Positions 1 to 64,000 of a DNA stretch of 64,000 bases are shown here, piece after piece (within the stretch, counting starts at the first letter, position 1; the number at the start of each line of letters is the position of its first letter). The notes below the pieces were generated by a model. It ran no database searches, was not told the origin of the DNA, and saw only the letters and a list, made by a program, of their open reading frames with translations. The position numbers and the translations under genes are program-made. Origin of the DNA: Haloarcula nitratireducens (GTDB lineage Archaea; Halobacteriota; Halobacteria; Halobacteriales; Haloarculaceae); NCBI RefSeq assembly GCF_019599505.1, contig NZ_RKLT01000017.1, positions 3,860 to 67,859 of the forward strand. Reading direction: 5' to 3'.

Positions 1-126
1 GAGGACCTTGTCGATAGTCTCTATTGGGTTCTTGAATCCGTCAGGCGCACCGAGGCTGAGTCCGTGATCTAGCGCTACGACGACTGCGTTCCCCGACGGA
101 GTGTCGAGGAGTGTCTCTGTACTCAT
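1..126 (-). CDS. DeoC/FbaB-family aldolase, N-terminal part only
   Basis: The reverse strand from the ATG at 124-126 runs open to the window edge and gives 42 residues. They contain the VVVALDHGLSLG block typical of the start of archaeal class I aldolases of the DeoC/FbaB/AroA' group (fructose-bisphosphate aldolase or 2-amino-3,7-dideoxy-heptulosonate synthase). The Schiff-base lysine lies beyond the edge, so the substrate cannot be judged. It starts 61 bases downstream of the SDR gene on the same strand, so the two probably form a sugar-related operon. Family call fairly sure, function open. Confidence 0.7.
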   Translation of the reverse strand, partial: MSTETLLDTPSGNAVVVALDHGLSLGAPDGFKNPIETIDKVL

Positions 127-187
127 TGGCTCCAGTTACTCAGTGTGAACCCATCCACATAACTATTCTCCTACCGGGTGATGACAA

Positions 188-970
188 TCAGATTATTCGC
201 CACCCTCCATCGACCATCAACACCTCGCCAGTCACGTAATCGGCGTCGTCACTGGCGAGGTAGAGGGCTGCACCGGCAACGTCTTCCGGTGTGCCCGCGC
301 GGCCGGCCGGGACCGGTTTGATGAGTTCGTCTTTCGCCGCTGCCGCGGGCGCGTCCTCCGACCAGCCGTCGATGAACTCGGTGGCTATCTGTCCGGGCCC
401 GACTGCGTTCACCCGGATGTCGTGGTCTGCCAGTTCGAGTGCGGCACCACGGGTGATCATCTTGACCGCGGCCTTCGTCGAGTCGTACTGTATCTGGTCG
501 CGCTGGGCGACGAACGAACTGATCGAGGCCGTATTGACGATTGCCCCGTCGGTCTCGCGGTCGATCATATCCTGTGCAGCGGCCTGACAGCCGAAGAACA
601 CTCCCTTCGCGTTGACCTGGTGTATCTTCTCGAACTCCTCTTCACTGACGTCGAGCAAACTCCCTCCGATGAACAGTCCCGCGTTGTTCACCATCACGTC
701 GACACCGCCGTACTCTCGGGCGCGTTCGACGACCGCACGAACGTCGTCGGCGTCCGAGACGTCCGTCTGTACGAACTCGGCGGTACCACCTCGCTCCCGG
801 ATGACCTCGTGGGTCGGCGTCTCTGCGGCCTTGGGTTCGGGCTCGATGTCCGCGTTGAGGACCGTCGCTCCCGCGTCCGCGAATCTACTGGCGATCTCTC
901 GTCCGATTCCGGAGCTCGCTCCAGTGACTATGACGGTGTCCCCGTCGAAGTCTGAACTGTAGTCGGGCAT
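188..970 (-). CDS. SDR family NAD(P)-dependent oxidoreductase
   Basis: A 260-residue classical short-chain dehydrogenase. The Rossmann glycine motif TGASSGIG is at residues 16-23, NNAG follows mid-protein, the catalytic tyrosine/lysine pair is in YDSTK, and the C-terminus VTGEVLMVDGG is typical. These enzymes oxidise or reduce a hydroxyl group of a small substrate, often a sugar, with NAD(P). I chose the ATG at 968-970, not the upstream one at 1060, because the family's N-terminus begins there and a TATA-like GTTTAACC lies 28 bases ahead. It is followed by an aldolase gene, which suggests sugar metabolism; the substrate is unknown. Confidence 0.88.
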   Translation of the reverse strand: MPDYSSDFDGDTVIVTGASSGIGREIASRFADAGATVLNADIEPEPKAAETPTHEVIRERGGTAEFVQTDVSDADDVRAVVERAREYGGVDVMVNNAGLFIGGSLLDVSEEEFEKIHQVNAKGVFFGCQAAAQDMIDRETDGAIVNTASISSFVAQRDQIQYDSTKAAVKMITRGAALELADHDIRVNAVGPGQIATEFIDGWSEDAPAAAAKDELIKPVPAGRAGTPEDVAGAALYLASDDADYVTGEVLMVDGGWRII

Positions 971-994
971 CGTCACACAGTCGGTCGAGATACA

Positions 995-1002
995 GGTTAA
1001 AC
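995..1002 (-). promoter_or_regulatory. TATA-like box of the SDR gene
   Basis: Read on the minus strand this is GTTTAACC, centred 28 bases before the ATG at 970. That is the spacing of a haloarchaeal leaderless promoter. Confidence 0.5.
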
Positions 1003-1633
1003 ATTTGGGTGAGCGGCGGCCCGCGCGGTTCTCCGAGATACGGGATCGTCTCTCCATCAATTGTTTCTCCTCGTTTTACGCTGATTAGCCCGGAAAACGC
1101 CCAAAAACAACGCCCGCATAGTTCATTGGTAACACGTCACGCTCTCCGTAGTAGCAGCATCAGTTGGTTTAATCATGGACGATACGTAGCAACCGAGGAA
1201 TCTTTTGACTGCTTTCTCGTTAGTTTAAGATATAGTATGAAGCATCAGGCATAGCTTCCATCCGTCCGCCCCGTTCGGTGACGGTCTGTCGGTAGCAAGA
1301 GTTGCGTCGACCGCTACGCGGCTCCGGGGTAGTCCACGACGGGTCTCGTCGTGCCTGTTCTGACCGGTGGGGGTACCACGGTCAACGGCCATAGAGATAA
1401 CAGATATACACTTGTTCCCGCAGCGCGGGCAGTCACCGGATTCGTGCTCACGTGCATACCCTCTGCCTCGAATCCGGATAACGCACGTACGATTGTTATA
1501 TACATCCCGGTTCAACCGTCGGGTGAGATCGAGTCTCGGGAGAATACTACAGAGATGGGGTCTCCTACAGACGTAATCTGAACTATGTGAAAGTACGGTT
1601 CTCGAATAAGACCAAATAGAGAGACATACTTCT

Positions 1634-1740
1634 AATTTGGGCGCATAATTTGATATAATAGCTATTAAATATCCTATATGGCCATATATAAGATGAATAC
1701 TCTCGAATTTGGGAGCACAATAACAGATAAGGGCACAAAT
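1634..1740. repeat. Three degenerate direct repeats in AT-rich DNA
   Basis: AATTTGGGCGCATAAT at 1634-1649 and AATTTGGGAGCACAAT at 1706-1721 match at 14 of 16 bases. A weaker copy, GATAAGGGCACAAAT, is at 1726-1740. They sit in the most AT-rich stretch of the first 5 kb, upstream of the helicase gene. They could be protein-binding sites or relics of a mobile element; nothing here decides. Confidence 0.45.
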
Positions 1741-1870
1741 AGTCTATATGTGGATATTATCGACTTGCCATCTCCAGTCTCCGAGAGAGGGCCGCGAACT
1801 CACGAATCCTCTCCGCACCGTAGCAGCGGGAGAACGCGGTCGAGACGCGGGGTCGAGTGAAGTACGTACA

Positions 1871-1878
1871 GTTTTACG
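1871..1878 (+). promoter_or_regulatory. TATA-like box of the helicase gene
   Basis: GTTTTACG, centred 29 bases before the ATG at 1903. A purine-rich GGTGA immediately before the start could serve as a weak ribosome site. Confidence 0.45.
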
Positions 1879-1902
1879 CCAGACGGGCAAATCGGGTGAC
1901 AG

Positions 1903-4125
1903 ATGTCGCTCCTGTTCGACCACGTCATCGGGCAGTTCGAACTCGATGAGGCCGCGCTGTATGCGGCTACCGGCGAAGATCTCGAGGAGAGTGGTCCGGT
2001 CGTCCCCGCACGTCCCGTCGCCGAGTTCGCGGACGATCACGTATCGCTCTCCCACCCGGACGAAGAGTGGACGTGTATCCCTCTCCACGGCGACGATTCG
2101 GCGGTCCCCACGGGGTCGTTCGTGGCTTTTACCGACCACTCGATACGCGGGCCGATCTTCGTCTTCGAACGCGACGGGGAACGGGACTTCCTTGACGCCG
2201 ACGACTTCGGTGCGACGCGGCTGGCCGACCGCATCCGCTTCTGGCACTCCGATTTCGTGCCCGAGACGTACCCGCCGACGTACGACTCGCCGATAGACGA
2301 CAGCGAACCGCCGCGGAATCCGACCGGCGGGGCGCTCGTCGAGGACTTGCTCGAACACGTCGAACGCGAACGCACGGCGACCCGGGACGAGAACCGAGAA
2401 CGAACAGCGCGTCGCTCGGCAACCGCTATCTACGACGAGGGCGGCGACGCCGTCCCCGAACTCCGCCCGGTCGGTGCCGACGGTGACGGCGAGTACCGGT
2501 TCCGAGTCGAGGTCCCCGAACACCTCGAAAACCGCCGCGACGGCGACTGGGCGTACTTCGTCGAGTCGGAGTTCGGTATCTACGAGGGCAACGAGGTTCT
2601 GGTTCGGCGAGCAGACGGCTTCGACGATAGCCCGTTTCCCATCGAGGCGACGGTGAAACGCATCCGGGGGCTGAACCTCTGGGTGACCGTCGACTGGGCC
2701 GACGTAGACGGGGCGACCAACGTGGGAAACGAGCTCTCGAACGGCGACGAGACGTACGGCCTCACGGCGCTGTTGAACCCGGTCCCGTTCGACCGCGAGC
2801 GGAGCGCGATCGAGGAGCTGCGGGACCACCCGTTCCAGGCGGTACTGGCCGGCGAGCGCCCGATCACGTTCACCAACGGCGCGGCCGCCCGGAGCGACCC
2901 TTTCGACGACGAACTGAACCAGGAACAGCAACTGGCGGTCGAACACGCCCTCCTGGCCGACGACCTGCTGTGTATCCACGGGCCGCCCGGAACGGGGAAG
3001 ACGCGCACGCTCGTCGAGATCGTCCGTCGGGCGGTCCAGGCGGGCGAGAGCGTTCTCGTCTGTGCCGATTCGAACCAGGCCGTCGACAACCTCCTCGCCG
3101 GCGCTTCGACGACCGACGACCCGGATCCGCGGTCGCTGCACGCCTACGGGCAACACGGTGACGACGAGTTCACCCTCGACCGCGTGAACGAGGGACAGTC
3201 GGCGAACGACGTCGTCTCGCGCGGGTATAGCGACGTTCCGGGACGGGCCGAGGTCGTCGCGGCGACGAACAACAGCGCGGCGACGCTCGCCCGGGAGTTC
3301 GATCTCCTTGTCCTCGACGAGGCGACCCAGTCCACCTGTACGGCGTCGTGCATCCCGCTGACTCGGGCGAAGCGGATCGTCCTCGCGGGGGACCACCGCC
3401 AGCTCCCGCCGTACAGCGCCAGCGAGGAGCCACCGGACTCCAACTACGGCCACTCGCTGTTCGAACACCTCTACGCCGACGGCGGCGTCTACGACGGCGT
3501 CGGACTCCAGTTGCAGACGCAGTACCGAATGCATCGTGACATCGCGTACTTTCCGAACCGACAGTTCTACGACCGGACGCTACGCAACGGCCGCAGTATC
3601 GACGCGTTGCCTGACAGACCGGCGATCGAGGGGTACAACGTGGGCGGCCGCGTCGAGACGGTCGAGCACTCGAAGGCGAATCCGACCGAGGCTCGCCTCG
3701 TCGCTCACGTCGTGAGTGAGTTACTGGACGACGTCCCGGCCGACGAGATCGGCGTCATCACGCCCTACACCGCACAGGTGGCACGAATCCGGGAGGTACT
3801 CGGCGACGCCGTCGCTTCCGCCGACCGCATCACGGTCGACACTATCGACTCCTTCCAGGGCGGGGAGCGAACCGCGATCGTCCTCTCGCTCGTCCGGAGC
3901 AACGGCGACGGCGACGTCGGCTTTCTGGGTCGACCGACGGACGGTCCCCGTCGCTTGAACGTCGCGCTCACGCGTGCGAAACGCTACTGCGCCATCGTGG
4001 CCGACTGGCACACGCTCCGATACGACGCCGACGGGAAGTGCACGGACCTCTACGACGAGTTTTATCAGTTCTTCGAGAATACCGACCGGCTGAACGTCGT
4101 CGACCCCGAGTTCATCCCGATCTGA
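1903..4125 (+). CDS. Superfamily 1 DNA/RNA helicase (Dna2/NAM7/UPF1-like AAA ATPase)
   Basis: A 740-residue protein. The first ~330 residues are an uncharacterised acidic region. The helicase core starts with the Q-like motif LNQEQQLAVE near residue 336. Walker A GPPGTGKT follows near 360, Walker B/DEAA-type box LDEATQ near 471, the QYRMH motif near 541, and motifs V/VI (TIDSFQGGE, LNVALTRAKR) near 648-690. This order is that of the UPF1/Dna2-like SF1B helicases, which unwind nucleic acid 5' to 3' with ATP. All core motifs are intact. It is a lone gene with its own promoter. The substrate and pathway (repair, RNA metabolism or defence) cannot be told; no nuclease domain is visible. Confidence 0.88.
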   Translation: MSLLFDHVIGQFELDEAALYAATGEDLEESGPVVPARPVAEFADDHVSLSHPDEEWTCIPLHGDDSAVPTGSFVAFTDHSIRGPIFVFERDGERDFLDADDFGATRLADRIRFWHSDFVPETYPPTYDSPIDDSEPPRNPTGGALVEDLLEHVERERTATRDENRERTARRSATAIYDEGGDAVPELRPVGADGDGEYRFRVEVPEHLENRRDGDWAYFVESEFGIYEGNEVLVRRADGFDDSPFPIEATVKRIRGLNLWVTVDWADVDGATNVGNELSNGDETYGLTALLNPVPFDRERSAIEELRDHPFQAVLAGERPITFTNGAAARSDPFDDELNQEQQLAVEHALLADDLLCIHGPPGTGKTRTLVEIVRRAVQAGESVLVCADSNQAVDNLLAGASTTDDPDPRSLHAYGQHGDDEFTLDRVNEGQSANDVVSRGYSDVPGRAEVVAATNNSAATLAREFDLLVLDEATQSTCTASCIPLTRAKRIVLAGDHRQLPPYSASEEPPDSNYGHSLFEHLYADGGVYDGVGLQLQTQYRMHRDIAYFPNRQFYDRTLRNGRSIDALPDRPAIEGYNVGGRVETVEHSKANPTEARLVAHVVSELLDDVPADEIGVITPYTAQVARIREVLGDAVASADRITVDTIDSFQGGERTAIVLSLVRSNGDGDVGFLGRPTDGPRRLNVALTRAKRYCAIVADWHTLRYDADGKCTDLYDEFYQFFENTDRLNVVDPEFIPI

Positions 4126-4431
4126 CCGACTGACGGTGTTTCAGCGACGTTCGCCTCTCCCGTTGCGAATTTGCGACGACACGGAGACGAGCACGCTCAA
4201 AATAGGAATATACGCGCGAATACTAATACCAAGTCAACAGATATGCGTCTATTATGACGCATGTAACGCCAAAATGTGCATAGATATTCGAATACAGACG
4301 CACTTGACATCGAACGCTGGCTGCTGTTTCCATCGAAAGCGAAGCCGAAGACGAGTCGAGAGACTGCGAACGGAGCGCCGACTGGCCGAGGCGATGCCAA
4401 CACCGAAGTCTCCACGTCCCCTTGGTATAGC
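4126..4431. other. Intergenic region between helicase and lipoprotein genes
   Basis: Just over 300 bases. The only clear structure is a perfect 7-base inverted repeat at 4243-4262, with AT-rich flanks and a second GACGCA-like half at about 4297. No ORF with family resemblance and no RNA gene were recognised. Confidence 0.5.
4243..4262. repeat. Inverted repeat ATGCGTC-N6-GACGCAT
   Basis: Perfect 7-base arms around the AT-only spacer TATTAT. It may be an operator for the downstream lipoprotein gene or a hairpin at the end of the helicase transcript. Confidence 0.5.
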
Positions 4432-5070
4432 ATGGCATCCGCTGGCTGGGCTCCGTCGGCCGCTCTCGTCGCCCTCGTCTGCTTGGCCGGATGTGGGTCG
4501 CTCTTCGGCGGGGGAACAGACTCGACGGGGGCAGGTGTAACGCCAGCGCCGGTTCCCGACATCGAGACGCTGACGCCGCGTGCAGTCGCGGCCGACGGCA
4601 ACGGTCGAGCGCTGGCCGGGGGGATGAACGCGGAGACGAACCTGACCGAGACGACGGTCACGACCGCTCGTACCGTCGCCCAACCTCGCTATCTCTCGCT
4701 CCGCCCGAACTGTAAGCGACCGCCCGGGCTGGTCGTCCACATTCAGATCAACGCGCTCCGGAACAACGACCCGGCGACCGACGAGGGAATCAACACGACG
4801 TGGCAGTTCGCAGCGCCGTCGAACCGGGAGACCGTCGGGTCGTACGCGAACTTCGTCGAGATCGTCACCGACCAGTATCGCCCGCTACTGCGCGCGTCGA
4901 CGGTCACCTACGAGACGCTCGAACAGCGGGGCGGCCGCGCCTCTCAGCGCGTCGTCGTGAGCGACGGAACCGAGACGACGGCGTACGTGTGGTACCTCGA
5001 ACTCCAGACCGTCCAGACGACGGAGCCGTACGGCGGTTGCTGGATGACAACGGGCGTCGTCGCCGAGTGA
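4432..5070 (+). CDS. Predicted lipoprotein of unknown function
   Basis: A 212-residue protein with a short hydrophobic leader and a lipobox (CLAGC, cysteine 21). It is followed by a Gly/Thr-rich linker, so it should be exported and lipid-anchored outside the cell. The leader has no twin-arginine motif, which points to Sec export. The mature part has few recognisable features (two cysteines, many Thr/Glu) and matches no family I know. I chose the ATG at 4432 because it places the hydrophobic leader at the N-terminus; the longer reading frame from 4276 would bury it. It stands alone, convergent with the acyl-CoA synthetase gene 19 bases downstream. Confidence 0.7.
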   Translation: MASAGWAPSAALVALVCLAGCGSLFGGGTDSTGAGVTPAPVPDIETLTPRAVAADGNGRALAGGMNAETNLTETTVTTARTVAQPRYLSLRPNCKRPPGLVVHIQINALRNNDPATDEGINTTWQFAAPSNRETVGSYANFVEIVTDQYRPLLRASTVTYETLEQRGGRASQRVVVSDGTETTAYVWYLELQTVQTTEPYGGCWMTTGVVAE

Positions 5071-5089
5071 CGCGTCTCTCAGATGGCGC

Positions 5090-6811
5090 TCAGTCCCGGT
5101 CGTCGACCGGACCGGAGTGGCCGGGCTCGCCACTCCCACCGGAGCGGTCGGTCTTGTCGGTTCTGGTGGTCGGCAACGCGTCGGCGAACTCGATCCGCCG
5201 GGGGCGCTTGTGCCTGCCGAGCGTCTCGGCGACGAACGACTGCAGTTCGGCCGAGAGGTCGGCGTCGCCCGTCGCGCCGTCCGTCGGGACGACGGTGGCG
5301 AGGACACGCTCACCCCGCTCCGGGTCGGGTTCGCCCCCGACGAGCGCCGCCGCGACGGCGGGGTGCGCTTCCAGTGCCGTCTCGACTTCGAGCGGGCTGA
5401 CGCGGTAGCCCGCGCTGAGAACGAGGTCGTCGGCTCGGCCGAGGTGGACGAGCGTTCCATCGTCGAGAAAGCGGCCCACGTCGCCGGTCCGCAGCAGCCC
5501 GTCGTCGAGGACCTCCGCGGTCGCCGCCGGGTCGTCGAGGTATCCCCGCATGACGACTGGGTCGGGAAGCGCGACGGCGATTTCGCCGATTTCGCCGGTC
5601 GGCACCGCCGCGCCCGACTCGTCGACGACGCGTACCTCGTGGCCGGGATAGGGCCGTCCGAGGCCGTCGTCGGTGCCGGGGTAGACGCGCTTGCACTCGC
5701 CGACCAGCGCGTTGGCCTCGGTCTGTCCGTAGGACTCGTTGACCGTCGCGCCGAGGCGTCCCGCGGCCCAGTCCGCGAGCGTCGGGGGTAGGTGCTCCCC
5801 GCCGCACATCACCGTGTCGAGCTCGGGAACGTCCGCCGGCGACGGGTCCGTCTCCCGACGTATCGCCCGCAGTGCCGTCGGCGGGAGGAAGGTGTGGGTC
5901 ACCGATTGCGCTCTCACGAGCGACAGCGCCGCTTCGGGGTCGAACCCGCTCCGTCTCACCGACGAGACGACGGTGCCGCCGAGGGCGAGCGTCGGGAACA
6001 CCACGTCGAACAGCGCGCCCGCCCACGCCCACTCCGAGGGCGTCCAGACGCGGGCCGCGCGGGCCTCGCTCGCCTCGAAGAGGCCGAACCAGCAGTGATA
6101 GCCCGGCAGCGACCCGAGCAGGTACTGATGCCCCTGCACCACACCCTTCGGGTCGCTCGACGTCCCCGACGTGTAGAGCACGAACGCGGGCTCGTCGGGC
6201 GCGGTCTCGGTCATCGATGGGTCGGCCGATTGCTCCCGACTCTCGACGACCGCGCCCAACCCGCCCAGCGGCCCGTCGTCGCCGTCTACGCGCACGGACA
6301 TCGTCGTCTCTGGTACCGCTTCCCGAACGCTCTCGGCCACCCCCAACCGTCGCTCGTCGACGACGAGCGCCGCCGCGTCGCTGTGATCGAGCAAGTGAGC
6401 GAACGCCTCGTCGCCGAGTAGCATGGACGCCGGGACGACGACGCCGCCGAGGCGGAGGACGGCCAACTGGCTTACGACGAGTTCCGGACACTGCGGGAGG
6501 CAGACGGCGACGCGGTCGCCCGCCTCGATTCCGGCACGACGAAATCGGTCCGCGAGTGCCGCCGACGCGGCCGCCAGGTCGCCGTAGGTGAGCGTGCGGG
6601 CCGGCGCTGAACTCTCGTCGCCGTCGTCCGTGCCGCGGCCGTCGCTCCCTCGCTCGGGAAGGTGTCGAAGCGCGACGGCCTCACGATCGCCCGACAGGAC
6701 GTGGTCCGCCGCGTTGTAGGTCGATGGAATCCGCCAGTCGAAGCCCTCGACCAGTTCTTCGTAGCTCTCCGGTTCGGTCGGCAACTCGTAGCCGGTCCAG
6801 GGGCCGCTCAT
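5090..6811 (-). CDS. AMP-forming acyl-CoA synthetase
   Basis: A 573-residue ANL-superfamily enzyme that activates a carboxylic acid as acyl-AMP and then acyl-CoA. The phosphate loop YTSGTSSDPKG is near residue 212, ESYGQTE (A5) mid-protein, RTGDVG (A7 Asp) late, and the C-terminal catalytic lysine in TRTDK close to the end. Length and motif order fit acetyl- or medium-chain acyl-CoA synthetases; the chain length of the acid is not evident. Its stop-side neighbour on the same strand is the GH88 gene: the ATG at 6811 overlaps that gene's stop by four bases, implying co-translation after it. A CoA-transferase lies just upstream, hinting at a CoA-ester module. Confidence 0.9.
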   Translation of the reverse strand: MSGPWTGYELPTEPESYEELVEGFDWRIPSTYNAADHVLSGDREAVALRHLPERGSDGRGTDDGDESSAPARTLTYGDLAAASAALADRFRRAGIEAGDRVAVCLPQCPELVVSQLAVLRLGGVVVPASMLLGDEAFAHLLDHSDAAALVVDERRLGVAESVREAVPETTMSVRVDGDDGPLGGLGAVVESREQSADPSMTETAPDEPAFVLYTSGTSSDPKGVVQGHQYLLGSLPGYHCWFGLFEASEARAARVWTPSEWAWAGALFDVVFPTLALGGTVVSSVRRSGFDPEAALSLVRAQSVTHTFLPPTALRAIRRETDPSPADVPELDTVMCGGEHLPPTLADWAAGRLGATVNESYGQTEANALVGECKRVYPGTDDGLGRPYPGHEVRVVDESGAAVPTGEIGEIAVALPDPVVMRGYLDDPAATAEVLDDGLLRTGDVGRFLDDGTLVHLGRADDLVLSAGYRVSPLEVETALEAHPAVAAALVGGEPDPERGERVLATVVPTDGATGDADLSAELQSFVAETLGRHKRPRRIEFADALPTTRTDKTDRSGGSGEPGHSGPVDDRD

Positions 6812-7989
6812 GGCTCCAGGACCGTCGCCAGCGTCTCGGCCAGGTAGTAGTTCGTCCAGACGAGTTCGGTGTCGACGGCGTAGTTCCCGGGCCGGTTGAA
6901 ACAGCCCTGCGTAACTGCTCCGTAGGCGTCGTCTTCGGCATCGGCGACGAGATAGTTTCCCACGAGCGAATCGAGTACGTCCCGTCCGAACGCGCGCAGC
7001 TCCGCGACTGCGCTATCGGTCTCGGGGAGAAACGAAAGGAGACCGTACGCCGTAATCGCCGCCGCGCTCGTGTCTCTGGGCTCCTCGTCCGGGTTCGGCA
7101 CTTCGAAGTCCCAGCGAGGGACGCCGTCGGCCGGCGCGTGCTCGCGGTAGTACTCGACGTGCGATTCGAGGGCGCGTCGGTAGCGGGCCGCACCGGTGGC
7201 TCGATAGGCGTTGGCGAGGCCGGCGATACTCCACGCCTGTCCGCGCGCCCAGCAGGTGTCGTCACCGTAGGCCAGTTCGTTGTACTGCCGTTCGAGTGCC
7301 CCTGACTCGTCGAAGACGGCGTGGTGCCACGTCTTCCCGTCCGGGCGGACGTACCAGTCGAGATGTCGGTCGGCGTGGGAGACGGCGACGTCGCGAAAGC
7401 GCGGGTCGCGAGTCTCCTCGTAGGCGCGCCACAGCACCGACACCGCCGTGTAGAGGTTGTCCACCGCGCCGATGCGGTCGCCCGGGGGCCCGTGGTCCGA
7501 GTCGGGACCCCGGAACTGCTCCGGTCCTTCGATAGCTAGCTTGCCGAGCGGTACCTGTCGCGCGCCCCCGTGGAACGCCGCGCGCATCGCGTCCGCGCCC
7601 TCCAGACCGAGGCCGAACAGCCCCCGGTCGCCGCTGTGGTCGTAGCCCCGAAACCCGGCGTACAGGAAGTTCATCCCGCAGAACATGGAGTCTCGCGGCA
7701 TGTACGCCCGCATCGTCTCGGTGTGGTCGCGTGCGGCCCGCTCGAACCGCTCGCCGTCCGTCGAATCGCTGTCCTCGGCGAACGCCGCGGCGCGCCAGAG
7801 CAGACCGATCCAGTGGCCGCCACACCAGTTCCCGTTCTCGGTGGTCTCCCACGCGTCACTCTCTCGGTCGTAGACGTAGGGGAATCGCTCGCCCGTGGCG
7901 TCGAGCGTCGTCCCGACCCGGTGGCACAGCGCCGCCAGCGCGCGACGGTACTCGTCGCCGTTACGCTCGCCGCTGCCGCCTGCTGACAT
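6808..7989 (-). CDS. GH88-type unsaturated glucuronyl hydrolase
   Basis: A 393-residue alpha/alpha-barrel glycoside hydrolase of the GH88 (or related GH105) group. It shows AVDNLYTAVSVLW, holding one of the two essential aspartates, and DDTCWARGQAW with the conserved active-site block. These enzymes remove the 4,5-unsaturated uronic acid that polysaccharide lyases leave at oligosaccharide ends, by vinyl-ether hydration. No signal peptide is seen, so it should act in the cytoplasm on imported oligosaccharides. I chose the ATG at 7987-7989; the longer upstream reading lacks family resemblance. With the mannonate dehydratases and rhamnose mutarotase nearby, it points to use of ulvan-, pectin- or glycosaminoglycan-like material. 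No lyase is present in the window. Confidence 0.85.
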   Translation of the reverse strand: MSAGGSGERNGDEYRRALAALCHRVGTTLDATGERFPYVYDRESDAWETTENGNWCGGHWIGLLWRAAAFAEDSDSTDGERFERAARDHTETMRAYMPRDSMFCGMNFLYAGFRGYDHSGDRGLFGLGLEGADAMRAAFHGGARQVPLGKLAIEGPEQFRGPDSDHGPPGDRIGAVDNLYTAVSVLWRAYEETRDPRFRDVAVSHADRHLDWYVRPDGKTWHHAVFDESGALERQYNELAYGDDTCWARGQAWSIAGLANAYRATGAARYRRALESHVEYYREHAPADGVPRWDFEVPNPDEEPRDTSAAAITAYGLLSFLPETDSAVAELRAFGRDVLDSLVGNYLVADAEDDAYGAVTQGCFNRPGNYAVDTELVWTNYYLAETLATVLEP

Positions 7990-8060
7990 ATATCGTGCTT
8001 GCCGGGCGATACTCTTGAAACTACCCCCGACGGCATCATTCGCGCTCGCTCTCCGGGGAG

Positions 8061-9257
8061 TCACTCGACGCTGCCGCCGACGACGTCGTCGCTCGCCAGT
8101 CGCGCTCGCTCGGCGGCGTCGTACCCGAGTTCGGCGAGTATCTCGCCGGTGTGCTGACCGGGCGTCGGCGGCGGCGAGCGGATGTCGCCGGGCGTCTCGG
8201 ACATATCGACGGGGATGCCGACGGTGGTGAACGTCCCAGTCTCGGGGTGGTCGAGTTCGACCAGCATCTCGTTGTGTTCGACCTGCGGGTCCGCGGCCAC
8301 GTCGTGGAAGTCGTTGACTTCGGCGGCCCACACGTCGGCCCCGAGGAGCGTCTCCAGCAGTTCGTCAGCGTGCTGCTCGCGGGTGTACGCCTCCAGCGTT
8401 CGCTTGATCTCGTCGCGGTGTTCGAACGTCGCCTCGGCGGTGTCGTACTGCGCGAGCGACGGCAGGTCGAGCGTCTCGGCGATCGCCGCCATCGGTGCCA
8501 TCGCGATGGCCACGTGGCCATCGGCCGTCTCGTAGACGCCGTAAGGGCCACCGAGCCACGCCTGCGCGATGCCCTCCTCGCTGCGCTCGAACTCGACGTC
8601 CATGTTCAGAGCGGCCGTCATCTCCTGACACTGGAAGTCGATAGCGGCGTTCAGCAGATTCGCCTCGACGTGTTGTCCCTCGCCGGTCCGTTCCCTGTGG
8701 AACAGCGCGAACATGGTGTGCAGGGCGATGAGCATCGCCGAGTGCTCGTCGACGACGGCGGTTCCGGCCGGCGTCGGCGGGTCGCCCTTCCGCCCGGTGT
8801 AGTTCGCCAGCCCGCTCATCGACTGCAAGAGGAGGTCCTGTCCCGGTCTGTCGGCGTACGGCCCGTCGCTCCCGAACCCCGACCCCGAGACGTAGATAAT
8901 CTCCGCGTTGACCTCGGTCACATCGTCGTAGCCCAGGCCGAACTTCTCCATGACGCCGGGGCGGAAGTTCTCGACCAGCACGTCGGCCGCCGCGGCGACG
9001 TCCAGCGCTACCTCGCGGCCCTCGTCGGATTTCAGATCGAGCGTGATGCTCCGCTTGTTGCGGTTCATGGCGAGGAAGAAGGGGCTGACGCCGTCTAACA
9101 ACCGGCCGCCGGCCTCCAGGTCCCGCTCCCACTCGCCGCCGAGGCGCTCGATCTTGATCACGTCCGCACCCATGTCGCCGAGTTTCTGGGTCGCCCACGG
9201 CCCCTGCATCATCTGCGTGAAATCCGCGATAGTAACGCCTTCGAGTGCGCGTTCCAT
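8061..9257 (-). CDS. CaiB/BaiF (family III) CoA-transferase
   Basis: A 398-residue family III CoA-transferase. The N-terminus shows VTIADFTQMMQGPWATQ and GADVIKIER, then NKRSITLDLKS, and the probable catalytic aspartate is in VVDEHSAM. The family moves CoA between a CoA thioester and a free acid through a glutamyl/aspartyl-CoA intermediate. Several ATGs are possible. I prefer the one at 9255-9257 because a TATA-like CTTATGG is centred 28 bases ahead; an ATG at 9264-9266 would add three residues. It lies between the GH88 gene and a divergent solute-binding protein. The acid partners are unknown. Confidence 0.88.
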   Translation of the reverse strand: MERALEGVTIADFTQMMQGPWATQKLGDMGADVIKIERLGGEWERDLEAGGRLLDGVSPFFLAMNRNKRSITLDLKSDEGREVALDVAAAADVLVENFRPGVMEKFGLGYDDVTEVNAEIIYVSGSGFGSDGPYADRPGQDLLLQSMSGLANYTGRKGDPPTPAGTAVVDEHSAMLIALHTMFALFHRERTGEGQHVEANLLNAAIDFQCQEMTAALNMDVEFERSEEGIAQAWLGGPYGVYETADGHVAIAMAPMAAIAETLDLPSLAQYDTAEATFEHRDEIKRTLEAYTREQHADELLETLLGADVWAAEVNDFHDVAADPQVEHNEMLVELDHPETGTFTTVGIPVDMSETPGDIRSPPPTPGQHTGEILAELGYDAAERARLASDDVVGGSVE

Positions 9258-9280
9258 GCCATCCATACGCCCGCCGACGG

Positions 9281-9323
9281 CCATAAGCGTTCGTGAGTGT
9301 GTCACGCGCCGACAGGATTAATG
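9281..9323. promoter_or_regulatory. Divergent promoter region, CoA-transferase / solute-binding protein
   Basis: ACGCTTATGG on the minus strand (9281-9290) lies 28 bases from the CoA-transferase ATG. ATTAATG on the plus strand (9317-9323) lies 27 bases from the ATG at 9347. The two starts are 90 bases apart and may be co-regulated. Confidence 0.5.
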
Positions 9324-9346
9324 CGGACACTCGCGTCACTCTCACC

Positions 9347-10582
9347 ATGCCGACGCTCCGACTCGTCGGCCGCCCGTTCGAGGGATTCGAGAACGCCTTA
9401 CAGCGTCAGATGGACTCCTTCGCGGCGACGGCCGACGCCGACGTGACGTTCGAACGCGACCACCGGCCGCTGCCCGAGATTCACGAGGAACTGCTCGCGA
9501 CCGGCGACATCACCGACGGCACCTACGACCTCTTTCTCTGTCTGAGCGACTGGCTCCCGATGGTCGCCGAGGCGGGGTACGTCCACTCGCTGGACGACTA
9601 CCTCGCCGACTCGCCGCCCGACGGCTGGCCGGACGGCTGGGCCGAGAGCCTGCGGGATCTGATGGCCTACGACGGAACCGCGTACGGCGTGCCGTACCAC
9701 GACGGCCCGGAGATCTTCCACTACCGCGAGGACCGCTTCGAGAGCGTCGCCGAGCAGCGCGCGTTCCGCGAGGAGTACGGCCGCCCGCTCTCGGTGCCCC
9801 GGACGTGGGACGAGTTTCTCGATGTGGCGGAGTTCTTCACGCGTCCCGACGAGGACCTGTGGGGCACCGTCGTCGCGGCGAAGCCCGACGGCCACAGCGA
9901 CGTCTACGACTTCTGCATCCACCTATGGAGTCGCGGCGGACGACTACTCGACGCCGATGGTCGGCCCGCCTTCGACAGCCCCGAAGGACGAGACGCGCTC
10001 CGGTACTACCGCGACCTGATCCACGAACACGAGGTCGTGCCGCCGGAATCCGTCGAGATGGAGAGCGTCGAGACGGGGCAGTTCTACGCCGACGGGAGGG
10101 CCGCGATGATGTGGAACTGGTCGGGGTTCGGCGCGATGGCCGAAGACCCGGATTCGGCGGTGTTCGGCCGGACGAACTACGGGCTCATCCCGCGGGCCGA
10201 CGCCCCCGAGGGCGAGCACACCTCGCTGACGGTCTGTTACGGCTTGACCGTTCCGAAGGGAACGGAACACCCCGACCTCGCCTACGACTTTATCCGCCAC
10301 GCCGCGTCCCCCGAGAACGACAGGATAACCACGCTCGAAGGAGCCTCCGGCACGCGATTCTCGACGTGGCGCGACCCCGAAATCCTCCGGACAAACTCGT
10401 TCTACTCGATCGTCGAGGAGGTCAACACCGGTCCGGTGAACACGCTCCCGCGGATTCCGGCCTACCTCGAACTGAACGAGATACTGAACGAGATGGTCGA
10501 GGCGGTCGTCGTCGAGCGGTCGCTGTCCGTCGAGGACGGCCTCGCTACGGCGTCCGAACGGGCGAGCGAACTGCTGGAGTGA
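9347..10582 (+). CDS. Family 1 extracellular solute-binding protein lacking an export signal
   Basis: A 411-residue periplasmic-binding-fold protein of the family 1 (sugar/oligosaccharide) group. Segments such as YGVPYHDGPEIFHYRED, PRTWDEFLDVAEFF and FYADGRAAMMWNWSG are typical. It starts directly with the first beta strand (MPTLRLVG): no Tat or Sec signal, no lipobox and no Gly-rich linker, unlike the other two binding proteins of this window. The ATG at 9347 is supported by a TATA-like box at -27, and no longer reading adds a signal. No permease or ATPase gene adjoins it. It may be a cytoplasmic sugar-sensing or carrier protein, or an orphan that has lost its signal. The downstream neighbour is mannonate dehydratase. 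Confidence 0.8.
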   Translation: MPTLRLVGRPFEGFENALQRQMDSFAATADADVTFERDHRPLPEIHEELLATGDITDGTYDLFLCLSDWLPMVAEAGYVHSLDDYLADSPPDGWPDGWAESLRDLMAYDGTAYGVPYHDGPEIFHYREDRFESVAEQRAFREEYGRPLSVPRTWDEFLDVAEFFTRPDEDLWGTVVAAKPDGHSDVYDFCIHLWSRGGRLLDADGRPAFDSPEGRDALRYYRDLIHEHEVVPPESVEMESVETGQFYADGRAAMMWNWSGFGAMAEDPDSAVFGRTNYGLIPRADAPEGEHTSLTVCYGLTVPKGTEHPDLAYDFIRHAASPENDRITTLEGASGTRFSTWRDPEILRTNSFYSIVEEVNTGPVNTLPRIPAYLELNEILNEMVEAVVVERSLSVEDGLATASERASELLE

Positions 10583-10596
10583 CCCTTTCGGGCAAC

Positions 10597-10604
10597 GCTT
10601 ATGC
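10597..10604 (+). promoter_or_regulatory. TATA-like box of the first mannonate dehydratase gene
   Basis: GCTTATGC, centred about 27 bases before the ATG at 10627. Confidence 0.45.
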
Positions 10605-10626
10605 CCGCTTCCGGGCTGGATTAAGT

Positions 10627-11688
10627 ATGAGCGATTCCAGCGCGAGCGATAGCGACGACGAGCCCGCGGACTTCGACGCCCTCCCGATGCGCGTCGGCCT
10701 CGGGCAGTTCATGGAGCCGACCGGGGAGAAACTGCGATTCGTCAAGCAACTCGGCTGCGACGACGTCTTGCTCAACATGTATCGGTACTCCCCCGACTAC
10801 CCCCACATGCCGGACGACGAGCGAATTCCACTAGAGGGCGACGAAGAGTGGGCCTACGAGAATCTGGTCGCGCTCCGCGAGCGAATCGAGGCGGCCGACC
10901 TCCGCCTGAACGCCATCGAGAACATTCCCATCTCCTTCTACGACAAGGTCATGCTCGGTCAGAAAGGCCGAGAGGAGCAGATGGAACACGTCAAGACGAC
11001 GGTTCGCAACATCGGTCGCGCGGGCATCCCGATGTTCGGCTACCACTGGATGCCCAGCGGCGTCTGGCGAAACACCGAGGTCGCCGTCCGCGGCGGCGCG
11101 GGAGCGTCCGGATTCGACGCCGACGCCGTCGCCGACGACCTCACGCACGGCCGAGAGTACACCGAGGACGAGCTGTGGGACAACTACGAGTACTTCCTCG
11201 AAGAAATCCTTCCCGTCGCCGAGGACGCGGGCGTGAAGATGTGTCTCCATCCCAACGACCCGCCGGTGCCCTCCCTCGGCGGCGTCCCCCAACTGTTCCG
11301 CAACTTCGAGAACTTCCGGCGCGCGATGGACCTCGTCCCCAGCGAGAACCACGGGCTGGAGTTCTGTCTCGGCTGCTGGTCCGAGATGGGTGAGGACTTG
11401 GCGGAGGTCGTCCGTTACTTCGGCGAGCGCGACAAACTGTTCTACGTCCACTTCCGCGACGTCGAGGGCACCGTCCCGAAATTCAACGAGACGTTCCTCG
11501 ACCAGGGGAACTACGACGCCTACGAGATTCTCTCCCTGCTCTCCGACGTGGGCTTCTCGGGGCTGATCATCCCCGACCACACGCCCCACGTCGAGGGCGA
11601 CACCGACTGGGACCACCGCGGTCGCGCCCACGCCGTCGGCTACCTCAACGGGATGTTGGCGGCGATTCGCCACGAGCGAGGCGAGTGA
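10627..11688 (+). CDS. uxuA: Mannonate dehydratase (UxuA family), copy 1
   Basis: A 353-residue TIM-barrel protein of the UxuA family, which removes water from D-mannonate to give 2-keto-3-deoxygluconate. The putative metal ligands are all in place: cysteine in FCLGCWSEMG, histidine in YVHFRDVEG, aspartate in IIPDHTPH. CLHPNDPP is also conserved. The first ~18 residues are an acidic Ser/Asp tail usual in haloarchaeal proteins. The ATG at 10627 follows a TATA-like box. It is followed by an SDR gene with 54 bases between; a fructuronate/mannonate oxidoreductase role for that neighbour would complete the step before UxuA. A second, shorter UxuA-like gene is at 17688. Confidence 0.88.
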   Translation: MSDSSASDSDDEPADFDALPMRVGLGQFMEPTGEKLRFVKQLGCDDVLLNMYRYSPDYPHMPDDERIPLEGDEEWAYENLVALRERIEAADLRLNAIENIPISFYDKVMLGQKGREEQMEHVKTTVRNIGRAGIPMFGYHWMPSGVWRNTEVAVRGGAGASGFDADAVADDLTHGREYTEDELWDNYEYFLEEILPVAEDAGVKMCLHPNDPPVPSLGGVPQLFRNFENFRRAMDLVPSENHGLEFCLGCWSEMGEDLAEVVRYFGERDKLFYVHFRDVEGTVPKFNETFLDQGNYDAYEILSLLSDVGFSGLIIPDHTPHVEGDTDWDHRGRAHAVGYLNGMLAAIRHERGE

Positions 11689-11711
11689 GCGTCCGCTTCT
11701 CGGCGGACTCA

Positions 11712-11720
11712 ATCTTAAGG
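11712..11720 (+). promoter_or_regulatory. TATA-like box of the SDR gene at 11743
   Basis: ATCTTAAGG, centred 27 bases before the ATG. Confidence 0.45.
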
Positions 11721-11742
11721 CCGTGGCCGACGACGACCCGCT

Positions 11743-12531
11743 ATGGCGGGCGAGAGACACATCGACCGGACAGTGATCGTGACCGGCGCGGCCAGCGGTA
11801 TCGGACGCGGCATCGCTAAACGCTTCGGCGAGGAGGGCGCGAACGTCGTCGTCGCGGACGTGCGCCGCGACCCGAAGCAGGGCGAGCGCTACGACACGGA
11901 CGTGACGACGCCGACGGACGAACTCGTCAGCGAGGGGACTCCCGGCGACGGGACGTTCGTCGAGACGGATGTCGGCGACCCCGAGAGCGTCGAAGCGATG
12001 GTCGAGACGGCGATAGACGTCTACGACGGACTCGACGTACTCGTCAACAACGCCGGCATCCAGATAGTCGGCGACTCGCAGACCACCTCCATCGAGGAGT
12101 GGCAACGCTCTATCGACGTCGACCTGAGCGGCGCGTTCTACTGCGCGAAGTACGCGGTTCCGCACCTGAGAGAGAGCGAGGGACAGATCGTCAACATCGG
12201 GTCGGTTCGGGGGTTCGAGGGCGGCGGCGGCCCGCCCTACGCCGCGGCGAAGGGCGGCGTCGTCAACATGACCCGAGATCTGGCGATGGAACTCGGCGAG
12301 GCCAACGTCCGGGTGAACTGCGTCAACCCGGGCTACATCGAGACGCCGCTGCAGGACATCAACACCGACGAGGACGTCGAGAAGTCCACGGAACAGACGC
12401 TCCTCCCACACTTCGGCACGCCGGAGGACGTCGGCGACGCCGCCGTCTTCCTCGCCAGCGACGAGGCTTCGTTCATCACGGGCGCGAACCTCGCTGTCGA
12501 CGGCGGGTGGCTGGCCCACAGCGGGCTCTGA
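11743..12531 (+). CDS. SDR family oxidoreductase, candidate sugar-acid dehydrogenase
   Basis: A 262-residue classical SDR. It shows TGAASGIG near residues 12-19, VNNAGIQ, the catalytic YAAAK (in PPYAAAKGG), and a C-terminal FITGANLAVDGGW. The position right after mannonate dehydratase suggests D-mannonate/fructuronate oxidoreductase activity, a reaction that SDRs carry out in some organisms in place of UxuB. That is inference from context. The start at 11743 fits the promoter at -27. The next gene is on the other strand, so the transcript probably ends here. Confidence 0.87.
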   Translation: MAGERHIDRTVIVTGAASGIGRGIAKRFGEEGANVVVADVRRDPKQGERYDTDVTTPTDELVSEGTPGDGTFVETDVGDPESVEAMVETAIDVYDGLDVLVNNAGIQIVGDSQTTSIEEWQRSIDVDLSGAFYCAKYAVPHLRESEGQIVNIGSVRGFEGGGGPPYAAAKGGVVNMTRDLAMELGEANVRVNCVNPGYIETPLQDINTDEDVEKSTEQTLLPHFGTPEDVGDAAVFLASDEASFITGANLAVDGGWLAHSGL

Positions 12532-12566
12532 ACCGACCGCTCCGGTCGGTAATTTCTCACCTTGGC

Positions 12567-13229
12567 TCAGAACACGCCGTACTCGTCGTAGGCGTCTATC
12601 GGTGCGGTTCCGTCTCTGACCGCCTCCCGGACCTCGTTCTCGGTGTCGGCGAGGTCCTCGGCGTCTTCGAGGACCGAAACGCGGACGGACTCGGGGACGA
12701 CCACGACGCCGTCGACGTCCCCGACGATCACGTCGCCTGCGGCGACTTCGACCCCTCCTACCACCGCCTCGCTTCCCCAGTCGAGTATCTCCCACCGTGG
12801 TACGGCGTCGGCCGGCGTGCGGTAGCGCGAGAAGACGGGGAACTCCTCCTCCAAGACGTACGCCACGTCGCGGACGCCGCCGTCGACGACCGCGCCGCGA
12901 GCGCCCCGGGCCTTCAGCGAGACGACCGAGAGTTCGCCGAGATGGGCCGCGCGGTCGTCGTTAGTCTGGTACGCGAGGACGGCGTGTTCGGGCGCGTCGC
13001 CGAGCATCCGGAGGATGTTCCGCATGTTCTCGTCGGGATCGACGCTCCGGTTCGGCCGCCCCTCGACAGGGTAAGCGATACCCGCGGCGGTCGTCCCGTC
13101 CCGCAGCGGTGCGATGTCGGGCGAGAGCGTCTGGTCGGCCAGCCCTCGGTCGTCGAGAACGTCGACGACGGCACCGGGATACAGCTGTTCGTAGCGATCG
13201 CACAACTCGCCGAGTGACGGGTCGTTCAT
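12567..13229 (-). CDS. RraA / HMG-CHA aldolase-like protein
   Basis: A 220-residue RraA-fold protein. The family includes 4-hydroxy-4-methyl-2-oxoglutarate/4-carboxy-4-hydroxy-2-oxoadipate aldolases, oxaloacetate decarboxylases and the RNase E inhibitor RraA. Archaea lack the RNase E target, so an aldolase or decarboxylase role is likelier. The GG-R-D substrate/metal-site pattern is present as GARGAVVDGGVRD, and VPRWE and GDVIVGDVDGVVVVP are typical. I chose the ATG at 13227-13229 as family-like. It sits between sugar-acid genes and is divergent from the F420-type oxidoreductase. A role in splitting a keto-acid product is inference. Confidence 0.82.
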   Translation of the reverse strand: MNDPSLGELCDRYEQLYPGAVVDVLDDRGLADQTLSPDIAPLRDGTTAAGIAYPVEGRPNRSVDPDENMRNILRMLGDAPEHAVLAYQTNDDRAAHLGELSVVSLKARGARGAVVDGGVRDVAYVLEEEFPVFSRYRTPADAVPRWEILDWGSEAVVGGVEVAAGDVIVGDVDGVVVVPESVRVSVLEDAEDLADTENEVREAVRDGTAPIDAYDEYGVF

Positions 13230-13287
13230 ACCGCTAAACTGTTCGGAGCGCACAAGAAGCTACCTTCGAGCGAGGAAGTCGCCCCAA

Positions 13288-13297
13288 CAATTATTCT
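13288..13297 (+). promoter_or_regulatory. TATA-like box of the LLM oxidoreductase gene
   Basis: CAATTATTCT around 13288-13297, about 27 bases before the ATG at 13319, in an 89-base divergent intergenic region. Confidence 0.45.
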
Positions 13298-13318
13298 CTC
13301 TGCGGCCGCAGTCGGCCT

Positions 13319-14320
13319 ATGCAGTTCGACTGGATGGTGCAGTGTTACGCGGGCGCGGGGGTCCACCGGGATACCCCGATGCTCGACACTGTCGAACGAG
13401 AGACGGTATTGCACGGCGTAGACGCCGCAGTTGACGCGGGCCTGTCGGGGCTGTGGGCACCCGACCACTTCATGCTCGGCCCGAAAGCCGAGGAGTACGA
13501 GGTCTGGACGCTTCTGTCGGCGTTGGCCGAACGAACGGACGACGTGGACCTGGGGCCGCTGGTCGGCTCGATCACCTATCGGAACCCGGCGCTACTGGCG
13601 AAGATGGCGACGACGGTGGACATCCTCTCGGAGGGTCGCCTCCGCCTCGGGCTGGGTGCCGGCTGGCACGAGGAGGAACACCGCGCCTACGGCTTCGACT
13701 TCCCCGACATCGACACGCGCATCGAGATGCTAGAGGAGGGCGTACAGCTAATCAAGGCGATGTTCACCGAGGAGCATCCGACGTTCGAAGGGGACCACTA
13801 CGCCATTGACGACGCCCTGAACAACCCCAAGCCGGTGAGCGACCCGCACCCGCCCATCGTCATCGGCGGGGCCGGCCCGCGGATGTTGCGGCTCATCGCC
13901 CGCCACGCCGACGAGTGGAACGTCGAGATAAGCGCGAGAGCGCGGGGCAAGCCAATCGACTTCAAGGTCGAGAAGTTCGACGAGTACCTGGAGAACGAGG
14001 GCCGCGACCCCGACGACGTGGAGCGGTCGTGGCTGGCCCACGTCCTCGTCCGCGAGGACGAAGCCGCCGTCGAATCGGCCGTCGACGACATCTTCCCGCT
14101 GCCGTGGGGCGAGGAGTCCGATATGGACGAGACGCTCGACGACGCCGAGGACGCCCGCGAGAAGGGGAGCATGCTCATCGGCACGCCCTCGCAGGTGGCG
14201 ACTCAGATCGAGTCGATTCGGAATCTCGGGTTCGACAAGCTCCAGCTGATGTTCCTCGACTTCCCCGATACGCAGGGGATGGAACTGTTCAGCGAGGAGG
14301 TCATGCCCGAGTTCCGGTGA
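13319..14320 (+). CDS. LLM class F420/flavin-dependent oxidoreductase
   Basis: A 333-residue luciferase-like monooxygenase-fold protein: MQFDWMVQCY at the start, LWAPDHFMLG, VGSITYRNPALLAKMA, LRLGLGAGWHEEEHRAYGF and PIVIGGAGPRMLRLIARHAD are hallmark segments. Archaeal members usually use coenzyme F420, which haloarchaea make, to move hydride to or from alcohols and similar substrates. The substrate is unknown. It is followed by an aldose epimerase-like gene in the same direction after 41 bases, so both may belong to one sugar-oxidation transcript. Confidence 0.88.
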   Translation: MQFDWMVQCYAGAGVHRDTPMLDTVERETVLHGVDAAVDAGLSGLWAPDHFMLGPKAEEYEVWTLLSALAERTDDVDLGPLVGSITYRNPALLAKMATTVDILSEGRLRLGLGAGWHEEEHRAYGFDFPDIDTRIEMLEEGVQLIKAMFTEEHPTFEGDHYAIDDALNNPKPVSDPHPPIVIGGAGPRMLRLIARHADEWNVEISARARGKPIDFKVEKFDEYLENEGRDPDDVERSWLAHVLVREDEAAVESAVDDIFPLPWGEESDMDETLDDAEDAREKGSMLIGTPSQVATQIESIRNLGFDKLQLMFLDFPDTQGMELFSEEVMPEFR

Positions 14321-14361
14321 GTGTGCCGGAGAACTATGTATCGAAGCGGTGAACTCCTCGC

Positions 14362-15372
14362 ATGGCCTGTACGATAACGGACGAGTACGAGCGCCGGGGT
14401 ATCGACGCCGTCTTTCTGGAGAACGATCGCCTCCGCGTCGAACTGCTACCGGGGAAAGGCGGCGATGTCACCGAGATAATCGACAAGCGCACGGACACGA
14501 ACGTCCTCTTCGAAGCGCCCCACGAGTGGCGCGCGCCGGCGACCGGCACCGTCGGCGCGCCGGACGGCGCGTACGCCTTCCTCGACCACTACCCGGGTGG
14601 GTGGCAGAGCGTCCTGCCGGGTGCGGGCGGCCCGTCGTCGGCCCACGGCGCGCCGCTTGCGCTCCACGGCGAGTCGAGTCTCGTCCCCTTCGAGACGCGG
14701 ATTCTCGACGCGGGACCGGAGCGCGTCGCGGTCGAACTCGCGGCGTCGCTCACTCGCTATCCGTTCGACCTCGAGCGCGAGATATCGCTCGCCGCGGGCG
14801 AGTCGGCCATCGAAGTGACCGAACGGGTCACCAACGCGGGTCGGGTGTCGGTCGAATATTCGTGGCTCCAGCACGTCGCGCTCGGCGAACCGCTCGTCGC
14901 CCCCGAAGCGTCGCTGTCGGTGCCCTGCGAGACGGTTCACGTCGACCCGGACCAGACGAACGACACCGCTCGGCTCCCGCCCGGCGAGACGTTCGAGTGG
15001 CCGGTCTGTGAGACCGACGACGGCCCGGTCGACCTCCGCGAGTTCCCGCCCGCCGCCGAGCGAGTCCACGACCTCGTGGCGCTCGCTGACCTCTCGGAAG
15101 GCCGTTACACGCTCTCGAACCCCGACGTCGACCTCGGTGTGACCGTCTCGTTCCCCGAGTCGCTGTACCAGTACCTCTGGTACTGGCAGCCGCTCGGCGG
15201 GTTCGAGGACGCCCCCTTCTTCGGACGGAACTACAACGTCGGACTGGAGCCCTGCACGTCGGTTCCCAACGCCGGCCTCGACGCCGCCGTCGAGAACGGA
15301 ACGGCGAACGAACTGCGGCCCGACGAGACCGTCGAGTCGACGGTCCGCCTCTCCACGCACCCCGCCGAGTGA
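14362..15372 (+). CDS. Aldose 1-epimerase-like (galactose mutarotase fold) protein
   Basis: A 336-residue protein resembling the aldose epimerase/DUF4432 group of galactose-mutarotase-fold proteins: LLPGKGGDVTEIIDKRTDTN at the N-terminus, HGAPLALHGESSL in the position of a substrate-binding histidine, GLEPCTSVPNAG near the end. The fold interconverts sugar anomers or carries out related carbohydrate chemistry. It is co-directional with the LLM gene before it and the MaoC gene after it (76 bases). Which sugar it handles is unknown. Confidence 0.75.
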   Translation: MACTITDEYERRGIDAVFLENDRLRVELLPGKGGDVTEIIDKRTDTNVLFEAPHEWRAPATGTVGAPDGAYAFLDHYPGGWQSVLPGAGGPSSAHGAPLALHGESSLVPFETRILDAGPERVAVELAASLTRYPFDLEREISLAAGESAIEVTERVTNAGRVSVEYSWLQHVALGEPLVAPEASLSVPCETVHVDPDQTNDTARLPPGETFEWPVCETDDGPVDLREFPPAAERVHDLVALADLSEGRYTLSNPDVDLGVTVSFPESLYQYLWYWQPLGGFEDAPFFGRNYNVGLEPCTSVPNAGLDAAVENGTANELRPDETVESTVRLSTHPAE

Positions 15373-15417
15373 CCGGTTCCGGTCGGCGGACCCGAGCGGA
15401 CTCGGTTCGGCGGGTGG

Positions 15418-15426
15418 ATTTATCTA
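15418..15426 (+). promoter_or_regulatory. TATA-like box of the MaoC gene
   Basis: ATTTATCTA, centred 27-28 bases before the ATG at 15449. Confidence 0.5.
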
Positions 15427-15448
15427 CCGCTCTGACGAACGGTAACGC

Positions 15449-15904
15449 ATGCCAGCGCCGTCGAAGGACACCAATCGGTACTTCGAGGAGATCGGGGAGG
15501 GAGAGACGTACAGCGTCGAGGACGCCAGAACCATCACCGAGGCGGACATCGTCAACTTCGCCGGGCTCTCGGGCGATTTCCACCCGTTGCACATGAGCGA
15601 GACCGCGGGCGAAGAGTCGGACTTCGGCGAGCGGATCGCCCACGGCAACCTCGTCTTCTCGGTCGCCGAGGCGCTCGTCGCCGACATGAATCCGCGCTCG
15701 TTCTCCTACGGGTACGACTCGCTCCGGTTCGTCAGTCCGGTGCCCATCGGAACGACGCTGTCCGTCCACCGGGAAGTCGTCGAGACGGAGGCGTACAACG
15801 ACTCGCTGGGCCGCGTCGTCTACCAGTACGAAGTGACCGACGGCGAGGAGACGCTGTTGGTCTGTAAGCACATCACGCTGGTCGAGCGACGGGACGCCGA
15901 GTAA
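15449..15904 (+). CDS. MaoC-like hydratase (hot-dog fold)
   Basis: A 151-residue single hot-dog domain. The hydratase-2 motif is present as FAGLSGDFHPLHMSE, with the catalytic Asp/His pair, followed by RIAHGNLVFSVAEAL. Members add water to enoyl-CoA or mesaconyl-CoA type thioesters, or act as thioesterases. Together with the acyl-CoA synthetase and family III CoA-transferase 6-10 kb upstream it could form a small CoA-ester pathway; that grouping is inference. It has its own promoter. A decayed PIN-domain gene follows directly. Confidence 0.87.
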   Translation: MPAPSKDTNRYFEEIGEGETYSVEDARTITEADIVNFAGLSGDFHPLHMSETAGEESDFGERIAHGNLVFSVAEALVADMNPRSFSYGYDSLRFVSPVPIGTTLSVHREVVETEAYNDSLGRVVYQYEVTDGEETLLVCKHITLVERRDAE

Positions 15905-15920
15905 CCGGTATTACGCTACG

Positions 15921-16300
15921 TCGGACTACTACGTCTCCCAGCGATGCGACCGTACCGTTCCTCGAAGCGCACGAACGCGAGGAGTGGGCCGTCTCCGCGA
16001 TCGTCCTCTACGAGTCCTACATGGGGTGTGTCCACGGGTACATCGACGGGTCGCCGGAGACGATTCGGCAGGCTATCACGGCTTCGATGGACGTGCTCCC
16101 CCGTAACTGATCGCACCGCTGGCGAAGCGTCGTCGCTCCAGCGCGAACTCGTGGACTTCGGTGTCCCAGCGGACCATCCCGACGCGCTCGTCGCGGCCTC
16201 CGCCCGCGAACACGGCGGAGCGTTCGCTACTGCCGAGAAGCACTTCTGGAACGACGACGTGCAGTCCGTGCTGTCTGTCGCGCCGTACGACCCGTTCTGA
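15921..16300 (+). pseudogene. Frameshifted PIN-domain (VapC-like) toxin gene
   Basis: One frame reads ATVPFLEAHEREEWAVSAI, then VLYESYMGCVHGYIDG, and stops at 16108-16110. The next frame continues with VTDRTAGEASSLQRELVDF and DALVAASAREHGGAFATAE, ending at 16300. Joined, they match the middle and C-terminal part of a PIN nuclease, including the conserved acidic residues (E in YES, D in HPDALVAA). The break is at a run of five Cs (16098-16102), where four would keep the frame. The N-terminal strand with the first catalytic aspartate and a start codon is missing or also shifted. No antitoxin gene is adjacent. It is probably dead unless the C-run is a sequencing error. Confidence 0.72.
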
Positions 16301-16325
16301 AACTCCGCGCCCGCGAACGACCCGC

Positions 16326-16670
16326 TCACTCCTCGTCGGGTTCGAAGTGCCAGATGCGTTCCATGAACGGGATGCCCGACTCGGGGTCCGCGTCGGCGTC
16401 GACGCCCGACTGCTTGAACTGGCCCGTGTAGCGCTCCCACTCGGCGACTTCCTCGTCGCCGTCGACGGCGTCGAGATAGGCGTCGAGGTCTTCACACTCC
16501 AGAATGCAGACGGCGACGTCCTCGCGGACGTACAGTTCGAACTCCTCGACGCCGCCGCGTTCCATCGCGTCGGTCACCGCCTCGGGCACGTCGTCGTGGG
16601 CCTCGACGTAGGCCTCGCGCTGGTCGGGGTCGAGTCGCTGGACGTAGACCGCCCGCTCTGTTTCCGGCAT
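16326..16670 (-). CDS. rhaM: L-rhamnose mutarotase (RhaM/RhaU family)
   Basis: A 114-residue protein of the L-rhamnose mutarotase family (dimeric alpha/beta-barrel fold). It shows the expected plan: N-terminal AVYVQRLDPDQREAYVEAH with the active-site histidine, DVAVCILECEDLDAYL in the middle, and EWERYTGQF in place of the family's WWKYM-type helix. It speeds interconversion of the alpha and beta anomers of L-rhamnose (or a related 6-deoxysugar) on entry to catabolism. It is a monocistronic gene divergent from the alpha/beta hydrolase. Its presence is the best single sign that 6-deoxyhexoses are among the substrates of this island. Confidence 0.85.
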   Translation of the reverse strand: MPETERAVYVQRLDPDQREAYVEAHDDVPEAVTDAMERGGVEEFELYVREDVAVCILECEDLDAYLDAVDGDEEVAEWERYTGQFKQSGVDADADPESGIPFMERIWHFEPDEE

Positions 16671-16736
16671 AGCCGAAGCGACTCCCGGCGAGCCAATGAG
16701 TGTTACGCCGTCTCACGGCCCGCCGACGCGGAGCGA

Positions 16737-16744
16737 CTTATCAC
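16737..16744 (+). promoter_or_regulatory. TATA-like box of the alpha/beta hydrolase gene
   Basis: CTTATCAC, centred about 26 bases before the ATG at 16766. Confidence 0.45.
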
Positions 16745-16765
16745 GGTCTCCGGCGTACTGGACGT

Positions 16766-17629
16766 ATGCCCACTGTCCAGACGAACGACGTCGAGACGTA
16801 CTACGAGCGTCGCGGGAGCGGACCTCCGGTCGTGTTCGTCCACGGCGCTATCCTCGACCACTCGCAGTGGGACCCGCAGGTCGAGGCGCTCGGCGACGAG
16901 TACACGACGATAGCCTACGACGTCCGCGGACACGGCCGAACCGGCGGCTCCCCGCGCGGTCGGTACTCTATCGACCTGTTCGCCGACGACCTCGACGCGC
17001 TCCTCACGGCGCTCGACCTCGAAAGCCCGGTCATCTGCGGGCTCTCGACGGGCGGCTGTATCGCGCAGGTGCACGCGGCGCGCCACCCCGACCGCGTGGC
17101 GGGGCTCGTCCTCGCCGATACGTTTACCCCGGAACTGCTCTCTCGCAGCGAGTGGCTCCAGCGGTCGCTGCTGCTGCGGGCGACGGTTCCACCTGTCCGC
17201 CTCCTCGGCTACGAACGCGTCGAGAAACTGATGGTGTGGCTCGTAGAGCGTCTCCACGGGCGGGACGTCGGCGGCGACTACGAGAACGTCGAGCGGCTCA
17301 GGGAGACGGGGCCGAAGATGACCACCGACGAGTTCGCGAAGGTCGTCCGCGCGGTGGCCGCCTTCCACCGGACGGAGGTGGACCTCCGGTCGATTACCGT
17401 TCCCGCGCTGGTACTGTACGGCGAATACGAGTCGCCGCCCATGCACCGGCAGGCGGCCAGACTCGGCGTCGAACTGCCGAACGCTAGTGTCCGCGACGTT
17501 CCCGGCGGCGGCCACGCCTCGAACCTCGACAACCCCGCGTTCTTCACCGCGGCGGTCCGGAAGTTTCTCGCCGACGTGTTCGACGACGCGGCGGACGCTC
17601 CCGACGGGGGCTCGGCGGGGAAGGGATGA
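16766..17629 (+). CDS. Alpha/beta hydrolase
   Basis: A 287-residue alpha/beta-hydrolase. The oxyanion-hole segment VVFVHGAILDHSQWDPQ is near residue 20. The nucleophile elbow is GLSTGG (Ser), and the catalytic histidine is in GGGHASNLDNP near the C-terminus. The nearest general type is the 3-oxoadipate enol-lactonase/haloperoxidase-like group. In this context opening of a sugar lactone or ester cleavage is plausible but unproven. The ATG at 16766 was chosen over 16700 because of the promoter spacing and the family N-terminus. It precedes the second mannonate dehydratase by 58 bases. Confidence 0.87.
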   Translation: MPTVQTNDVETYYERRGSGPPVVFVHGAILDHSQWDPQVEALGDEYTTIAYDVRGHGRTGGSPRGRYSIDLFADDLDALLTALDLESPVICGLSTGGCIAQVHAARHPDRVAGLVLADTFTPELLSRSEWLQRSLLLRATVPPVRLLGYERVEKLMVWLVERLHGRDVGGDYENVERLRETGPKMTTDEFAKVVRAVAAFHRTEVDLRSITVPALVLYGEYESPPMHRQAARLGVELPNASVRDVPGGGHASNLDNPAFFTAAVRKFLADVFDDAADAPDGGSAGKG

Positions 17630-17655
17630 CTCCTCGACGACGCGGCCGACCCCGA

Positions 17656-17665
17656 AGTATTAGTA
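17656..17665 (+). promoter_or_regulatory. TATA-like box of the second mannonate dehydratase gene
   Basis: AGTATTAGTA, centred about 28 bases before the ATG at 17688. Confidence 0.5.
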
Positions 17666-17687
17666 CCGCGCCGACGGCTACTCGCCT

Positions 17688-18653
17688 ATGGTTTCGCCTG
17701 CACTCATCCTCCCCCCGGAGCCCGACGAACGGTGGCAGTTGGCCAAACAGATGGGCGTCGAGAAGACCGTCATCCACCCACTGGAGATCGGCGACGGCCG
17801 AACGTACTGGACCTACGACGACCTGCAGGGCCTCGACAACTGGCTCGCGGACGCCGGACTCGAATTTTCCGTCCTCGAAGGGTCGGTCCCCATCTCCGAT
17901 CGGGTTCGCGTCGGTGCAGACGGTCGCGACGAGGACATCGAGGTGTTCGAGCAGTTCCTGCGCGACTGCGGGGAGGTCGGGATCCCCGTCGTCGCCTACG
18001 ACTGGATGGCCGGCGTCCGCTGGGCGCGCACCGCCGCCCACGTCGAGTCTCGGGGCGGCTCCTACGTCACCGAGTTCGACGTCGAGAAGGCGCGGGGCGG
18101 CCCCGAACCGTTCCCCGACGTGACCCGCGAGGACGTCTGGGAGGCGCTGGAGTACTTCCTGCAGGAGGTGACGCCCGTCGCCGAGGAGGCGGGCGTGAAA
18201 CTCGCGCTCCACCCCGACGACCCGCCCCGCGAATCGCTGCGCGGCACGCCTCGGGTCGTCGGGAGCGTCGAGGCCTACGACCGGGTGCTCTCGGCCTACG
18301 AGAGCGAGCACAACGGCCTCACGTTCTGTCAGGGTAACTTCGCCGCGATGGGGGCGGACGTCCCCGACGCCATCGAGCGCTTCGGCGACCGCATCAACTT
18401 CGTCCACTTCCGCGACGTCGAGGGCGACGCCGACCGCTTCGTCGAGACCTGGCACGACGACGGTCCGACGGACATGCTGGCCGCGATGCGGGCCTACGAA
18501 GCACACGCCGGCGACGACGTGCCGATGCGTCCCGACCACGTCCCGACGATGGCCGGCGAGGACAACTCCAACCCCGGCTACCACACGAAGGGCCGACTGT
18601 TCGCCATCGGCTACATGCGCGGGCTCCGAGAGCAGGCCCACGCGGACCGATAG
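17688..18653 (+). CDS. Mannonate dehydratase-like protein (UxuA family), copy 2
   Basis: A 321-residue paralogue of the UxuA-type protein at 10627. The same metal-site segments are kept: LTFCQGNFAAMG (Cys), FVHFRDVEGDA (His), MRPDHVPTM (Asp), and LALHPDDPP. It lacks the acidic N-terminal extension and has a shorter middle part. It may be a second mannonate dehydratase or act on a different aldonate; divergence of the paralogues favours different substrates. It is convergent with the SMP-30 lactonase gene 15 bases downstream, and has its own promoter. Confidence 0.83.
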   Translation: MVSPALILPPEPDERWQLAKQMGVEKTVIHPLEIGDGRTYWTYDDLQGLDNWLADAGLEFSVLEGSVPISDRVRVGADGRDEDIEVFEQFLRDCGEVGIPVVAYDWMAGVRWARTAAHVESRGGSYVTEFDVEKARGGPEPFPDVTREDVWEALEYFLQEVTPVAEEAGVKLALHPDDPPRESLRGTPRVVGSVEAYDRVLSAYESEHNGLTFCQGNFAAMGADVPDAIERFGDRINFVHFRDVEGDADRFVETWHDDGPTDMLAAMRAYEAHAGDDVPMRPDHVPTMAGEDNSNPGYHTKGRLFAIGYMRGLREQAHADR

Positions 18654-18668
18654 CCCGACTCAGAACTC

Positions 18669-19562
18669 TCAGACCTCGATGGCCGACCGGAACTCTTCGC
18701 GACCAGTCACGCCGAGGTCGAGGCGGTAGAGGCTCCCCGCGCCCTCGCCCTCGGTCTCTCTCGTCTCCACGCAGGCCGTCGTCACGTAGGCCGTCTCGTA
18801 GTCGTCGCCGGCGAACGTGACCGAGGACACCTTCCGCGGGTCGAACTCGACGGTCGCCTCCCGGGTCCCGTCCGGGGCGAAGCGAATCAGTTTGTTGCCG
18901 TCCCAGAACGCCGACCAGACGCGGTCCTCGCTGTCGACGGTCATCCCGTCCGGGAGTCCCTCGATGCCGCTCGCGTCGAGGAACGTCTCGACGTTCGAGA
19001 TCTCGCCGGTCGCGCGGTCGTAGTCGTAGCGGTAGATGTACCCCGGACAGTCCGGGTCGACCTCGCCGGTGTCGGTGAAGTAGAACTGCGAGCGGTCGCC
19101 GGTGAAGCCCATCCCGTTCGGCAGGACGCACTCCCGTATCAGTTCGAAGGTCCCGTCGGTGTGCAGTCTGTACAGTTGCCCGGGCAGGTCACGCTCCGGA
19201 TCGGGCATCACGCCGGCGAAGACGCGGCCCTCGGGGTCGGCGATGACGTCGTTGAACCGCTCGTGAAACCGCTCCGGGTCCGGCTCGACGACGGGATCGA
19301 CGGTCCCCGACGACTGGTCGAGGCGGCGGACCGCGCCCCATTCCTGAAACAGCAACAGCGAACCGTCGGTCTGAAACGTGAACCCGCCGATTCGCTCCTC
19401 GCCGTCCTCGTAGACGAGTTCGTGGTCGTCGGCCGCCGGATCGTAGCGGTAGATGCGTCCGTTCGGAATATCAGTCCAGTACAGCAGTTCCTCGTCGGGG
19501 TGCCACAGCGGTCCTTCGCCGGTCTCACACTCGATGTCGACGACGAGTTCCGGTCGCGTCAT
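18669..19562 (-). CDS. SMP-30/gluconolactonase family sugar lactonase
   Basis: A 297-residue six-bladed beta-propeller of the SMP-30 family. The conserved metal and active-site positions are visible: Glu in GEGPLWHPDEELLYWTDI, Asn in NDVIADPEGRVFAG, PNGMGF, and Asp in LPDGMTVDSEDRVW. The family opens aldonolactones to aldonic acids. In Haloferax volcanii an SMP-30 lactonase (XacC) serves oxidative xylose/arabinose degradation, and the other enzymes of that route are in this window. I chose the ATG at 19560-19562; the upstream reading frame is a shadow of the ABC ATPase gene. It lies 62 bases downstream of the ABC genes on the same strand. Confidence 0.87.
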   Translation of the reverse strand: MTRPELVVDIECETGEGPLWHPDEELLYWTDIPNGRIYRYDPAADDHELVYEDGEERIGGFTFQTDGSLLLFQEWGAVRRLDQSSGTVDPVVEPDPERFHERFNDVIADPEGRVFAGVMPDPERDLPGQLYRLHTDGTFELIRECVLPNGMGFTGDRSQFYFTDTGEVDPDCPGYIYRYDYDRATGEISNVETFLDASGIEGLPDGMTVDSEDRVWSAFWDGNKLIRFAPDGTREATVEFDPRKVSSVTFAGDDYETAYVTTACVETRETEGEGAGSLYRLDLGVTGREEFRSAIEV

Positions 19563-19624
19563 ACGTGCGGTATCGGCCCAGTGGACCGTAAACGTGTGTG
19601 TCACAGCGAAAGACCGAACTCGGC

Positions 19625-20455
19625 TCAGTCGTCGTCCAGTAGGCCGGCGTCGAGCGTGCCGGTCGTCATCAGCTCGTTCAGTTCTTCGAGGTCCGTCTCG
19701 CTCGGTTCGAGCGTGCCGACGAGCGAGCCCCGAAACAGCACGCCGATACGGTCGGCGTGTTCGAGGACGGACTCGATGTTGTGACTGACAATGATGATGG
19801 TGATGCCCTCGTCGGCGAGCTTGTCGATGGTGTCCTGGACGAGGCGGGTCGCTTCGACCGAGAGCGCGCTGGTCGGCTCGTCGAGGATAATGACGTCGGG
19901 ATCGAACGCCAGCGCTCGGCCGATGGCGACGAGCTGGCGCTGACCGCCCGAGAGGAACTCGACTTCCGTCTTGATGTCCATGTCGCGGCCGAGCTGGTCC
20001 ATCATTATCTGTTCGGTGCGGTCGTACGTCTCCTCCCAGTCGATGACCTGCAGCGGTCCGAAACCCTTGCGCGGGAACTGGCCCATGAAGATGTTCGTCG
20101 CGATGTCGAGGTCGTTCATCAGCGCCAGGTCCTGATAGACGGTCTCGATGCCGTTGTCCCGGGCGTCGGAGGGGTTGCTGAAGTGGACCTCGCGGCCGTC
20201 CTTGTAGATCTGGCCGCTCGTGGGTTCGTGGACGCCGCTGAGGACGTTCATCAGCGTCGACTTCCCCGCGCCGTTGTCGCCGACGAGCGCGTATATCTCG
20301 CCCGGCTCGACCGCCAGCGAGACGTCTTCGAGGGCGACGATGCGACCGAACTGCTTCGTGACGTCCTCGACGCGGATCTTCGGCTCCGTCGCCCGTTCGC
20401 CGCCGGACTGCTGGGCGGATTCCTCCCCGCTCGCGGGGCTGTCCTCGACGCTCAT
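19625..20455 (-). CDS. Ribose-type sugar ABC transporter, ATP-binding subunit (system 1)
   Basis: A 276-residue ABC ATPase: Walker A GDNGAGKST, Q-loop region YQDLALMND, signature LSGGQRQL, Walker B VIILDEPTSALS, H-loop VSHN. This is half the length of bacterial RbsA-type tandem ATPases; haloarchaea often use a single domain that must dimerise. A ~30-residue acidic Ser/Glu N-terminus precedes the domain. The ATG at 20455 overlaps the stop of the permease gene by four bases, so binding protein, permease and ATPase (21484-22707, 20452-21459, 19625-20455) form one importer operon. Confidence 0.9.
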   Translation of the reverse strand: MSVEDSPASGEESAQQSGGERATEPKIRVEDVTKQFGRIVALEDVSLAVEPGEIYALVGDNGAGKSTLMNVLSGVHEPTSGQIYKDGREVHFSNPSDARDNGIETVYQDLALMNDLDIATNIFMGQFPRKGFGPLQVIDWEETYDRTEQIMMDQLGRDMDIKTEVEFLSGGQRQLVAIGRALAFDPDVIILDEPTSALSVEATRLVQDTIDKLADEGITIIIVSHNIESVLEHADRIGVLFRGSLVGTLEPSETDLEELNELMTTGTLDAGLLDDD

Positions 20456-21459
20456 ACCGCACCACTCGCGAGGATGCGAGAGCGGATCTTGCTCTGCGTG
20501 CTGTACAGCAGGATGGCGACGAGCAGGACGATGCCGTTTATCATCTGTATCTGGGTCGCCCCGACGACGGGGCTGTTGTTCAGCGCGGACTGGACGAGTT
20601 GGATGAGGATGACCCCGCCCAGCGCGCCGGTGATCTTCCCGCGACCGCCGAACAGGCTGATGCCGCCGATGACGGCCCCGGCGAACGCCTGGAACACCAG
20701 CCCCTCGCCGATGAGCGGCGGGACGACGCCGACGAACCCGGTCAGCATCAGTCCGGCGATGGCCGACAGCACACCGCTTATCGTGTAGATGACGATGATG
20801 AGTCGCTCGGTGTCGATGCCCACTTCGCGGGCCGAGACCTCCGAACTCCCGAGCGCGTACACCGACTGCCCGAAGGAGGTGTATCGAAGCACGAGTCCGA
20901 AGACGAGGAACGCCGCCAGCATGATGCCGATAGCGAGGTCGGGCGTGCCGCCGACCTGGACGTACAGCCTCGGGAGCCCGGTCACCGGTTGGGTCTGCAT
21001 GGCCGTCTTCGCGCCCTCGAAGATGATGAGGAACGCGAGCGTCTGGAGGAACGGGTTCAGACCGACCTTCGCTATCATCACGCCGTTGGCTAATCCGATG
21101 ACCGCGCCGGTGATCAGGATGACGCCGAACCCGGCCCACGGGCTGGTCGTGACGCCCCAGCAACTCGGGCACGTCCCGAGCAACATCCCGGTGAACATCG
21201 CCGAGAAGCCGGCGATGGAGCCGATAGAGAGGTCGAAGTGCCCGGAGAGGAGACAGAGGCTCTCGGCGAGGACCAACAGGCCGATGGGGACCGCGCCCCA
21301 TAGTATGAGCTCCAGCGACCGGAACGTCTGGGGCACCGTCAACAGGATACCGAGGATGACGATGCCCAGAATCGGCCATATCATGTTGTCGAGCAGCGTC
21401 AGCGCTACGTCGTCTCTATCACCGATCGTCCTGCCGACGAAACCTTGTTCAGTAGACAT
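20452..21459 (-). CDS. Ribose-type sugar ABC transporter, permease (system 1)
   Basis: A 335-residue polytopic membrane protein of the RbsC/BPD_transp_2 family with about nine to ten hydrophobic helices. Typical segments are ESLCLLSGHFDLSIGSIAGF, NGVMIAKVGLNPFLQTLA and GGISLFGGRGKITGALGG (the conserved EAA-like/GG loop of this family). It forms the channel for sugar taken over from the binding protein. Downstream its stop overlaps the ATPase start; upstream the binding-protein gene ends 24 bases away. Confidence 0.9.
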   Translation of the reverse strand: MSTEQGFVGRTIGDRDDVALTLLDNMIWPILGIVILGILLTVPQTFRSLELILWGAVPIGLLVLAESLCLLSGHFDLSIGSIAGFSAMFTGMLLGTCPSCWGVTTSPWAGFGVILITGAVIGLANGVMIAKVGLNPFLQTLAFLIIFEGAKTAMQTQPVTGLPRLYVQVGGTPDLAIGIMLAAFLVFGLVLRYTSFGQSVYALGSSEVSAREVGIDTERLIIVIYTISGVLSAIAGLMLTGFVGVVPPLIGEGLVFQAFAGAVIGGISLFGGRGKITGALGGVILIQLVQSALNNSPVVGATQIQMINGIVLLVAILLYSTQSKIRSRILASGAV

Positions 21460-21483
21460 TTTTTGAGAGGAGAGGTGGCGTCG

Positions 21484-22707
21484 TTAGCCCCAGATGTTAC
21501 CCCAGAGGTACGGCTCGTCGTAGTTCTCTTGGGTGATAACGACGCTGTTCGTCCTGAACCACGGGTGGCCGTTCTGCTCGCGCATGATGCCCGGCTCCCA
21601 GATGGGCTCGGACCACATGTTGACGCCCTTGTGGTTCGCGGCCTCGACGCTGAACTGGTCGGACGTGACCTCGCTCTCCACTTCGGGGATGACGCTCGGG
21701 TCGTTGCCCGCCTCGACGTACATCTTCATGTACTTCAGCGCGATGGGGTTGTAGAAGTAGTTGGGCTGGTCGACGGCGGCGTCGATCGTCCCGTCGCCGA
21801 CGAGCGGGTTGACCTCGGGGCTCCCGTCCATCTGCGTGAGACAGATGTGACCCTCTTCGCCCGTCGGAACCAGCATATCGAGGTTGCGAAGCGCCTGCAC
21901 GACGCCGAGCCCCATCGAGAGGTTCCCCGAGTAGATGCCGTCGACGCGCCCGTTGGAGTTGATCCACTCCTGGACGGTCCGCTGGGCCACGTCACGGGCG
22001 TACTCGCCGTTGAGGGTCGTGACCACTTCGGCCCGGTCGTTCTCCTTCATCACGTCGAGGAAGCCCTGCGAGCGCTGATTCGCCGACTGGTTCCCCTGGA
22101 CGCCCCGCACGTTCAGCACGCGCCAGGTGTCCTTGTCCGGATACTGCGATTCGAGCGCTTTGATCATCTGCTCGGCCGAGCTAGCGCCGCCGTCGTAGTT
22201 GCTGAAGCCGACGTAGAGCGGGATCTCCGAACTGGACGTATCGGCGTTCGTCGCGAACACCGGCGTCCCGCCCTCTATCGCCTGATTGATCGCTCCCTCG
22301 GCGGCACCCGTCTGCCAGACGCCGACGAGGATGCCGTCGTAGTCGCCGTTGGCGAACTCGCGGATGTCCTGGACTTGCTTCTGGGCGCTCTGCTGGTTCG
22401 GCCGGACGTCCAGTTGGATGCCCTGGTCCTCGGCGTAGAACCGCGCCGCCTCGATATACGCCGTGATCCAGGCTCCGCCGCGGACGTACGCGGTCATGCC
22501 GACCTTCTGCAGACTGCCGCTTCCACCACCGCTGCTCGTTCCGGTGGTTCCGCCGTCGCCGCCGGTTCCGGTCCCGCCGTCTCCGCCCGTACCGCCGTCA
22601 CCACCATCGCCGCCGTCGCCGCCGTCCCCGCCACAGCCGGCGAGCGAAACTGTCGTGATCGTCGCCCCGGTCGCCTTTAAAAATCTACGTCTGGTATTGT
22701 CAACCAT
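21484..22707 (-). CDS. Ribose-type sugar ABC transporter, Tat-lipoprotein binding protein (system 1)
   Basis: A 407-residue periplasmic-binding protein of the RbsB-like (type 1, Peripla_BP_4) group. It begins with the twin-arginine signal TRRRFLK, a hydrophobic stretch and the lipobox SLAGC, so it is exported folded by Tat and lipid-anchored. A ~40-residue Gly/Asp/Thr linker follows. The mature part shows DGILVGVWQTGAAEGAI and RVDGIYSGNLSMGLGVVQAL, the hinge regions of this fold. I chose the ATG at 22705-22707, which starts the Tat signal and has a TATA-like box at -28. It is first gene of the importer operon. The ligand is unknown; a pentose or deoxyhexose is likely from context. Confidence 0.9.
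   Translation of the reverse strand: MVDNTRRRFLKATGATITTVSLAGCGGDGGDGGDGGDGGTGGDGGTGTGGDGGTTGTSSGGGSGSLQKVGMTAYVRGGAWITAYIEAARFYAEDQGIQLDVRPNQQSAQKQVQDIREFANGDYDGILVGVWQTGAAEGAINQAIEGGTPVFATNADTSSSEIPLYVGFSNYDGGASSAEQMIKALESQYPDKDTWRVLNVRGVQGNQSANQRSQGFLDVMKENDRAEVVTTLNGEYARDVAQRTVQEWINSNGRVDGIYSGNLSMGLGVVQALRNLDMLVPTGEEGHICLTQMDGSPEVNPLVGDGTIDAAVDQPNYFYNPIALKYMKMYVEAGNDPSVIPEVESEVTSDQFSVEAANHKGVNMWSEPIWEPGIMREQNGHPWFRTNSVVITQENYDEPYLWGNIWG
22521..22632 (-). repeat. Low-complexity Gly/Asp/Thr codon repeats (binding-protein linker, system 1)
   Basis: On the coding strand this is an imperfect array of GGC-GGC-GAC-type codons encoding (GGD)n and TGGDGG units just after the lipidated cysteine. 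The same arrangement occurs at 28675-28811 in the second binding protein. Such arrays slip easily, so length variation between strains is expected. Confidence 0.7.
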
Positions 22708-22730
22708 ACCTACCCATAGTAGCGAACGTT

Positions 22731-22740
22731 CGTACATAAA
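22731..22740 (-). promoter_or_regulatory. TATA-like box of ABC system 1, with adjacent inverted repeat
   Basis: Minus-strand TTTATGTACG, centred 28 bases before the ATG at 22707. Just upstream, at 22745-22757, is GTTGAACATCAAC (4-base arms GTTG/CAAC), a possible regulator site. Confidence 0.5.
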
Positions 22741-22918
22741 TGTTGTTGAACATCAACCGCCCCGTTGACCTATCGAGTCCGGCGGATCGGTTCGGCGGTC
22801 CCGCTTCGCGAACTCGTCTTACTGTCGGAAAATTTTCACTATCTGCCCCATCGTGGACGGTGTCTTCTCGACTCTCCTGCCGGTAGCTTCTTGCCGACAG
22901 GACGCCCACCGCTGAGAT

Positions 22919-23590
22919 ATGAGACTCTATCTCGATACGGCGGACCTCGGTCGGATCCGTGACCTGTCTCGGCTCGGCGTCCTCGACGGCGTCACGACGA
23001 ACCCGGCGATCGTCGCCGACGCGGAGAAGTCGTATCGGAACGCGGTCGAAGACGTCGCCGAGGTAGTAGACGGCCCGGTGTTCGCACAGGTCATCGCCGC
23101 CGACGCCGACGAGATGGTCCGCGAAGCGCGGGGCTATCAGGAGTGGGCCGCCGACGTGGTGGCGAAGATCCCCGCCACCCGCGAGGGGTTCGAGGCGCTC
23201 TCCCGCCTCCGAACCGAGGGGATCCCGGCGGGCACGACGGTCGTCTTCTCCGTCGAGCAGGCGGTGTTGGCGGCGAAGAACGACGCCACGTTCGTCGCGC
23301 CCTACGTCGGCCGCCTCGACGACGCCGGCGAGGACGGGGTCGGGACCGTCCGCCGGATGCAGGAGATATACGACACCTACGGGTTCGAGACGGAGCTGCT
23401 GGCGGCCAGCATCCGGAACACGACGCAGGCCGTCGCGCTGTACGAAGCCGGCGTCGACGCGGTGACGATGTCGCCCGAAGTCCTCGAAGCGCATATCCCG
23501 CACCCCGAGACCGACGAGGGCGTCGCCGGGTTCGAGGCGGCGTGGGGCGACCGGGGCAGCCCGCTCGACGAGCGCGGCGACAGTAGCTAA
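22919..23590 (+). CDS. Transaldolase / fructose-6-phosphate aldolase-like protein
   Basis: A 223-residue small-type transaldolase-fold aldolase: MRLYLDTADL at the start, GVTTNPAIV, the Schiff-base lysine in VVAKIPATREG, then AGTTVVFSVEQAVLAAKN and VAPYVGRLDD. Members either transfer a dihydroxyacetone unit or split/join fructose 6-phosphate-type sugars. Length matches FSA/TalC. It precedes a PfkB kinase by 25 bases in the same direction, so the pair likely handles one sugar or keto-sugar acid; whether it acts as a KDPG-type aldolase is a guess. No strong TATA-like box was seen. Confidence 0.86.
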   Translation: MRLYLDTADLGRIRDLSRLGVLDGVTTNPAIVADAEKSYRNAVEDVAEVVDGPVFAQVIAADADEMVREARGYQEWAADVVAKIPATREGFEALSRLRTEGIPAGTTVVFSVEQAVLAAKNDATFVAPYVGRLDDAGEDGVGTVRRMQEIYDTYGFETELLAASIRNTTQAVALYEAGVDAVTMSPEVLEAHIPHPETDEGVAGFEAAWGDRGSPLDERGDSS

Positions 23591-23615
23591 GTACCGGGCC
23601 GGTGAACGACTCGCC

Positions 23616-24587
23616 ATGACCGACGACCCAACCGTGCTGGTCGCGGGCGACACGCTGGTCGACTTCGTCCCCGAGCGAGCGGGGCCGCCGGGAGAGGCCG
23701 GCGGCTACGCGCCGAAGTTCGGCGGCTCGGGCGCGAACGTCGCCCTCGCACTCGACCGCATCGGCGTTCCGCCCCTGTTCTGGACGCGCCTCGCCGCCGA
23801 CGACTTCGGCGCGTTCCTCCGCTCGCATCTGGACGACTCGGCGATTCCGGCCGACTTGCTCGTAACCGATCCGGACGCGCGGACGACGCTCGCCGTCGTC
23901 ACGCACGACGAGGACGGCGACCGCTCCTTCTCGTTCTACCGCGAGGACGGCGCGGACACGCGCTTCGAACCCGGTCGAGTCGGCGATACGACGCTCGACT
24001 CGGTGTCGTGGGTCCACACGACCGGCGTGACGATGAGCGTCGAACCGAGTCGGACGGCCACGCTCGAACTCCAGTCTCGCGCCAGCGACCGCGCGACGGT
24101 GTCGCTGGACCCGAACTGGCGACCGGAGATGTGGGAGAGCCCCTACGAGTTCGGGGCCGTCGTCCGCGGCGCGCTGGACGCCGTCGACGTCGTCAAGGCG
24201 ACGCCGGAGGACCTCGAAGCCGCGGGCTTCGAGACGGGCGACCCCGAGACGCTCGCGCGGGACGTCGCCGATTACGGCCCGCACACGGTCGTGTTGACGC
24301 TCGGCGGCGAGGGGGCGCTGTGTTACGGAACCGACGAGAGTCCGGTTGCCGGGTGGGGGCGTCACGGGGGATACGACGTCGACGTCGTCGATACGACGGG
24401 CGCGGGCGACGCCTTCCTCGCGGGATTCATCGCCGCGCTGACCCACGGCGTGACCGACGCCGAGTCCGCCCTCGCGCTCGCGAACGCCGCGGGAGCCGTC
24501 GCCACGACCCGACCCGGGGCGGTGTCGGCGCTGACCGGTTTCGACCGGATCCGGCGGTTTCACGACGAGATCCCCTGGGCCGAATAG
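23616..24587 (+). CDS. PfkB-family sugar kinase, candidate 2-keto-3-deoxygluconate kinase
   Basis: A 323-residue ribokinase-like kinase. The N-terminal PfkB signature region is KFGGSGANVALALDRIG, and the C-terminal signature with the catalytic aspartate is DTTGAGDAFLAGF. The family phosphorylates sugars or keto-deoxy acids with ATP. With two mannonate dehydratases in the island producing 2-keto-3-deoxygluconate, KDG kinase of the semi-phosphorylative Entner-Doudoroff route is the best guess; fructokinase is an alternative. It follows the transaldolase-like gene closely and precedes the IclR regulator gene, which has its own promoter. Confidence 0.86.
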   Translation: MTDDPTVLVAGDTLVDFVPERAGPPGEAGGYAPKFGGSGANVALALDRIGVPPLFWTRLAADDFGAFLRSHLDDSAIPADLLVTDPDARTTLAVVTHDEDGDRSFSFYREDGADTRFEPGRVGDTTLDSVSWVHTTGVTMSVEPSRTATLELQSRASDRATVSLDPNWRPEMWESPYEFGAVVRGALDAVDVVKATPEDLEAAGFETGDPETLARDVADYGPHTVVLTLGGEGALCYGTDESPVAGWGRHGGYDVDVVDTTGAGDAFLAGFIAALTHGVTDAESALALANAAGAVATTRPGAVSALTGFDRIRRFHDEIPWAE

Positions 24588-24631
24588 CCGTCTGGCCGGG
24601 ACGGACGCCCGTTCCGTTCTGGTGAACAGAC

Positions 24632-24639
24632 CTATATCC
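24632..24639 (+). promoter_or_regulatory. TATA-like box of the IclR gene
   Basis: CTATATCC, centred 25 bases before the ATG at 24660. Confidence 0.5.
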
Positions 24640-24659
24640 TAGGGCGTCGTAGCCGTGGT

Positions 24660-25421
24660 ATGCCATCGCAGGAGAACACGATAACTGCGACCAGAACGTC
24701 GTTCCGTGTCCTGGAGGCGCTCAAACGCCTCGACGGGGCGGGTGTGACGGCCGTGGCGACCGAACTGGACACCGCGAAGAGCACCGTCCACAATCACCTG
24801 CGGACCCTCGAAGACGAGGGCTACGTCACCTGCGAGGGCGGGACGTACCGGGTTAGCCTCCGGTTTCTCGAACTCGGTGAGTACACCAGAAACCGGATGG
24901 ACATCTACGAGAAGGCCCGTCCGGAGGTCGACTCGCTCGCCGAGGAGACGGGGGAGATGGCCAACGCCGCCGTCGAAGAACACGGTGAGGGCGTCTACAT
25001 CACGCGCGCGGAGGGAACGCAGGCGGTCAGCGTCGACACCTACGCCGGCAAACGGGTGAAACTGCACTGCACCGCGCTCGGCAAGACGATTCTGGCACAA
25101 CTTCCCGAACAGCGGGTCGACGCCATCCTCGAGACGCACGGGTTGCCGAAGCGAACGGAGAACACGATCACCGACGCCGACGAACTGAAAGACGAACTCG
25201 GCGAGATTCGCGACCGGGGGTACGCCTACGACCGCGAGGAGCGACTGCCCGGCCTCCGGTGCGTGGCGGCTCCCGTCGTGGCCGACGACGGGAACCTCAT
25301 CGCGGCGCTCTCCGTCTCGGGGCCGACGACCCGTATCAAGGGCGACCGCTTCCACGAGGAGATCCCGGAGTTGCTCCGGTCCTCGGCCAACGTCATCGAG
25401 ATAAACCTCGCCTATTCGTGA
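24660..25421 (+). CDS. IclR-family transcriptional regulator (XacR-like)
   Basis: A 253-residue IclR-type regulator. The N-terminal winged helix shows GVTAVATELDTAKSTVHNHL with the recognition helix, residues ~22-45. The C-terminal effector domain shows HCTALGKTILAQL, RLPGLRCVAAPVV and GDDGNLIAALSVSGP-like segments. In Haloferax volcanii the IclR protein XacR activates the xylose/arabinose genes. This protein lies in the centre of a similar gene set, so control of the surrounding promoters by sugar acids or sugars is a reasonable inference. It is the only intact sugar-type regulator in the island. Confidence 0.88.
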   Translation: MPSQENTITATRTSFRVLEALKRLDGAGVTAVATELDTAKSTVHNHLRTLEDEGYVTCEGGTYRVSLRFLELGEYTRNRMDIYEKARPEVDSLAEETGEMANAAVEEHGEGVYITRAEGTQAVSVDTYAGKRVKLHCTALGKTILAQLPEQRVDAILETHGLPKRTENTITDADELKDELGEIRDRGYAYDREERLPGLRCVAAPVVADDGNLIAALSVSGPTTRIKGDRFHEEIPELLRSSANVIEINLAYS

Positions 25422-25870
25422 TGTGCTACCGCGTCCCGCAGAGCTGAACGGCAGGATCGCTCCGCCCCTTGGTTCGTGCGTCCCCGCTTCGAGTACCCCG
25501 GAGAGACCGGAACCCGTTGAACACGCAGAACCCATCGAGCGTACCAAGAAATGACGATATATGAACTTAGAGGTAGTTACGAAATATTTCCTCGCAATTA
25601 TCCCGCGACTCTTTGACGAATAGAGATCGCGAACTGCATCGCTCTCCGCGTCGCGTTCGCTTCCAGTAACCGCACGTTCAGCTAAGGTGAACGACATCCT
25701 GAGCAATAAAACGTTATGGTTATCGCGGTGGAATAACGATAGTACACGAGTTATTAGGAAATCGCTTCGTCGTTCCGCACGACGGATTTCACGTTCGGCA
25801 GATCTGAACACCGCTCCGATCACGTGCGATAAGCGGTATCTTCATGCTGAGTGCTACCAATTTACGGCAC
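25422..25870. other. Intergenic region, AT-rich, with a GTTCA/TGAAC inverted repeat
   Basis: About 450 bases between the IclR and aldolase genes with no believable ORF. It is AT-richer than its surroundings from 25550 to 25860. At 25676-25692 is GTTCA-N7-TGAAC, a possible regulator site. The ATG-proximal part lacks a clean TATA-like box; GGTATCTT near 25836 is the best candidate. Confidence 0.5.
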
Positions 25871-26629
25871 ATGGTGTCTCCATCGCTCAGACGGCGGTTA
25901 CTCGACGGGGAGACGGTCGTCGGCACGTTCCAGTTGCTGGACTCGCCGATGGCCGCCGAGATGGCCGGCGTCGCGGGGCTGGACTTCACGATTCTCGACC
26001 AGGAGCACGGACCGCTGACCGCCGAGACGTGCGTCGCGATGTGTGCGGCCGCACAGGGGGGCGGTGCCGAACCGGTCGTCCGCGTCCGGAGCAATTCCGA
26101 GGCGGAGGTGCAACGCGCTCTCGACATCGGGGCCGCCGGGGTCGAGATTCCGCAGATAGAGACCGGAGAGGACGCCCGCGCCGCCGTCGAGCACGCTCGT
26201 TTCGACCCACTCGGGTCGCGGGGCCTCTCGCCGAAGGTCCGCGCCGGCGGCTACACCGGGAGCGACGACTTCACCGAGCGACAGAACGAGGAGACGGCCG
26301 TCGTCGTCCACATCGAGGGGGAACGCGGCGTCGAGAACGTCGAGACCATCGCCGGGGTGGACGGTATCGACGTGCTGTTTCTCGGCCCCTACGACCTCTC
26401 TCAGTCCATCGGCATCCCGGGACAGGTTCGTGACGACCGCGTCGAGTCGCTCATGGCCGAGGTCTGTGACCGTGCCGACGAGGCGGGGAAAGTCGTCGGG
26501 ACGTACGCCGACGACGCCGAGATGGCCCGCCGGTGGATGGACGCCGGCGTGCAGTACGTCGCCGTCGGCGTCGACGGGACGCTCCTCACTCGCGCCTTCG
26601 AGGGCATCGCGGACGCGCTCGGAGAGTAG
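25871..26629 (+). CDS. HpcH/HpaI-family class II aldolase (2-keto-3-deoxy-sugar-acid aldolase)
   Basis: A 252-residue aldolase of the HpcH/HpaI family, which includes 4-hydroxy-2-oxoheptanedioate, 2-keto-3-deoxy-L-rhamnonate and 2-dehydro-3-deoxyglucarate aldolases. TFQLLDSPMAAEMAGVAGLD opens the barrel. DQEHGP holds the catalytic histidine, RVRSN the conserved arginine, and the metal-binding glutamate is in IPQIETGEDA. RGLSPKVRAGG and LFLGPYDLS complete it. It would split a keto-deoxy acid into pyruvate and an aldehyde. I chose the ATG at 25871 as the family start (MVSPSLRRRLLDGETVVG). The gene after it encodes the D-xylose dehydrogenase-like enzyme, 69 bases on. Confidence 0.88.
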   Translation: MVSPSLRRRLLDGETVVGTFQLLDSPMAAEMAGVAGLDFTILDQEHGPLTAETCVAMCAAAQGGGAEPVVRVRSNSEAEVQRALDIGAAGVEIPQIETGEDARAAVEHARFDPLGSRGLSPKVRAGGYTGSDDFTERQNEETAVVVHIEGERGVENVETIAGVDGIDVLFLGPYDLSQSIGIPGQVRDDRVESLMAEVCDRADEAGKVVGTYADDAEMARRWMDAGVQYVAVGVDGTLLTRAFEGIADALGE

Positions 26630-26671
26630 CGGCTGCGGTCGCTCTCGACGAGGGCCGACTGCCCGACGTTT

Positions 26672-26679
26672 CTTTATCC
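26672..26679 (+). promoter_or_regulatory. TATA-like box of the Gfo6-like gene
   Basis: CTTTATCC, about 24 bases before the ATG at 26699. Confidence 0.4.
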
Positions 26680-26698
26680 CCGCGGTCGATTGGCCGAC

Positions 26699-27781
26699 AT
26701 GGACCTATCGGCGCTACTCGGCGACTTCGACCGCCGCGACTGGCAGGACGTGACCGAGACGGACGACCCGATCCGCTTCGCCATGATCGGCGTCGGCTGG
26801 TGGACCCGCGAGCAGGCGATGACGGCCGTCGAGTCGAGCGACCTCTGTGAGACGACCGTGCTGGTCAGTGGCGACCGGGAGAAGGCCGAGGACGTGGCGG
26901 CCGATTCCGAAACTGTCGAACGCGCCATCACCTACGAGGAGTTCCACGACGGGGCCGAAAGCGATGCCTACGACGCCGTCTACGTCGTGACGCCGAACGC
27001 CTACCACCTCGAATACGTCGAGACGGCCGCCGAGCTCGGGAAGGACGTCCTCTGCGAGAAGCCGATGGAGGCGACCATCGAACGGGCAGAGCGGATGGTC
27101 GAGGTCTGCGAGGACCACGACGCGACGCTGATGATCGCCTACCGGATGCAGACCGAGCCGGCGGTCCGGCGCGCGAAGGACCTGATCGAGGAGGGATACA
27201 TCGGTGACCCGGTGTTCGTCCACGGCAACATGACCGAGCCGATTCTGGAGCTGGTCCCCGACCCCGACCAGTGGCGGTTGGACTGGGACGCCTCGGGCGG
27301 CTGTGCGGCGATGGACATCGGCATCTACTCGCTCAACACCGCTCGCTTCCTGCTGGACGCCGACCCGCTGCGAGTTCAGGGTTCCGTCGCGTCCGTCCGG
27401 GAGGAGTTCGAGGACGTGCCCGACGAACACGCCGCCTTTCAGGTCACCTTCCCCGACCACGTGTTCGCGCTCTGTACCGCCAGCCAGAACGCGACGATGG
27501 CGAGTCACGTCCGCGTGACCGGGACCGAGGGACAGGTCCGCGTCGAGCCGGCCTTCTACCCGTGGGACGACCGGAAGCTCCACGTCTCCTGTGGCGACAC
27601 CGACACCGAGATCGAGTTCGAGCAGATCGACCAGATGGAAGAGGAGTTCGAGTACTTCGCGCACTGTCTCCTGACCGACACCGATCCCCGTCCGGACGGC
27701 GAACACGGGTTGACCGACATCCGGACGATAAAGGCCGTTTACCGCGCCGCCGAGTCGGGGCGCGCGGTCGATCTCGACTGA
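26699..27781 (+). CDS. gfo6: Gfo/Idh/MocA oxidoreductase, Gfo6-like D-xylose 1-dehydrogenase
   Basis: A 360-residue Gfo/Idh/MocA protein. The N-terminal Rossmann segment is RFAMIGVGWWTREQAM and the catalytic lysine is in LCEKPMEA. GGCAAMDIGIYSLN supplies the conserved acidic/tyrosine region. The opening (DFDRRDWQ, IGVGWWTREQAM) strongly recalls the haloarchaeal NADP-dependent D-xylose 1-dehydrogenase (Gfo6), which makes xylonolactone in the oxidative xylose pathway. I identify it from memory of that family, not by alignment. An upstream TTG at 26690 is in frame, but the ATG at 26699 matches relatives better. The lactonase, dehydratases, XacE and XacF of the same route lie within 12 kb. Confidence 0.82.
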   Translation: MDLSALLGDFDRRDWQDVTETDDPIRFAMIGVGWWTREQAMTAVESSDLCETTVLVSGDREKAEDVAADSETVERAITYEEFHDGAESDAYDAVYVVTPNAYHLEYVETAAELGKDVLCEKPMEATIERAERMVEVCEDHDATLMIAYRMQTEPAVRRAKDLIEEGYIGDPVFVHGNMTEPILELVPDPDQWRLDWDASGGCAAMDIGIYSLNTARFLLDADPLRVQGSVASVREEFEDVPDEHAAFQVTFPDHVFALCTASQNATMASHVRVTGTEGQVRVEPAFYPWDDRKLHVSCGDTDTEIEFEQIDQMEEEFEYFAHCLLTDTDPRPDGEHGLTDIRTIKAVYRAAESGRAVDLD

Positions 27782-27797
27782 GGCGGCGACCGAGCGG

Positions 27798-28883
27798 TCA
27801 GCCGAAGTACTCGCTGAGGTAGTCCGAGGCGTTGTCCTGCGTGACCTCCAGTCCGTCGATGACGATGGTGTCCTCGACGGACTCGCCGGCGAGGTGGGCC
27901 TTCCCGCTCTCGATGGCCGTGTTCACCATGTCCTCGGGGAGTTGCGCGATGGTCCCGTAGTACTGGTTGTCCGAGAACAGTTGCACCCACGCCTCGGTGC
28001 CGTCGATGCCGGTGACGGGAACCGACATGTCGGCGTTGTTGAGCGCCTGATGAGCGCCGAGCGCCATCAGGTCGTTCTGGCAGAACACGCCGTCGATCTC
28101 GTCGCCGTACTGCGTGATGAAGTCCTCCATCACGCTCAGGGCGTTCTGCGTCGAGAACTCGCCGGTCTGGCTGGCGAGTCGGTTCAGGCTGTCGTTGTCG
28201 TCGACCGCCTGCTGGAACCCCTCGCCGCGTTCGTTCGTCACGCTCGCGCCCGGCGTCCCTTCCAGTTGGACCACGTTGTACGTGTCGGCGTCGCCGCTCT
28301 CCTGCATGAAGGAGAGACAGAGCTCGGTCGAGCGCTGGCCCAGTTGGACGTTGTCGGAGGCGACGTACGTGACCGTCTCCCCCTGTGCGACGTTGCGGTC
28401 GATGGCGACGACGGGAATGCCGGCCTCGTTGGCCTGGCGAATGGCGTTGATGACGCCCTCGGCCGTGATGGCGGATATCATCAGGAAGTCCACCTCGTTC
28501 GAGATGGCGGCCTCGACGTCCGAGACCTGCTGGCTCTGGGAGTTGCCCGCGTCGTAGAACGCCGAATCCGAGGATATCATCCCGTCGCTCTTGGCCTGGT
28601 TGAAGGCGTTCTCCATCCGCGCGAAGAACGTGAACTCGAGCGACGGCACCGAGAGCGCGACGGTCGGCGTGGACCCGCCGCCGGTCGTTCCCTCTTCGGT
28701 CCCCTCGGTGGTTCCGGTGCCGCCGTCGCCGGTCGTTCCGGTGCCGCCGTCACCGGCGGTTCCATCGCCGCCGTCACCACCGTCACCACCGTCGCCGCCG
28801 TCACCGCCGCACCCGGCGAGCATGGCTGTTCCGGCGATCGCGCCGCTGCGGATGAACGTCCGTCTGCGGATGTCTCGTGACAT
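27798..28883 (-). CDS. Ribose-type sugar ABC transporter, Tat-lipoprotein binding protein (system 2)
   Basis: A 361-residue RbsB-like binding protein. RRRTFIRSG is a twin-arginine signal, MLAGC the lipobox, and a ~45-residue Gly/Asp/Thr linker follows. The mature fold shows DFLMISAITAEGVINAI, GIPVVAIDRNV and DGVFCQNDLMALGAHQAL, which are typical of sugar binding proteins of the Peripla_BP_4 group. The permease gene follows downstream on the same strand at 28956-29942, which in transcription order lies before it; each has its own TATA-like box. It is convergent with the Gfo6-like gene. Confidence 0.9.
   Translation of the reverse strand: MSRDIRRRTFIRSGAIAGTAMLAGCGGDGGDGGDGGDGGDGTAGDGGTGTTGDGGTGTTEGTEEGTTGGGSTPTVALSVPSLEFTFFARMENAFNQAKSDGMISSDSAFYDAGNSQSQQVSDVEAAISNEVDFLMISAITAEGVINAIRQANEAGIPVVAIDRNVAQGETVTYVASDNVQLGQRSTELCLSFMQESGDADTYNVVQLEGTPGASVTNERGEGFQQAVDDNDSLNRLASQTGEFSTQNALSVMEDFITQYGDEIDGVFCQNDLMALGAHQALNNADMSVPVTGIDGTEAWVQLFSDNQYYGTIAQLPEDMVNTAIESGKAHLAGESVEDTIVIDGLEVTQDNASDYLSEYFG
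28675..28811 (-). repeat. Low-complexity Gly/Asp/Thr codon repeats (binding-protein linker, system 2)
   Basis: Imperfect GGD and GTG/GDGG codon array after the lipidated cysteine, like that at 22521-22632. Confidence 0.7.
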
Positions 28884-28906
28884 ACGCTAGCGTGTTTCGC
28901 GCCGTC

Positions 28907-28915
28907 GATTAAAAG
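28907..28915 (-). promoter_or_regulatory. TATA-like box of the system 2 binding-protein gene
   Basis: Minus-strand CTTTTAATC, centred 28 bases before the ATG at 28883. Confidence 0.5.
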
Positions 28916-28955
28916 AAGTATCGGTAAATATGACGTATTTCTCAGTTATCGATTC

Positions 28956-29942
28956 TCACTCCTGCCCGACGACGTTCGCGAGGACGGCCAACATGAGGAC
29001 GATCCCCTGTGCGACGAGCCGCCCGGAGGGGTCGACGCCCATGAGATTCAACCCGTTCCCGAGGACGCCGAGGATGAGGACGCCGATGAGCGTGCCGACC
29101 ATGTTGCCCGACCCGCCGAAGAGGTTGGCACCGCCGAGGATGACCGCGGCGATGGGCGGCAGCAGGAGGCTCGCCCCCATCGTCGGGACGGCGCTACCGA
29201 GGCGGCCGAGCGTCACGAGTCCCGCGATGGCCGCGAACACGCCCGAGATGACGAGCGTGCCCATCCGGACCGCCATGACGTTGATACCCATGCGCTCCGC
29301 GGCGGTGCGGTCGCCGCCGACGGCGTAGATGTACAGGCCGAACTTCGTATAGGAGAGTATCAACTGCGAGACGACGAGTAGGGAGAGGAAGACGAGGACG
29401 ATGCTCGGGAAGCCGAAGACGCTGGAGCCGCCGATAGCCGTTATCGACTCCGGCAGGCCGATGATGGGGCGGTTGTTGGAGACGATGAGACCGAAGCCGT
29501 CCGCGAGGAAGAGCATCGCCAGCGTCGTCATGAAGGAGGGGACGCCGAAGCGGGCGGTGACGTACCCCGAGACGGTTCCGAAGGCCGCGCCGAGGGCCAG
29601 TCCGGCGAGGATGGCGAGGGGCACCGGAACGGCGAACCCCTCGAAGAGCCGCGCGCCGACCGCCAGCGTCGCGATGGTCAGCCCCGAGACTTCCATCACC
29701 TGCGCGATGCTCAGGTCGATCTCGGCACAGAGGATGGGGAAGGTCACGCCGATGGCCATGATGCCGATTATCGACACCTGCTGGAGGACGTTCACCTGGT
29801 TGCCGACCGTGAGAAACCGGTCGTTCAGGAGCGCGAACGCCACGTACAACCCCACGAGCCCGATGATCGGACCGTACTGACTGATCGCGTTGATAGTCAG
29901 TCGGTCCCGAAAGAGCGAGGCATCGGCTACCGATTGCGACAT
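28956..29942 (-). CDS. Ribose-type sugar ABC transporter, permease (system 2)
   Basis: A 328-residue RbsC-like permease with about eight to ten hydrophobic helices. CAEIDLSIAQVMEVSGL corresponds to the FDLS-type loop, YVTARFGVPSFMTTLAML and ANLFGGSGNMVGTLIG to the later conserved loops. It shares a 133-base divergent region with the ATPase gene of the same system at 30076. It pairs with the binding protein at 27798-28883 as a second importer, distinct from system 1. Confidence 0.9.
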   Translation of the reverse strand: MSQSVADASLFRDRLTINAISQYGPIIGLVGLYVAFALLNDRFLTVGNQVNVLQQVSIIGIMAIGVTFPILCAEIDLSIAQVMEVSGLTIATLAVGARLFEGFAVPVPLAILAGLALGAAFGTVSGYVTARFGVPSFMTTLAMLFLADGFGLIVSNNRPIIGLPESITAIGGSSVFGFPSIVLVFLSLLVVSQLILSYTKFGLYIYAVGGDRTAAERMGINVMAVRMGTLVISGVFAAIAGLVTLGRLGSAVPTMGASLLLPPIAAVILGGANLFGGSGNMVGTLIGVLILGVLGNGLNLMGVDPSGRLVAQGIVLMLAVLANVVGQE

Positions 29943-29964
29943 GGCAGATTCGTTTCGACGGCGC

Positions 29965-29975
29965 GATATTATATC
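29965..29975 (-). promoter_or_regulatory. TATA box of the system 2 permease gene
   Basis: GATATTATATC, an almost palindromic and very AT-rich box centred 28 bases before the ATG at 29942. Upstream, GTGAACTTTCAAC (29988-30000 area) might be an operator for the divergent pair. Confidence 0.55.
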
Positions 29976-30045
29976 TTTGGGGAATGTGAACTTTCAACAC
30001 GAGACGGACGCACCTCGTTCTCGGAACGGTCCCGTAGACCGAACG

Positions 30046-30053
30046 CTTTTACT
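30046..30053 (+). promoter_or_regulatory. TATA-like box of the system 2 ATPase gene
   Basis: CTTTTACT, centred 27 bases before the ATG at 30076. Confidence 0.45.
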
Positions 30054-30075
30054 GCCACGTGAAGACATACCGCAC

Positions 30076-30873
30076 ATGACGACGTCCAGTCAGAGCGACA
30101 CAGACCACATCGTCGAGATGGAGGCGATCACCAAGACCTTCGGCGAAGTGGTCGCGCTGCGGGACGTGACGTTCGAACTCCGCCGAAACGAGGTGCTCGC
30201 GCTGGCGGGCGACAACGGGGCCGGGAAATCGACGCTCATCAAGTGTCTGGCCGGCGCGCTCAGACCGGACTCGGGGACGATCCGCGTGGACGGCGAGGTC
30301 GTCGAGATACGGAATCCCCGACAGGCGAAGGAACTCGGCATCGAGACGACGTTCCAGGACCTCGCGGTCGCGGGGAACCTCACCGTCGCGCAGAACATCT
30401 TCCTGGGGCGTGAAGAGGTCACGGGTCCGAACACGATGCTCGGCGTCCTCGACAAGCGCGCGATGCGAGAGCGCGCCCGCGAACTCTTAGAAGACTTAGA
30501 GATACGCGTCGACGTAGACGAGAAGGTGGCGAATCTCTCGGGGGGCGAGCGGCAACTGGTGAGCATCTCGCGGACGCTTCTCTCGGACCCGAAGATCGTC
30601 ATCATGGACGAACCGACGAGCGCCCTCTCCGTCGAGGGGGCCGAGCGCGTCCTCGAACTCATCTCGCAGATGCAGAATCAGGGCATCTCGATCATCCTCA
30701 TCTCGCACAACTTAGATTACGTCCAGCGGGCGGCAGACCGCATCCACATCCTCCATCAGGGCCGCAGCGCGGGCGTCATCGACGGCCCGACCGCGGACCG
30801 GGACGACATCGTCAGTCGGATGGTCGGCGGTATGCCCGACGAGGAACGGGGCGAACGGCCCGCCGACGTCTGA
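30076..30873 (+). CDS. Ribose-type sugar ABC transporter, ATP-binding subunit (system 2)
   Basis: A 265-residue single-domain ABC ATPase: Walker A GDNGAGKST, signature LSGGERQL, Walker B IVIMDEPTSALS, H-loop ISHN. It is a clear relative of the system 1 ATPase. It is transcribed divergently from its permease and binding-protein genes, an unusual split of one importer over two promoters. The ATG at 30076 sits 27 bases from a TATA-like box; the longer frame from 29890 lacks family features. A T-run (30899-30905) after the stop may end transcription. Confidence 0.9.
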   Translation: MTTSSQSDTDHIVEMEAITKTFGEVVALRDVTFELRRNEVLALAGDNGAGKSTLIKCLAGALRPDSGTIRVDGEVVEIRNPRQAKELGIETTFQDLAVAGNLTVAQNIFLGREEVTGPNTMLGVLDKRAMRERARELLEDLEIRVDVDEKVANLSGGERQLVSISRTLLSDPKIVIMDEPTSALSVEGAERVLELISQMQNQGISIILISHNLDYVQRAADRIHILHQGRSAGVIDGPTADRDDIVSRMVGGMPDEERGERPADV

Positions 30874-30893
30874 GCGGTAACCGAACCCGCCCG

Positions 30894-31349
30894 CTACTCT
30901 TTTTTGACGTACAGAACCGGGATCGGCGCGTTCAACAGCACCTGCTGGGCGTGGTCGCCGAACATCGCCTTCCCCGCCGGCGAGCGTTTCGTCCCGCCGA
31001 CGACGGCCACGTCCGCGTCGAACTCGTCGACTTTGCGGACGATCTGGTCCGACGGTTGTCCGCCGGCGACGCCGCGGATCTCGAAGTCGATACCGCGCTC
31101 CTCGAAGCGGTCTGCGGGGACGCGCACGCTGTCGTGGCGCTCCGCGACCTCGTCCGGCGAGAGGCCGCCGCTGGTCTGGTCGACACCCATCCGATCTAGC
31201 AGGTCGTCGTACTCGTCGCGCGGGAACACGTACAGGACGTACACCGTCGCGCCCGCCGGTTCGGCGACGTCCGCGGTGGCGTCGACGAGACCGTCGAGGG
31301 AGTCCCAGTCGTCCGGTCCGACCGACAACAGGATTCGTTCGAGTGCCAT
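30894..31349 (-). CDS. Universal stress protein (UspA family)
   Basis: A 151-residue UspA-fold protein. It has the N-terminal strand RILLSVGPDD and VGGTKRSPAGKAMFGDHAQ-type residues, the C-terminal G-X2-G-X9-G(S/T)-like nucleotide loop, here G-GT-K-SPAGKAMFG. It probably binds ATP or AMP and acts as a signalling or stress partner; in haloarchaea such proteins are often found beside transporters. It is monocistronic, convergent with the system 2 ATPase gene 20 bases away. Confidence 0.85.
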   Translation of the reverse strand: MALERILLSVGPDDWDSLDGLVDATADVAEPAGATVYVLYVFPRDEYDDLLDRMGVDQTSGGLSPDEVAERHDSVRVPADRFEERGIDFEIRGVAGGQPSDQIVRKVDEFDADVAVVGGTKRSPAGKAMFGDHAQQVLLNAPIPVLYVKKE

Positions 31350-31370
31350 ACGTCCGATTCACCGGTGTCT

Positions 31371-31380
31371 CAATTAATTG
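31371..31380 (-). promoter_or_regulatory. TATA-like box of the universal stress protein gene
   Basis: CAATTAATTG, a palindrome centred about 27 bases before the ATG at 31349. Confidence 0.5.
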
Positions 31381-31419
31381 TTTTGGCGGCGCGTCGGGCG
31401 GTCGAGCGCCGAGACCGCA

Positions 31420-32586
31420 CTACGCGTACGTTCGAGATCCGAGGCGGTTGTCCTCGATGTAGTCCCAGTCGTACTCGACGCCCAGTCCCGGCCCGTCGGG
31501 GACGGAAACGGTTCCGTCGCCGTCGATAGCATCGAGCGAATCGCGGTAGTCGCCAGCGTACACCGGCGGCGTCGTGTTCGGGGCGTCGGGATGGACGAGC
31601 GCCAGCTCGTAGTAGTTCGCGTTTCGCGTCGCGGCCAGACACTGCCGCTGGGCGGGACCGGGCGCGTGGAACTCCACGTCGAGGCCGAACCCTTCGGCGG
31701 CGCTCGCTATCTTCATCGCGCCGGTGATGCCGCCGTCGTACTCCGGGTCCGCACGGACGAAATCGGTCGCCTCGCTCGCCACGAAATCCGTATGGGGTTC
31801 GAGCCCGCGGATATGTTCGGTCTGGAGGATCGGCGTGTCCAGGGCCTGCCGGAGCTTCCGGTGGCCGTGCTGGGAGATACCGCCGTCCCTGTACGGGTCC
31901 TCGTACCAGAGATAGCCGTGGTCGTCACAGGCCCGACCGACCTGTAGCGCCTCGGCCCACGTATCGAGGTCACAGGCCGGGTCGACCATCAGGTCCATCT
32001 CGTCGCCCACTCGCTCGCCGACGGCGCGCACGGTCGCTTCCAACAGGTCGGGGTCCCGCCAGTCGCCGTCCCAGCCGTGGACCTTGTACGCCGGGTAGCC
32101 GAGTTCCAGACATTCCTCGGCGAAGTCGGCGTACGCTCCCGGCGAATCCAGTCCGCCGCTCCGGTCGCCCTGATACGTCGAGGCGTAGGTCGGCAAGCGC
32201 TCGCGATAGCTCCCCAGCACCTCGTGAATCGGCGCGCCGTACTTCTTTCCGGCGTAGTCCCAGAGGGCGATATCGAGCGGGCCGATGCCCATCCGGTCGT
32301 ACTTCCGGAGCGCGCGCTTGAGTTCCGACCAGTGATGCTCACGACGTAGCGGGTCTTTACCGACGAGGTAGTCGGCGACCGCGTTCATCTGGGCCGCCCC
32401 CGGCGAGTTGCTCCCGACGTACTCGCCGACCAGTCCGTCGCTCACCTCGACCCGGACGGCGAAGAGGCTCCGCTCCATCGTGTTCCCGGGGTCGTAGACG
32501 ACGTCGAACCCGCCCGGCGGCGTCCCCACGCCTTCGAGCGGATAGCTGAATTCGACCGTCTCGATTCGGTCGATGGTTTCTGCCAT
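31420..32586 (-). CDS. Enolase-superfamily sugar-acid dehydratase (XacD-like), copy 1
   Basis: A 388-residue protein of the mandelate racemase/muconate lactonizing branch. The lid domain is residues ~1-130; then comes the barrel with the base lysine in AYKVHGW, metal ligands in MVDPACDLD, WYEDPY and LQTEHIRG, and DVEFHAPGPAQ late. In haloarchaea such enzymes dehydrate xylonate, arabinonate, gluconate or 6-deoxyaldonates to 2-keto-3-deoxy acids. It is closely similar to the protein at 34473; the two lie on opposite strands around a lactonase-like amidohydrolase and an SDR. Whether it acts on pentonates or 6-deoxyhexonates cannot be read from sequence. Confidence 0.87.
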   Translation of the reverse strand: MAETIDRIETVEFSYPLEGVGTPPGGFDVVYDPGNTMERSLFAVRVEVSDGLVGEYVGSNSPGAAQMNAVADYLVGKDPLRREHHWSELKRALRKYDRMGIGPLDIALWDYAGKKYGAPIHEVLGSYRERLPTYASTYQGDRSGGLDSPGAYADFAEECLELGYPAYKVHGWDGDWRDPDLLEATVRAVGERVGDEMDLMVDPACDLDTWAEALQVGRACDDHGYLWYEDPYRDGGISQHGHRKLRQALDTPILQTEHIRGLEPHTDFVASEATDFVRADPEYDGGITGAMKIASAAEGFGLDVEFHAPGPAQRQCLAATRNANYYELALVHPDAPNTTPPVYAGDYRDSLDAIDGDGTVSVPDGPGLGVEYDWDYIEDNRLGSRTYA

Positions 32587-32606
32587 AGCAGCGCGTCGTC
32601 CCGGAG

Positions 32607-32615
32607 AAGTAAATC
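32607..32615 (-). promoter_or_regulatory. TATA-like box of the first XacD-like gene
   Basis: Minus-strand GATTTACTT, centred about 25 bases before the ATG at 32586. Confidence 0.45.
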
Positions 32616-32658
32616 GCTGTGGGTGGGTTACACCGAGCGCAGCGGACGGCCGGTACGA

Positions 32659-33531
32659 TCAGGACTCGTGGATCGATTCGAACGTCCGGTGGGCCAGATA
32701 CGAGTAGTCCCGCGCGGAGAGGAACGGGACTTCCTCGACCCACGAGAGACAGTCCTCGTAGTCTGCCCAGTCGTCCATCCACGGGTAGTCCGACCCGAGC
32801 ATGAGCCGCTCGGCACTGAACCACTCGGCGAGGTGACGAACGTAGTCCCAGAGGTCCTCGTAGGGCCACCCCGAATCGCTGGAACGCGGGAGCGAACTCA
32901 CCTTGACGGCGACGTTCTCGTGGCCGGCCAGCGACTCGAAGTCGGTCCACGGCTCCTCGTCGGGGTCGGTGGTCTCGTCGGGGAACGCCATGTGGTCGAC
33001 GACGAGTCGCACGTCGGGGTGACGGCCGGCCAGCGTCTCGATCATCGATAGCTGCTCGGCTTTCGGGAAGACGAATATCGCCGTGTCCTGAGCCGCGGCC
33101 TCCTCCCAGATCGGTTCGAGCTCGTCGTCGAGGATCCAGTCCGCCGTCCGGTCGAGTTCCGTCGAGTGCTCCTCGTAGCGCAGGCAGGCGTGCATCCGGA
33201 CGCCGAGCATCCGGTCGTGGCCCACGACGCGGCGCAGGTCGGCCCGCACGGCCTCGGGGTCGTCCGCATAGAAGTCCATCAGGCCGACGCCCCACAGACG
33301 GTCTGGATACGCCTCGATGGAGCGCATCGTGTACTCGTTGGCGCGGATCCCGCGGCCGTACATCGGCGTCGTGACCATGACGCTCTCGTCGACGCCGGTG
33401 GCGTCCATGTCAGCGATGAGGTCGCGAGCGGTGTACGCACCGTCCCACCCTGGCGGCAGAATCTCGGCGGACCACGGCAGTTCCTCGGTGTTCGGTCCCC
33501 AGGTGTGCGTGTGCGTGTCTACGAATCGCAT
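32659..33531 (-). CDS. Amidohydrolase_2 family protein, candidate sugar lactonase
   Basis: A 290-residue TIM-barrel amidohydrolase of the Amidohydrolase_2 group. The HxH metal motif is at residues 6-8 (VDTHTHTW), RLVVDHMAFPD and the late LMLGSDYPW aspartate complete the site. The family includes L-fucono-1,5-lactonase and L-rhamnonolactonase-type enzymes. Its gene lies between an SDR (four bases upstream in transcription order) and an enolase-type dehydratase, so opening a 6-deoxyaldonolactone is a good guess. Decarboxylase activity is the alternative for this family. Confidence 0.82.
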   Translation of the reverse strand: MRFVDTHTHTWGPNTEELPWSAEILPPGWDGAYTARDLIADMDATGVDESVMVTTPMYGRGIRANEYTMRSIEAYPDRLWGVGLMDFYADDPEAVRADLRRVVGHDRMLGVRMHACLRYEEHSTELDRTADWILDDELEPIWEEAAAQDTAIFVFPKAEQLSMIETLAGRHPDVRLVVDHMAFPDETTDPDEEPWTDFESLAGHENVAVKVSSLPRSSDSGWPYEDLWDYVRHLAEWFSAERLMLGSDYPWMDDWADYEDCLSWVEEVPFLSARDYSYLAHRTFESIHES

Positions 33532-33535
33532 CGAA

Positions 33536-34342
33536 TCACTCCAAGTTCCCCCCGCCGCTCACTCGCAGAACGTCGCCCACGATGTACGAGGCTCTGTCGC
33601 TCGCGAGGAACAGCACCGCATCGGCGAGGTCCGAGGGCTGACCGAGGCGGCCGATGGGCCGCTTCTCGCCGCGCTCGCGCAGGATCTCCTCGGCCGTCTT
33701 CCCCGGAGTCTCTTTCGCTTCCATCTCGGCCTCGTAGCGTGTCTGGGCCGTCTCGGTCACGTCCGTCGAAATCGCGTTCATCCGGATGCCGTACTCGGCG
33801 AGTTCCTGTGCCATCCGCCACGTCAGGCCGTTGATGGACGTCTTCGAGATACCGTAGAACCCGAACGGGCCGGTGCGTCGGTCGCCGGCCTGACTGGTGT
33901 GGTTGACGATGCTCCCCTCGATGCCCTTTTCTATCATATGGGCGGCGACGAGTTTCGAGGCGTAGTACTGCGCTCTGACGTTGACGTCCATCGTCGTGTC
34001 CCAGTCTTCGAGGGGAGCCTCGACGAGCGACGACTCCTCGGGCCAGACGGCGGCGTTGTTCACCAGCAGGTCTATCTCGCCGAAGGCGTCGATGGCGCGC
34101 TCGACGAGGCGTTCTATGTCGGCCGGGTCGCCCACGTCGGCGGCGACGCCGACGACCTCGCCCGCCCCCGCCGCTCCCAGCTCCTCGGCGACGGCCTCGA
34201 CTTCGGACTCGGACCGCGAGTTGACGACGACGTTCGCGTCTGCCTCGGCCAGCCCCTCGGCGATACCGCGACCGATACCCTTCGTAGAGCCGGTGACGAT
34301 AGCGGACTCGCCGCTGTAGTCGTACTCGGTATGTCCTACCAT
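33536..34342 (-). CDS. SDR family oxidoreductase, candidate deoxysugar dehydrogenase
   Basis: A 268-residue classical SDR: TGSTKGIG near residue 17, VNNAAVW, catalytic YGISK, and C-terminal YIVGDVLRVSGGG. Placed four bases ahead of a lactonase-type amidohydrolase and near two sugar-acid dehydratases, it likely makes or uses a sugar lactone or oxidises a keto-deoxy acid, as SDRs do in the L-rhamnose diketo-hydrolase route of Haloferax volcanii. The ATG at 34340-34342 was chosen since the upstream residues are unlike the family. It is divergent from the second dehydratase gene. Confidence 0.86.
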   Translation of the reverse strand: MVGHTEYDYSGESAIVTGSTKGIGRGIAEGLAEADANVVVNSRSESEVEAVAEELGAAGAGEVVGVAADVGDPADIERLVERAIDAFGEIDLLVNNAAVWPEESSLVEAPLEDWDTTMDVNVRAQYYASKLVAAHMIEKGIEGSIVNHTSQAGDRRTGPFGFYGISKTSINGLTWRMAQELAEYGIRMNAISTDVTETAQTRYEAEMEAKETPGKTAEEILRERGEKRPIGRLGQPSDLADAVLFLASDRASYIVGDVLRVSGGGNLE

Positions 34343-34440
34343 AGCACGTTCGTCTCGCCGTGCGATGAAGAATCCTCCGGTGGCCCGCGGGCCGTCCGGA
34401 ACTGCGCCCCGCTCTCGGCAACACCGCCGGGGAGCACACA

Positions 34441-34450
34441 CGTTTATTGC
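34441..34450 (+). promoter_or_regulatory. TATA-like box of the second XacD-like gene
   Basis: CGTTTATTGC, centred 27 bases before the ATG at 34473. Confidence 0.5.
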
Positions 34451-34472
34451 GCTGGTGTCTCATGGTGTGCGT

Positions 34473-35648
34473 ATGGCTCCGGAGATCACCAGCATCGAGT
34501 CCGTGGAGTTTTCCTACCCCATCGAGGACGTGGGCACCGACCAGCACGGGTTCAACCTCGTCTACGAACCCGGTTCGGTAACGGAGCGGAAACTGTTCGC
34601 GCTCAAAGTCGAGACGGACACCGGCATCACCGGCGAGTACGTCGGCGGGAACTCCCCCGGCGCGGCGCAGGTCAACATGTTCGCCGACTACCTCCTCGGG
34701 AAGAACCCGCTCGAACGCGAGCGCCACTGGAGCGAGATGAAACGCGCGCTGCGGAAGTACGACCGGATGGGCATCGGTCCCATCGACGTCGCGCTCTGGG
34801 ACTTCGCCGGGAAGTACCACGACGCCGCGATCCACGAACTGCTCGGCACGTACCAGACCGAGTTCCCGGCGTACGCCTCGACGTACCACGGCGACGAGAA
34901 CGGCGGCCTCGACACGCCCGAGGCGTTCGCGGACTTCGCCGAGGAGTGTCACGAAATGGGGTATCAGGCGTTCAAGATCCACGGCTGGGGCGGCAGCGAG
35001 GGATCGCGCGACCTCGACCGGGAGATCGACGCCGTCCACGCCGTCGGCGACCGGGTCGGCGACGAGATGGACCTGATGCACGACCCGGCCTGCGAACTGG
35101 AGACGTTCGCCGACGCGCTCAAACTCGGCCGAGCGCTCGACGAGGTAGGCTTCTTCTGGTACGAGGACCCCTATCGGGACGGCGGCGTCTCTCAGCACGG
35201 CCACCGGAAGTTACGGCAGGCGCTCGACACGCCGATCCTCCAGACCGAACACGTCCGCGGACTCGAACCGGCCACCGACTTCATCGCCAACGAGGCGACG
35301 GACTTCCTGCGGGCGGACCCGGAGTACGACGGCGGCATCACCGGCGCGATGAAGCGTGCGAAGGTCGCCGAGGGCTTCGGACTGGACGTGGAGTTCCACG
35401 CGCCCGGCCCCGCCCAGCGACAGTGCATCGCGGCCATCCGCAACACCAACTACTACGAACTCGCGCTGGTCCACCCCGACTGTCCCAACACTCAGCCCCC
35501 GGTCTACGAGGGCGACTACTCCGACATGCTCGACACCGTCGATAGCGACGGGATGGTGTCGGTCCCCGACGGGCCGGGACTGGGCGTCGAGTACGACTGG
35601 GACTACATCGAGGACAACCAGACCGGGAGCGTCCACACGTACGAGTGA
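34473..35648 (+). CDS. Enolase-superfamily sugar-acid dehydratase (XacD-like), copy 2
   Basis: A 391-residue paralogue of the protein at 31420-32586. The same features are present: FKIHGW (lysine), MHDPACELE, WYEDPYRDGG, LQTEHVRG, DVEFHAPGPAQ, and the C-terminus GVEYDWDYIEDN. Long blocks are identical between the two, so the duplication is either recent or under strong constraint. It leads a two-gene unit with the Gfo/Idh gene that begins seven bases after its stop. One copy may serve pentonates and the other 6-deoxyhexonates. Confidence 0.88.
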   Translation: MAPEITSIESVEFSYPIEDVGTDQHGFNLVYEPGSVTERKLFALKVETDTGITGEYVGGNSPGAAQVNMFADYLLGKNPLERERHWSEMKRALRKYDRMGIGPIDVALWDFAGKYHDAAIHELLGTYQTEFPAYASTYHGDENGGLDTPEAFADFAEECHEMGYQAFKIHGWGGSEGSRDLDREIDAVHAVGDRVGDEMDLMHDPACELETFADALKLGRALDEVGFFWYEDPYRDGGVSQHGHRKLRQALDTPILQTEHVRGLEPATDFIANEATDFLRADPEYDGGITGAMKRAKVAEGFGLDVEFHAPGPAQRQCIAAIRNTNYYELALVHPDCPNTQPPVYEGDYSDMLDTVDSDGMVSVPDGPGLGVEYDWDYIEDNQTGSVHTYE

Positions 35649-35654
35649 GATGAC

Positions 35655-36752
35655 ATGACCTACAGCGCCGGTATCATCGGAACGGGCGGTATCGCCGGGA
35701 TGGGCATCCTCGGGATGCACGACGAAGACGAGATCGGGCAGAAGAAGGTTCGGGCGAGTCACGCGGGCGGCTACGACGCGGCCGAGGGCATCGAACTGGT
35801 CGCGGTGGCCGACGTGGACGAGGAGAAACTCGACCGCTTCGGCGAGGCGTGGGACATCCCCGAGTCGGGTCGGTACGTCGGCCACGCGGCCATGCTGGAG
35901 GCCGAGGATCTCGACGTGGTCTCGGTGTGTACGCCGTCGTACCTCCACGCGGACCACGTCGTCGACGCCGCCCGGTCGGCGGCCGACCCGGCGCTCGTCT
36001 GGTGTGAGAAACCAATCGCCTCCTCGGTGAGCGACGCGGAGACGATGGTCGAGACGTGCGCGGAGACGGAGACCGAACTGCTCGTCAACCACTCGTTCCG
36101 CTTCACGAGCAAACTCCGCCGGCTCCGAGAGCTCGTTCGCGAGGACGAAATCATCGGCGAGGTGCAGTCGGTGGCGACGCAGTTCCGCATGGAGCTACTT
36201 CGCAACTCCACGCACCTGCTCGATACGCTCGTCTACCTCTTAGACGACAGGGCATCGGAGGTCTCGGGGTACATCACCGGCGAGAACGAGGCCGTCGACT
36301 CCCTGCAGGCGGCCGAGCGCGTCGACGACGCCGGCGGCGGCGGGTTCGTCGTGATGGACGACGGGGCGTTCGTCACCATCGACTGCACCATCCCCCGCGC
36401 CGAGTCGTCGATGACGCTCAACTTCATCGGCACCGAGGGGAAGCTCTACCTGAACAACGACGACGGCGAGTGGCGCTACTGGCGGCTCGAGGACGGCGAC
36501 CACGTCGAGGAACCGCTGCCCGGCATCGAGGGGGCGTGGACCTGGGACGAGGACTACCGCGACGCCTTCGCCAACGCCGCGTCGGACGTCGTCTCGGTGC
36601 TTGACGGCGAGATGGCGAACCCCTCGACGGGCGAGGAGGCCACGCGCTCGCTCGAGATCATCGCCGGCTTCTACATCTCGCACTACACCGGCGGACGGGT
36701 GTCGGTCCCGCTGGACCGGCCGCTGCGCGACGTGACTATCACGTCCTGGTGA
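35655..36752 (+). CDS. Gfo/Idh/MocA family oxidoreductase
   Basis: A 365-residue protein. The NAD(P) loop is AGIIGTGGIAGMGI and the catalytic lysine is in WCEKPIASS. The histidine-bearing helix region is NSTHLLDTLVYLL, and GFYISHYTGGRVSVPL closes the C-domain. It is more distant from the D-xylose dehydrogenase-like protein at 26699. It probably oxidises a sugar or inositol-like substrate linked to the preceding dehydratase, with which it is surely co-transcribed. The exact substrate is unknown. Confidence 0.85.
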   Translation: MTYSAGIIGTGGIAGMGILGMHDEDEIGQKKVRASHAGGYDAAEGIELVAVADVDEEKLDRFGEAWDIPESGRYVGHAAMLEAEDLDVVSVCTPSYLHADHVVDAARSAADPALVWCEKPIASSVSDAETMVETCAETETELLVNHSFRFTSKLRRLRELVREDEIIGEVQSVATQFRMELLRNSTHLLDTLVYLLDDRASEVSGYITGENEAVDSLQAAERVDDAGGGGFVVMDDGAFVTIDCTIPRAESSMTLNFIGTEGKLYLNNDDGEWRYWRLEDGDHVEEPLPGIEGAWTWDEDYRDAFANAASDVVSVLDGEMANPSTGEEATRSLEIIAGFYISHYTGGRVSVPLDRPLRDVTITSW

Positions 36753-36819
36753 ATCGCTGCTGTCGACGACGCGATTCGTTCCACATGACGAAACGGCCCT
36801 CGCTCTTTCGGGACGCGTC

Positions 36820-36827
36820 GTTTATCC
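36820..36827 (+). promoter_or_regulatory. TATA-like box of the small gene at 36850
   Basis: GTTTATCC, centred 27 bases before the ATG; this supports the small ORF as a real gene. Confidence 0.45.
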
Positions 36828-36849
36828 GCTCGGCGGCCCACGTACCGCT

Positions 36850-37110
36850 ATGGCCGATGCCGAACGCGTCCGCCTCCGCTACGCGCCCGACGACGACGAT
36901 GTCGCCTCGGCGCTCCGCAGCGAGACGTTCGAACTGTACCTCCGCCGCTCCAAAGCGGGACCCGTCGAGTCCGGCGACGAGTGGGAGGAGATCGTCAACG
37001 ACGGCTGCGGGCGGACCAGACCCGTCACGCTCCGCGTCGAATCGGTAGCGGGCGGCTCGACGGTCGGCGAAGAGACGCGGTTCGAATTCCGCGCCACAAC
37101 CGCCGAGTGA
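36850..37110 (+). CDS. Small acidic hypothetical protein
   Basis: An 86-residue acidic protein with no family I recognise and no signal peptide. It contains a single cysteine and a C-terminal half rich in beta-type residues. Its reality rests on a well-placed TATA-like box (-27), acidic composition usual for haloarchaeal proteins and lack of overlap with other genes. No function can be assigned from the neighbours. Confidence 0.55.
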   Translation: MADAERVRLRYAPDDDDVASALRSETFELYLRRSKAGPVESGDEWEEIVNDGCGRTRPVTLRVESVAGGSTVGEETRFEFRATTAE

Positions 37111-37124
37111 GCGACCGCGACCGG

Positions 37125-37138
37125 GCGGGAGTTCCCGC
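37125..37138. repeat. Short GC hairpin GCGGGA-GT-TCCCGC
   Basis: Perfect 6-base arms, 15 bases after the stop of the small gene, in a 243-base gap without other genes. Possible end-of-transcript hairpin. Confidence 0.4.
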
Positions 37139-37353
37139 TCGCGCTCGCTCGACGGCGAGCCGAGCGAACGGCGATCCGTTCAGACACGGTACCCGACTCT
37201 TGCGGGCGTAAAACGGCAGAGACCGGTCGAGTGGGACAGCGAAACGGCCGTTAGCGACCGCCCGCAACGGCCCGTTTCTTCGAGCAGCGAGTTTCGTAAT
37301 ATTGAACGTCCATCTCGATGACACGGGCGAAACCGTCACGAAAGTGTTCTGGC

Positions 37354-38220
37354 TCAGACGGTAGTCACCGAGTTCGAGAGGCGACCGACGCGTTCGATGT
37401 CGATATCGACCTGGTCGCCCGCTTCGAGCGTGAACCCTTCCTCGGGAACGAGCGACGTGCCGGTCAGCAACACCGTCGTCTCGGGGACCGCGTTGTGTCT
37501 CGTGAGGTAGGAGACGAGTTCCTCGCAGGTCCGGACCATCTCGCCGGTCGAGGTCCCCTCCTCGTACAGCCGCTCGCCGTCCCGGTCGATGGTCATCGTC
37601 ATCTCTAAGTCGTGGGGGTCGCCGACCGCATCGGGCGTGGCGACGCAGGGGCCGAGCGAACACGCCTTATCGTACACCTTCGCCTGCGGGAGATAGAGCG
37701 GGTTCTCTCCCTCGATAGACCGGCTGCTCACGTCGTTACCGACGGTGTAGCCCACGATGTCGCCGTCGTGGAGGACGATGCCGAGCTCCGGTTCGGGGAC
37801 GTCCCACTTCGAGTCGCCGCGGACGCCGACGGCCTCGCCGGGACCGACGACCCGAGAGGGCGTCGCCTTGAAGAAGATCTCCGGGCGGTCGGCCTCGTAG
37901 ACGTCCAGGTACATCTCCGGCATCCCGCTCTCGGCCTCGCGGGCCTGCTCGCTGATCTCGTAGGTGACGCCGGCGGCCCACACTTCGTCCACGTCGAGCG
38001 GAACCGACGCGTCGGTCTCGTCGGGGACCGGAACCGACGCCGCTTCCTCGACGAGGCGACGGGCCACCTCGTCCACCGTCTCGCTCGCCACGTCCGCGAC
38101 GTGGGCCAGGTCGTCGAAGGCCGTCACGCTCGGACGGGCGGCGGTCAGATCGTACGCGTCGTTACCCTCGCGAGCGATGAGCCGCCGCTTTCCGTCCTCG
38201 TCGCTACAGTAGTATCGCAT
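37354..38220 (-). CDS. xacE: FAH-family 2-keto-3-deoxypentonate dehydratase (XacE-like)
   Basis: A 288-residue fumarylacetoacetate hydrolase-fold protein. It shows WAAGVTYEISEQARE, EIFFKATPSRVVGPGE, the metal ligands in EPELGIVL and YTVGNDVSSRSIEG, and LLTGTSLVPEEGF. In Haloferax volcanii the FAH-fold protein XacE turns 2-keto-3-deoxyxylonate or -arabinonate into alpha-ketoglutarate semialdehyde. Other members hydrolyse 2,4-diketo-3-deoxy-L-rhamnonate or fuconate. The divergent neighbour is a KGSA-type aldehyde dehydrogenase, which favours the XacE role. I chose the ATG at 38218-38220 as the family start (MRYYCSDEDG). Confidence 0.84.
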   Translation of the reverse strand: MRYYCSDEDGKRRLIAREGNDAYDLTAARPSVTAFDDLAHVADVASETVDEVARRLVEEAASVPVPDETDASVPLDVDEVWAAGVTYEISEQAREAESGMPEMYLDVYEADRPEIFFKATPSRVVGPGEAVGVRGDSKWDVPEPELGIVLHDGDIVGYTVGNDVSSRSIEGENPLYLPQAKVYDKACSLGPCVATPDAVGDPHDLEMTMTIDRDGERLYEEGTSTGEMVRTCEELVSYLTRHNAVPETTVLLTGTSLVPEEGFTLEAGDQVDIDIERVGRLSNSVTTV

Positions 38221-38312
38221 ACCGTGGTACTGCACGCCGTAGGCTCTTGTCGGTTCCGGTGGTTCGACCGTCACCAAAACTTTCTCGTAGGGGGCCCACA
38301 TCGGGTCAAACG

Positions 38313-39755
38313 ATGAGCGAGACATACCACAACTACGTAGACGGCGAGTGGGTAGAATCGGAGACCGGGGAGACCTTCGAGAACCGGAATCCGGCCGACC
38401 GGAGCGACGTCGTCGGCGAGTTCCAGCAGTCGAGCGAGGCGGACGCCGAAGCGGCCGTCGAGGCCGCGGCCGCGGCCACCGACGAGTGGGCGAACACGCC
38501 CGGCCCGGAGCGCGGAGCCGTCCTGCGAGAGGCCTCGAAGAACCTCGAAGCTCGCAAGGACGAACTGACCGAGACGCTCGTCCGCGAGGAGGGGAAGGCC
38601 CGCCCCGAAGCGGCCGGCGAGGTCCAGCGCGCCATCGACATCTTCTCGTACTACGGCGCGAAGGCCAGCGACATCGGCGGCGAAGTCAAGTCCTCCAGCA
38701 GCCAGGATACGACGCTGTACACGAAGAACGAACCCATCGGCGTCGCCGGCCTCATCACGCCGTGGAACTACCCCATCGCCATCCCGGCGTGGAAGATCGC
38801 TCCCGCGCTGGCGACGGGGACGACCGTCGCCTTCAAGCCCGCATCGCTCGCGCCCAACGTCGCCCGGAAACTCGTCGAGTGTCTGGACGAGGCCGGCCTC
38901 CCCGACGGCGCGCTCAACTTCGTGACAGGCCCCGGCAGCTCCGTCGGAGCGACGTTCTCCACGCACGAGGAGATCGACGCCGTCTCCTTCACCGGGAGCT
39001 CGGCCGTCGGCGAGACCGTCGGCGATCAGGCCAACGAGACGGGCAAGCGGGTCCAGCTGGAGATGGGCGGGAAGAACCCCGTCGTCGTCATGGACAGCGC
39101 GGACGTCGACGAGGCCGTCGACATCGCGGCCTCGGGCGCGTTCGGCGTCACCGGCCAGGCCTGTACCGCCACCTCGCGGGCCATCGTCCACGAGGACCTC
39201 TACGACGAGTTCGTCGAGGGCGTCGTCGAGGCGGCCGAGGACGTCGAGATCGGCCCCGGACTGGACGGCGCCGACATGGGGCCACACGTCAGCGAGAGCG
39301 AACTGGACGGCACGCTCGAATACGTCGACATCGGCGTCGACGAGGGAGCGACCCTCGAGACCGGCGGCGAGGAGGTCGACGCCGGCGACGGCTTCTTCGT
39401 CTCGCCGGCGGTGTTCTCCGACGTCGAACCGGACATGCGCATCGCACAGGAAGAGATCTTCGGGCCGGTGCTGTCGGTCATCCCGGTCAGTAGCTACGAC
39501 GAGGCGCTGTCGGTCTCGAACGGCGTCCGCTACGGCCTCTCGGCCAGCATCGTCACGCAGGACCTCTCGGAGGCGCACAACTTCGTCGAGGACTCCGAGT
39601 CCGGCGTCGTGAAGATCAACGAGAAGACGACCGGTCTCGAACTCCACGTCCCCTTCGGCGGCATGAAGGACTCCTCCAGCGAGACCTACCGCGAACAGGG
39701 CGACGCCGGACTGGACTTCTACACCCTCTCGAAGACGGTCTACCTCAACTACTGA
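38313..39755 (+). CDS. xacF: Aldehyde dehydrogenase, candidate alpha-ketoglutarate semialdehyde dehydrogenase (XacF-like)
   Basis: A 480-residue NAD(P)-dependent aldehyde dehydrogenase. The segment TPWNYPIAIPAWKIAPALA, the catalytic glutamate in LEMGGKNPVVV, the catalytic cysteine in GQACTATSR and EIFGPVLSVIPV are all standard. In the oxidative pentose pathway of haloarchaea XacF makes alpha-ketoglutarate from its semialdehyde; lactaldehyde dehydrogenase is an alternative if deoxyhexoses are split by an aldolase. The ATG at 38313 was chosen by family N-terminus (YHNYVDGEWVES). It is divergent from the XacE-like gene, 92 bases between starts. Confidence 0.87.
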   Translation: MSETYHNYVDGEWVESETGETFENRNPADRSDVVGEFQQSSEADAEAAVEAAAAATDEWANTPGPERGAVLREASKNLEARKDELTETLVREEGKARPEAAGEVQRAIDIFSYYGAKASDIGGEVKSSSSQDTTLYTKNEPIGVAGLITPWNYPIAIPAWKIAPALATGTTVAFKPASLAPNVARKLVECLDEAGLPDGALNFVTGPGSSVGATFSTHEEIDAVSFTGSSAVGETVGDQANETGKRVQLEMGGKNPVVVMDSADVDEAVDIAASGAFGVTGQACTATSRAIVHEDLYDEFVEGVVEAAEDVEIGPGLDGADMGPHVSESELDGTLEYVDIGVDEGATLETGGEEVDAGDGFFVSPAVFSDVEPDMRIAQEEIFGPVLSVIPVSSYDEALSVSNGVRYGLSASIVTQDLSEAHNFVEDSESGVVKINEKTTGLELHVPFGGMKDSSSETYREQGDAGLDFYTLSKTVYLNY

Positions 39756-39958
39756 GGCCCGTCGTCGTCCTGCGGATCTTCTCTCCGCGTCTTGTCGCTC
39801 GATTGGCCGACAGTAAACATCAAAAGCACGTATCGAGTTATGATCATCTGATCTTCTATCTAAAGCGATAGAAACAGACACGAAAGGCCGAAATATGTTA
39901 TCATAATTGTATATAAGAGAACGAAAACACATAGAGGTCGCTTCCGCGTCTCTCGCCG

Positions 39959-41446
39959 TCAGTCGCCGGAAGCCGGGGTCTCGCCGTCCTCCGCGTCGAA
40001 GCCGTCCGATCCGGGTGTTCCGCGAACGCCGCCTTCACGCCACGTCTCGCGGCTGAACCACGCCCACGCGACGAGCGCGCCGACGACGTTCGAGACGAAG
40101 AACGCGATCCAGATGCCGCGCGGGTCGGGTCGGGCGAGAAACCAGAGGTCCGTCGGTACCGCGCCGCGGGAGGCGACCCACGCGATGGGGAGGCGGACGA
40201 CGGCGAGCGTGAGCACGGAGATCGCCGCCGCGTACAGCGTCTTGCCCGCGCCGCGGAACCCGCCGGAGAACGCGCGCATGATGCCGATGAAGCCGAAGGA
40301 GAGCGCGACGTAGCGGAGGAAGGTCGTCCCGTGGGCCAGGACGGCGGCGTCGTCGGTGAACGCGGCGACGATGGGTTCGGGGACGAAGAAGACGAGGACG
40401 CCGGCGGCACCGAGGACGGCGAACAGGAACTTCGCGGCGACGTAGTTCGCCGTCGCCGCTCGGTCGTACTTCCCGGCCCCGATGTTCTGGCCGGTCATCG
40501 TCTCCACCCCGCGAGCGACGGCGATGGCGGGCAGGAAGACGACCGAGAAGACGCGGGTGCCGATGCCGAACGCGGCGACGACGGAGGTGGAGAACAGGCC
40601 CACGACGAGCAACAGGGCGTTGATCGAGAGCGCGCGGCCGGTCCCCTCGACGCTCGCCGGGATCCCGATCTGGAGGATCTTCCGCAGGTACTGCGTGTCG
40701 GGCACCATGTCCCGGAGGTGGATCTGTATCCCGCGGCTCCCCGAGAGCATGATGGCGACGCCGACGACCATCGCCAGACTGCGCGAGAAGACGGTGGCGA
40801 TGGCCGCCCCCTGGATGCCCAGCTCGGGGAAGGCGACGGTGCCGACCAGCGGGGCGTTCTCGAGGAGCGTCCACCCGTTGATGAGGAACGGGTCGAGGAC
40901 GACGTTGACGACGACGGTCCCGAACATGACGAACATCGGGGTCAGCGTATCGCCCGCGCCGCGCATCAGCGAGATGAACACGAAGAAGCCGAACATGAAG
41001 GGAAGCCCCAGCGCGACGACCTCCATGTAGGCCGTCGCCCCCGGAAGCACGTCCGACGATGCGCCGAGGAACGCGAGGAACGGCCTGACGACGAGGTAGC
41101 CGAGTCCGCCCAGGAGCGCCGAGGCGAGAAAGGCGAACGTGAACGTCTGCGAGGCGGCGTACTCGGCCTCCTCGGTCTCGTCCGCGCCGGTGTGTTGGGC
41201 GACGAGGACGCTTCCGGCCACCGACAGGCCCATCCCCAGCGAGATTAGCAGGAACACCATCGGGAAGGCGAAGGAGACGGCCGCGAGCGCCTCGGTCGAG
41301 TACTGGCCGAGCCAGAAGGTGTCCGCGAGGTTGTACGCCGTCTGCATCAGGTTCGTGACGACGATGGGAAGCGACAGGAACAGGAGCGGCTTGACGACGC
41401 CGCCCTCGGTCAGGTCTAACTCCTCCTGCCCCTTGAAGAGGCTCAC
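39959..41446 (-). CDS. MATE-family multidrug/sodium antiporter
   Basis: A 495-residue MATE (NorM/DinF-type) exporter with twelve hydrophobic helices. The first helix follows the short leader ending in KPLLFLSLPIVVTNLMQTAYN, and APLVGTVAFPELGIQGAAIA precedes helix six. It extrudes organic cations or drugs using a proton or sodium gradient. The start is a GTG at 41444-41446 (VSLFKGQEELDLTEGG), whose GTGA overlaps the stop of the TetR gene; upstream residues in this frame are not protein-like. It is therefore translated with, and controlled by, the upstream TetR gene and its operator pair. Confidence 0.9.
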   Translation of the reverse strand: MSLFKGQEELDLTEGGVVKPLLFLSLPIVVTNLMQTAYNLADTFWLGQYSTEALAAVSFAFPMVFLLISLGMGLSVAGSVLVAQHTGADETEEAEYAASQTFTFAFLASALLGGLGYLVVRPFLAFLGASSDVLPGATAYMEVVALGLPFMFGFFVFISLMRGAGDTLTPMFVMFGTVVVNVVLDPFLINGWTLLENAPLVGTVAFPELGIQGAAIATVFSRSLAMVVGVAIMLSGSRGIQIHLRDMVPDTQYLRKILQIGIPASVEGTGRALSINALLLVVGLFSTSVVAAFGIGTRVFSVVFLPAIAVARGVETMTGQNIGAGKYDRAATANYVAAKFLFAVLGAAGVLVFFVPEPIVAAFTDDAAVLAHGTTFLRYVALSFGFIGIMRAFSGGFRGAGKTLYAAAISVLTLAVVRLPIAWVASRGAVPTDLWFLARPDPRGIWIAFFVSNVVGALVAWAWFSRETWREGGVRGTPGSDGFDAEDGETPASGD

Positions 41447-42026
41447 GCTACCACCTCCGGCGACCACCCGAGTCGCTCCCGCAGATCGGATTCGATGAGC
41501 CGGCGGGTCTCCTCGGGGCCTTCGCCCAGCGCGACCTGCCGCGCGTGCGTGGCGTTGATGGCGGTGACGACGAACCATGCGACCGTCTCCGGGTCGCCCT
41601 CTCGGAAGTGATCGCTCTCGATACCGTCGCGGACGGCGTCGGCGACGACGCCGCGCATCAGTTCGTCCATCTCGACGAGTCGGTCGCGGTACGCCTCGCG
41701 GAAGGGGGCCTGGGCCTTGAGTTCCATGAGCGCGACGGCGAACTCGCCGTCGTCGTCTCGCGGGGGAGAGAAGACGACGTGCAGGAACGTCTCGAGCCGC
41801 TCGCGCGGGTCTCTCGCGCGAGCGGCCAGTTTCCCCTCGGACCCGTCCAACGTCTCGTCCAGAAACGCCCGCAACAGCCCCTGTTTGGTGTCGAAGTGGT
41901 AGTGAATCGCGGCCGTCGAGAGGGGGATTCGTCCGCTATCCGCTGAACCGTCAGCACGGCGTAACCGTGCGTACAGAGGGCGCGACGGGTCGCCTGCATG
42001 ATCTCGGTTCGCGTATCCGTCTCCAT
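41443..42026 (-). pseudogene. TetR-family regulator of the MATE exporter, interrupted by a one-base frameshift
   Basis: From the ATG at 42024-42026 the frame reads METDTRTEIMQATRRALC then YAVLTVQRIADES, the start of a TetR helix-turn-helix. It leaves frame at a run of five Cs on the coding strand (41922-41926). One added C restores LSTAAIHYHFDTKQGLLRAF, the recognition helix, and the ligand-binding domain to the stop at 41443. All else is intact (about 194 residues if joined). It is either a disabled repressor, which would leave the exporter permanently on, a phase-variable switch, or a sequencing error in a homopolymer. The exporter's start overlaps its stop. Confidence 0.82.
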
Positions 42027-42040
42027 CTCTTGCCCGAACT

Positions 42041-42080
42041 TACTGACCGGTCAGTCAAAAGGCTTACTGACTGGTCAGTC
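42041..42080. promoter_or_regulatory. Tandem operator palindromes upstream of the TetR-MATE genes
   Basis: Two copies of a 17-base site: TACTGACCGGTCAGTCA at 42041-42057, containing the perfect palindrome ACTGACCGGTCAGT, and TACTGACTGGTCAGTCA at 42064-42080. They differ at one base and start 23 bases apart. They flank the TTTTG stretch that would be the TATA region of the TetR gene (ATG at 42026). This is the classical layout of an autorepressed TetR operator. Confidence 0.82.
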
Positions 42081-42179
42081 AGCTCGCAGTCGGCAGACGG
42101 CAGCGACGACTCGCGTTCGGAACGGCCGGATACCGCGCGGTAGCACGCTACCGTTCGACTCGGTTCGGCGAGCCCGGCG

Positions 42180-42995
42180 CTACGTCTCGGCGGCGTCGAT
42201 GACTTCGTAGTTGATGTTGTGCTGGTTCAGGCTATCCGCGTGAGCGGCCACCTGGTCGGCCGCAGCCAGCAAGAGGACGTCTACTCCCCTGGTGGCGGCC
42301 TCTCGCACCGCCGCGGCGCTTCCGAAGCGAATATCCACCTCGACCCCTGCCGCCTGTGCGGCGACGATGCCCTCGACGCCCGCTGTGGCGATCACCGCGT
42401 GCTCTCCGGCTAACTCCTCGATTCGCCGAGAATCGACGACCGAACTCCCCCCGTTTTGGACCATCGGGATCGAGACGACTGTCACCGCGCCGCGCTCGTA
42501 CTCGACGACCCCCGTGACGTCCGTGACTCCGAGATCCGTCTCGGCGGACGCGTCAGTCACCGCAACTGCGGTTGCACTTCCCGATCCCCCAGGAACCGCT
42601 CGGAGTACCCCATCCCGCATCGTCAGGGAGACCGTATCCCCTTCGGCGATGTCCGTCGCGGCGACGACGGTCTCTACCTCCACCTGCCCGATCACGTCCT
42701 CGGAGACGTGTTCGACGAAACGCCGGAGCTCGTCGGTCTGTGAGATCAGCCAGTCGACGCCCTCTTTGGTGACCTCGTATCGACCCCGACCGTGTTTGGT
42801 GACGTACCCCTGCGCGCTGAGGTCTTGGAGATAATCGCTCACCGCCTGTGAGGTGACGCCGATGGCGTCCGCGATCTCCCGCTGACTCACGGCGGGCTGT
42901 CGTTCGGCTATCTCTACCAGGATCTGGTATCGGGTGGCGTTACGCTTACTCCGGAGTACCCCGAACTCCTCGGACTCGTCCGTTCCCTCGGTCAT
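42180..42995 (-). CDS. Winged-helix transcriptional regulator divergent from the cobalamin genes
   Basis: A 271-residue protein. Residues ~15-85 form a MarR-like winged helix (RNATRYQILVEIAERQPAVS, IADAIGVTSQAVSDYLQDL, GYVTKHGRGRYEVT). The remaining ~180 residues are a domain typical of haloarchaeal regulators of this type. It includes VVDSRRIEELAGEHAVIATA and an alanine-rich stretch ending in NYEVIDA, and resembles a small-molecule-binding fold, but I cannot name a ligand. It shares a 146-base divergent promoter region with cbiT. Control of the cobalamin cluster by cobalt or corrinoid is plausible from position only. Haloarchaeal genomes often hold this gene type. Confidence 0.78.
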   Translation of the reverse strand: MTEGTDESEEFGVLRSKRNATRYQILVEIAERQPAVSQREIADAIGVTSQAVSDYLQDLSAQGYVTKHGRGRYEVTKEGVDWLISQTDELRRFVEHVSEDVIGQVEVETVVAATDIAEGDTVSLTMRDGVLRAVPGGSGSATAVAVTDASAETDLGVTDVTGVVEYERGAVTVVSIPMVQNGGSSVVDSRRIEELAGEHAVIATAGVEGIVAAQAAGVEVDIRFGSAAAVREAATRGVDVLLLAAADQVAAHADSLNQHNINYEVIDAAET

Positions 42996-43100
42996 ACCCT
43001 CGTATTCACACCCGAACTCAAGTAACTTTTTCTTAGCGCGCTTCAGGTTGGCTACAGTGCCTATTCCCCCGATCTAGAGAAGGCTTAGTTGTCATAGTGC

Positions 43101-43119
43101 AAACAAAATTGTTTTACGC
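43101..43119 (+). promoter_or_regulatory. cbiT promoter with overlapping inverted repeat
   Basis: TTGTTTTACG (TATA-like, centred 27 bases before the ATG at 43142) overlaps the inverted repeat AAACAA-AA-TTGTTT at 43101-43114. A factor bound there would block or help TBP/TFB loading for the whole cbi operon. Confidence 0.6.
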
Positions 43120-43141
43120 CCCAAGCGAGTTGTTCGGGTCG

Positions 43142-43708
43142 ATGGCAGACGTTTCGCTCCCTCACGACGCGAAGGCCGGCCCGACGAAGTCGGAAGTCAG
43201 GGCGGTCCTCCTCGATAAACTCGCTCTCGGACCGACCGACCACTTCGCCGAAGTCGGCTCCTGTACGGGTGCCGTCACCGTCGAGGCGGCGCGCCGAGCC
43301 GGCCGAGTCACCGCACTCGAACGCAAGGCCGAGAGACTGCGGGTCACCGAACGGAACCTCGAAGCGAACGACACCGATGCGGACGTGACCCTCCGCGAGG
43401 CGGCAGCGCCGGACGGGTTGCCCGACGACGCCGACGCCCTGTTTCTCGGCGGCAGCCGGAATTACGAGGACGTTCTGGACCACGCGGTCGAGACTGGTGT
43501 GGACCGGCTCGTGATGAACGTCTCCCGCCTCGAAGTCGCCGGCGCGGCGGCGGACGCGTTCCGCGAGCGGGAGCTGCTCGACGAGATCGTCCAGTTCCAG
43601 GTGAGCCACGGCTACGAACTCGCCGGAGCGACGAGCTTCGACTCGCAGAACCCGGTGTACATGCTGGTCGGGTCCACGACGCGCGCGGCGGACGGGGGAA
43701 GTCGATGA
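43142..43708 (+). CDS. cbiT: Cobalt-precorrin-6B C15-methyltransferase (decarboxylating), CbiT
   Basis: A 188-residue Rossmann-type SAM methyltransferase. KAGPTKSEVRAVLLDKL is the CbiT N-terminal signature (substrate entry), and AEVGSCTGAVTVEAAR is the SAM loop (family G-C-G-T-G, here S-C-T-G). ALERKAERLRVTERNLEAN completes it. It methylates C15 and decarboxylates the C12 acetate of the corrin ring. I chose the ATG at 43142 because of promoter spacing and the family start; 43097 would add residues overlapping the promoter. Its stop overlaps the cbiL ATG (ATGA). First gene of the long cbi operon. Confidence 0.9.
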   Translation: MADVSLPHDAKAGPTKSEVRAVLLDKLALGPTDHFAEVGSCTGAVTVEAARRAGRVTALERKAERLRVTERNLEANDTDADVTLREAAAPDGLPDDADALFLGGSRNYEDVLDHAVETGVDRLVMNVSRLEVAGAAADAFRERELLDEIVQFQVSHGYELAGATSFDSQNPVYMLVGSTTRAADGGSR

Positions 43709-44541
43709 CGCTCTACGGCGTCGGCCTCGGCCCGGGCCGGTCGGATCTGGTGACGGTTCGCGGACGGCGAGTCCTCGACGACGCGGACGTGGTCTACTCT
43801 CCCGGCCGCCTCTCGCGGTCGGTCGCCACCGAGCACGCCCCCGAGGCCCGCATCGGCGACCTCGACTTCCCGATGACGCGCGACGCCGAGAAGCTTCGGT
43901 CGGCGTGGAAGACGGCGGCGGCGGAGATAGCGCCGACCGCCCGCGACGGGACCGCGGCGTTCGTCACGCTCGGCGATCCGAACGTCTACTCCACGTTCGG
44001 CCACCTCCGGCGGACGATGGCGGCGTTCCATCCCGACGTCGAACTCGAGGTCGTCCCCGGCGTCAGCGCCGTGACGGCCTTCGCGACCGCGCTGGGCGTC
44101 GAGATCACCGCCGGGTCGAGCATCGCTCTGCGGGAGGCCGACGGCGGCGTCTCGCCGACCGGCCCCGACCGGATGGTGCTGTTCAAGGTGACCGACGCCC
44201 CGGCGACCAACGAGGGACTGGTCGAGGCCGGCTACGACGTCGTCTACGGCCGCCGCCTGTTCATGGAACAGGGCGAGACGCTCGTCACCGACGACCCGAC
44301 CGAGATCGACGAGCGAGACTACTACACGCTGGCCTACGCGGAGCGGCCCGAAGCCCGCGTCGAACAGGCCACCGACGCTTTCCTCGAATCGGCCGACGAG
44401 AACGGCGTCGTCTCCGACGGGGGCGAGACGGACGGCGCGAGACGGCCCTCGCTGGAACGGCAACTCAACGGCGGCGAATCGAATATCGCTCGGCGGGAAC
44501 GATCTGAGAGCGAACTCTGCGGCGACGAGGTGCGGCGATGA
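43705..44541 (+). CDS. cbiL: Cobalt-factor II C20-methyltransferase, CbiL
   Basis: A 278-residue tetrapyrrole methylase. The N-terminal LYGVGLGPGRSDLVTVRG and the mid-protein AAFVTLGDPNVYSTFGH are typical, and VVPGVSAVTAFATALGVEIT is the substrate/SAM loop. It adds a methyl at C20 of cobalt-factor II. The last ~45 residues after the methylase domain are a charged, low-complexity tail. Start and stop both overlap neighbours by four bases (ATGA), so translation is coupled to cbiT and cbiF. Confidence 0.9.
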   Translation: MTLYGVGLGPGRSDLVTVRGRRVLDDADVVYSPGRLSRSVATEHAPEARIGDLDFPMTRDAEKLRSAWKTAAAEIAPTARDGTAAFVTLGDPNVYSTFGHLRRTMAAFHPDVELEVVPGVSAVTAFATALGVEITAGSSIALREADGGVSPTGPDRMVLFKVTDAPATNEGLVEAGYDVVYGRRLFMEQGETLVTDDPTEIDERDYYTLAYAERPEARVEQATDAFLESADENGVVSDGGETDGARRPSLERQLNGGESNIARRERSESELCGDEVRR

Positions 44542-45422
44542 ACGGCGACGCCGAGACGGACCCGCAGGCGGCTATCGACGCCGCGGCGAGCGACCGGGAC
44601 GAACGGGTGTACGAACACGGCGCCGGCGACGAACAGGAGGGTATCCCCTTTGTCGGCGCCGGCCCGGGCGACCCGCGTCTGCTGACCGTCGCCGGCCGGG
44701 AACTACTCTCTGACGCCGACCTGGTCGTCCACGCCGGGTCGCTGGTCAACAGCGAACTGCTGGCGGAGTACTGCGCGGACGCCGAGACGGTCTCCTCCAT
44801 CGGCAAGGACCTCGAAGAGCTGATTCCGCTGATGCGCGACGCCCACGAGCGCGGCGAGACGGTCGTCCGACTACACAGCGGCGACCCGGCCATCTACGGC
44901 GCGGCCTTAGAACAGATGGACGCGCTGGAACACGAGGGCGTCCCGACGTACATCGTTCCCGGCGTCACCTCGGCGTTCGCCGCCAGCGCCACCCTCAGAA
45001 CGCAACTGACGCTGAACGAGGTCGCCAACCACGTCGCGTTCACCCGTCCCCAGGGGGAGACGCTGGACGAAGACGAGGACCACATCTCGGAGTTCGTCGG
45101 GATGGGCGACGTGACGACCTGCATCTATCTGGGGACCCACGCCGTGAGCGAGACGATGGACCGACTGCTGGACGACGGCCACGACCCGGAGACGCCCGTG
45201 GCCGCGGTGTATCACGCCTCGTGGCCCGACGAGGACGTCATCGAGGGGACGATCGAGACCATCGGGGAGAAACTGGAAGCGGCCGGCTATCGCGCCTCTG
45301 CGATGGTCGTCGTCGGCGACGCGGTCGGCGGCGAGGAGTACGAGCGCTCGTTCCTCTACGGCGAGTGGGCCAGCGGCGGTGGCGGCGGAGACGGCGGCGA
45401 CTCACAGGAGGCTGACGACTGA
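44538..45422 (+). CDS. cbiF: Cobalt-precorrin-4 C11-methyltransferase, CbiF
   Basis: A 294-residue tetrapyrrole methylase. A ~30-residue acidic extension precedes IPFVGAGPGDPRLLTVAG. VHAGSLVNSELL is diagnostic for the C11 enzyme, RLHSGDPAIYGAALEQMD and VPGVTSAFAASATL follow, and TRPQGETL is the late loop. It methylates C11. The tail ends with a Gly-rich stretch. Its stop shares one base with the cbiG ATG (TGATG). Confidence 0.92.
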   Translation: MNGDAETDPQAAIDAAASDRDERVYEHGAGDEQEGIPFVGAGPGDPRLLTVAGRELLSDADLVVHAGSLVNSELLAEYCADAETVSSIGKDLEELIPLMRDAHERGETVVRLHSGDPAIYGAALEQMDALEHEGVPTYIVPGVTSAFAASATLRTQLTLNEVANHVAFTRPQGETLDEDEDHISEFVGMGDVTTCIYLGTHAVSETMDRLLDDGHDPETPVAAVYHASWPDEDVIEGTIETIGEKLEAAGYRASAMVVVGDAVGGEEYERSFLYGEWASGGGGGDGGDSQEADD

Positions 45423-46393
45423 TGAGCACGGACAACGACACAGACTCCGGTTCGAACAGTTGCAAAGCGCCCGACTCGGACGGCGAGGTGGCCGAAGACA
45501 TCGCCATCGTCGCCTTCGAGCGGAAGATGGACACCGCCGAGGAGATCGTCGACGGTATCGGCGACCGCTACGAGTCGGTCGAGATCCTGGCGTACCACGG
45601 CGACGTCTTCGAGGAGCACTGGGGGGAGTACGACTGCTTCGTCGGGTTGATGGCGAGCGGCATCGCCATGCGCAAGACCGCCCATCTGCTCGACGACAAG
45701 TGGGACGACCCCGCCATCTGCGTCGTCGACGAGGAACTGACGTGGGCGATTCCCATCACCGGCGGCCACCACGGCGCGAACCAGGTCGCCGACGACCTGG
45801 CGAGCATGGGCGCGGTCCCGGCGATGACCACCGCCAGCGAGGCGGCGGGCAAGCAGGGCGTCGAGAAGCAGGCGAAGGCGCTCGACGCCCACGTCGTCAA
45901 CGGCGACTCGACGGTCGCCACGAACCTCGCCGTGCTGGACGACGAACTCGGCCCCGTCGAGCGCCTCGACGGGCCGAAGGCGGTGCTCGTCGACGACGAC
46001 GTGAGCGTCCTCGAGCGCAACGGCGACGACGGCGTCGTCCTCGGTTGCGGGAGCGTCGCGGGCGCGGACGTCGAGCAGTTCCACGAGGCGTGGGATAGAG
46101 CGCTCGACGCGGCCGACTGCGACCGCGAGGACGTCGAGTTCGTCGCTACGGGCACCCGGAAGGCCGACGAAGAGGGCATGCTCGCCGCCGCCGAGGAGTG
46201 GGGACTCGGCGTCGTCGCCTTCGAGAAGGGGACGCTGGCGGAGTTCGAAGGTCCCTCGCCCTCCCGCTCGAAGGAGCTCATCGGCTGGCCGGGCATCGCG
46301 GAGTCGTCGGCCATCGCCGGCGGCCGGGAGCACGAGCTGCTGGCCGAGAAGGCGCGCTACGACGAGGCCGTGACGGTGGCGATCGGCCGATGA
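45422..46393 (+). CDS. cbiG: Cobalt-precorrin-5A hydrolase, CbiG
   Basis: A 323-residue CbiG protein, which opens the delta-lactone and releases acetaldehyde from cobalt-precorrin-5A. The N-terminal domain has CFVGLMASGIAMRKTAHLL. The central segment VDEELTWAIPITGGHHGANQ is the family hallmark. The C-terminal CbiG/CobE-like part is GCGSVAGADVEQF through VATGTRKADEEGM. It begins right at the end of cbiF and overlaps cbiH1 by four bases. Confidence 0.92.
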   Translation: MSTDNDTDSGSNSCKAPDSDGEVAEDIAIVAFERKMDTAEEIVDGIGDRYESVEILAYHGDVFEEHWGEYDCFVGLMASGIAMRKTAHLLDDKWDDPAICVVDEELTWAIPITGGHHGANQVADDLASMGAVPAMTTASEAAGKQGVEKQAKALDAHVVNGDSTVATNLAVLDDELGPVERLDGPKAVLVDDDVSVLERNGDDGVVLGCGSVAGADVEQFHEAWDRALDAADCDREDVEFVATGTRKADEEGMLAAAEEWGLGVVAFEKGTLAEFEGPSPSRSKELIGWPGIAESSAIAGGREHELLAEKARYDEAVTVAIGR

Positions 46394-47322
46394 GTCGAAC
46401 GAGCGACGACGGCGAAACGGCCTCGACCGCGGACGCGGCGAGCGAGCGAGCCGACTACGGGACGCTGTACGTCGTCGGCATCGGCCCCGGACTCCCCCAC
46501 GACATGACCCAGCGGGCGGGCGAGGTCATCCGACGCGCCGACACCGTCATCGCGTCGAACCTGTACCAGGAGTTCCTGCGGAAAGACGGGACGCTCCCGC
46601 CGGAATCGGCCGCCGTCGAGGGCGTCGCCGACGACGGCGAGATCGCCGACGAGGAGGGGGCCGTTCTGGAGCGACCCGACGGGACGCGACAGACGCTCGT
46701 CCGCTCCTCGATGGGCAAGCAGGTCGAACTCGCCCGCGAGGCGTTCGAACGGGTTCGCGCCGGGGAAGACGTGGCGCACGTCTCCGGCGGCGATCCGAAC
46801 GTCTACGGGAAGTCCGACCTGCTGTTCACGATGGCCGACGCCGAGGGCGCCGCCGACGTCCCCATCGAGATCGTCCCCGGCGTGACCGCCGCGCTCTCGA
46901 GCGCGGCGAACCTCGGCGCGCCGCTGTCGAACGACTTCTGTACGATCTCGCTGTCCGACAAGTGGCGCGGCTGGGACGAGATCGAGGAGAAGCTCCGGGC
47001 GGCGGCCGTCAGCGGCTTCGTCGTCGTGCTGTACAACTGCTGGCGCGACTACGAGCGGGCGGTCGCGGTGTTGCGCGAGGAGCGAGCCGACGACGCGCCC
47101 GCCGCCATCGTCAACGACGCCGGCCGCGGCGCGGCCGGCCGGAACTTAGACGACGAGACGGAGACGATCACGACGCTCGGCGAACTTCCCGAGCACAGCG
47201 AGGAGGTCGGCGGCATGGGCTCGTCCATCGTCGTCGGCACCCACGAGACCGACGTCTGGGAGAACGACTACCGCGAGTTTCTCGTCACCCCGCGCGGCGG
47301 GCGTGACGTGGAGGATTTCTGA
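46390..47322 (+). CDS. cbiH: Cobalt-precorrin-3B C17-methyltransferase, CbiH copy 1
   Basis: A 310-residue tetrapyrrole methylase with a ~25-residue acidic leader, then LYVVGIGPGLPHDMTQRAGE, VAHVSGGDPNVYGKSDLLF, IVPGVTAALSSAANLGAPLS and VVLYNCWRDYERA. It methylates C17 with ring contraction. The second CbiH follows after three bases; having two CbiH paralogues in tandem is usual in haloarchaea, but the division of labour is not established to my knowledge. Confidence 0.9.
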   Translation: MSRTSDDGETASTADAASERADYGTLYVVGIGPGLPHDMTQRAGEVIRRADTVIASNLYQEFLRKDGTLPPESAAVEGVADDGEIADEEGAVLERPDGTRQTLVRSSMGKQVELAREAFERVRAGEDVAHVSGGDPNVYGKSDLLFTMADAEGAADVPIEIVPGVTAALSSAANLGAPLSNDFCTISLSDKWRGWDEIEEKLRAAAVSGFVVVLYNCWRDYERAVAVLREERADDAPAAIVNDAGRGAAGRNLDDETETITTLGELPEHSEEVGGMGSSIVVGTHETDVWENDYREFLVTPRGGRDVEDF

Positions 47323-47325
47323 ACT

Positions 47326-48291
47326 ATGAGCACGGACGACACTACCGACGCGAGCACAGAGAGCGAATCGAGATGCGGCGGCGCGACCGCCGACAGCGAG
47401 TCGAAGTGCGGCGGTGCGACGGCGGAGACGAGCGCGAACGCCGAGTCGAAGTGCGGCGCGACCTCGGATGGGTCCGACGAGGAGGAAGTCGGTGCCACCG
47501 TCGAGGACTTCGACGCGGACCCCGGCCGACTCGTCGCGGTCGGTCTCGGTCCCGGTCAGCCCGAGGGGATGACCGCGAAGGCCCGCTCGGCGCTCGCCGA
47601 CGCCGAGCACATCGTCGGCTACACCACCTACGTCGAACTGCTTCCCGACGAGATCGTCGAGGGAGCGGAGGACATATACGACACGCCGATGTGCGGCGAA
47701 GTCTCGCGCACCGAGGAGGCCATCGACCGGGCGCTCGCGGGCAACAGCGTCGCCATCATCGGCAGCGGCGACCCGAACGTCTACGCGCTGGCCGGGCTCG
47801 CTCTCGAAATCGTCGAGTCGAAGGGCGCGACCGCGTCGATGCTCGACTTCGACGTGGTCCCGGGCGTCCCGGCGGCCCAGTCGTGTGCGGCCCGCGTCGG
47901 CGCGCCGCTGGTCAACGATACCGTCTCCATCTCGCTGTCGGACCACCTCACGGACATGCCGACCATCGAGTCACGGCTCCACGCCGCCGCCAAGGAGGGG
48001 TTCACAATCAGCGTCTACAACCCCTGGAGCCGCAAGCGACGCGACAACTACGCGAAGTGCTGCGAGATCCTGCTGGAACACCGCGACCCCGAGACGCCCG
48101 TCGGCGTCGTCCACGCCGCCGGTCGCGAGGACGAGCGCATCGAGATAGTGGAGCTCGGCGACTTACCGGACCTCGGCGAGACCGACCTCGTGGACATGAC
48201 GACGACGCTGCTGGTCGGCAACGAGGACACGTACGTCTGGGACGACCGCATGGTGACCCCGCGCGGATACGAGACGAAGTACGACTACTGA
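47326..48291 (+). CDS. cbiH: Cobalt-precorrin-3B C17-methyltransferase, CbiH copy 2, with a Cys-repeat N-terminus
   Basis: A 321-residue methylase. The catalytic part begins near residue 65 (RLVAVGLGPGQPEGMTAKA) with VAIIGSGDPNVYALAG, VVPGVPAAQSCAARVGAPL and ISVYNPWSRKRRDNYAKC. Before it lies a ~60-residue acidic extension. The extension holds three imperfect repeats around single cysteines: SRCGGAT, SKCGGAT and SKCGAT (residues ~17, ~28, ~44). The extension is not part of the methylase fold. It could bind a metal (cobalt or an iron-sulfur cluster) or dock another subunit. The ferredoxin gene follows two bases after the stop. Confidence 0.9.
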   Translation: MSTDDTTDASTESESRCGGATADSESKCGGATAETSANAESKCGATSDGSDEEEVGATVEDFDADPGRLVAVGLGPGQPEGMTAKARSALADAEHIVGYTTYVELLPDEIVEGAEDIYDTPMCGEVSRTEEAIDRALAGNSVAIIGSGDPNVYALAGLALEIVESKGATASMLDFDVVPGVPAAQSCAARVGAPLVNDTVSISLSDHLTDMPTIESRLHAAAKEGFTISVYNPWSRKRRDNYAKCCEILLEHRDPETPVGVVHAAGREDERIEIVELGDLPDLGETDLVDMTTTLLVGNEDTYVWDDRMVTPRGYETKYDY

Positions 48292-48293
48292 CG

Positions 48294-48608
48294 ATGTATC
48301 GAGTCACTATCGACCGCGAGGCCTGTGACGGCGTCTTCGCCTGTCTCGTCCGCGACGACCGGTTCGTGGAGGATAGCGCGGAGCGAAGCTCCGCGGACCA
48401 TTCGAGCGGGCAGCGCCCGCGAGAAGACGGCGAGGGGCTGGCGGCCCTCGAAGTGGACGACGAGCTAACCCTCGCGGCGACGTTCGAGGACGACCGGCGA
48501 GCAGACGCCGAGAGTGCGGCCGCGGCCTGCCCGCTCGACGCCATCAGCGTCGAGGACGCGACGGACGAACACACAGCCACCGCCGGCGTCGGGGAGGGCG
48601 AGCCGTGA
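48294..48608 (+). CDS. Small ferredoxin of the cobalamin operon
   Basis: A 104-residue ferredoxin-like protein. The cluster motif is split: CDGVFAC (CX5C) near residue 10, and AAACPLDAI near residue 75. Three cysteines in the CX5C...CP pattern suggest a [3Fe-4S] cluster. Between them is a ~30-residue Ser/Glu/Gly insert coded by two DNA hairpins. It probably passes electrons to a reductive step of corrin-ring synthesis (for instance cobalt reduction or a ring reductase). Its TGA overlaps the GTG start of the next gene. Confidence 0.82.
   Translation: MYRVTIDREACDGVFACLVRDDRFVEDSAERSSADHSSGQRPREDGEGLAALEVDDELTLAATFEDDRRADAESAAAACPLDAISVEDATDEHTATAGVGEGEP
48377..48420. repeat. Two GC hairpins inside the ferredoxin gene
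   Basis: CGCGGAGC-GAA-GCTCCGCG at 48377-48395 (perfect 8-base arms) and GCGGGC-AGC-GCCCGC at 48406-48420 (6-base arms). They encode the hydrophilic linker between the two cysteine blocks. They look like an in-frame palindromic insertion of the kind seen in some haloarchaeal genes. Confidence 0.7.
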
Positions 48609-49264
48609 GCGCCGAGATCGGTGCGCCGAGCGACATGCTGGCGGCCCACCCGGAGACGGCGTACTTCTGGGGGCGCGTCGCCGGCGACGGCGACTGCGAG
48701 GACGGCTGTGTCACGGTGCGGACGACCGACGAGGCGGCGGCCGACAGACTCGTGGCCATCGCGGGAGCCGAGCGGACCGACCGCCGGACGGTCGAACGGA
48801 ACTACGCACACGACACGTCGGTAACGCGTCGCGAGGACGAGTACACCGTCCAGGTCCTCGGTCCCCTCGCCGAACGCGCAAGCGGGGCGCTCGGCCTCCC
48901 GTTCGACGGGGAATCGGGCGGGTACCGGCTCGATCCGCTGACCGAGTACGACCGGGAGTTGCTCCGGGGGCTCGTCGAGGCCTGCGGAACGGTGTGCTTC
49001 AAAGCGGACGACGACGCCGTCGGCCTCTCGTTCGTCCACGAGGACAGGACCCTCCTCTCGACGGTGCAGTCGCTGCTCGACGGGGTTCCCGTGACCGCGC
49101 CGTACGGCGAGCCGTCCGCGGCGTCGTCGGGTCACTGGTTCGGCGTCGACGACGCGGCGGTCCCGGCCGTGGGCGACTGGCTGTACGAGGGCAGCGAAGC
49201 TACTGGGCTGTTCGCGCCCAGTCGGCGGCGAAAGCTCGAACAGAGCATCGAGCGGGTCCGATGA
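48605..49264 (+). CDS. LAGLIDADG-fold protein embedded in the cobalamin operon
   Basis: A 219-residue protein with two LAGLIDADG-like halves. The first helix reads YFWGRVAGDGDCEDG (residues ~18-32), followed by the usual VTVRTTDEAAADRLVAIAGA strand-helix. The second reads DRELLRGLVEACGTVCF (residues ~118-134) and ends with WLYEGSEATGL and SRRRKLEQ, as in homing endonucleases. The catalytic acid is present in half one (GDGD) but the second has Cys in place of Asp (EACG), so DNA cutting is doubtful. It starts with GTG overlapping the ferredoxin stop, and its stop overlaps the cbiX start, so it is translationally coupled. This suggests a domesticated role, for example DNA binding or regulation. 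I know no described function. Confidence 0.72.
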   Translation: MSAEIGAPSDMLAAHPETAYFWGRVAGDGDCEDGCVTVRTTDEAAADRLVAIAGAERTDRRTVERNYAHDTSVTRREDEYTVQVLGPLAERASGALGLPFDGESGGYRLDPLTEYDRELLRGLVEACGTVCFKADDDAVGLSFVHEDRTLLSTVQSLLDGVPVTAPYGEPSAASSGHWFGVDDAAVPAVGDWLYEGSEATGLFAPSRRRKLEQSIERVR

Positions 49265-50481
49265 GCGAAGCCACCGCCGCTCCCGCGCTCGACGACGAGG
49301 CGATCCTGCTGGCCGGCCACGGGTCGCGCCGCGAGAAGTCCAACGAACAGGTCCGCGAGTTGGCCGCGGAACTCGAAGGCAGGCTGAGAATCCCGGTCGA
49401 CGCGGCGTTCCTCGAACTCGCGGAGCCCGCTATCGACGACGCTATCGCCGGACTCGCGGCGACCGTCTCGCAGGTGACGGTCGTCCACCTCTCGCTGTTC
49501 GCCGCGAGCCACGTCAAGAACGACGTCCCGCTGGCGGTCACGCAGGCCCGCGAGTCTCACCCCGACCTGACTATCAATAACGGCGCGCATCTGGGGCTCC
49601 ATCCGGCGCTCCTGGATCTGCTCGACGACCGCGCGACCGCCGTCGAAGCGGAACTGGGCGTCGACCGCGAGGCGGACGAGGTCTCCGTCGTCGTCTGTGC
49701 GCGAGGGTCGTCGGACCCGGACGCCAACGCCGACGTCCACAAACTCGCCCGCCTCCTCTACGAGGGCCGGGCGTTCGACCGCTGCGAGGCGTCGTTTATC
49801 GGCGTCACCGAGCCGCTGCTCTCCGAAACGCTCCACGACGTCGCCAAGACGCGTCCCGACGCCGTCGTCGTCCTGCCGTACATGCTCGGCGACGGCGTGC
49901 TGACCGGGCGAATCAAAGAGGGCGCGCGAGAGTTCGACGCGGAGTACCCCTACGTCGACGCCGCGCCGGGCGAACCGCTCGGTACCGACCCGCGACTGCT
50001 GGACGTGCTCGGCGACCGCTGGCAGGAGGCCCGGACGGGCAGCGTCGAGATGTCCTGTGACACCTGTAAGTACAAGGTCGAACTCGACGGCTACGAGGAC
50101 GATAAGGGCGGGGCGCGGGCGATGCTCCGGGCGCTGACCCATCAGGCCGAACACGCGGACCGCGAGGACGTCGCCGACGACCCGCACGTCCACGACGCCC
50201 CCGAGAAGCACGTCGCGGTCTGTACGAACCAGACCTGCGCCGCCGACGGCGCGCCCGCGGTCCTCGAACGGCTGCGGCAGGCCGCCCGCGGCAGCGACCG
50301 GTGCGACGCCCGAATCACGCGGTCGTCCTGTCTGGGCCGCTGCGGCGAGGGACCGATGGCCGCCGTCTACCCCGACGGCGTCTGGTACGGCGACCTCGAC
50401 GAGGAGGACGCCGAGACCGTCGTCGCGTCCCATCTCGACCGCGACCGAATCGCGAGCGAACTGGTCGACCAAACGCTGTAA
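49261..50481 (+). CDS. cbiX: Sirohydrochlorin cobaltochelatase CbiX fused to a [2Fe-2S] ferredoxin domain
   Basis: A 406-residue protein. Residues ~1-250 hold the CbiX chelatase fold: LLAGHGSRREKSNEQ and LFAASHVKNDVP carry the metal-binding histidines, and LPYMLGDGVLTGRI is typical. A CDTCKYK motif follows near residue 263. The C-terminal ~110 residues are a thioredoxin-like [2Fe-2S] ferredoxin (CTNQTCAADG ... SSCLGRCGEGP). It inserts cobalt early, into sirohydrochlorin. The cluster may sense or supply electrons; its need in catalysis is unclear. Overlaps the LAGLIDADG gene by four bases and precedes DUF3209 by 24 bases. Confidence 0.92.
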   Translation: MSEATAAPALDDEAILLAGHGSRREKSNEQVRELAAELEGRLRIPVDAAFLELAEPAIDDAIAGLAATVSQVTVVHLSLFAASHVKNDVPLAVTQARESHPDLTINNGAHLGLHPALLDLLDDRATAVEAELGVDREADEVSVVVCARGSSDPDANADVHKLARLLYEGRAFDRCEASFIGVTEPLLSETLHDVAKTRPDAVVVLPYMLGDGVLTGRIKEGAREFDAEYPYVDAAPGEPLGTDPRLLDVLGDRWQEARTGSVEMSCDTCKYKVELDGYEDDKGGARAMLRALTHQAEHADREDVADDPHVHDAPEKHVAVCTNQTCAADGAPAVLERLRQAARGSDRCDARITRSSCLGRCGEGPMAAVYPDGVWYGDLDEEDAETVVASHLDRDRIASELVDQTL

Positions 50482-50505
50482 GCGACTCTATCCACCACAC
50501 GATAC

Positions 50506-50877
50506 ATGAGCTGTTACGAAATCGAGGCCCTCCGACTGGGCCTCATGAACGTCCTCGGTACCGAAGACGAACACGCGCGCCGGCACGCGGAACGAGAGCT
50601 GGACGGTCACATGACCGGCCCGATAGAAGCGCTGGCGAACGCGGAGACGCTCGCGGCCGTCGAGCGCCACCTCGACGCCGCGCTCGTGGACCTGGAGGAG
50701 GAGATCGCGCGGGCGGACGCGGACACCGACGAGTACGACTACATGCGCGGGCGACTCGTCGCCGTTCGGGACGCCGAGCGAGCGGTGAGTCGAATCACGG
50801 CGCAGGGCGAGGACGTCCTCTCGGGTCTCGGCGAGGCCCACGACGTGCTCCACGAGGCGTTCCCGGTCGATGAGTAG
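50506..50877 (+). CDS. DUF3209 family protein
   Basis: A 123-residue, all-helical, acidic protein starting MSCYEIEALRLGLMNVLG, which is the signature of the DUF3209 family found in haloarchaeal cobalamin clusters. No enzymatic motif is visible; the single N-terminal cysteine with nearby histidines could be a metal contact. It lies between cbiX and the beta-propeller gene, overlapping the latter by eight bases. A role in cobalt delivery or complex assembly is only guessed from position. Confidence 0.85.
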   Translation: MSCYEIEALRLGLMNVLGTEDEHARRHAERELDGHMTGPIEALANAETLAAVERHLDAALVDLEEEIARADADTDEYDYMRGRLVAVRDAERAVSRITAQGEDVLSGLGEAHDVLHEAFPVDE

Positions 50878-52108
50878 CCGGGTCCCGACCGCATCGCTCG
50901 GCGATATCCCGCCGGCCCGCTCCCGGCAACGGGGCCGCCGGTCGGCGGTCGCGCTCGCCGGGGACCTCGCGGTCGTCGGGACGGCAGACGGTGACCTGCG
51001 CGGGTTCGCCGTCCGAGACGAAGGGGAGCCGATCCCGAAGTGGCACCACGAGACCGTCGGCGAACCGAGCGTGGTGTCGGCCGCGCCGTTCGACGGCGGC
51101 GTCGTCGTCGGCGAGCGGAGCCCCCGCGGCGCGATACGCTGTCACGAGTCCGACGGGGCGGTCCGCTGGCGCTACGACGCGCGGACCGATATCGGCGGGC
51201 CGCAGCGCGACACCCGTTTTCTCCTACCGTTCGTCGCCGACGTCGTCATCGACGGGAAACGGTGTTACGCCGCCGCCAGACGGTACGAGCGACGACCCGA
51301 GGGCGGCGAGACGGAGCGCCGCTTCGAGAGCCTCGTCTACGCGTTCGCGCCGAACGGCACCGTCGAGTGGACCTACCGAGCCGACGCCTCGCCGATCTCG
51401 CTGTCGGTCCGCGACGACCGGCTCGCCGTCGCGTACAACCGCTGTCCCGGCGATCACCAGCGCGGGCTGGTCGTCCTCGATACCGACGACGGGACGCCGG
51501 CCTGGACGTGGGACCCCGGAGCGGATGGCCAACGCCGCGTCGGTGACGTGGCGTTGCTCGGTGACGGCGCGCTTCTGGCCAGCCACGGCGACTACTGCGG
51601 CTATCGACTCGGCGACGGCGGCGCGCGACGGTGGCGACTCCCGCTGGCGACGCCGCGGGCCGTCGACGGGGAGACGGTGTACGCGTATCCGAACCACGTC
51701 CGCGCGACCGAGTCCGGTGCGGTGTTCGTCACCGGCAACACCTACCCCGAAGGCGGTCGGGAGACCGAGGCGCGCCATCCCGCCGAACACACCGCCGTCG
51801 GCGTCTCGCCGGACGGCGGCCGCCGCTGGTCGTCGTCCGTCGGCGGCTTCGCCGGCGGCCTCGGGACCGACGGCTCGCTGGTGGCCGTGCCGGGCGCACA
51901 GCACTTCCGCGACCGCGACGCCGATCGGCACGGGTTGCGGGTGTTCGACGTCGCGGACGGCCGCGTCGGCACCTTCGATACGGACGGGATCGTGACCGCG
52001 GCGGCGGTCGAGGGCGAGACGGTCGTCGCCGTCGAGGAACCGGTCGTCTACCACGACGAGGGACGCGAGCGCGGAGCCTACCGGCTCCATCGCCGCTCGC
52101 TGTCGTAA
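50870..52108 (+). CDS. PQQ-like beta-propeller repeat protein of the cobalamin operon
   Basis: A 412-residue repeat protein of the PQQ/BamB-like propeller type: VALAGDLAVVGTADGDLRGF, CHESDGAVRWRYDAR, LVVLDTDDGTPAWTWDPGAD and VGVSPDGGRRWSSSVGG are successive blades. No signal peptide or membrane segment, so it should be cytoplasmic, unlike most such proteins. Its start overlaps the DUF3209 stop, tying it to cobalamin synthesis. It may be a scaffold holding the pathway enzymes; no catalytic residues are recognisable. It is the last gene before the cbtB promoter. Confidence 0.8.
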   Translation: MSSRVPTASLGDIPPARSRQRGRRSAVALAGDLAVVGTADGDLRGFAVRDEGEPIPKWHHETVGEPSVVSAAPFDGGVVVGERSPRGAIRCHESDGAVRWRYDARTDIGGPQRDTRFLLPFVADVVIDGKRCYAAARRYERRPEGGETERRFESLVYAFAPNGTVEWTYRADASPISLSVRDDRLAVAYNRCPGDHQRGLVVLDTDDGTPAWTWDPGADGQRRVGDVALLGDGALLASHGDYCGYRLGDGGARRWRLPLATPRAVDGETVYAYPNHVRATESGAVFVTGNTYPEGGRETEARHPAEHTAVGVSPDGGRRWSSSVGGFAGGLGTDGSLVAVPGAQHFRDRDADRHGLRVFDVADGRVGTFDTDGIVTAAAVEGETVVAVEEPVVYHDEGRERGAYRLHRRSLS

Positions 52109-52162
52109 GTTCCGCCGCCGACGACGCGGTGACGCGTCCGGCCACCGACGACGGTCCTCGAA

Positions 52163-52193
52163 AGTTTTACAACCAAGCTTGTTCTTTCACAAG
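52163..52193 (+). promoter_or_regulatory. cbtB promoter with ACAA/TTGT operator half-sites
   Basis: A TATA-like AGTTTTAC (52163-52170) is followed by ACAACCAAGCTTGT (52169-52182) and CTTGT-TCTTTC-ACAAG (52178-52193). Thus ACAA, TTGT and ACAA half-sites start at 52169, 52179 and 52189, exactly 10 bases apart. The 14-base site recurs with two changes at 55754-55767. Position just after the TATA box suits a repressor. Confidence 0.62.
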
Positions 52194-52203
52194 TGCAGTT
52201 ACA

Positions 52204-52392
52204 ATGGCTGCCGCACCCACCACCGTTCACGGTCGTATCGAGAACGTCCGGACCGAACTGACGCCGACGCAGTTGGCCGCCGGCCTGCTGTTCGTCGCCG
52301 CGCTGGGCGTCACGCTCCTGTTCGTGCAGGACCCGCTCGTGCACGATTCGATGCACAGCTTCCGCCACGCGGCGGGCATCTCCTGTCACTGA
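52204..52392 (+). CDS. cbtB: Predicted cobalt transporter subunit CbtB
   Basis: A 62-residue protein with one transmembrane helix (LTPTQLAAGLLFVAALGVTL). The tail is histidine-rich with a terminal Cys-His (HDSMHSFRHAAGISCH), as in CbtB. CbtB and CbtA form a predicted cobalt uptake system found beside cobalamin genes. The start at 52204 follows the operator-bearing promoter; its stop is one base from the cbtA ATG. Confidence 0.88.
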   Translation: MAAAPTTVHGRIENVRTELTPTQLAAGLLFVAALGVTLLFVQDPLVHDSMHSFRHAAGISCH

Positions 52393-52393
52393 G

Positions 52394-53197
52394 ATGCTCG
52401 TCGAGTACCTGACGCGAGGGGTGAAAGCGGGCGTCGTCGCCGGACTGGTCTTCGGGCTGTTCCTGGCGGTCGCGGCCAATCCGCTCGTCGCCCACGCCGA
52501 CGCGGTGAACCACGCCGCGGACGAGACGGATCACGGCGTCGACGCCGAGAACCACGCCGACGCGCACGGTCACGGGGCAGGCGGTAGCGAGGGAGGCGAC
52601 CATCACGAGACGGCCGCCTCGGCGGCGGTCGACGAGATCGTGAGCGTCCTCGCCGGCGCGGCGTGGGCCGTCGCGCTCGGCGGCGTCTTCTTCGGTCTCG
52701 CCTTCTACCTCCTCGAACCCGCGATTCCCGGTACCGGTGCGACCAAGAGCTACCTGCTCGGAGCCGCCGGGTTCGTCACCGTCTCCGGCGCGCCGTGGCT
52801 GGCGTTGCCGCCGGCGTCGCCGGGCGCACAGCAGTCGCTGGCGGTCGCCACTCGCCTCCCGCTCTACGCAGGGATGATGATCGCCGGCGCGGTCGCCTGT
52901 CTGCTCGCCGGCTACGCGTACAATCGGCTCGCCGCGTCGAACGGTCGGGTGCTCGCGACGCTCGGCGCGTCGCTCTCCCTGTGCCTGCTCGCGGTGCCGG
53001 CCGCGCTCGCACCGGCGAACGCGGTACGGGGCGCGCTCTCGCCGGAGCTACGGAACGGACTGGTCGGGCTGTCCGTCTTCGGACAGGTCGTGCTGTGGCT
53101 GGTCCTCTCGGCGGCGCATGCCCAACTGCGGTCGGGCGAGCCGTCGGGGACGGATCGCTCGACGACGGACGCCCGAAACGCCGCCACGGCGGACTGA
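52394..53197 (+). CDS. cbtA: Predicted cobalt transporter subunit CbtA
   Basis: A 267-residue membrane protein with about six helices. The loop after helix one is very rich in His/Asp/Glu (NHADAHGHGAGG, GGDHHETAAS), a likely metal-collecting site. GGVFFGLAFYLLEPAIPGTG and APWLALPPASPG are family segments. It should import cobalt with CbtB. Its stop overlaps the start of the following ferredoxin gene by one base (TGATG). Confidence 0.88.
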   Translation: MLVEYLTRGVKAGVVAGLVFGLFLAVAANPLVAHADAVNHAADETDHGVDAENHADAHGHGAGGSEGGDHHETAASAAVDEIVSVLAGAAWAVALGGVFFGLAFYLLEPAIPGTGATKSYLLGAAGFVTVSGAPWLALPPASPGAQQSLAVATRLPLYAGMMIAGAVACLLAGYAYNRLAASNGRVLATLGASLSLCLLAVPAALAPANAVRGALSPELRNGLVGLSVFGQVVLWLVLSAAHAQLRSGEPSGTDRSTTDARNAATAD

Positions 53198-53547
53198 TGC
53201 GCGACCGCACGAGCGAGGTCCGCGAACGGGGGTTCACCGACCACGTGCTGGTCTGTACGAACGGTCGGGAGTCCGAGTACGCGGCCTGTGCCGACGCTCA
53301 CGGTCCGGCCGTCTACGACGCGGTGAGCGAATGGCTACGCGACCGCGACGTCTTCTGGTCGCACGTCCACGTCGCGGAGACGAGCTGCCTCGGGCTGTGT
53401 AGCGCCGACGGCACCGCCGTCGCCATCCACCCCCGCAACCGCTGGTACTCCGACGTCACTCCCGAGGAGGTCCCGACCCTGCTCCGTGCCGAGTTCGGCG
53501 AGGACGCGTCCCGACTCGGCGTCGAGACCGCGAACAATCAGGAGTGA
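53197..53547 (+). CDS. Stand-alone [2Fe-2S] thioredoxin-like ferredoxin
   Basis: A 116-residue protein related to the C-terminal domain of CbiX at 49261: VLVCTNGRESEYAACADAHG near residue 18 and ETSCLGLCSADGTAVAIHP near 63 supply four cysteines for a [2Fe-2S] cluster. It is co-translated with cbtA and so probably works in cobalt reduction or hand-over to the chelatase. It is convergent with the ChlI/ChlD gene. Confidence 0.85.
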   Translation: MRDRTSEVRERGFTDHVLVCTNGRESEYAACADAHGPAVYDAVSEWLRDRDVFWSHVHVAETSCLGLCSADGTAVAIHPRNRWYSDVTPEEVPTLLRAEFGEDASRLGVETANNQE

Positions 53548-53613
53548 CGGCGTCGATCGCGGTCGAACAGACGTTTCCCCTACTTTTCGAGCCGTCGACG
53601 GCACGTCGACGAG

Positions 53614-55761
53614 TCAGCGCTCGGCGAACGCGTCGATCCGCTCGGCGGTCAGCGCCGAGAGCGGGACGACGGCGGCGTCGGTGGCCGAGGCGACGGCGTC
53701 TGTCAGCCCCGCCCGCGTCTCCGCTCCGGCGTCGACGACGACCGTCCGGTCGGCGACCGCTCCGAGTCGGTCGGCGGCGTCCCGAGTCGCCGCCGTCGGA
53801 CTCCCCTCGGCGGCGTTGGACTTGCCGTCCGTGACGACGACGGCGACGGCCGCCTCGGGGTCCGCTCGGGTCAGCACCTCGGCGGCGGTCGAGAGGCCGG
53901 CCGGGAGCGGCGTCCGGTCGCCGGCGGGAAGGTCCTTCAGGTGGCGGGCGGCCAGCGAGACGCTGTCGGTCGGCGGGAGGACCACGTCGGCGTCCTCGCC
54001 GGCGAAGGTGACGACGGCGACCTCGTCGCGGGCCTGATAGGCGTCCCGCAGCAGTTCGAGGACGCACCCCTTCGCGGTCCGCATCGCCGGTCGCATCGAC
54101 GCGCTGGCGTCTATCGCGAAGACGACTAGCGTCCCGGCGTCGCCCTTCCGAACCGACCGCCGGAGGTCGCGGGAACTGACTTGGCCGCTCCCGCGCCGTG
54201 CCGCCGCGCGGACCGAGGCGGCGGCGTCGACGGTATCGCTCCCCTCGGCGCGTTCGGTTCGGACGGTCGCTCCCCGGTCGGTCCCCGCGGCGGTCGCTCG
54301 CCCGCTCGCGGCACTCCCGTCGGTATCGACCGTCGGCGACTCGACCTCGGGTCGGGCGCTGTCACCGACCGCGGCGCGGGACTGGCCGGGGAGTAGCGGC
54401 GTCGCATCTCCGCCGTCTGCGTCGTCGTCCTCGCCCGGACGCTCGCTCTCGCCGTCACCCATCTCGGCTGGCTGTGGCTCGCCAGCGTCGGCGGTACTGT
54501 CGTCCTCGTCCGCGGTCCCGTCGTCTGACGTATCTCGCTGGCCGTCACCGTTCGCTGCCGACTGTTCGTCTTCCTCCGCGGAACCCGTCGAACCCGGGTC
54601 TCGGGTGTCCCGGTCGCCGTCCGAGGCCTCGTCGTCGCCCGACTCTCCGTCATCTCCGTCAGAGTTCCCGTCATCTCCTTCGGTCTCGCCGTCGCGTTCC
54701 TCGGACTCGGCGTCCGACTGCTCGTCGTCCGATGCCTCGTCCTCGAAGTGGTCGTCGAGGACGTCCTCGACGGCGGGCGCGCTCTCGAAGGGGTCGGACC
54801 GCAACCGGTGCGGGAGCGCGAAGGTCGCCGCCCGCTCGACGTCCGTCTCCAGGACCGCCGTTCGCCCGTCGAGCGCGGCGAACGTCCGGGCGGCGCGGGC
54901 GGTGGCGATGTCGGCGCGGTGCCCGTCCACGCCGGCGTCCCGGCAGAGCTCGGCGATCGACTCGCGGAACTCGCGGGCCAGTTCGACGCCGCCGAGTAGC
55001 TCGCGAGCGGTGTGCAGTCGGTCGGCCGGTGGCTGTGCCCGTTCGTCGCCTCCGTCGTCCGCGTCGTCGGTCTGGTCGCCGAGCGCTCGGTCGATGATGC
55101 GCACGCGTTCTTCGATGGGCTCGCAGGCGGTCACCTCGGTCTGGAGCGCGAACCGGTCCCTGAACTGCGGGCGGAGGTCGCCCTCCTCGGGGTTCATCGT
55201 CCCGACGAGCGTGAACTCGGCGGGATGGGTGACGGTCACGCCGTCGCGCTCGACCCGGTTGTAGCCGCTCGCGGCGGCGTCGAGAAGCACGTCGACGAGG
55301 TGGTCGTCGAGGAGGTTCACCTCGTCCACGTAGAGGATCCCCCGGTTGGCCCGCGCGAGCAACCCGGGGTCGAACTCGGCGTCGCCGGCCAGCGCGTCGG
55401 CGACCGAGAGCGTGCCGACGACGCGGTCCCGCGTGGCACCCAGGGGCAGCGTCACCAGCGGCGGGGACCGCTCCTCGACAGGTGGGTCATCGCGCGCGCG
55501 GCAGTCGGAACACTGAGCGTCCGAATCTCCGGGGGGACAGCCGTACGGGCAGTCCGCGACTGCTCGCTGTGCGGGCAATAGCTCCGCGAGCGCCCGCACC
55601 GCCGTCGACTTGGCGGTGCCCTTCTCGCCGCGAATCAGCAGTCCGTCGAGGGCGTCGTCGGCCGCGACGGCCAGCAGCCCCTCTTTGAGGTCGCGCTGCC
55701 CCACGACCGACTCGAAGGCCGGTGCCTGCGAAGCTTTTTTGTCCGCACCGAATACAACCAT
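53614..55761 (-). CDS. Fused ChlI/ChlD-type chelatase subunit (AAA+ and VWA domains) for CobN
   Basis: A 715-residue protein combining both small subunits of metal chelatase. Residues ~20-330 are the AAA+ ChlI part: Walker A RGEKGTAKST, a CPYGCPPGDSDAQCSDC cysteine cluster near residue 75, and Walker B GILYVDEVNLLDDH. Next comes a ~120-residue strongly acidic linker. The last ~190 residues are the VWA domain with the MIDAS motif DASAS. It supplies ATP-driven remodelling to CobN for cobalt insertion. I chose the ATG at 55761: a TATA box lies 26 bases before it; a GTG at 55776 is possible. It is divergent from cobN. Confidence 0.87.
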   Translation of the reverse strand: MVVFGADKKASQAPAFESVVGQRDLKEGLLAVAADDALDGLLIRGEKGTAKSTAVRALAELLPAQRAVADCPYGCPPGDSDAQCSDCRARDDPPVEERSPPLVTLPLGATRDRVVGTLSVADALAGDAEFDPGLLARANRGILYVDEVNLLDDHLVDVLLDAAASGYNRVERDGVTVTHPAEFTLVGTMNPEEGDLRPQFRDRFALQTEVTACEPIEERVRIIDRALGDQTDDADDGGDERAQPPADRLHTARELLGGVELAREFRESIAELCRDAGVDGHRADIATARAARTFAALDGRTAVLETDVERAATFALPHRLRSDPFESAPAVEDVLDDHFEDEASDDEQSDAESEERDGETEGDDGNSDGDDGESGDDEASDGDRDTRDPGSTGSAEEDEQSAANGDGQRDTSDDGTADEDDSTADAGEPQPAEMGDGESERPGEDDDADGGDATPLLPGQSRAAVGDSARPEVESPTVDTDGSAASGRATAAGTDRGATVRTERAEGSDTVDAAASVRAAARRGSGQVSSRDLRRSVRKGDAGTLVVFAIDASASMRPAMRTAKGCVLELLRDAYQARDEVAVVTFAGEDADVVLPPTDSVSLAARHLKDLPAGDRTPLPAGLSTAAEVLTRADPEAAVAVVVTDGKSNAAEGSPTAATRDAADRLGAVADRTVVVDAGAETRAGLTDAVASATDAAVVPLSALTAERIDAFAER

Positions 55762-55792
55762 ACTTGTGTTAGACACAGCGAGGTTTTAATAA
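55754..55792. promoter_or_regulatory. chlID-cobN divergent promoter and shared operator
   Basis: ACAACCATACTTGT (55754-55767) matches the cbtB site at 12 of 14 bases and overlaps the chlID start codon. TGTGT-TAG-ACACA lies at 55765-55777. The minus-strand box TTATTAAAAC (55783-55792) is centred 26 bases before the chlID ATG. Only 35 bases separate the two ATGs, so one bound protein could control both genes. Confidence 0.65.
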
Positions 55793-55796
55793 CGTT

Positions 55797-58700
55797 ATGT
55801 CACAGCTCGGACTCTACACCGCGACGGAGAACGAACTCGGGGCCGTCCAGCGGGCCGCGGCGGAGGTCGACGCCGACCTCGTCGTCCGCTCGGAGAGCGA
55901 CCTCGACGACGAGACCGAAGCCGAGGCGTTTATCGACGAACTGACCGACGTCACGGCCGTCGTCCTCTGGCTCCACGGGGCCGAGGACAGCATGCCCAGC
56001 TACGAGCGGGCGGTCGAGCGGTTGCGGGACGCGGGCGTTCCGCTCGTGGTGAAGGCCACCGGCGACGCCTTCGCGTACGAGGATACGTCCGTACCGGACG
56101 ACCACCGCGAGACGGTGTCCGACTACCTGGATCGGGGCGGCGCGAGCAACGTCGCCAACTGCCTGCGCTACCTGATCGCTCAGTACGGCGATTCGGACCC
56201 GGGCTACGACGACCCGGTGGCGCTCCCCACGGAGGGCGTCTACCACCCGGACCATCCGGGTGCGAGCTACGAGGAACTGCGGGCGACGTTCGACCCGGCG
56301 AAACCGACCGTCGCCGTGTGGTTCTACGAGTCCCACTGGACGCACGAGAACACCCGCTACGTGGACGCGCAGGTCCGGGCCATCGAGGCCCAGGGGGCGA
56401 ACGCGCTCCCGATATTCTGCGAACCGGCGACCGACACAGAGGAGCAGTGGAACGCCGAGCGAGTCACGGAGGAGTGGCTCCTCGACGCCGACGGGGATCC
56501 GCTCGTCGACGCCGTCTGCTCGTCGTTCATGTTCTCGCTGTCGATGGACGAGCGGGGCCGCAGCGCGGACGGGGAGGGCGAGAGCGCCGAGGACGTCTTC
56601 CTCGACAGACTGGGCGTCCCGGTCCTCCAGACCGTGACGACGATGCGCTCGCGGTCGCGCTACGACTCCAGCGATACCGGCGTGATGGGCTTCGAACTCG
56701 CGCTTTCGGTGGCGCTGCCCGAGTTCGACGGCAACGTGGTCACGCACCCGATCTCCGGGAAGGAGCGCACCGAGGACGCCGCCGACATCGGGAGCGCGCC
56801 GAAGCAGCACTTCCCGATAGCGGACCGGGTCGACCACGTCGCCAGACTGGCCGTCAACTGGGCCGAACTGCGTCACACGCCCAATGGGGAGAAACGGGTC
56901 GCCGTCGTGCTCCACAACTACCCGCCGAGCGACGACGGCATCGGGACGGCGTTCGGACTGGACTCCCCGGAGAGCGCCGTCAACCTGCTCGACGAACTGG
57001 CCGCGAGAGGGTACGAACTCGGTGATACGATGCCCGAGAGCGGTCAGTCCCTCGTCGAGCGTCTGACCGCTCAGTTGACGCTCGACGACCGCTGGGTCGC
57101 GCCCGAGGACGTCCGCGAGATGAGCGTCGACACCGTCTCCCCGACTCAGTACGGCGAGTGGTTCGCGGCGCTCGACGAGAGCTTCCGCGCGAACGTCCGC
57201 GAGGAGTGGGGCGACCCGCCGGAGCGCTCCTTCGCTATCCCCGGCGTCGAGTTCGGGAACGTCCTCGTCACCGTTCAGCCGCCGCGGGGCTTCGGGATGG
57301 ACCCCTCGAAGGTCTATCACGACTCCGACCTGCAACCGCCCCACGACTACGTCGCGTTCTACCGCTGGCTCCGCAACGAGTACGACGCCGACGCCGTCGT
57401 CCACTTGGGTACCCACGGCAGTTTAGAGTGGCTCCCCGGCAAGACCGTCGGACTGGACGGCGAGAGCGCGCCGGACCAGCTGATCGACGATATCCCGAAC
57501 GTCTACCCCTACATCGTCAACAACCCGGGCGAGGGAACACAGGCCAAGCGCCGGTCGTACGCCGCCATCGTCGACTACCTGACGCCGGTGATGGCCAACG
57601 CCGGGACGTACGACGACCTCGCGGACTTAGAGGAACTGGCCGACCGCTACCGCGAGGCCGGCATGGAGGACGCCCGGACCGACGACGGCGAGCACCTCGC
57701 CGAGCGAATCAGGGAGACGGTGGACGAACTGGACCTCGCCGCGGAACTCGGAATCGCGGGCGACATCTCCGAGAAGGCCGACGTGCGTGGTCCCGACGAA
57801 GCGGGGTCGACGCTGGCCGAGGGGTCGGTCGACGGTGACGAAGTAGCCATCGACGAACTCGTCGAACGGGTCCACGAGTACCTCACCGACGTGAAGACGA
57901 CCCAGATTCGGAAGGGGTTGCACACGATGGGCGAACCGCCCGAGGACGACCGGCTCGTCGACTACCTCGTCGCGCTCACCCGACTGGAGAACCCCGGCGC
58001 GCCCTCGTTGCGCGAGAGCGTCGCGGGCGTCCTCGGCGTGGACTACGACAGACTTCGGAACGCCCCCGGCGAGTACGACGAGGCGCTCGAGATGACCTAC
58101 GCCGAGGCCGCCGACCGCGTCCACGAGACGAGCCTCGACCTCGTGGCGACGCTCGCCGACCACGATTTCGACGTGCCCGAGAGCGAACTCGCCGACGGCG
58201 ACTCGGAGGTGAACATGAACCTCCTCGTCGTCGGTCTCGACCCGCTCGGCGACGCCAGGGCGAAATCGGGCGCACACGACCGGTTGCGCGAGGCGCTGAC
58301 CTATATCTGCGAGGAGGCCGCGCCACGGGTGGCCGGCGCGGCCGACGAGATCCCGCGCACCGCTGACGCCCTCGCCGGCGAGTACGTCCCGCCCGGCGGC
58401 TCCGGTGCGCCGACGCGCGGCGGCGTCGACCTCCTGCCGACGGCCCGGAACTTCTACACGCTCGACCCGCGGAAAGTGCCCGCGAAGACGGCGTGGGACG
58501 TGGGTAGCGAGGTCGCCGAGGGCGTCCTCGACCGCCACGAGACCGAGGAAGGGGAGTACCCCGAGGAGATCGGCGTCGTCGTCTGGGGGACGCCGACGGT
58601 CCGCACGCGCGGCGAGACCATCGCACAGGTGCTCGCGCTGATGGGCGTCGAACCGGTCTGGTCCGACGCCGGCCGCGTCGAGGACGTGGAACCGATACCG

Positions 58701-59678
58701 CTCGACGACCTCGGTCGGCCGCGAATCGACGTGACGACGCGCGTCTCCGGCCTGTTCCGCGACGCGTTCCCGGCGGCCGCGAGCGTCGTCCACGACGCCG
58801 TCGACGCCGTCGTCGAACTGGACGAGCCCCGCGAGATGAACTACGTGAAGAAACACGTCGACGAGGAGACCGAGGACCTCGTGGCCGAGGGGATGGACGA
58901 GTCCGACGCCGAGTCGGCCGCGACGCGGCGCGTGTTCACCACCAGACCCGGCGGCTACGGCGCGGGGACGAACAAGGCCGTCGACGAGGGCAACTGGGAG
59001 GACCGCTCGGACCTCGCGGACGTGTACGTCCAGTGGGGCGGCTACGCGATGGGGTCGCGGGGTCGCGTCAGCGAGGCTCACGACGCGTTCGAGCGGCGGT
59101 TGGGAAGCGTCGAAGCGACCGTCAAGATCGAGGACACGGCCGAACAGGACGAGTTCGACAGCTCGGACTGGTACGCCTTCCACGGCGGGTTCATCAGCGC
59201 AGTCTCGGAGATAGCCGGCGAGGAACCGGCCTCCTACGTCGGCGACTCGGCTGACCCCGATAACGTTTCGGTCTACACGAACGAGGAGAAGGTCCGGAAG
59301 GCGATGCGAGCCCGCGTCCTCAATCCGAGTTGGCTCGACTCGATGGAAGAACACGACTACAAGGGTGCCGGCGATCTCTCGACGACCGTCGACGTAGTGC
59401 TCGGCTGGGACGCGACGACCGGCGTTGTCAGCGACGCGCTGTGGGACGACGTCGCCGAGAAGTACGCCCTCGACGAGGACCGACAGGACTGGCTCCGGGA
59501 CGTGAACCCGTGGGCCTTGGAGAGCATCACGGACACCCTCCTCGAAGCTATCGACCGCGGCCTCTGGGACGCCAGCGAGGAGATGACCGACCGACTTAGG
59601 GACGTCAACCTCTCCGTCGACGGCGACATCGAGGCCCGCGCCGGCGGCCCACTAGAGGTGACCAGCGATGACGACTGA
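55797..59678 (+). CDS. cobN: Cobaltochelatase large subunit CobN
   Basis: A 1293-residue CobN/BchH-type chelatase, the usual length. Visible landmarks are VAVWFYESHWTHENTRYVDA near residue 175, RVAVVLHNYPPSDDGIGTAFG near 367, the metal-site region VVHLGTHGSLEWLPGKTVGL near 535, and VDLLPTARNFYTLDPRKVPAK near 880. EIGVVVWGTPTVRTRGETIAQ and the C-terminal NPSWLDSMEEHDYKGA complete it. It inserts cobalt into the corrin ring with the ChlI/ChlD partner encoded divergently. It begins 35 bases from that partner's start and overlaps cbiC by 11 bases. Confidence 0.95.
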   Translation: MSQLGLYTATENELGAVQRAAAEVDADLVVRSESDLDDETEAEAFIDELTDVTAVVLWLHGAEDSMPSYERAVERLRDAGVPLVVKATGDAFAYEDTSVPDDHRETVSDYLDRGGASNVANCLRYLIAQYGDSDPGYDDPVALPTEGVYHPDHPGASYEELRATFDPAKPTVAVWFYESHWTHENTRYVDAQVRAIEAQGANALPIFCEPATDTEEQWNAERVTEEWLLDADGDPLVDAVCSSFMFSLSMDERGRSADGEGESAEDVFLDRLGVPVLQTVTTMRSRSRYDSSDTGVMGFELALSVALPEFDGNVVTHPISGKERTEDAADIGSAPKQHFPIADRVDHVARLAVNWAELRHTPNGEKRVAVVLHNYPPSDDGIGTAFGLDSPESAVNLLDELAARGYELGDTMPESGQSLVERLTAQLTLDDRWVAPEDVREMSVDTVSPTQYGEWFAALDESFRANVREEWGDPPERSFAIPGVEFGNVLVTVQPPRGFGMDPSKVYHDSDLQPPHDYVAFYRWLRNEYDADAVVHLGTHGSLEWLPGKTVGLDGESAPDQLIDDIPNVYPYIVNNPGEGTQAKRRSYAAIVDYLTPVMANAGTYDDLADLEELADRYREAGMEDARTDDGEHLAERIRETVDELDLAAELGIAGDISEKADVRGPDEAGSTLAEGSVDGDEVAIDELVERVHEYLTDVKTTQIRKGLHTMGEPPEDDRLVDYLVALTRLENPGAPSLRESVAGVLGVDYDRLRNAPGEYDEALEMTYAEAADRVHETSLDLVATLADHDFDVPESELADGDSEVNMNLLVVGLDPLGDARAKSGAHDRLREALTYICEEAAPRVAGAADEIPRTADALAGEYVPPGGSGAPTRGGVDLLPTARNFYTLDPRKVPAKTAWDVGSEVAEGVLDRHETEEGEYPEEIGVVVWGTPTVRTRGETIAQVLALMGVEPVWSDAGRVEDVEPIPLDDLGRPRIDVTTRVSGLFRDAFPAAASVVHDAVDAVVELDEPREMNYVKKHVDEETEDLVAEGMDESDAESAATRRVFTTRPGGYGAGTNKAVDEGNWEDRSDLADVYVQWGGYAMGSRGRVSEAHDAFERRLGSVEATVKIEDTAEQDEFDSSDWYAFHGGFISAVSEIAGEEPASYVGDSADPDNVSVYTNEEKVRKAMRARVLNPSWLDSMEEHDYKGAGDLSTTVDVVLGWDATTGVVSDALWDDVAEKYALDEDRQDWLRDVNPWALESITDTLLEAIDRGLWDASEEMTDRLRDVNLSVDGDIEARAGGPLEVTSDDD

Positions 59679-60423
59679 GGACGGCGAGACGGCCGAGACG
59701 TTCGAGGAGTACGCCGACCTCGGCGCGACGACGGGGGACGCGATGGAGATCGCCGAGACGAGCATGGACCGCGTGCGCGAACTCGTCCCGGACGAGACGC
59801 TGGGCGACCGCGTCCGGCAGAAGGCCGTCCACGCGACGGGCGACCCCGAGTTCCAGCACCTCGTGCGCTTCTCGGGAGCCGACGAGTCGGCGGCGGTACG
59901 GGCCGGTGCCCGCGCGGTGCTCGACGAACGACCGATCGTCACCGACATCACGATGGTGAAAGCCGGCGTCACGGGTCGCGGCCACGGCTGTCCGGTGCGG
60001 AAGGCCATCGGCAACGGGTCCGAGTTGGCGGAGCGGACGGGGATGACCCGGACGGCCGCGTCGGTCCTCGAACTCGACCGACGGGGCGTCTACGACGACG
60101 CCGTCGCCGTCGTCGGCAACGCGCCCACGGCCGCGCTCGCGCTCGCCGACTGCGTCGAGGACGGGACCCGCCCCGCCGTCGTCGTCGCCACGCCGGTCGG
60201 CTTCGTCAAGGCCGCGAAGAGCCGACAGCGCGTCCGAGAGGTCGCGCGGGAATACGGCGTGCCGGCGATCACGACCGTCGGGCGCCGCGGCGGCAGCGGG
60301 CTGGCTGCGGGGCTGACGAACGAACTCGTCCACGTCGCGAGCGACGCCAGGGACGGCGAACTCTCCCTGACTCGCGCCGACGACCGCACCGCTCCGAGAG
60401 AGGAGGGAACCGACCGGTCATGA
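59668..60423 (+). CDS. cbiC: Cobalt-precorrin-8 methylmutase, CbiC
   Basis: A 251-residue CbiC/CobH protein, which moves a methyl from C11 to C12. The signature is RQKAVHATGDPEFQHLVRFS, with the catalytic histidine in this block. TDITMVKAGV, AVVGNAPTAALAL and ATPVGFVKAAKSRQ follow. It has a short acidic N-terminal extension. Its start lies inside the end of cobN and its stop overlaps the cbiE ATG by four bases. Confidence 0.94.
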   Translation: MTTEDGETAETFEEYADLGATTGDAMEIAETSMDRVRELVPDETLGDRVRQKAVHATGDPEFQHLVRFSGADESAAVRAGARAVLDERPIVTDITMVKAGVTGRGHGCPVRKAIGNGSELAERTGMTRTAASVLELDRRGVYDDAVAVVGNAPTAALALADCVEDGTRPAVVVATPVGFVKAAKSRQRVREVAREYGVPAITTVGRRGGSGLAAGLTNELVHVASDARDGELSLTRADDRTAPREEGTDRS

Positions 60424-61187
60424 CCGAGGACTACGACCTGAGCGAGGGGCCGGACCCGGCGGCGGTGGCGGCCGCACGACCCGAAACCGACGCTGCGAGG
60501 GCGGAATCGGCGGTTGCCGCCGTCGGTATCGGACCGGGGAACCCGGAGTATCTGACTCCCCGAGGTCGGCGGGCGATACGCGAAGCCGACGTCGTCGTCG
60601 GGTTCGAGACCGTCGTCGAGTTCGTCGCCGGCGAGACGGACGCCGAACTGCTGACCTGCGGGTACGACGACGAGCGCGAGACGCTCGAAGCGTTCGCGGG
60701 AAGCGTCGCCGACGGAGCGAGCGGAACGGCCGTGCTGATGGGCGATCCGAACCACTCGGGCTACCAGTTCGTCGGAAAGGTCCAGCGAGCGGTCGACGCC
60801 CCGGTTCGGGTCGTCCCCGGGATCTCCTCGCTCCAGGTAGCCGCGAGCCGCGCCAGGACGCCGATGGAGGACACCGAGTTCGTGACGCTCCACAAGAGCG
60901 GTGACCTGGCGGCCGACCTCGACCGACTCCGCGAGAACGTCGGCGAGCGACACCTGCTCGTCCTCCCCCGTCCGTACGACCGGATGCCCGGGGACATCGC
61001 GCGGACGCTCGTCGACGCCGGCGGAGACGAGACGCTCGACGCGCTCGTACTGGAACGGCTGACTCACGCCGACGAGTCCGTGACCGAGACGACGCTCGGC
61101 GAACTGGCCGCGGCGGGGGCAGGCGCGGACGAACCGGCCTTCTCGGACCTCTCCGTTCTCGCCGTGCGGGCCGAGCCGTCGGGCTGA
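60420..61187 (+). CDS. cbiE: Cobalt-precorrin-7 C5-methyltransferase, CbiE
   Basis: A 255-residue tetrapyrrole methylase: VAAVGIGPGNPEYLTPRGRR near residue 35, VLMGDPNHSGYQFVGKVQRA, VRVVPGISSLQVAASRART and LHKSGDLAADLDRLRENVG are CbiE-like. With separate CbiT it completes the C5/C15 methylations that a fused CobL performs elsewhere. Last gene of the cobN-cbiC-cbiE unit. Confidence 0.92.
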   Translation: MTEDYDLSEGPDPAAVAAARPETDAARAESAVAAVGIGPGNPEYLTPRGRRAIREADVVVGFETVVEFVAGETDAELLTCGYDDERETLEAFAGSVADGASGTAVLMGDPNHSGYQFVGKVQRAVDAPVRVVPGISSLQVAASRARTPMEDTEFVTLHKSGDLAADLDRLRENVGERHLLVLPRPYDRMPGDIARTLVDAGGDETLDALVLERLTHADESVTETTLGELAAAGAGADEPAFSDLSVLAVRAEPSG

Positions 61188-61211
61188 CGGCGCCCGCCCC
61201 ACGGCCGGTAT

Positions 61212-61254
61212 CGCCCCTTCGACGCGGCGTAGCGAGCGCCGCCGCTTCGGGGCG
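61212..61254. terminator. Nested GC hairpin after cbiE
   Basis: Outer arms CGCCCC / GGGGCG (61212-61217, 61249-61254) enclose inner arms GCGGCG / CGCCGC (61224-61229, 61237-61242). It lies 25 bases after the cbiE stop in a 225-base gap that otherwise holds nothing I recognise. No T-run follows, so its role as terminator is uncertain. Confidence 0.4.
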
Positions 61255-61412
61255 CCCATCGACCCACGCTCTCGCCTTTCCGGCACCACTCGACGTCGCT
61301 ACTGTGGGGCTGTACGGGACTGCCGCTCGTTGCAGACCGCTCTCGACCGACGGAGCGTCACTCGAGAGCCGCGGGCGAAGATCATTCCATCTCCGCCGGT
61401 CCTCTTAGAGAC

Positions 61413-61772
61413 TCACCGGCCGAGCACCGGGTCCTTGAGCGCCATCACCTCGGCCATGATCGCCTCGACGCTGTCGTCGTCGACCCCGTTCGCTCGAAGC
61501 GCCGATTCGAGATAGTCCCCGACGGCTTCGAAGTCTTCTTCGTCGATATCGAGATGCGCGTGCGCCTCGCGCATGTCGTCGCCCCCGTAGTCGACGGGAC
61601 CGCCAGCGACTGCGCTGATGAATTGGATCTGATGAGCACGTAGTTCGTCCATGTCCATCCCCTCGAAGTAGGGCGTAAGTCGTTCGTCCGAAAGGACTCG
61701 ATCGTAGAAGTCGGCGACGACTGCTTCGACCGCGTCTCTCCCGCCGATCTCCCGATAGATTGTCTGAGGCAT
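61413..61772 (-). CDS. Group I truncated hemoglobin
   Basis: A 119-residue 2/2 globin: TIYREIGGRDAVEAVVADFY at the start, RVLSDERLTPYFEGMDMDEL (helices B-E, with Tyr/Phe positions), the proximal histidine in REAHAHLDIDEEDF and LKDPVLGR at the end. It binds oxygen or nitric oxide and may protect against nitrosative stress or serve the oxygenase gene nearby. The ATG at 61770-61772 matches the family start; an in-frame ATG at 61799 would add nine unlikely residues. Confidence 0.88.
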   Translation of the reverse strand: MPQTIYREIGGRDAVEAVVADFYDRVLSDERLTPYFEGMDMDELRAHQIQFISAVAGGPVDYGGDDMREAHAHLDIDEEDFEAVGDYLESALRANGVDDDSVEAIMAEVMALKDPVLGR

Positions 61773-61940
61773 TGCGTTCGTGGAGGGTAGTCGCCGCACC
61801 GGAATACGCCCTATCGCTAAGATATTCGGCCTTATTTAACTCCACGATAGTCGGTAACAAGGGGTGTGGTAGAAGGCGGCTCTCTCACGTCGCCCCGGAA
61901 GTGCAGTTACGAACGTCTCGACGGTACCTCTACAGAGCCC

Positions 61941-62393
61941 TCAGTTGCTGTCGCGACGGAGGACGATGGTCGTCGCGATCCACGAGAGAACCGTGTCGCC
62001 GTCTTGGTTGTACGCGCGGGTCTGATTGCGCACGTAGCCCCGGTCGTCGCGGCTTTCCGATAGTCGGGTATCGAGAATTTCGTTTTCGACAGTCAGAGTG
62101 TCGCCGGCGTACACGGGCGTCGACCAAGACAGTTCGTCTAGTCCCGGCGAGCCGATACTCGCCATCTCTCCGAGAAACTCGTCGACGAGCAGCCGCATAC
62201 AGAGACACGCAGTGTGCCAACCACTGGCGATAATATCGCCGAACGTACTCTCCGACGCCATCTCTTCGTCGACGTGTATCGGTTGCGGGTCGTACCGTTC
62301 GGAGAACGCGATCATCTCCTCTTTCGAAACGGTGTAGCTTCCGACGTCCCTTGTCGTTCCCTCGGCGATGTCCTCGAAGTAAATGTCTGACAT
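61941..62393 (-). CDS. MaoC-like hydratase (hot-dog fold)
   Basis: A 150-residue MaoC-type dehydratase: FEDIAEGTTRDVGSYTVSKE, then FSERYDPQPIHVDEEMA, where the usual Asp/His pair is present, and GDIIASGWHTACLCMRLLVD. It hydrates enoyl-CoA-type thioesters. It is not closely related to the MaoC protein at 15449. A perfect TATA box at -28 marks it as monocistronic. The pathway is unknown; the adjoining catechol-type dioxygenase could hint at aromatic acid breakdown. Confidence 0.88.
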   Translation of the reverse strand: MSDIYFEDIAEGTTRDVGSYTVSKEEMIAFSERYDPQPIHVDEEMASESTFGDIIASGWHTACLCMRLLVDEFLGEMASIGSPGLDELSWSTPVYAGDTLTVENEILDTRLSESRDDRGYVRNQTRAYNQDGDTVLSWIATTIVLRRDSN

Positions 62394-62416
62394 CAGGCGG
62401 TTATCCGGCTCGAGGG

Positions 62417-62425
62417 ATTATATAA
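62417..62425 (-). promoter_or_regulatory. TATA box of the second MaoC gene
   Basis: GATTATATAAC region; minus-strand TTATATAAT is centred about 28 bases before the ATG at 62393. Confidence 0.6.
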
Positions 62426-62500
62426 CGAGTGACATTCCCCTCGCCGTGAACGGCGCGGTCATCTCCCCGTAGACAGGCAGAACCCTATCGATGACGGGAG

Positions 62501-63340
62501 TCACGTTCGGGCGCGGAACCGAACTTCGATATCGTCCGGTCCCATGACTGAGATGCCGTCGTCCGTCTCGGTTACCGTGTACGGGCTGTCCGCGGTTCGG
62601 TCTTCGAGCTCGCCGAGCGCCGCCGCGTCGGGAAGGACCACTTCGAACCAGGACAGCCCTCTGCCGCCGACCGGTCCCGAACGATGGTTCCAGGTGTTCG
62701 CACCGACGTGATGGTGGTATCCGCCGGCACCGACGAAGAGCGCGGCCGACATCTCTGTCTGTACCTCGAACCCGATGGTATCCACGTAGAAGTCGCTGAA
62801 GGTCTCCAGCGAGGACACCTCGAGGTGGACGTGCCCGACGTCCGTCCCAGTGGGAAGCCCCGCTTCGCCGGCGGCCGCGGCTTCTACCGGGTCGAGGTCG
62901 AGCGGATACGTCCCCATCCGAACGCGTCCGTCGTCGCCGCGAGGCCAGTCCTCGCGCGGGTAGTCCCGGTAGATCTCGATGCCGTTGCCCTCCGGGTCAG
63001 TCAGGTACAGCGCCTCGCTGACGCCGTGGTCGGACGCGCCGCCGAGTTGCCAGTGGTTCCGTATCCGGGCCAACGCGTCCCCCAGCGCCTCGCGTGAGGG
63101 GACTCTGAAGGCGTTGTGAAAGAGCCCCGCACTGGATCCGTGTCGTTCGAGCGCGTTTTCAGCCCCCTCCAAGACGAGGAGCGGTGTGTCCTCGACACCG
63201 AGAACGGCGCCGGTGTCGGAGTGACGGAGCACACTGAGCCCGACGACGTCCCGGTAGAACCCGGAGATCTCTTCGAGGTCGTTGACGCGAAGTGCGGTCC
63301 GTCCGATACGCGTTTCTCGCGGGAGTACGTCTGAACTCAT
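62501..63340 (-). CDS. VOC-family extradiol dioxygenase-like protein (CatE type)
   Basis: A 279-residue protein with two vicinal-oxygen-chelate modules: GRTALRVNDLEEISGFYRDV near residue 14 and GHVHLEVSSLETFSDFYVDT near 165. Metal ligands would come from the histidine in GHVHLEV, the histidines in GGYHHHVGANTW and a late glutamate. It resembles CatE-type catechol 2,3-dioxygenases of Bacillus. The ATG at 63338-63340 was chosen; GGATAAGG on the minus strand lies 27 bases upstream. It is divergent from an HxlR-type regulator gene, a frequent pairing. Confidence 0.86.
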   Translation of the reverse strand: MSSDVLPRETRIGRTALRVNDLEEISGFYRDVVGLSVLRHSDTGAVLGVEDTPLLVLEGAENALERHGSSAGLFHNAFRVPSREALGDALARIRNHWQLGGASDHGVSEALYLTDPEGNGIEIYRDYPREDWPRGDDGRVRMGTYPLDLDPVEAAAAGEAGLPTGTDVGHVHLEVSSLETFSDFYVDTIGFEVQTEMSAALFVGAGGYHHHVGANTWNHRSGPVGGRGLSWFEVVLPDAAALGELEDRTADSPYTVTETDDGISVMGPDDIEVRFRART

Positions 63341-63373
63341 GAGAGTAGATTGAATGTAGTCCCTTATCCGTCT

Positions 63374-63788
63374 ATGGCGGAATCCGGACATCTGTAACGT
63401 CATTGGGGCGGTCGAAGAGGTGGGCTCGAAGTGGAAACTCGTCGTGCTCAACGACCTGCGAGACGGGGAAAAGCGGTTCAACGAACTCGAACGGTCGACG
63501 GGGGCGAGTTCCTACACGCTGTCTCGCGTCCTCGACGATCCGGAAGAGGCGGGATTCGTCGATAATCGCAGGGAACTGGAGTCGCCGGTCGCCAGTTACT
63601 ACGCGCTGACTGAGAAGGGGGGCGATCTCTGTCCCGTCTTCGACGCGTTAGACGAATGGGGAGCTACCTGGCTCGAACGACCGAACGGTGCTCGAACGGC
63701 TGAACCGCCCGTTATTCGCGCTAAACGCATCACAGACGGACTACCGTTCGTGACGGGACTCGGTTCTGAGCCGGGGGTTATATGGTAG
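63374..63788 (+). pseudogene. HxlR-family regulator with a frameshift near its start
   Basis: From the ATG at 63374 the frame reads MAESGHL and then stops. The next frame carries ICNVIGAVEEVGSKWKLVVL, then LRDGEKRFNELERSTGASS and SLTEKG-like YYALTEKGGDLCPVFDALD, a full HxlR winged helix. A two-base loss in the CATATCTGT context (here CATCTGT, near 63388) explains the break. Without it the protein would start MAESGHICNVIGAVEE. An internal GTG at 63420 could give a shortened version. The C-terminus runs on unusually far and stops in the putative IS end at 63786-63788. It likely controlled the divergent CatE-like gene. Confidence 0.72.
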
Positions 63789-64000
63789 TGTTTAGTTTGG
63801 AGTATTGTGCCAGCGAGCGAAGCTCTGTAACCAATTTTCGGCTGTTTCGGGTTCAACGTGGCTGAAGCAGTTTGAAAACGACGAGGTTCGTCGCTTCAGC
63901 TCTCGAAAGATTCGTTCGACAGCGTTCCGATTTCCGTGGCGACGTATCTGAAATTGGAGTCCGGTTCGTTGAAGTGCTGTTTGGAGGTGTTGAGCGCCAT
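63780..64000. mobile_element. End of an IS6-family insertion sequence
   Basis: The AT-rich segment beginning about 63780 (ATATGGTAGTGTTTAGTTTGG) is followed by the C-terminal part of an IS6-type transposase on the minus strand, which runs off the window. The exact terminal inverted repeat cannot be fixed without the other end; it probably begins within 63778-63792. Confidence 0.7.
63792..64000 (-). CDS. IS6-family transposase, C-terminal part
   Basis: Reading the minus strand from the window edge gives about 68 residues: AQHLQTALQRTGLQFQIR, then RHGNRNAVERIFRELKRRTS and SFSNCFSHVEPETAENWL, ending WHNTPN and a stop at 63792-63794. The glutamate in NAVERIFRELKRR is the last residue of the DDE triad typical of haloarchaeal IS6 elements. 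The frame is open up to the edge, so the gene may be complete beyond it. Confidence 0.82.
   Translation of the reverse strand, partial: GAQHLQTALQRTGLQFQIRRHGNRNAVERIFRELKRRTSSFSNCFSHVEPETAENWLQSFARWHNTPN

Follow-up and report, generated by a model that had tools for sequence, protein, structure and literature searches.

Can the LAGLIDADG fold, best known from selfish homing endonucleases, become a fixed part of a vitamin pathway? The question was raised by a gene in the cobalamin cluster of Haloarcula nitratireducens, found in a 64,000-nucleotide stretch of DNA that was analysed as a whole (the window). To our knowledge, all LAGLIDADG proteins with a known job, for example WhiA and the maturases, cut or bind nucleic acid. 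The gene studied here, called LAG below, lies at 48605..49264 on the + strand, starts with GTG, ends with TGA and encodes a predicted two-repeat LAGLIDADG-fold protein of 219 aa. A sequence-only reading had proposed that it was a domesticated member of this fold and had offered two guesses for its function, either a DNA-binding regulator of the operon or a new protein that handles cobalt or corrin.

In the window the cluster runs cbiT-L-F-G-H1-H2-ferredoxin-LAG-cbiX-DUF3209-PQQ and continues with the gene for the cobalt transporter CbtA, chlID and cobN; the cbi, chlID and cobN names were taken from the gene order in the Halorussus aquaticus annotation and in PMC8305020. A similar order is annotated in H. 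aquaticus, where the LAG gene is named 'cobalamin biosynthesis protein'. The upstream part, cbiT, cbiL, cbiF, cbiG, cbiH1 and cbiH2, spans 43097..48291 (+). It is followed by the ferredoxin gene (Fer4_15; 48294..48608, +), which shares the 4 bp GTGA with the start of LAG (48605..48608, +), and LAG in turn shares the 4 bp ATGA (49261..49264, +) with cbiX (49261..50481, +), so that both four-base overlaps claimed earlier were confirmed. The cbiX product joins a sirohydrochlorin cobaltochelatase (PF01903) to a thioredoxin-like 2Fe-2S domain (PF01257) at its C terminus; it keeps the MxCxxC motif and has no His-rich tail. The DUF3209 gene (PF11483; 50506..50877, +) comes next. One genome per species was scanned for relatives of LAG, giving 101, of which the best 80 loci were kept, and most of these 80 clusters also contain the gene for a PQQ-like beta-propeller protein that follows DUF3209 in the window (50870-52108).

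The cluster ferredoxin is of a three-Cys type (C-x5-C...CP). Homologues were matched at 84 of 90 loci searched, and all 84 showed C-x5-C with Ile or Val in the middle together with the CP motif; CxxCxxC was absent from every one of the 84. Three Cys ligands suggest that the protein is probably of the [3Fe-4S] type. A perfect 17-bp hairpin, GCGGAGCGAAGCTCCGC, was observed within a low-complexity stretch of the ferredoxin gene (48378-48394); the window holds one exact copy and one with 2 mismatches, and the ferredoxin homologue at locus L027 lacks the stretch that bears it.

The protein search found 597 homologues of LAG, 120 of them listed, and distant relatives may lie outside this set. Alignment A1 was built from 35 of the 120 plus the window protein, and alignment A2 (75 rows, near-duplicates thinned) from 54 of the 80 loci, 20 of the 120 proteins and the window protein. 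Three of the relatives (P0031, P0057 and P0073) carry in-frame serine/glycine-rich inserts at about residues 135-142 that resemble a small mobile repeat.

The two LAGLIDADG-type halves noticed earlier, YFWGRVAGDGD (residues 20-30) and LLRGLVEACG (residues 119-128), are present, and the fold was borne out by AlphaFold2, by Foldseek and by matches of the family to PF14528 (LAGLIDADG_3). The AlphaFold2 model showed two alpha-beta-beta-alpha-beta-beta-alpha repeats, with nothing beyond the second except short predicted C-terminal helices (197-200 and 205-218). By predicted structure and alignment, the first LAGLIDADG-motif helix, with D28-G29, covers residues 16-29 (48650..48691, +) and the hairpin-tip motif YAHDTSVTR covers residues 67-75 (48803..48829, +). 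The second motif helix and the strand after it, carrying E125-x-C127-G-T-x-C131, cover residues 110-131 (48932..48997, +). When Foldseek was run with the model, the 50 matches listed, of 644 at E<=10, were all LAGLIDADG proteins. Moreover, in hhalign the LAG profile aligned with the endonuclease of an RNA polymerase intein, collinear through both motifs (probability 87.6, E 3.5e-6). PF14528 matched the window LAG alone only weakly (E 0.19, below the cut-off); at E<=0.1 it matched 50 of the 75 proteins in A2 (best value 9.6e-7), a set of matches that excludes the window protein, and a precomputed PF14528 domain was recorded on 4 of the 120 listed homologues of the 597 found. PF26411 was precomputed on all 120, window protein included, and was not reported for the window LAG by hmmscan of a local Pfam copy. 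No NCBIfam model matched the window LAG at E<=1. A sequence search with LAG among solved structures gave 7 matches at E<=10, none of them a LAGLIDADG protein and the best being FtsZ (0.059). LAG is too distant for such a single-sequence search, and the fold search resolved the matter. With two predicted repeats and a profile match by the family, LAG belongs to the LAGLIDADG superfamily fold.

The position of the gene was the same throughout the loci compared. The order ferredoxin-LAG-cbiX was found at 80 of 80 loci, with a ferredoxin/LAG overlap of exactly 4 bp in 66 and a LAG/cbiX overlap of exactly 4 bp in 44, as measured from the start codon nearest to that expected from the window gene. 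Neither an intein nor an intron was evident at LAG, the flanking ferredoxin and CbiX genes being collinear with their homologues at all 80 loci, in agreement with the earlier claim on this point. Five further LAG loci were inspected and the order was kept in three (L099, L101 and L102); in one other, that of genome G024, LAG is on a different contig (below). At L100 (genome G018) LAG and cbiX stand together with no ferredoxin match between cbiH2 and LAG. At L102 (G185, about 6088-6637) LAG matches occur in two overlapping frames, and the gene may be frame-broken or the sequence in error. A plasmid of Haloarcula rara carries two copies of LAG and the cobalamin cluster on one record (L002 and L003).

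The presence of LAG follows that of the cluster. Among 242 genomes of the class, cbiH2 was found in 127, cbiX in the same 127 and LAG in 123 of these, and in none of the 115 genomes without the cluster. In a wider draw of 292 genomes, 23 further genomes had cbiX and 22 of the 23 had LAG. Outside Halobacteria the distribution was only sampled, by a phylum-wide search in which 40 of 392 genomes matched; each was already a match of the class search, and no newly drawn genome was added. The view of LAG as a fixed operon member was thus upheld, and the two points on which the sequence-only reading had staked itself came out in its favour: the predicted structure contains the alpha-beta-beta-alpha pairs, and related clusters carry the gene.

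We then asked of the residues whether a nuclease is being maintained. The first acid position (28) held D in 42 of the 75 A2 rows, S in 24, N in 4, G in 3 and A in 2, and was therefore acidic in 42 of 75. The second (127) was acidic in none: it was Cys in 74 rows, as had been read in the window protein, and Ala in one (L072). GDGD, which the earlier reading had proposed to follow as a conserved motif, did not hold up with D28 so varied; the element kept instead lies in the second half, E125-x-C127-G128-[TV]129-x-C131. R65, H69, D70, R75, R108, R121, E125, C131, R207 and K210 were the same in 75 of 75 rows, and H145 in 72 with Ala in the other 3. The residues under selection are thus not those of the nuclease. 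Values of dN/dS for LAG were 0.06-0.21 in 8 pairs, that is, purifying selection. A homing endonuclease that is still active, or was mobile until recently, and has come to rest in the operon would explain the fold and the weak sequence similarity to intein endonucleases; given the lost acid pair, the same slot at 80 of 80 loci, a presence tied to the pathway and the purifying selection, its probability is negligible, and it was rejected on residue counts and synteny. LAG differs from I-Tsp061I, I-DmoI and intein endonucleases such as PI-PfuI in having no catalytic acid pair, no intron or intein and no mobility; lacking an acid at the end of both motif helices and found in a constant slot, it falls outside the LAGLIDADG homing endonucleases. 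Computation shows that LAG, with its predicted LAGLIDADG fold, no longer has the acid pair of a nuclease, evolves under purifying selection and has a fixed, inherited place in the haloarchaeal cobalt-early B12 cluster, flanked by the three-Cys ferredoxin and CbiX genes. It is almost certainly a domesticated, nuclease-dead LAGLIDADG protein.

WhiA works with the 4Fe-4S protein WhiB, and LAG could likewise be a DNA-binding regulator whose LAGLIDADG saddle binds a site in the cobalamin promoter, perhaps with the ferredoxin as redox partner. However, WhiA (DUF199) has a C-terminal HTH, and no HTH family of Pfam matched the window LAG at E<=1. According to PMC3781837, it is the HTH of WhiA that does the site-specific DNA binding, the LAGLIDADG part alone giving no footprint and adding affinity. 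The WhiA LAGLIDADG model (PF14527) matched no A2 member at E<=0.1 and was absent from the 9 families that were matched. WhiA is bacterial, whereas in the genomes searched LAG goes with the B12 clusters of haloarchaea. LAG also sits in the middle of the operon, while the head already has a divergent regulator, the MarR-type/DUF7839 gene opposite cbiT (42180..42995, - strand). This gene is likely the cluster's own transcription factor, and the H. aquaticus annotation has a MarR-family gene at this position. The net charge of LAG per residue (-0.08) is about as acidic as that of the pathway enzymes. Finally, the replacement of LAG by a His-tailed CbiX in one genome (G055, below) is not expected on the loss of a regulator. 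A regulatory role is therefore unlikely, and this guess of the earlier reading is the less favoured of the two.

A second possibility is that LAG fills a gap in the pathway, as the enzyme, or an enzyme subunit, of the CbiD step (EC 2.1.1.195) or the CbiJ step (EC 1.3.1.106); coupled to the ferredoxin gene as it is, it could with the ferredoxin form a new precorrin-6A reductase. PMC8305020 lists HVO_B0052, B0053, B0055 and B0056 as unassigned genes of the Haloferax cluster and calls these four obvious candidates for the CbiD/CbiJ gap. From their position between cbiX1 (B0054) and cbiH2 (B0057), we infer that HVO_B0055 corresponds to LAG and B0056 to the ferredoxin gene. Natronomonas NP_1110A matched LAG by sequence, and its locus tag places it near cbiX1 NP1108A (PMC3403918). 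In our set CbiD was found in 0 of 242 genomes and CbiJ over the cut-off in 0 of 242, with one sub-threshold CbiJ match (G195). Against a missing enzyme, neither PF01888 (CbiD) nor PF02571 (CbiJ) matched the window LAG or any of the 75 A2 members, and no SAM-, NAD- or flavin-binding Pfam family matched the window LAG at E<=1. Further evidence came from genomes that have the cluster without LAG.

Five such genomes were found, G005, G011, G131 and G055 among the 127 with the cluster and G270 in the wider draw, and in all five a CbiX has a His-rich tail, defined by us as at least 8 His within 30 residues. In G005, G011, G131 and G270 the cluster reads cbiT-L-F-G-H1-H2-cbiX-chlID-cobN, with no LAG, ferredoxin or DUF3209 gene beside cbiX and with a short CbiX only, which lacks the fused 2Fe-2S domain. 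Among these four, G270 alone gave weak ferredoxin and DUF3209 matches, away from cbiX. G131 is Salinarchaeum sp. IM2453 (identical protein record), and the CbiX proteins of G005 and G011 share 98% (over 297 residues) and 96% identity with the Halodesulfurarchaeum formicicum CbiX. In G055, a second, His-tailed CbiX occupies the LAG slot itself, between the ferredoxin and the long CbiX and with a 4 bp ferredoxin overlap. This genome retains cbiT, L, F, G, H1, H2, the ferredoxin, long cbiX, DUF3209 and PQQ genes, as well as a second ferredoxin-like gene, chlID and cobN; cbtA was undetected there. The pathway genes up to cbiX are thus kept without LAG in all five. G005, G011, G131 and G055 also lack CbiD, and CbiJ over the cut-off, and G270 lacks CbiD, which alone was searched there, indicating that LAG is not a general filler of these gaps. 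The exchange of LAG for a His tail argues against a CbiD or CbiJ role and for a role beside CbiX, and the missing-enzyme explanation is accordingly improbable, even more so than a regulator.

The association itself has to be read with its ancestry. Among the 80 LAG loci a short His-tailed CbiX without the fused domain occurs together with LAG in a single case (L027). A plain Fisher test of LAG against His tail gave 2e-7 with kinship ignored; it counted 79 LAG loci as tail-readable, including L028, L043 and L053, whose CbiX is cut or frame-broken and its tail unreadable, which leaves the picture unchanged. On a cbiH2 tree LAG changed 2 times and the tail 3 times; the two independent pairs agreed, but two are too few for significance (sign test p 0.5). 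The tree was a quick one with long branches; L003 was dropped as lying on the same plasmid as L002, and G024 (L098) was set LAG-positive by hand, its LAG being on another contig and its CbiX taken from a third (L116). Four of the five LAG-less genomes fall in one clade with long branches, the joining of which is unsure. That clade also lacks ferredoxin and DUF3209 genes beside the cluster, so the absence of LAG is not separable there. The contrast between LAG and the His tail therefore comes from two independent losses only, strong by plain Fisher but not after tree correction, and the argument leans on the slot replacement in G055.

A role beside CbiX need not involve metal. LAG could be an electron-transfer or assembly partner that docks the ferredoxin on CbiX or its 2Fe-2S domain and binds no metal itself, its purpose being to keep cobalt or the Fe-S centre of the chelatase in the right redox state under air. 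The 4 bp ferredoxin overlap, found in 66 loci, speaks for such coupling, as does the long CbiX found in 123 of 123 LAG genomes of the 242 (match reaching at least residue 403 of 406), and the four drawn genomes with a short CbiX only (G005, G011, G131, G270) lack both LAG and the neighbouring ferredoxin gene. On the other hand, at L027 LAG and ferredoxin occur beside a short, His-tailed CbiX, G018 has LAG and a long CbiX with no ferredoxin next door, and G055 retains ferredoxin and long CbiX with no LAG. Moreover, C127 and C131 are conserved beyond the apparent needs of a passive dock. Both the docking and the purpose assigned to it appear unlikely, to about the same degree as a regulator.

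The best overall explanation, which in our judgement falls a little short of an even chance, is that LAG is a non-catalytic partner of CbiX that supplies or holds Co(II). That it acts at the CbiX step at all is evenly balanced; that it serves cobalt supply specifically is more tentative, and putative. LAG would stand beside CbiX during cobalt insertion into sirohydrochlorin, possibly together with the ferredoxin, and in a few lineages a His-rich CbiX tail would take over its job. If LAG is exchangeable for such a tail, it probably does what the tail does, namely cobalt supply or holding. Bacillus megaterium CbiXL ends in a C-terminal extension that bears a 4Fe-4S centre as well as a long His-rich stretch and is proposed to store and deliver metal; deletion of this extension left cobalt insertion unaffected (PMC7689651), and a tail-like helper thus need not be essential. 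In the same paper, cobalt storage or delivery for cobaltochelatase is proposed or shown for the His-rich/Fe-S region of CbiXL and for CobW, to which we liken LAG. No sequence relation of LAG to either was seen, and no P-loop GTPase (COG0523/CobW) match of Pfam was found for the window LAG at E<=1. CobW serves the late chelatase as a GTPase, and the metal role of LAG is putative.

As to where cobalt might sit, it is possible, at slightly lower confidence than cobalt supply as such, that the old DNA/Mg groove, with Cys127 and Cys131, holds cobalt or a cobalt-tetrapyrrole and feeds CbiX, interchangeably with the His-rich tail. Our guess is that a metal or other ligand would bind in the central groove, close to the pseudo-dyad, where Cys127 and Cys131 may stand in for the metal site of the nuclease. 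CbiX, the ferredoxin or the tetrapyrrole with its carboxylates might be contacted by the conserved arginines and by His69-Asp70 at the hairpin tip. Against a cobalt role, two Cys make an incomplete metal site. The literature search brought up no account of LAG binding metal, interacting with a partner or giving a phenotype. Of the two original guesses, the handling of cobalt or corrin is favoured by the His-tailed CbiX swap, as a putative function.

A second hint at a cobalt role came from G024, a Halorutilales-type genome (one MAG) in which LAG lies on a contig apart from cbiX, with a cation-efflux transporter gene on one side and, on the other, a rhodanese gene followed by a second cation-efflux transporter gene. 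A close relative of this LAG occurs in a named Halorutilales archaeon. D28 is lost in the G024 protein, while E125, C127 and C131 are retained; its single-sequence fold, at a pLDDT of 53.9, was set aside. The same genome contains inteins in an RNA polymerase subunit and a dCTP-deaminase-like ORF (L096 10362-12443 and L097 5986-8595). The intein of the RNA polymerase subunit is LAGLIDADG by Pfam and that of the dCTP-deaminase-like ORF by our own reading alone, and the intein-like ORF at L096 10362-12443 gave no match in a local hmmsearch.

Proteins of the HVO_B0055 type, which carry PF26411 or the NCBI name 'cobalamin biosynthesis protein', are of the same family and position as LAG. In the literature searched, nothing tied them to LAGLIDADG proteins or to the chelatase, HVO_B0055 was named in one paper, as unassigned, and PF26411 was not mentioned; LAGLIDADG and 'cobalamin biosynthesis' were not found together, and the papers joining it to 'cobalamin' included none on haloarchaea by title. 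That the gene at the LAG position is conserved and a candidate for the pathway gap is already in print (PMC8305020). What is new is that the cluster genomes without LAG all have a His-tailed CbiX, once exactly in the slot of LAG.

These results sharpen a question that stands in print, namely which of the four unassigned genes of the haloarchaeal cobalamin cluster fill the CbiD and CbiJ gaps: the natural losses of LAG argue against gap filling by this gene and point it to cobalt insertion. If the proposed role is right, it would add a second solution to cobalt supply for a type II chelatase. A settled place for a LAGLIDADG family in vitamin synthesis would extend the range of roles open to this selfish fold and, if the proposed reading is true, the fold would be used outside nucleic acids, as a metabolic protein.
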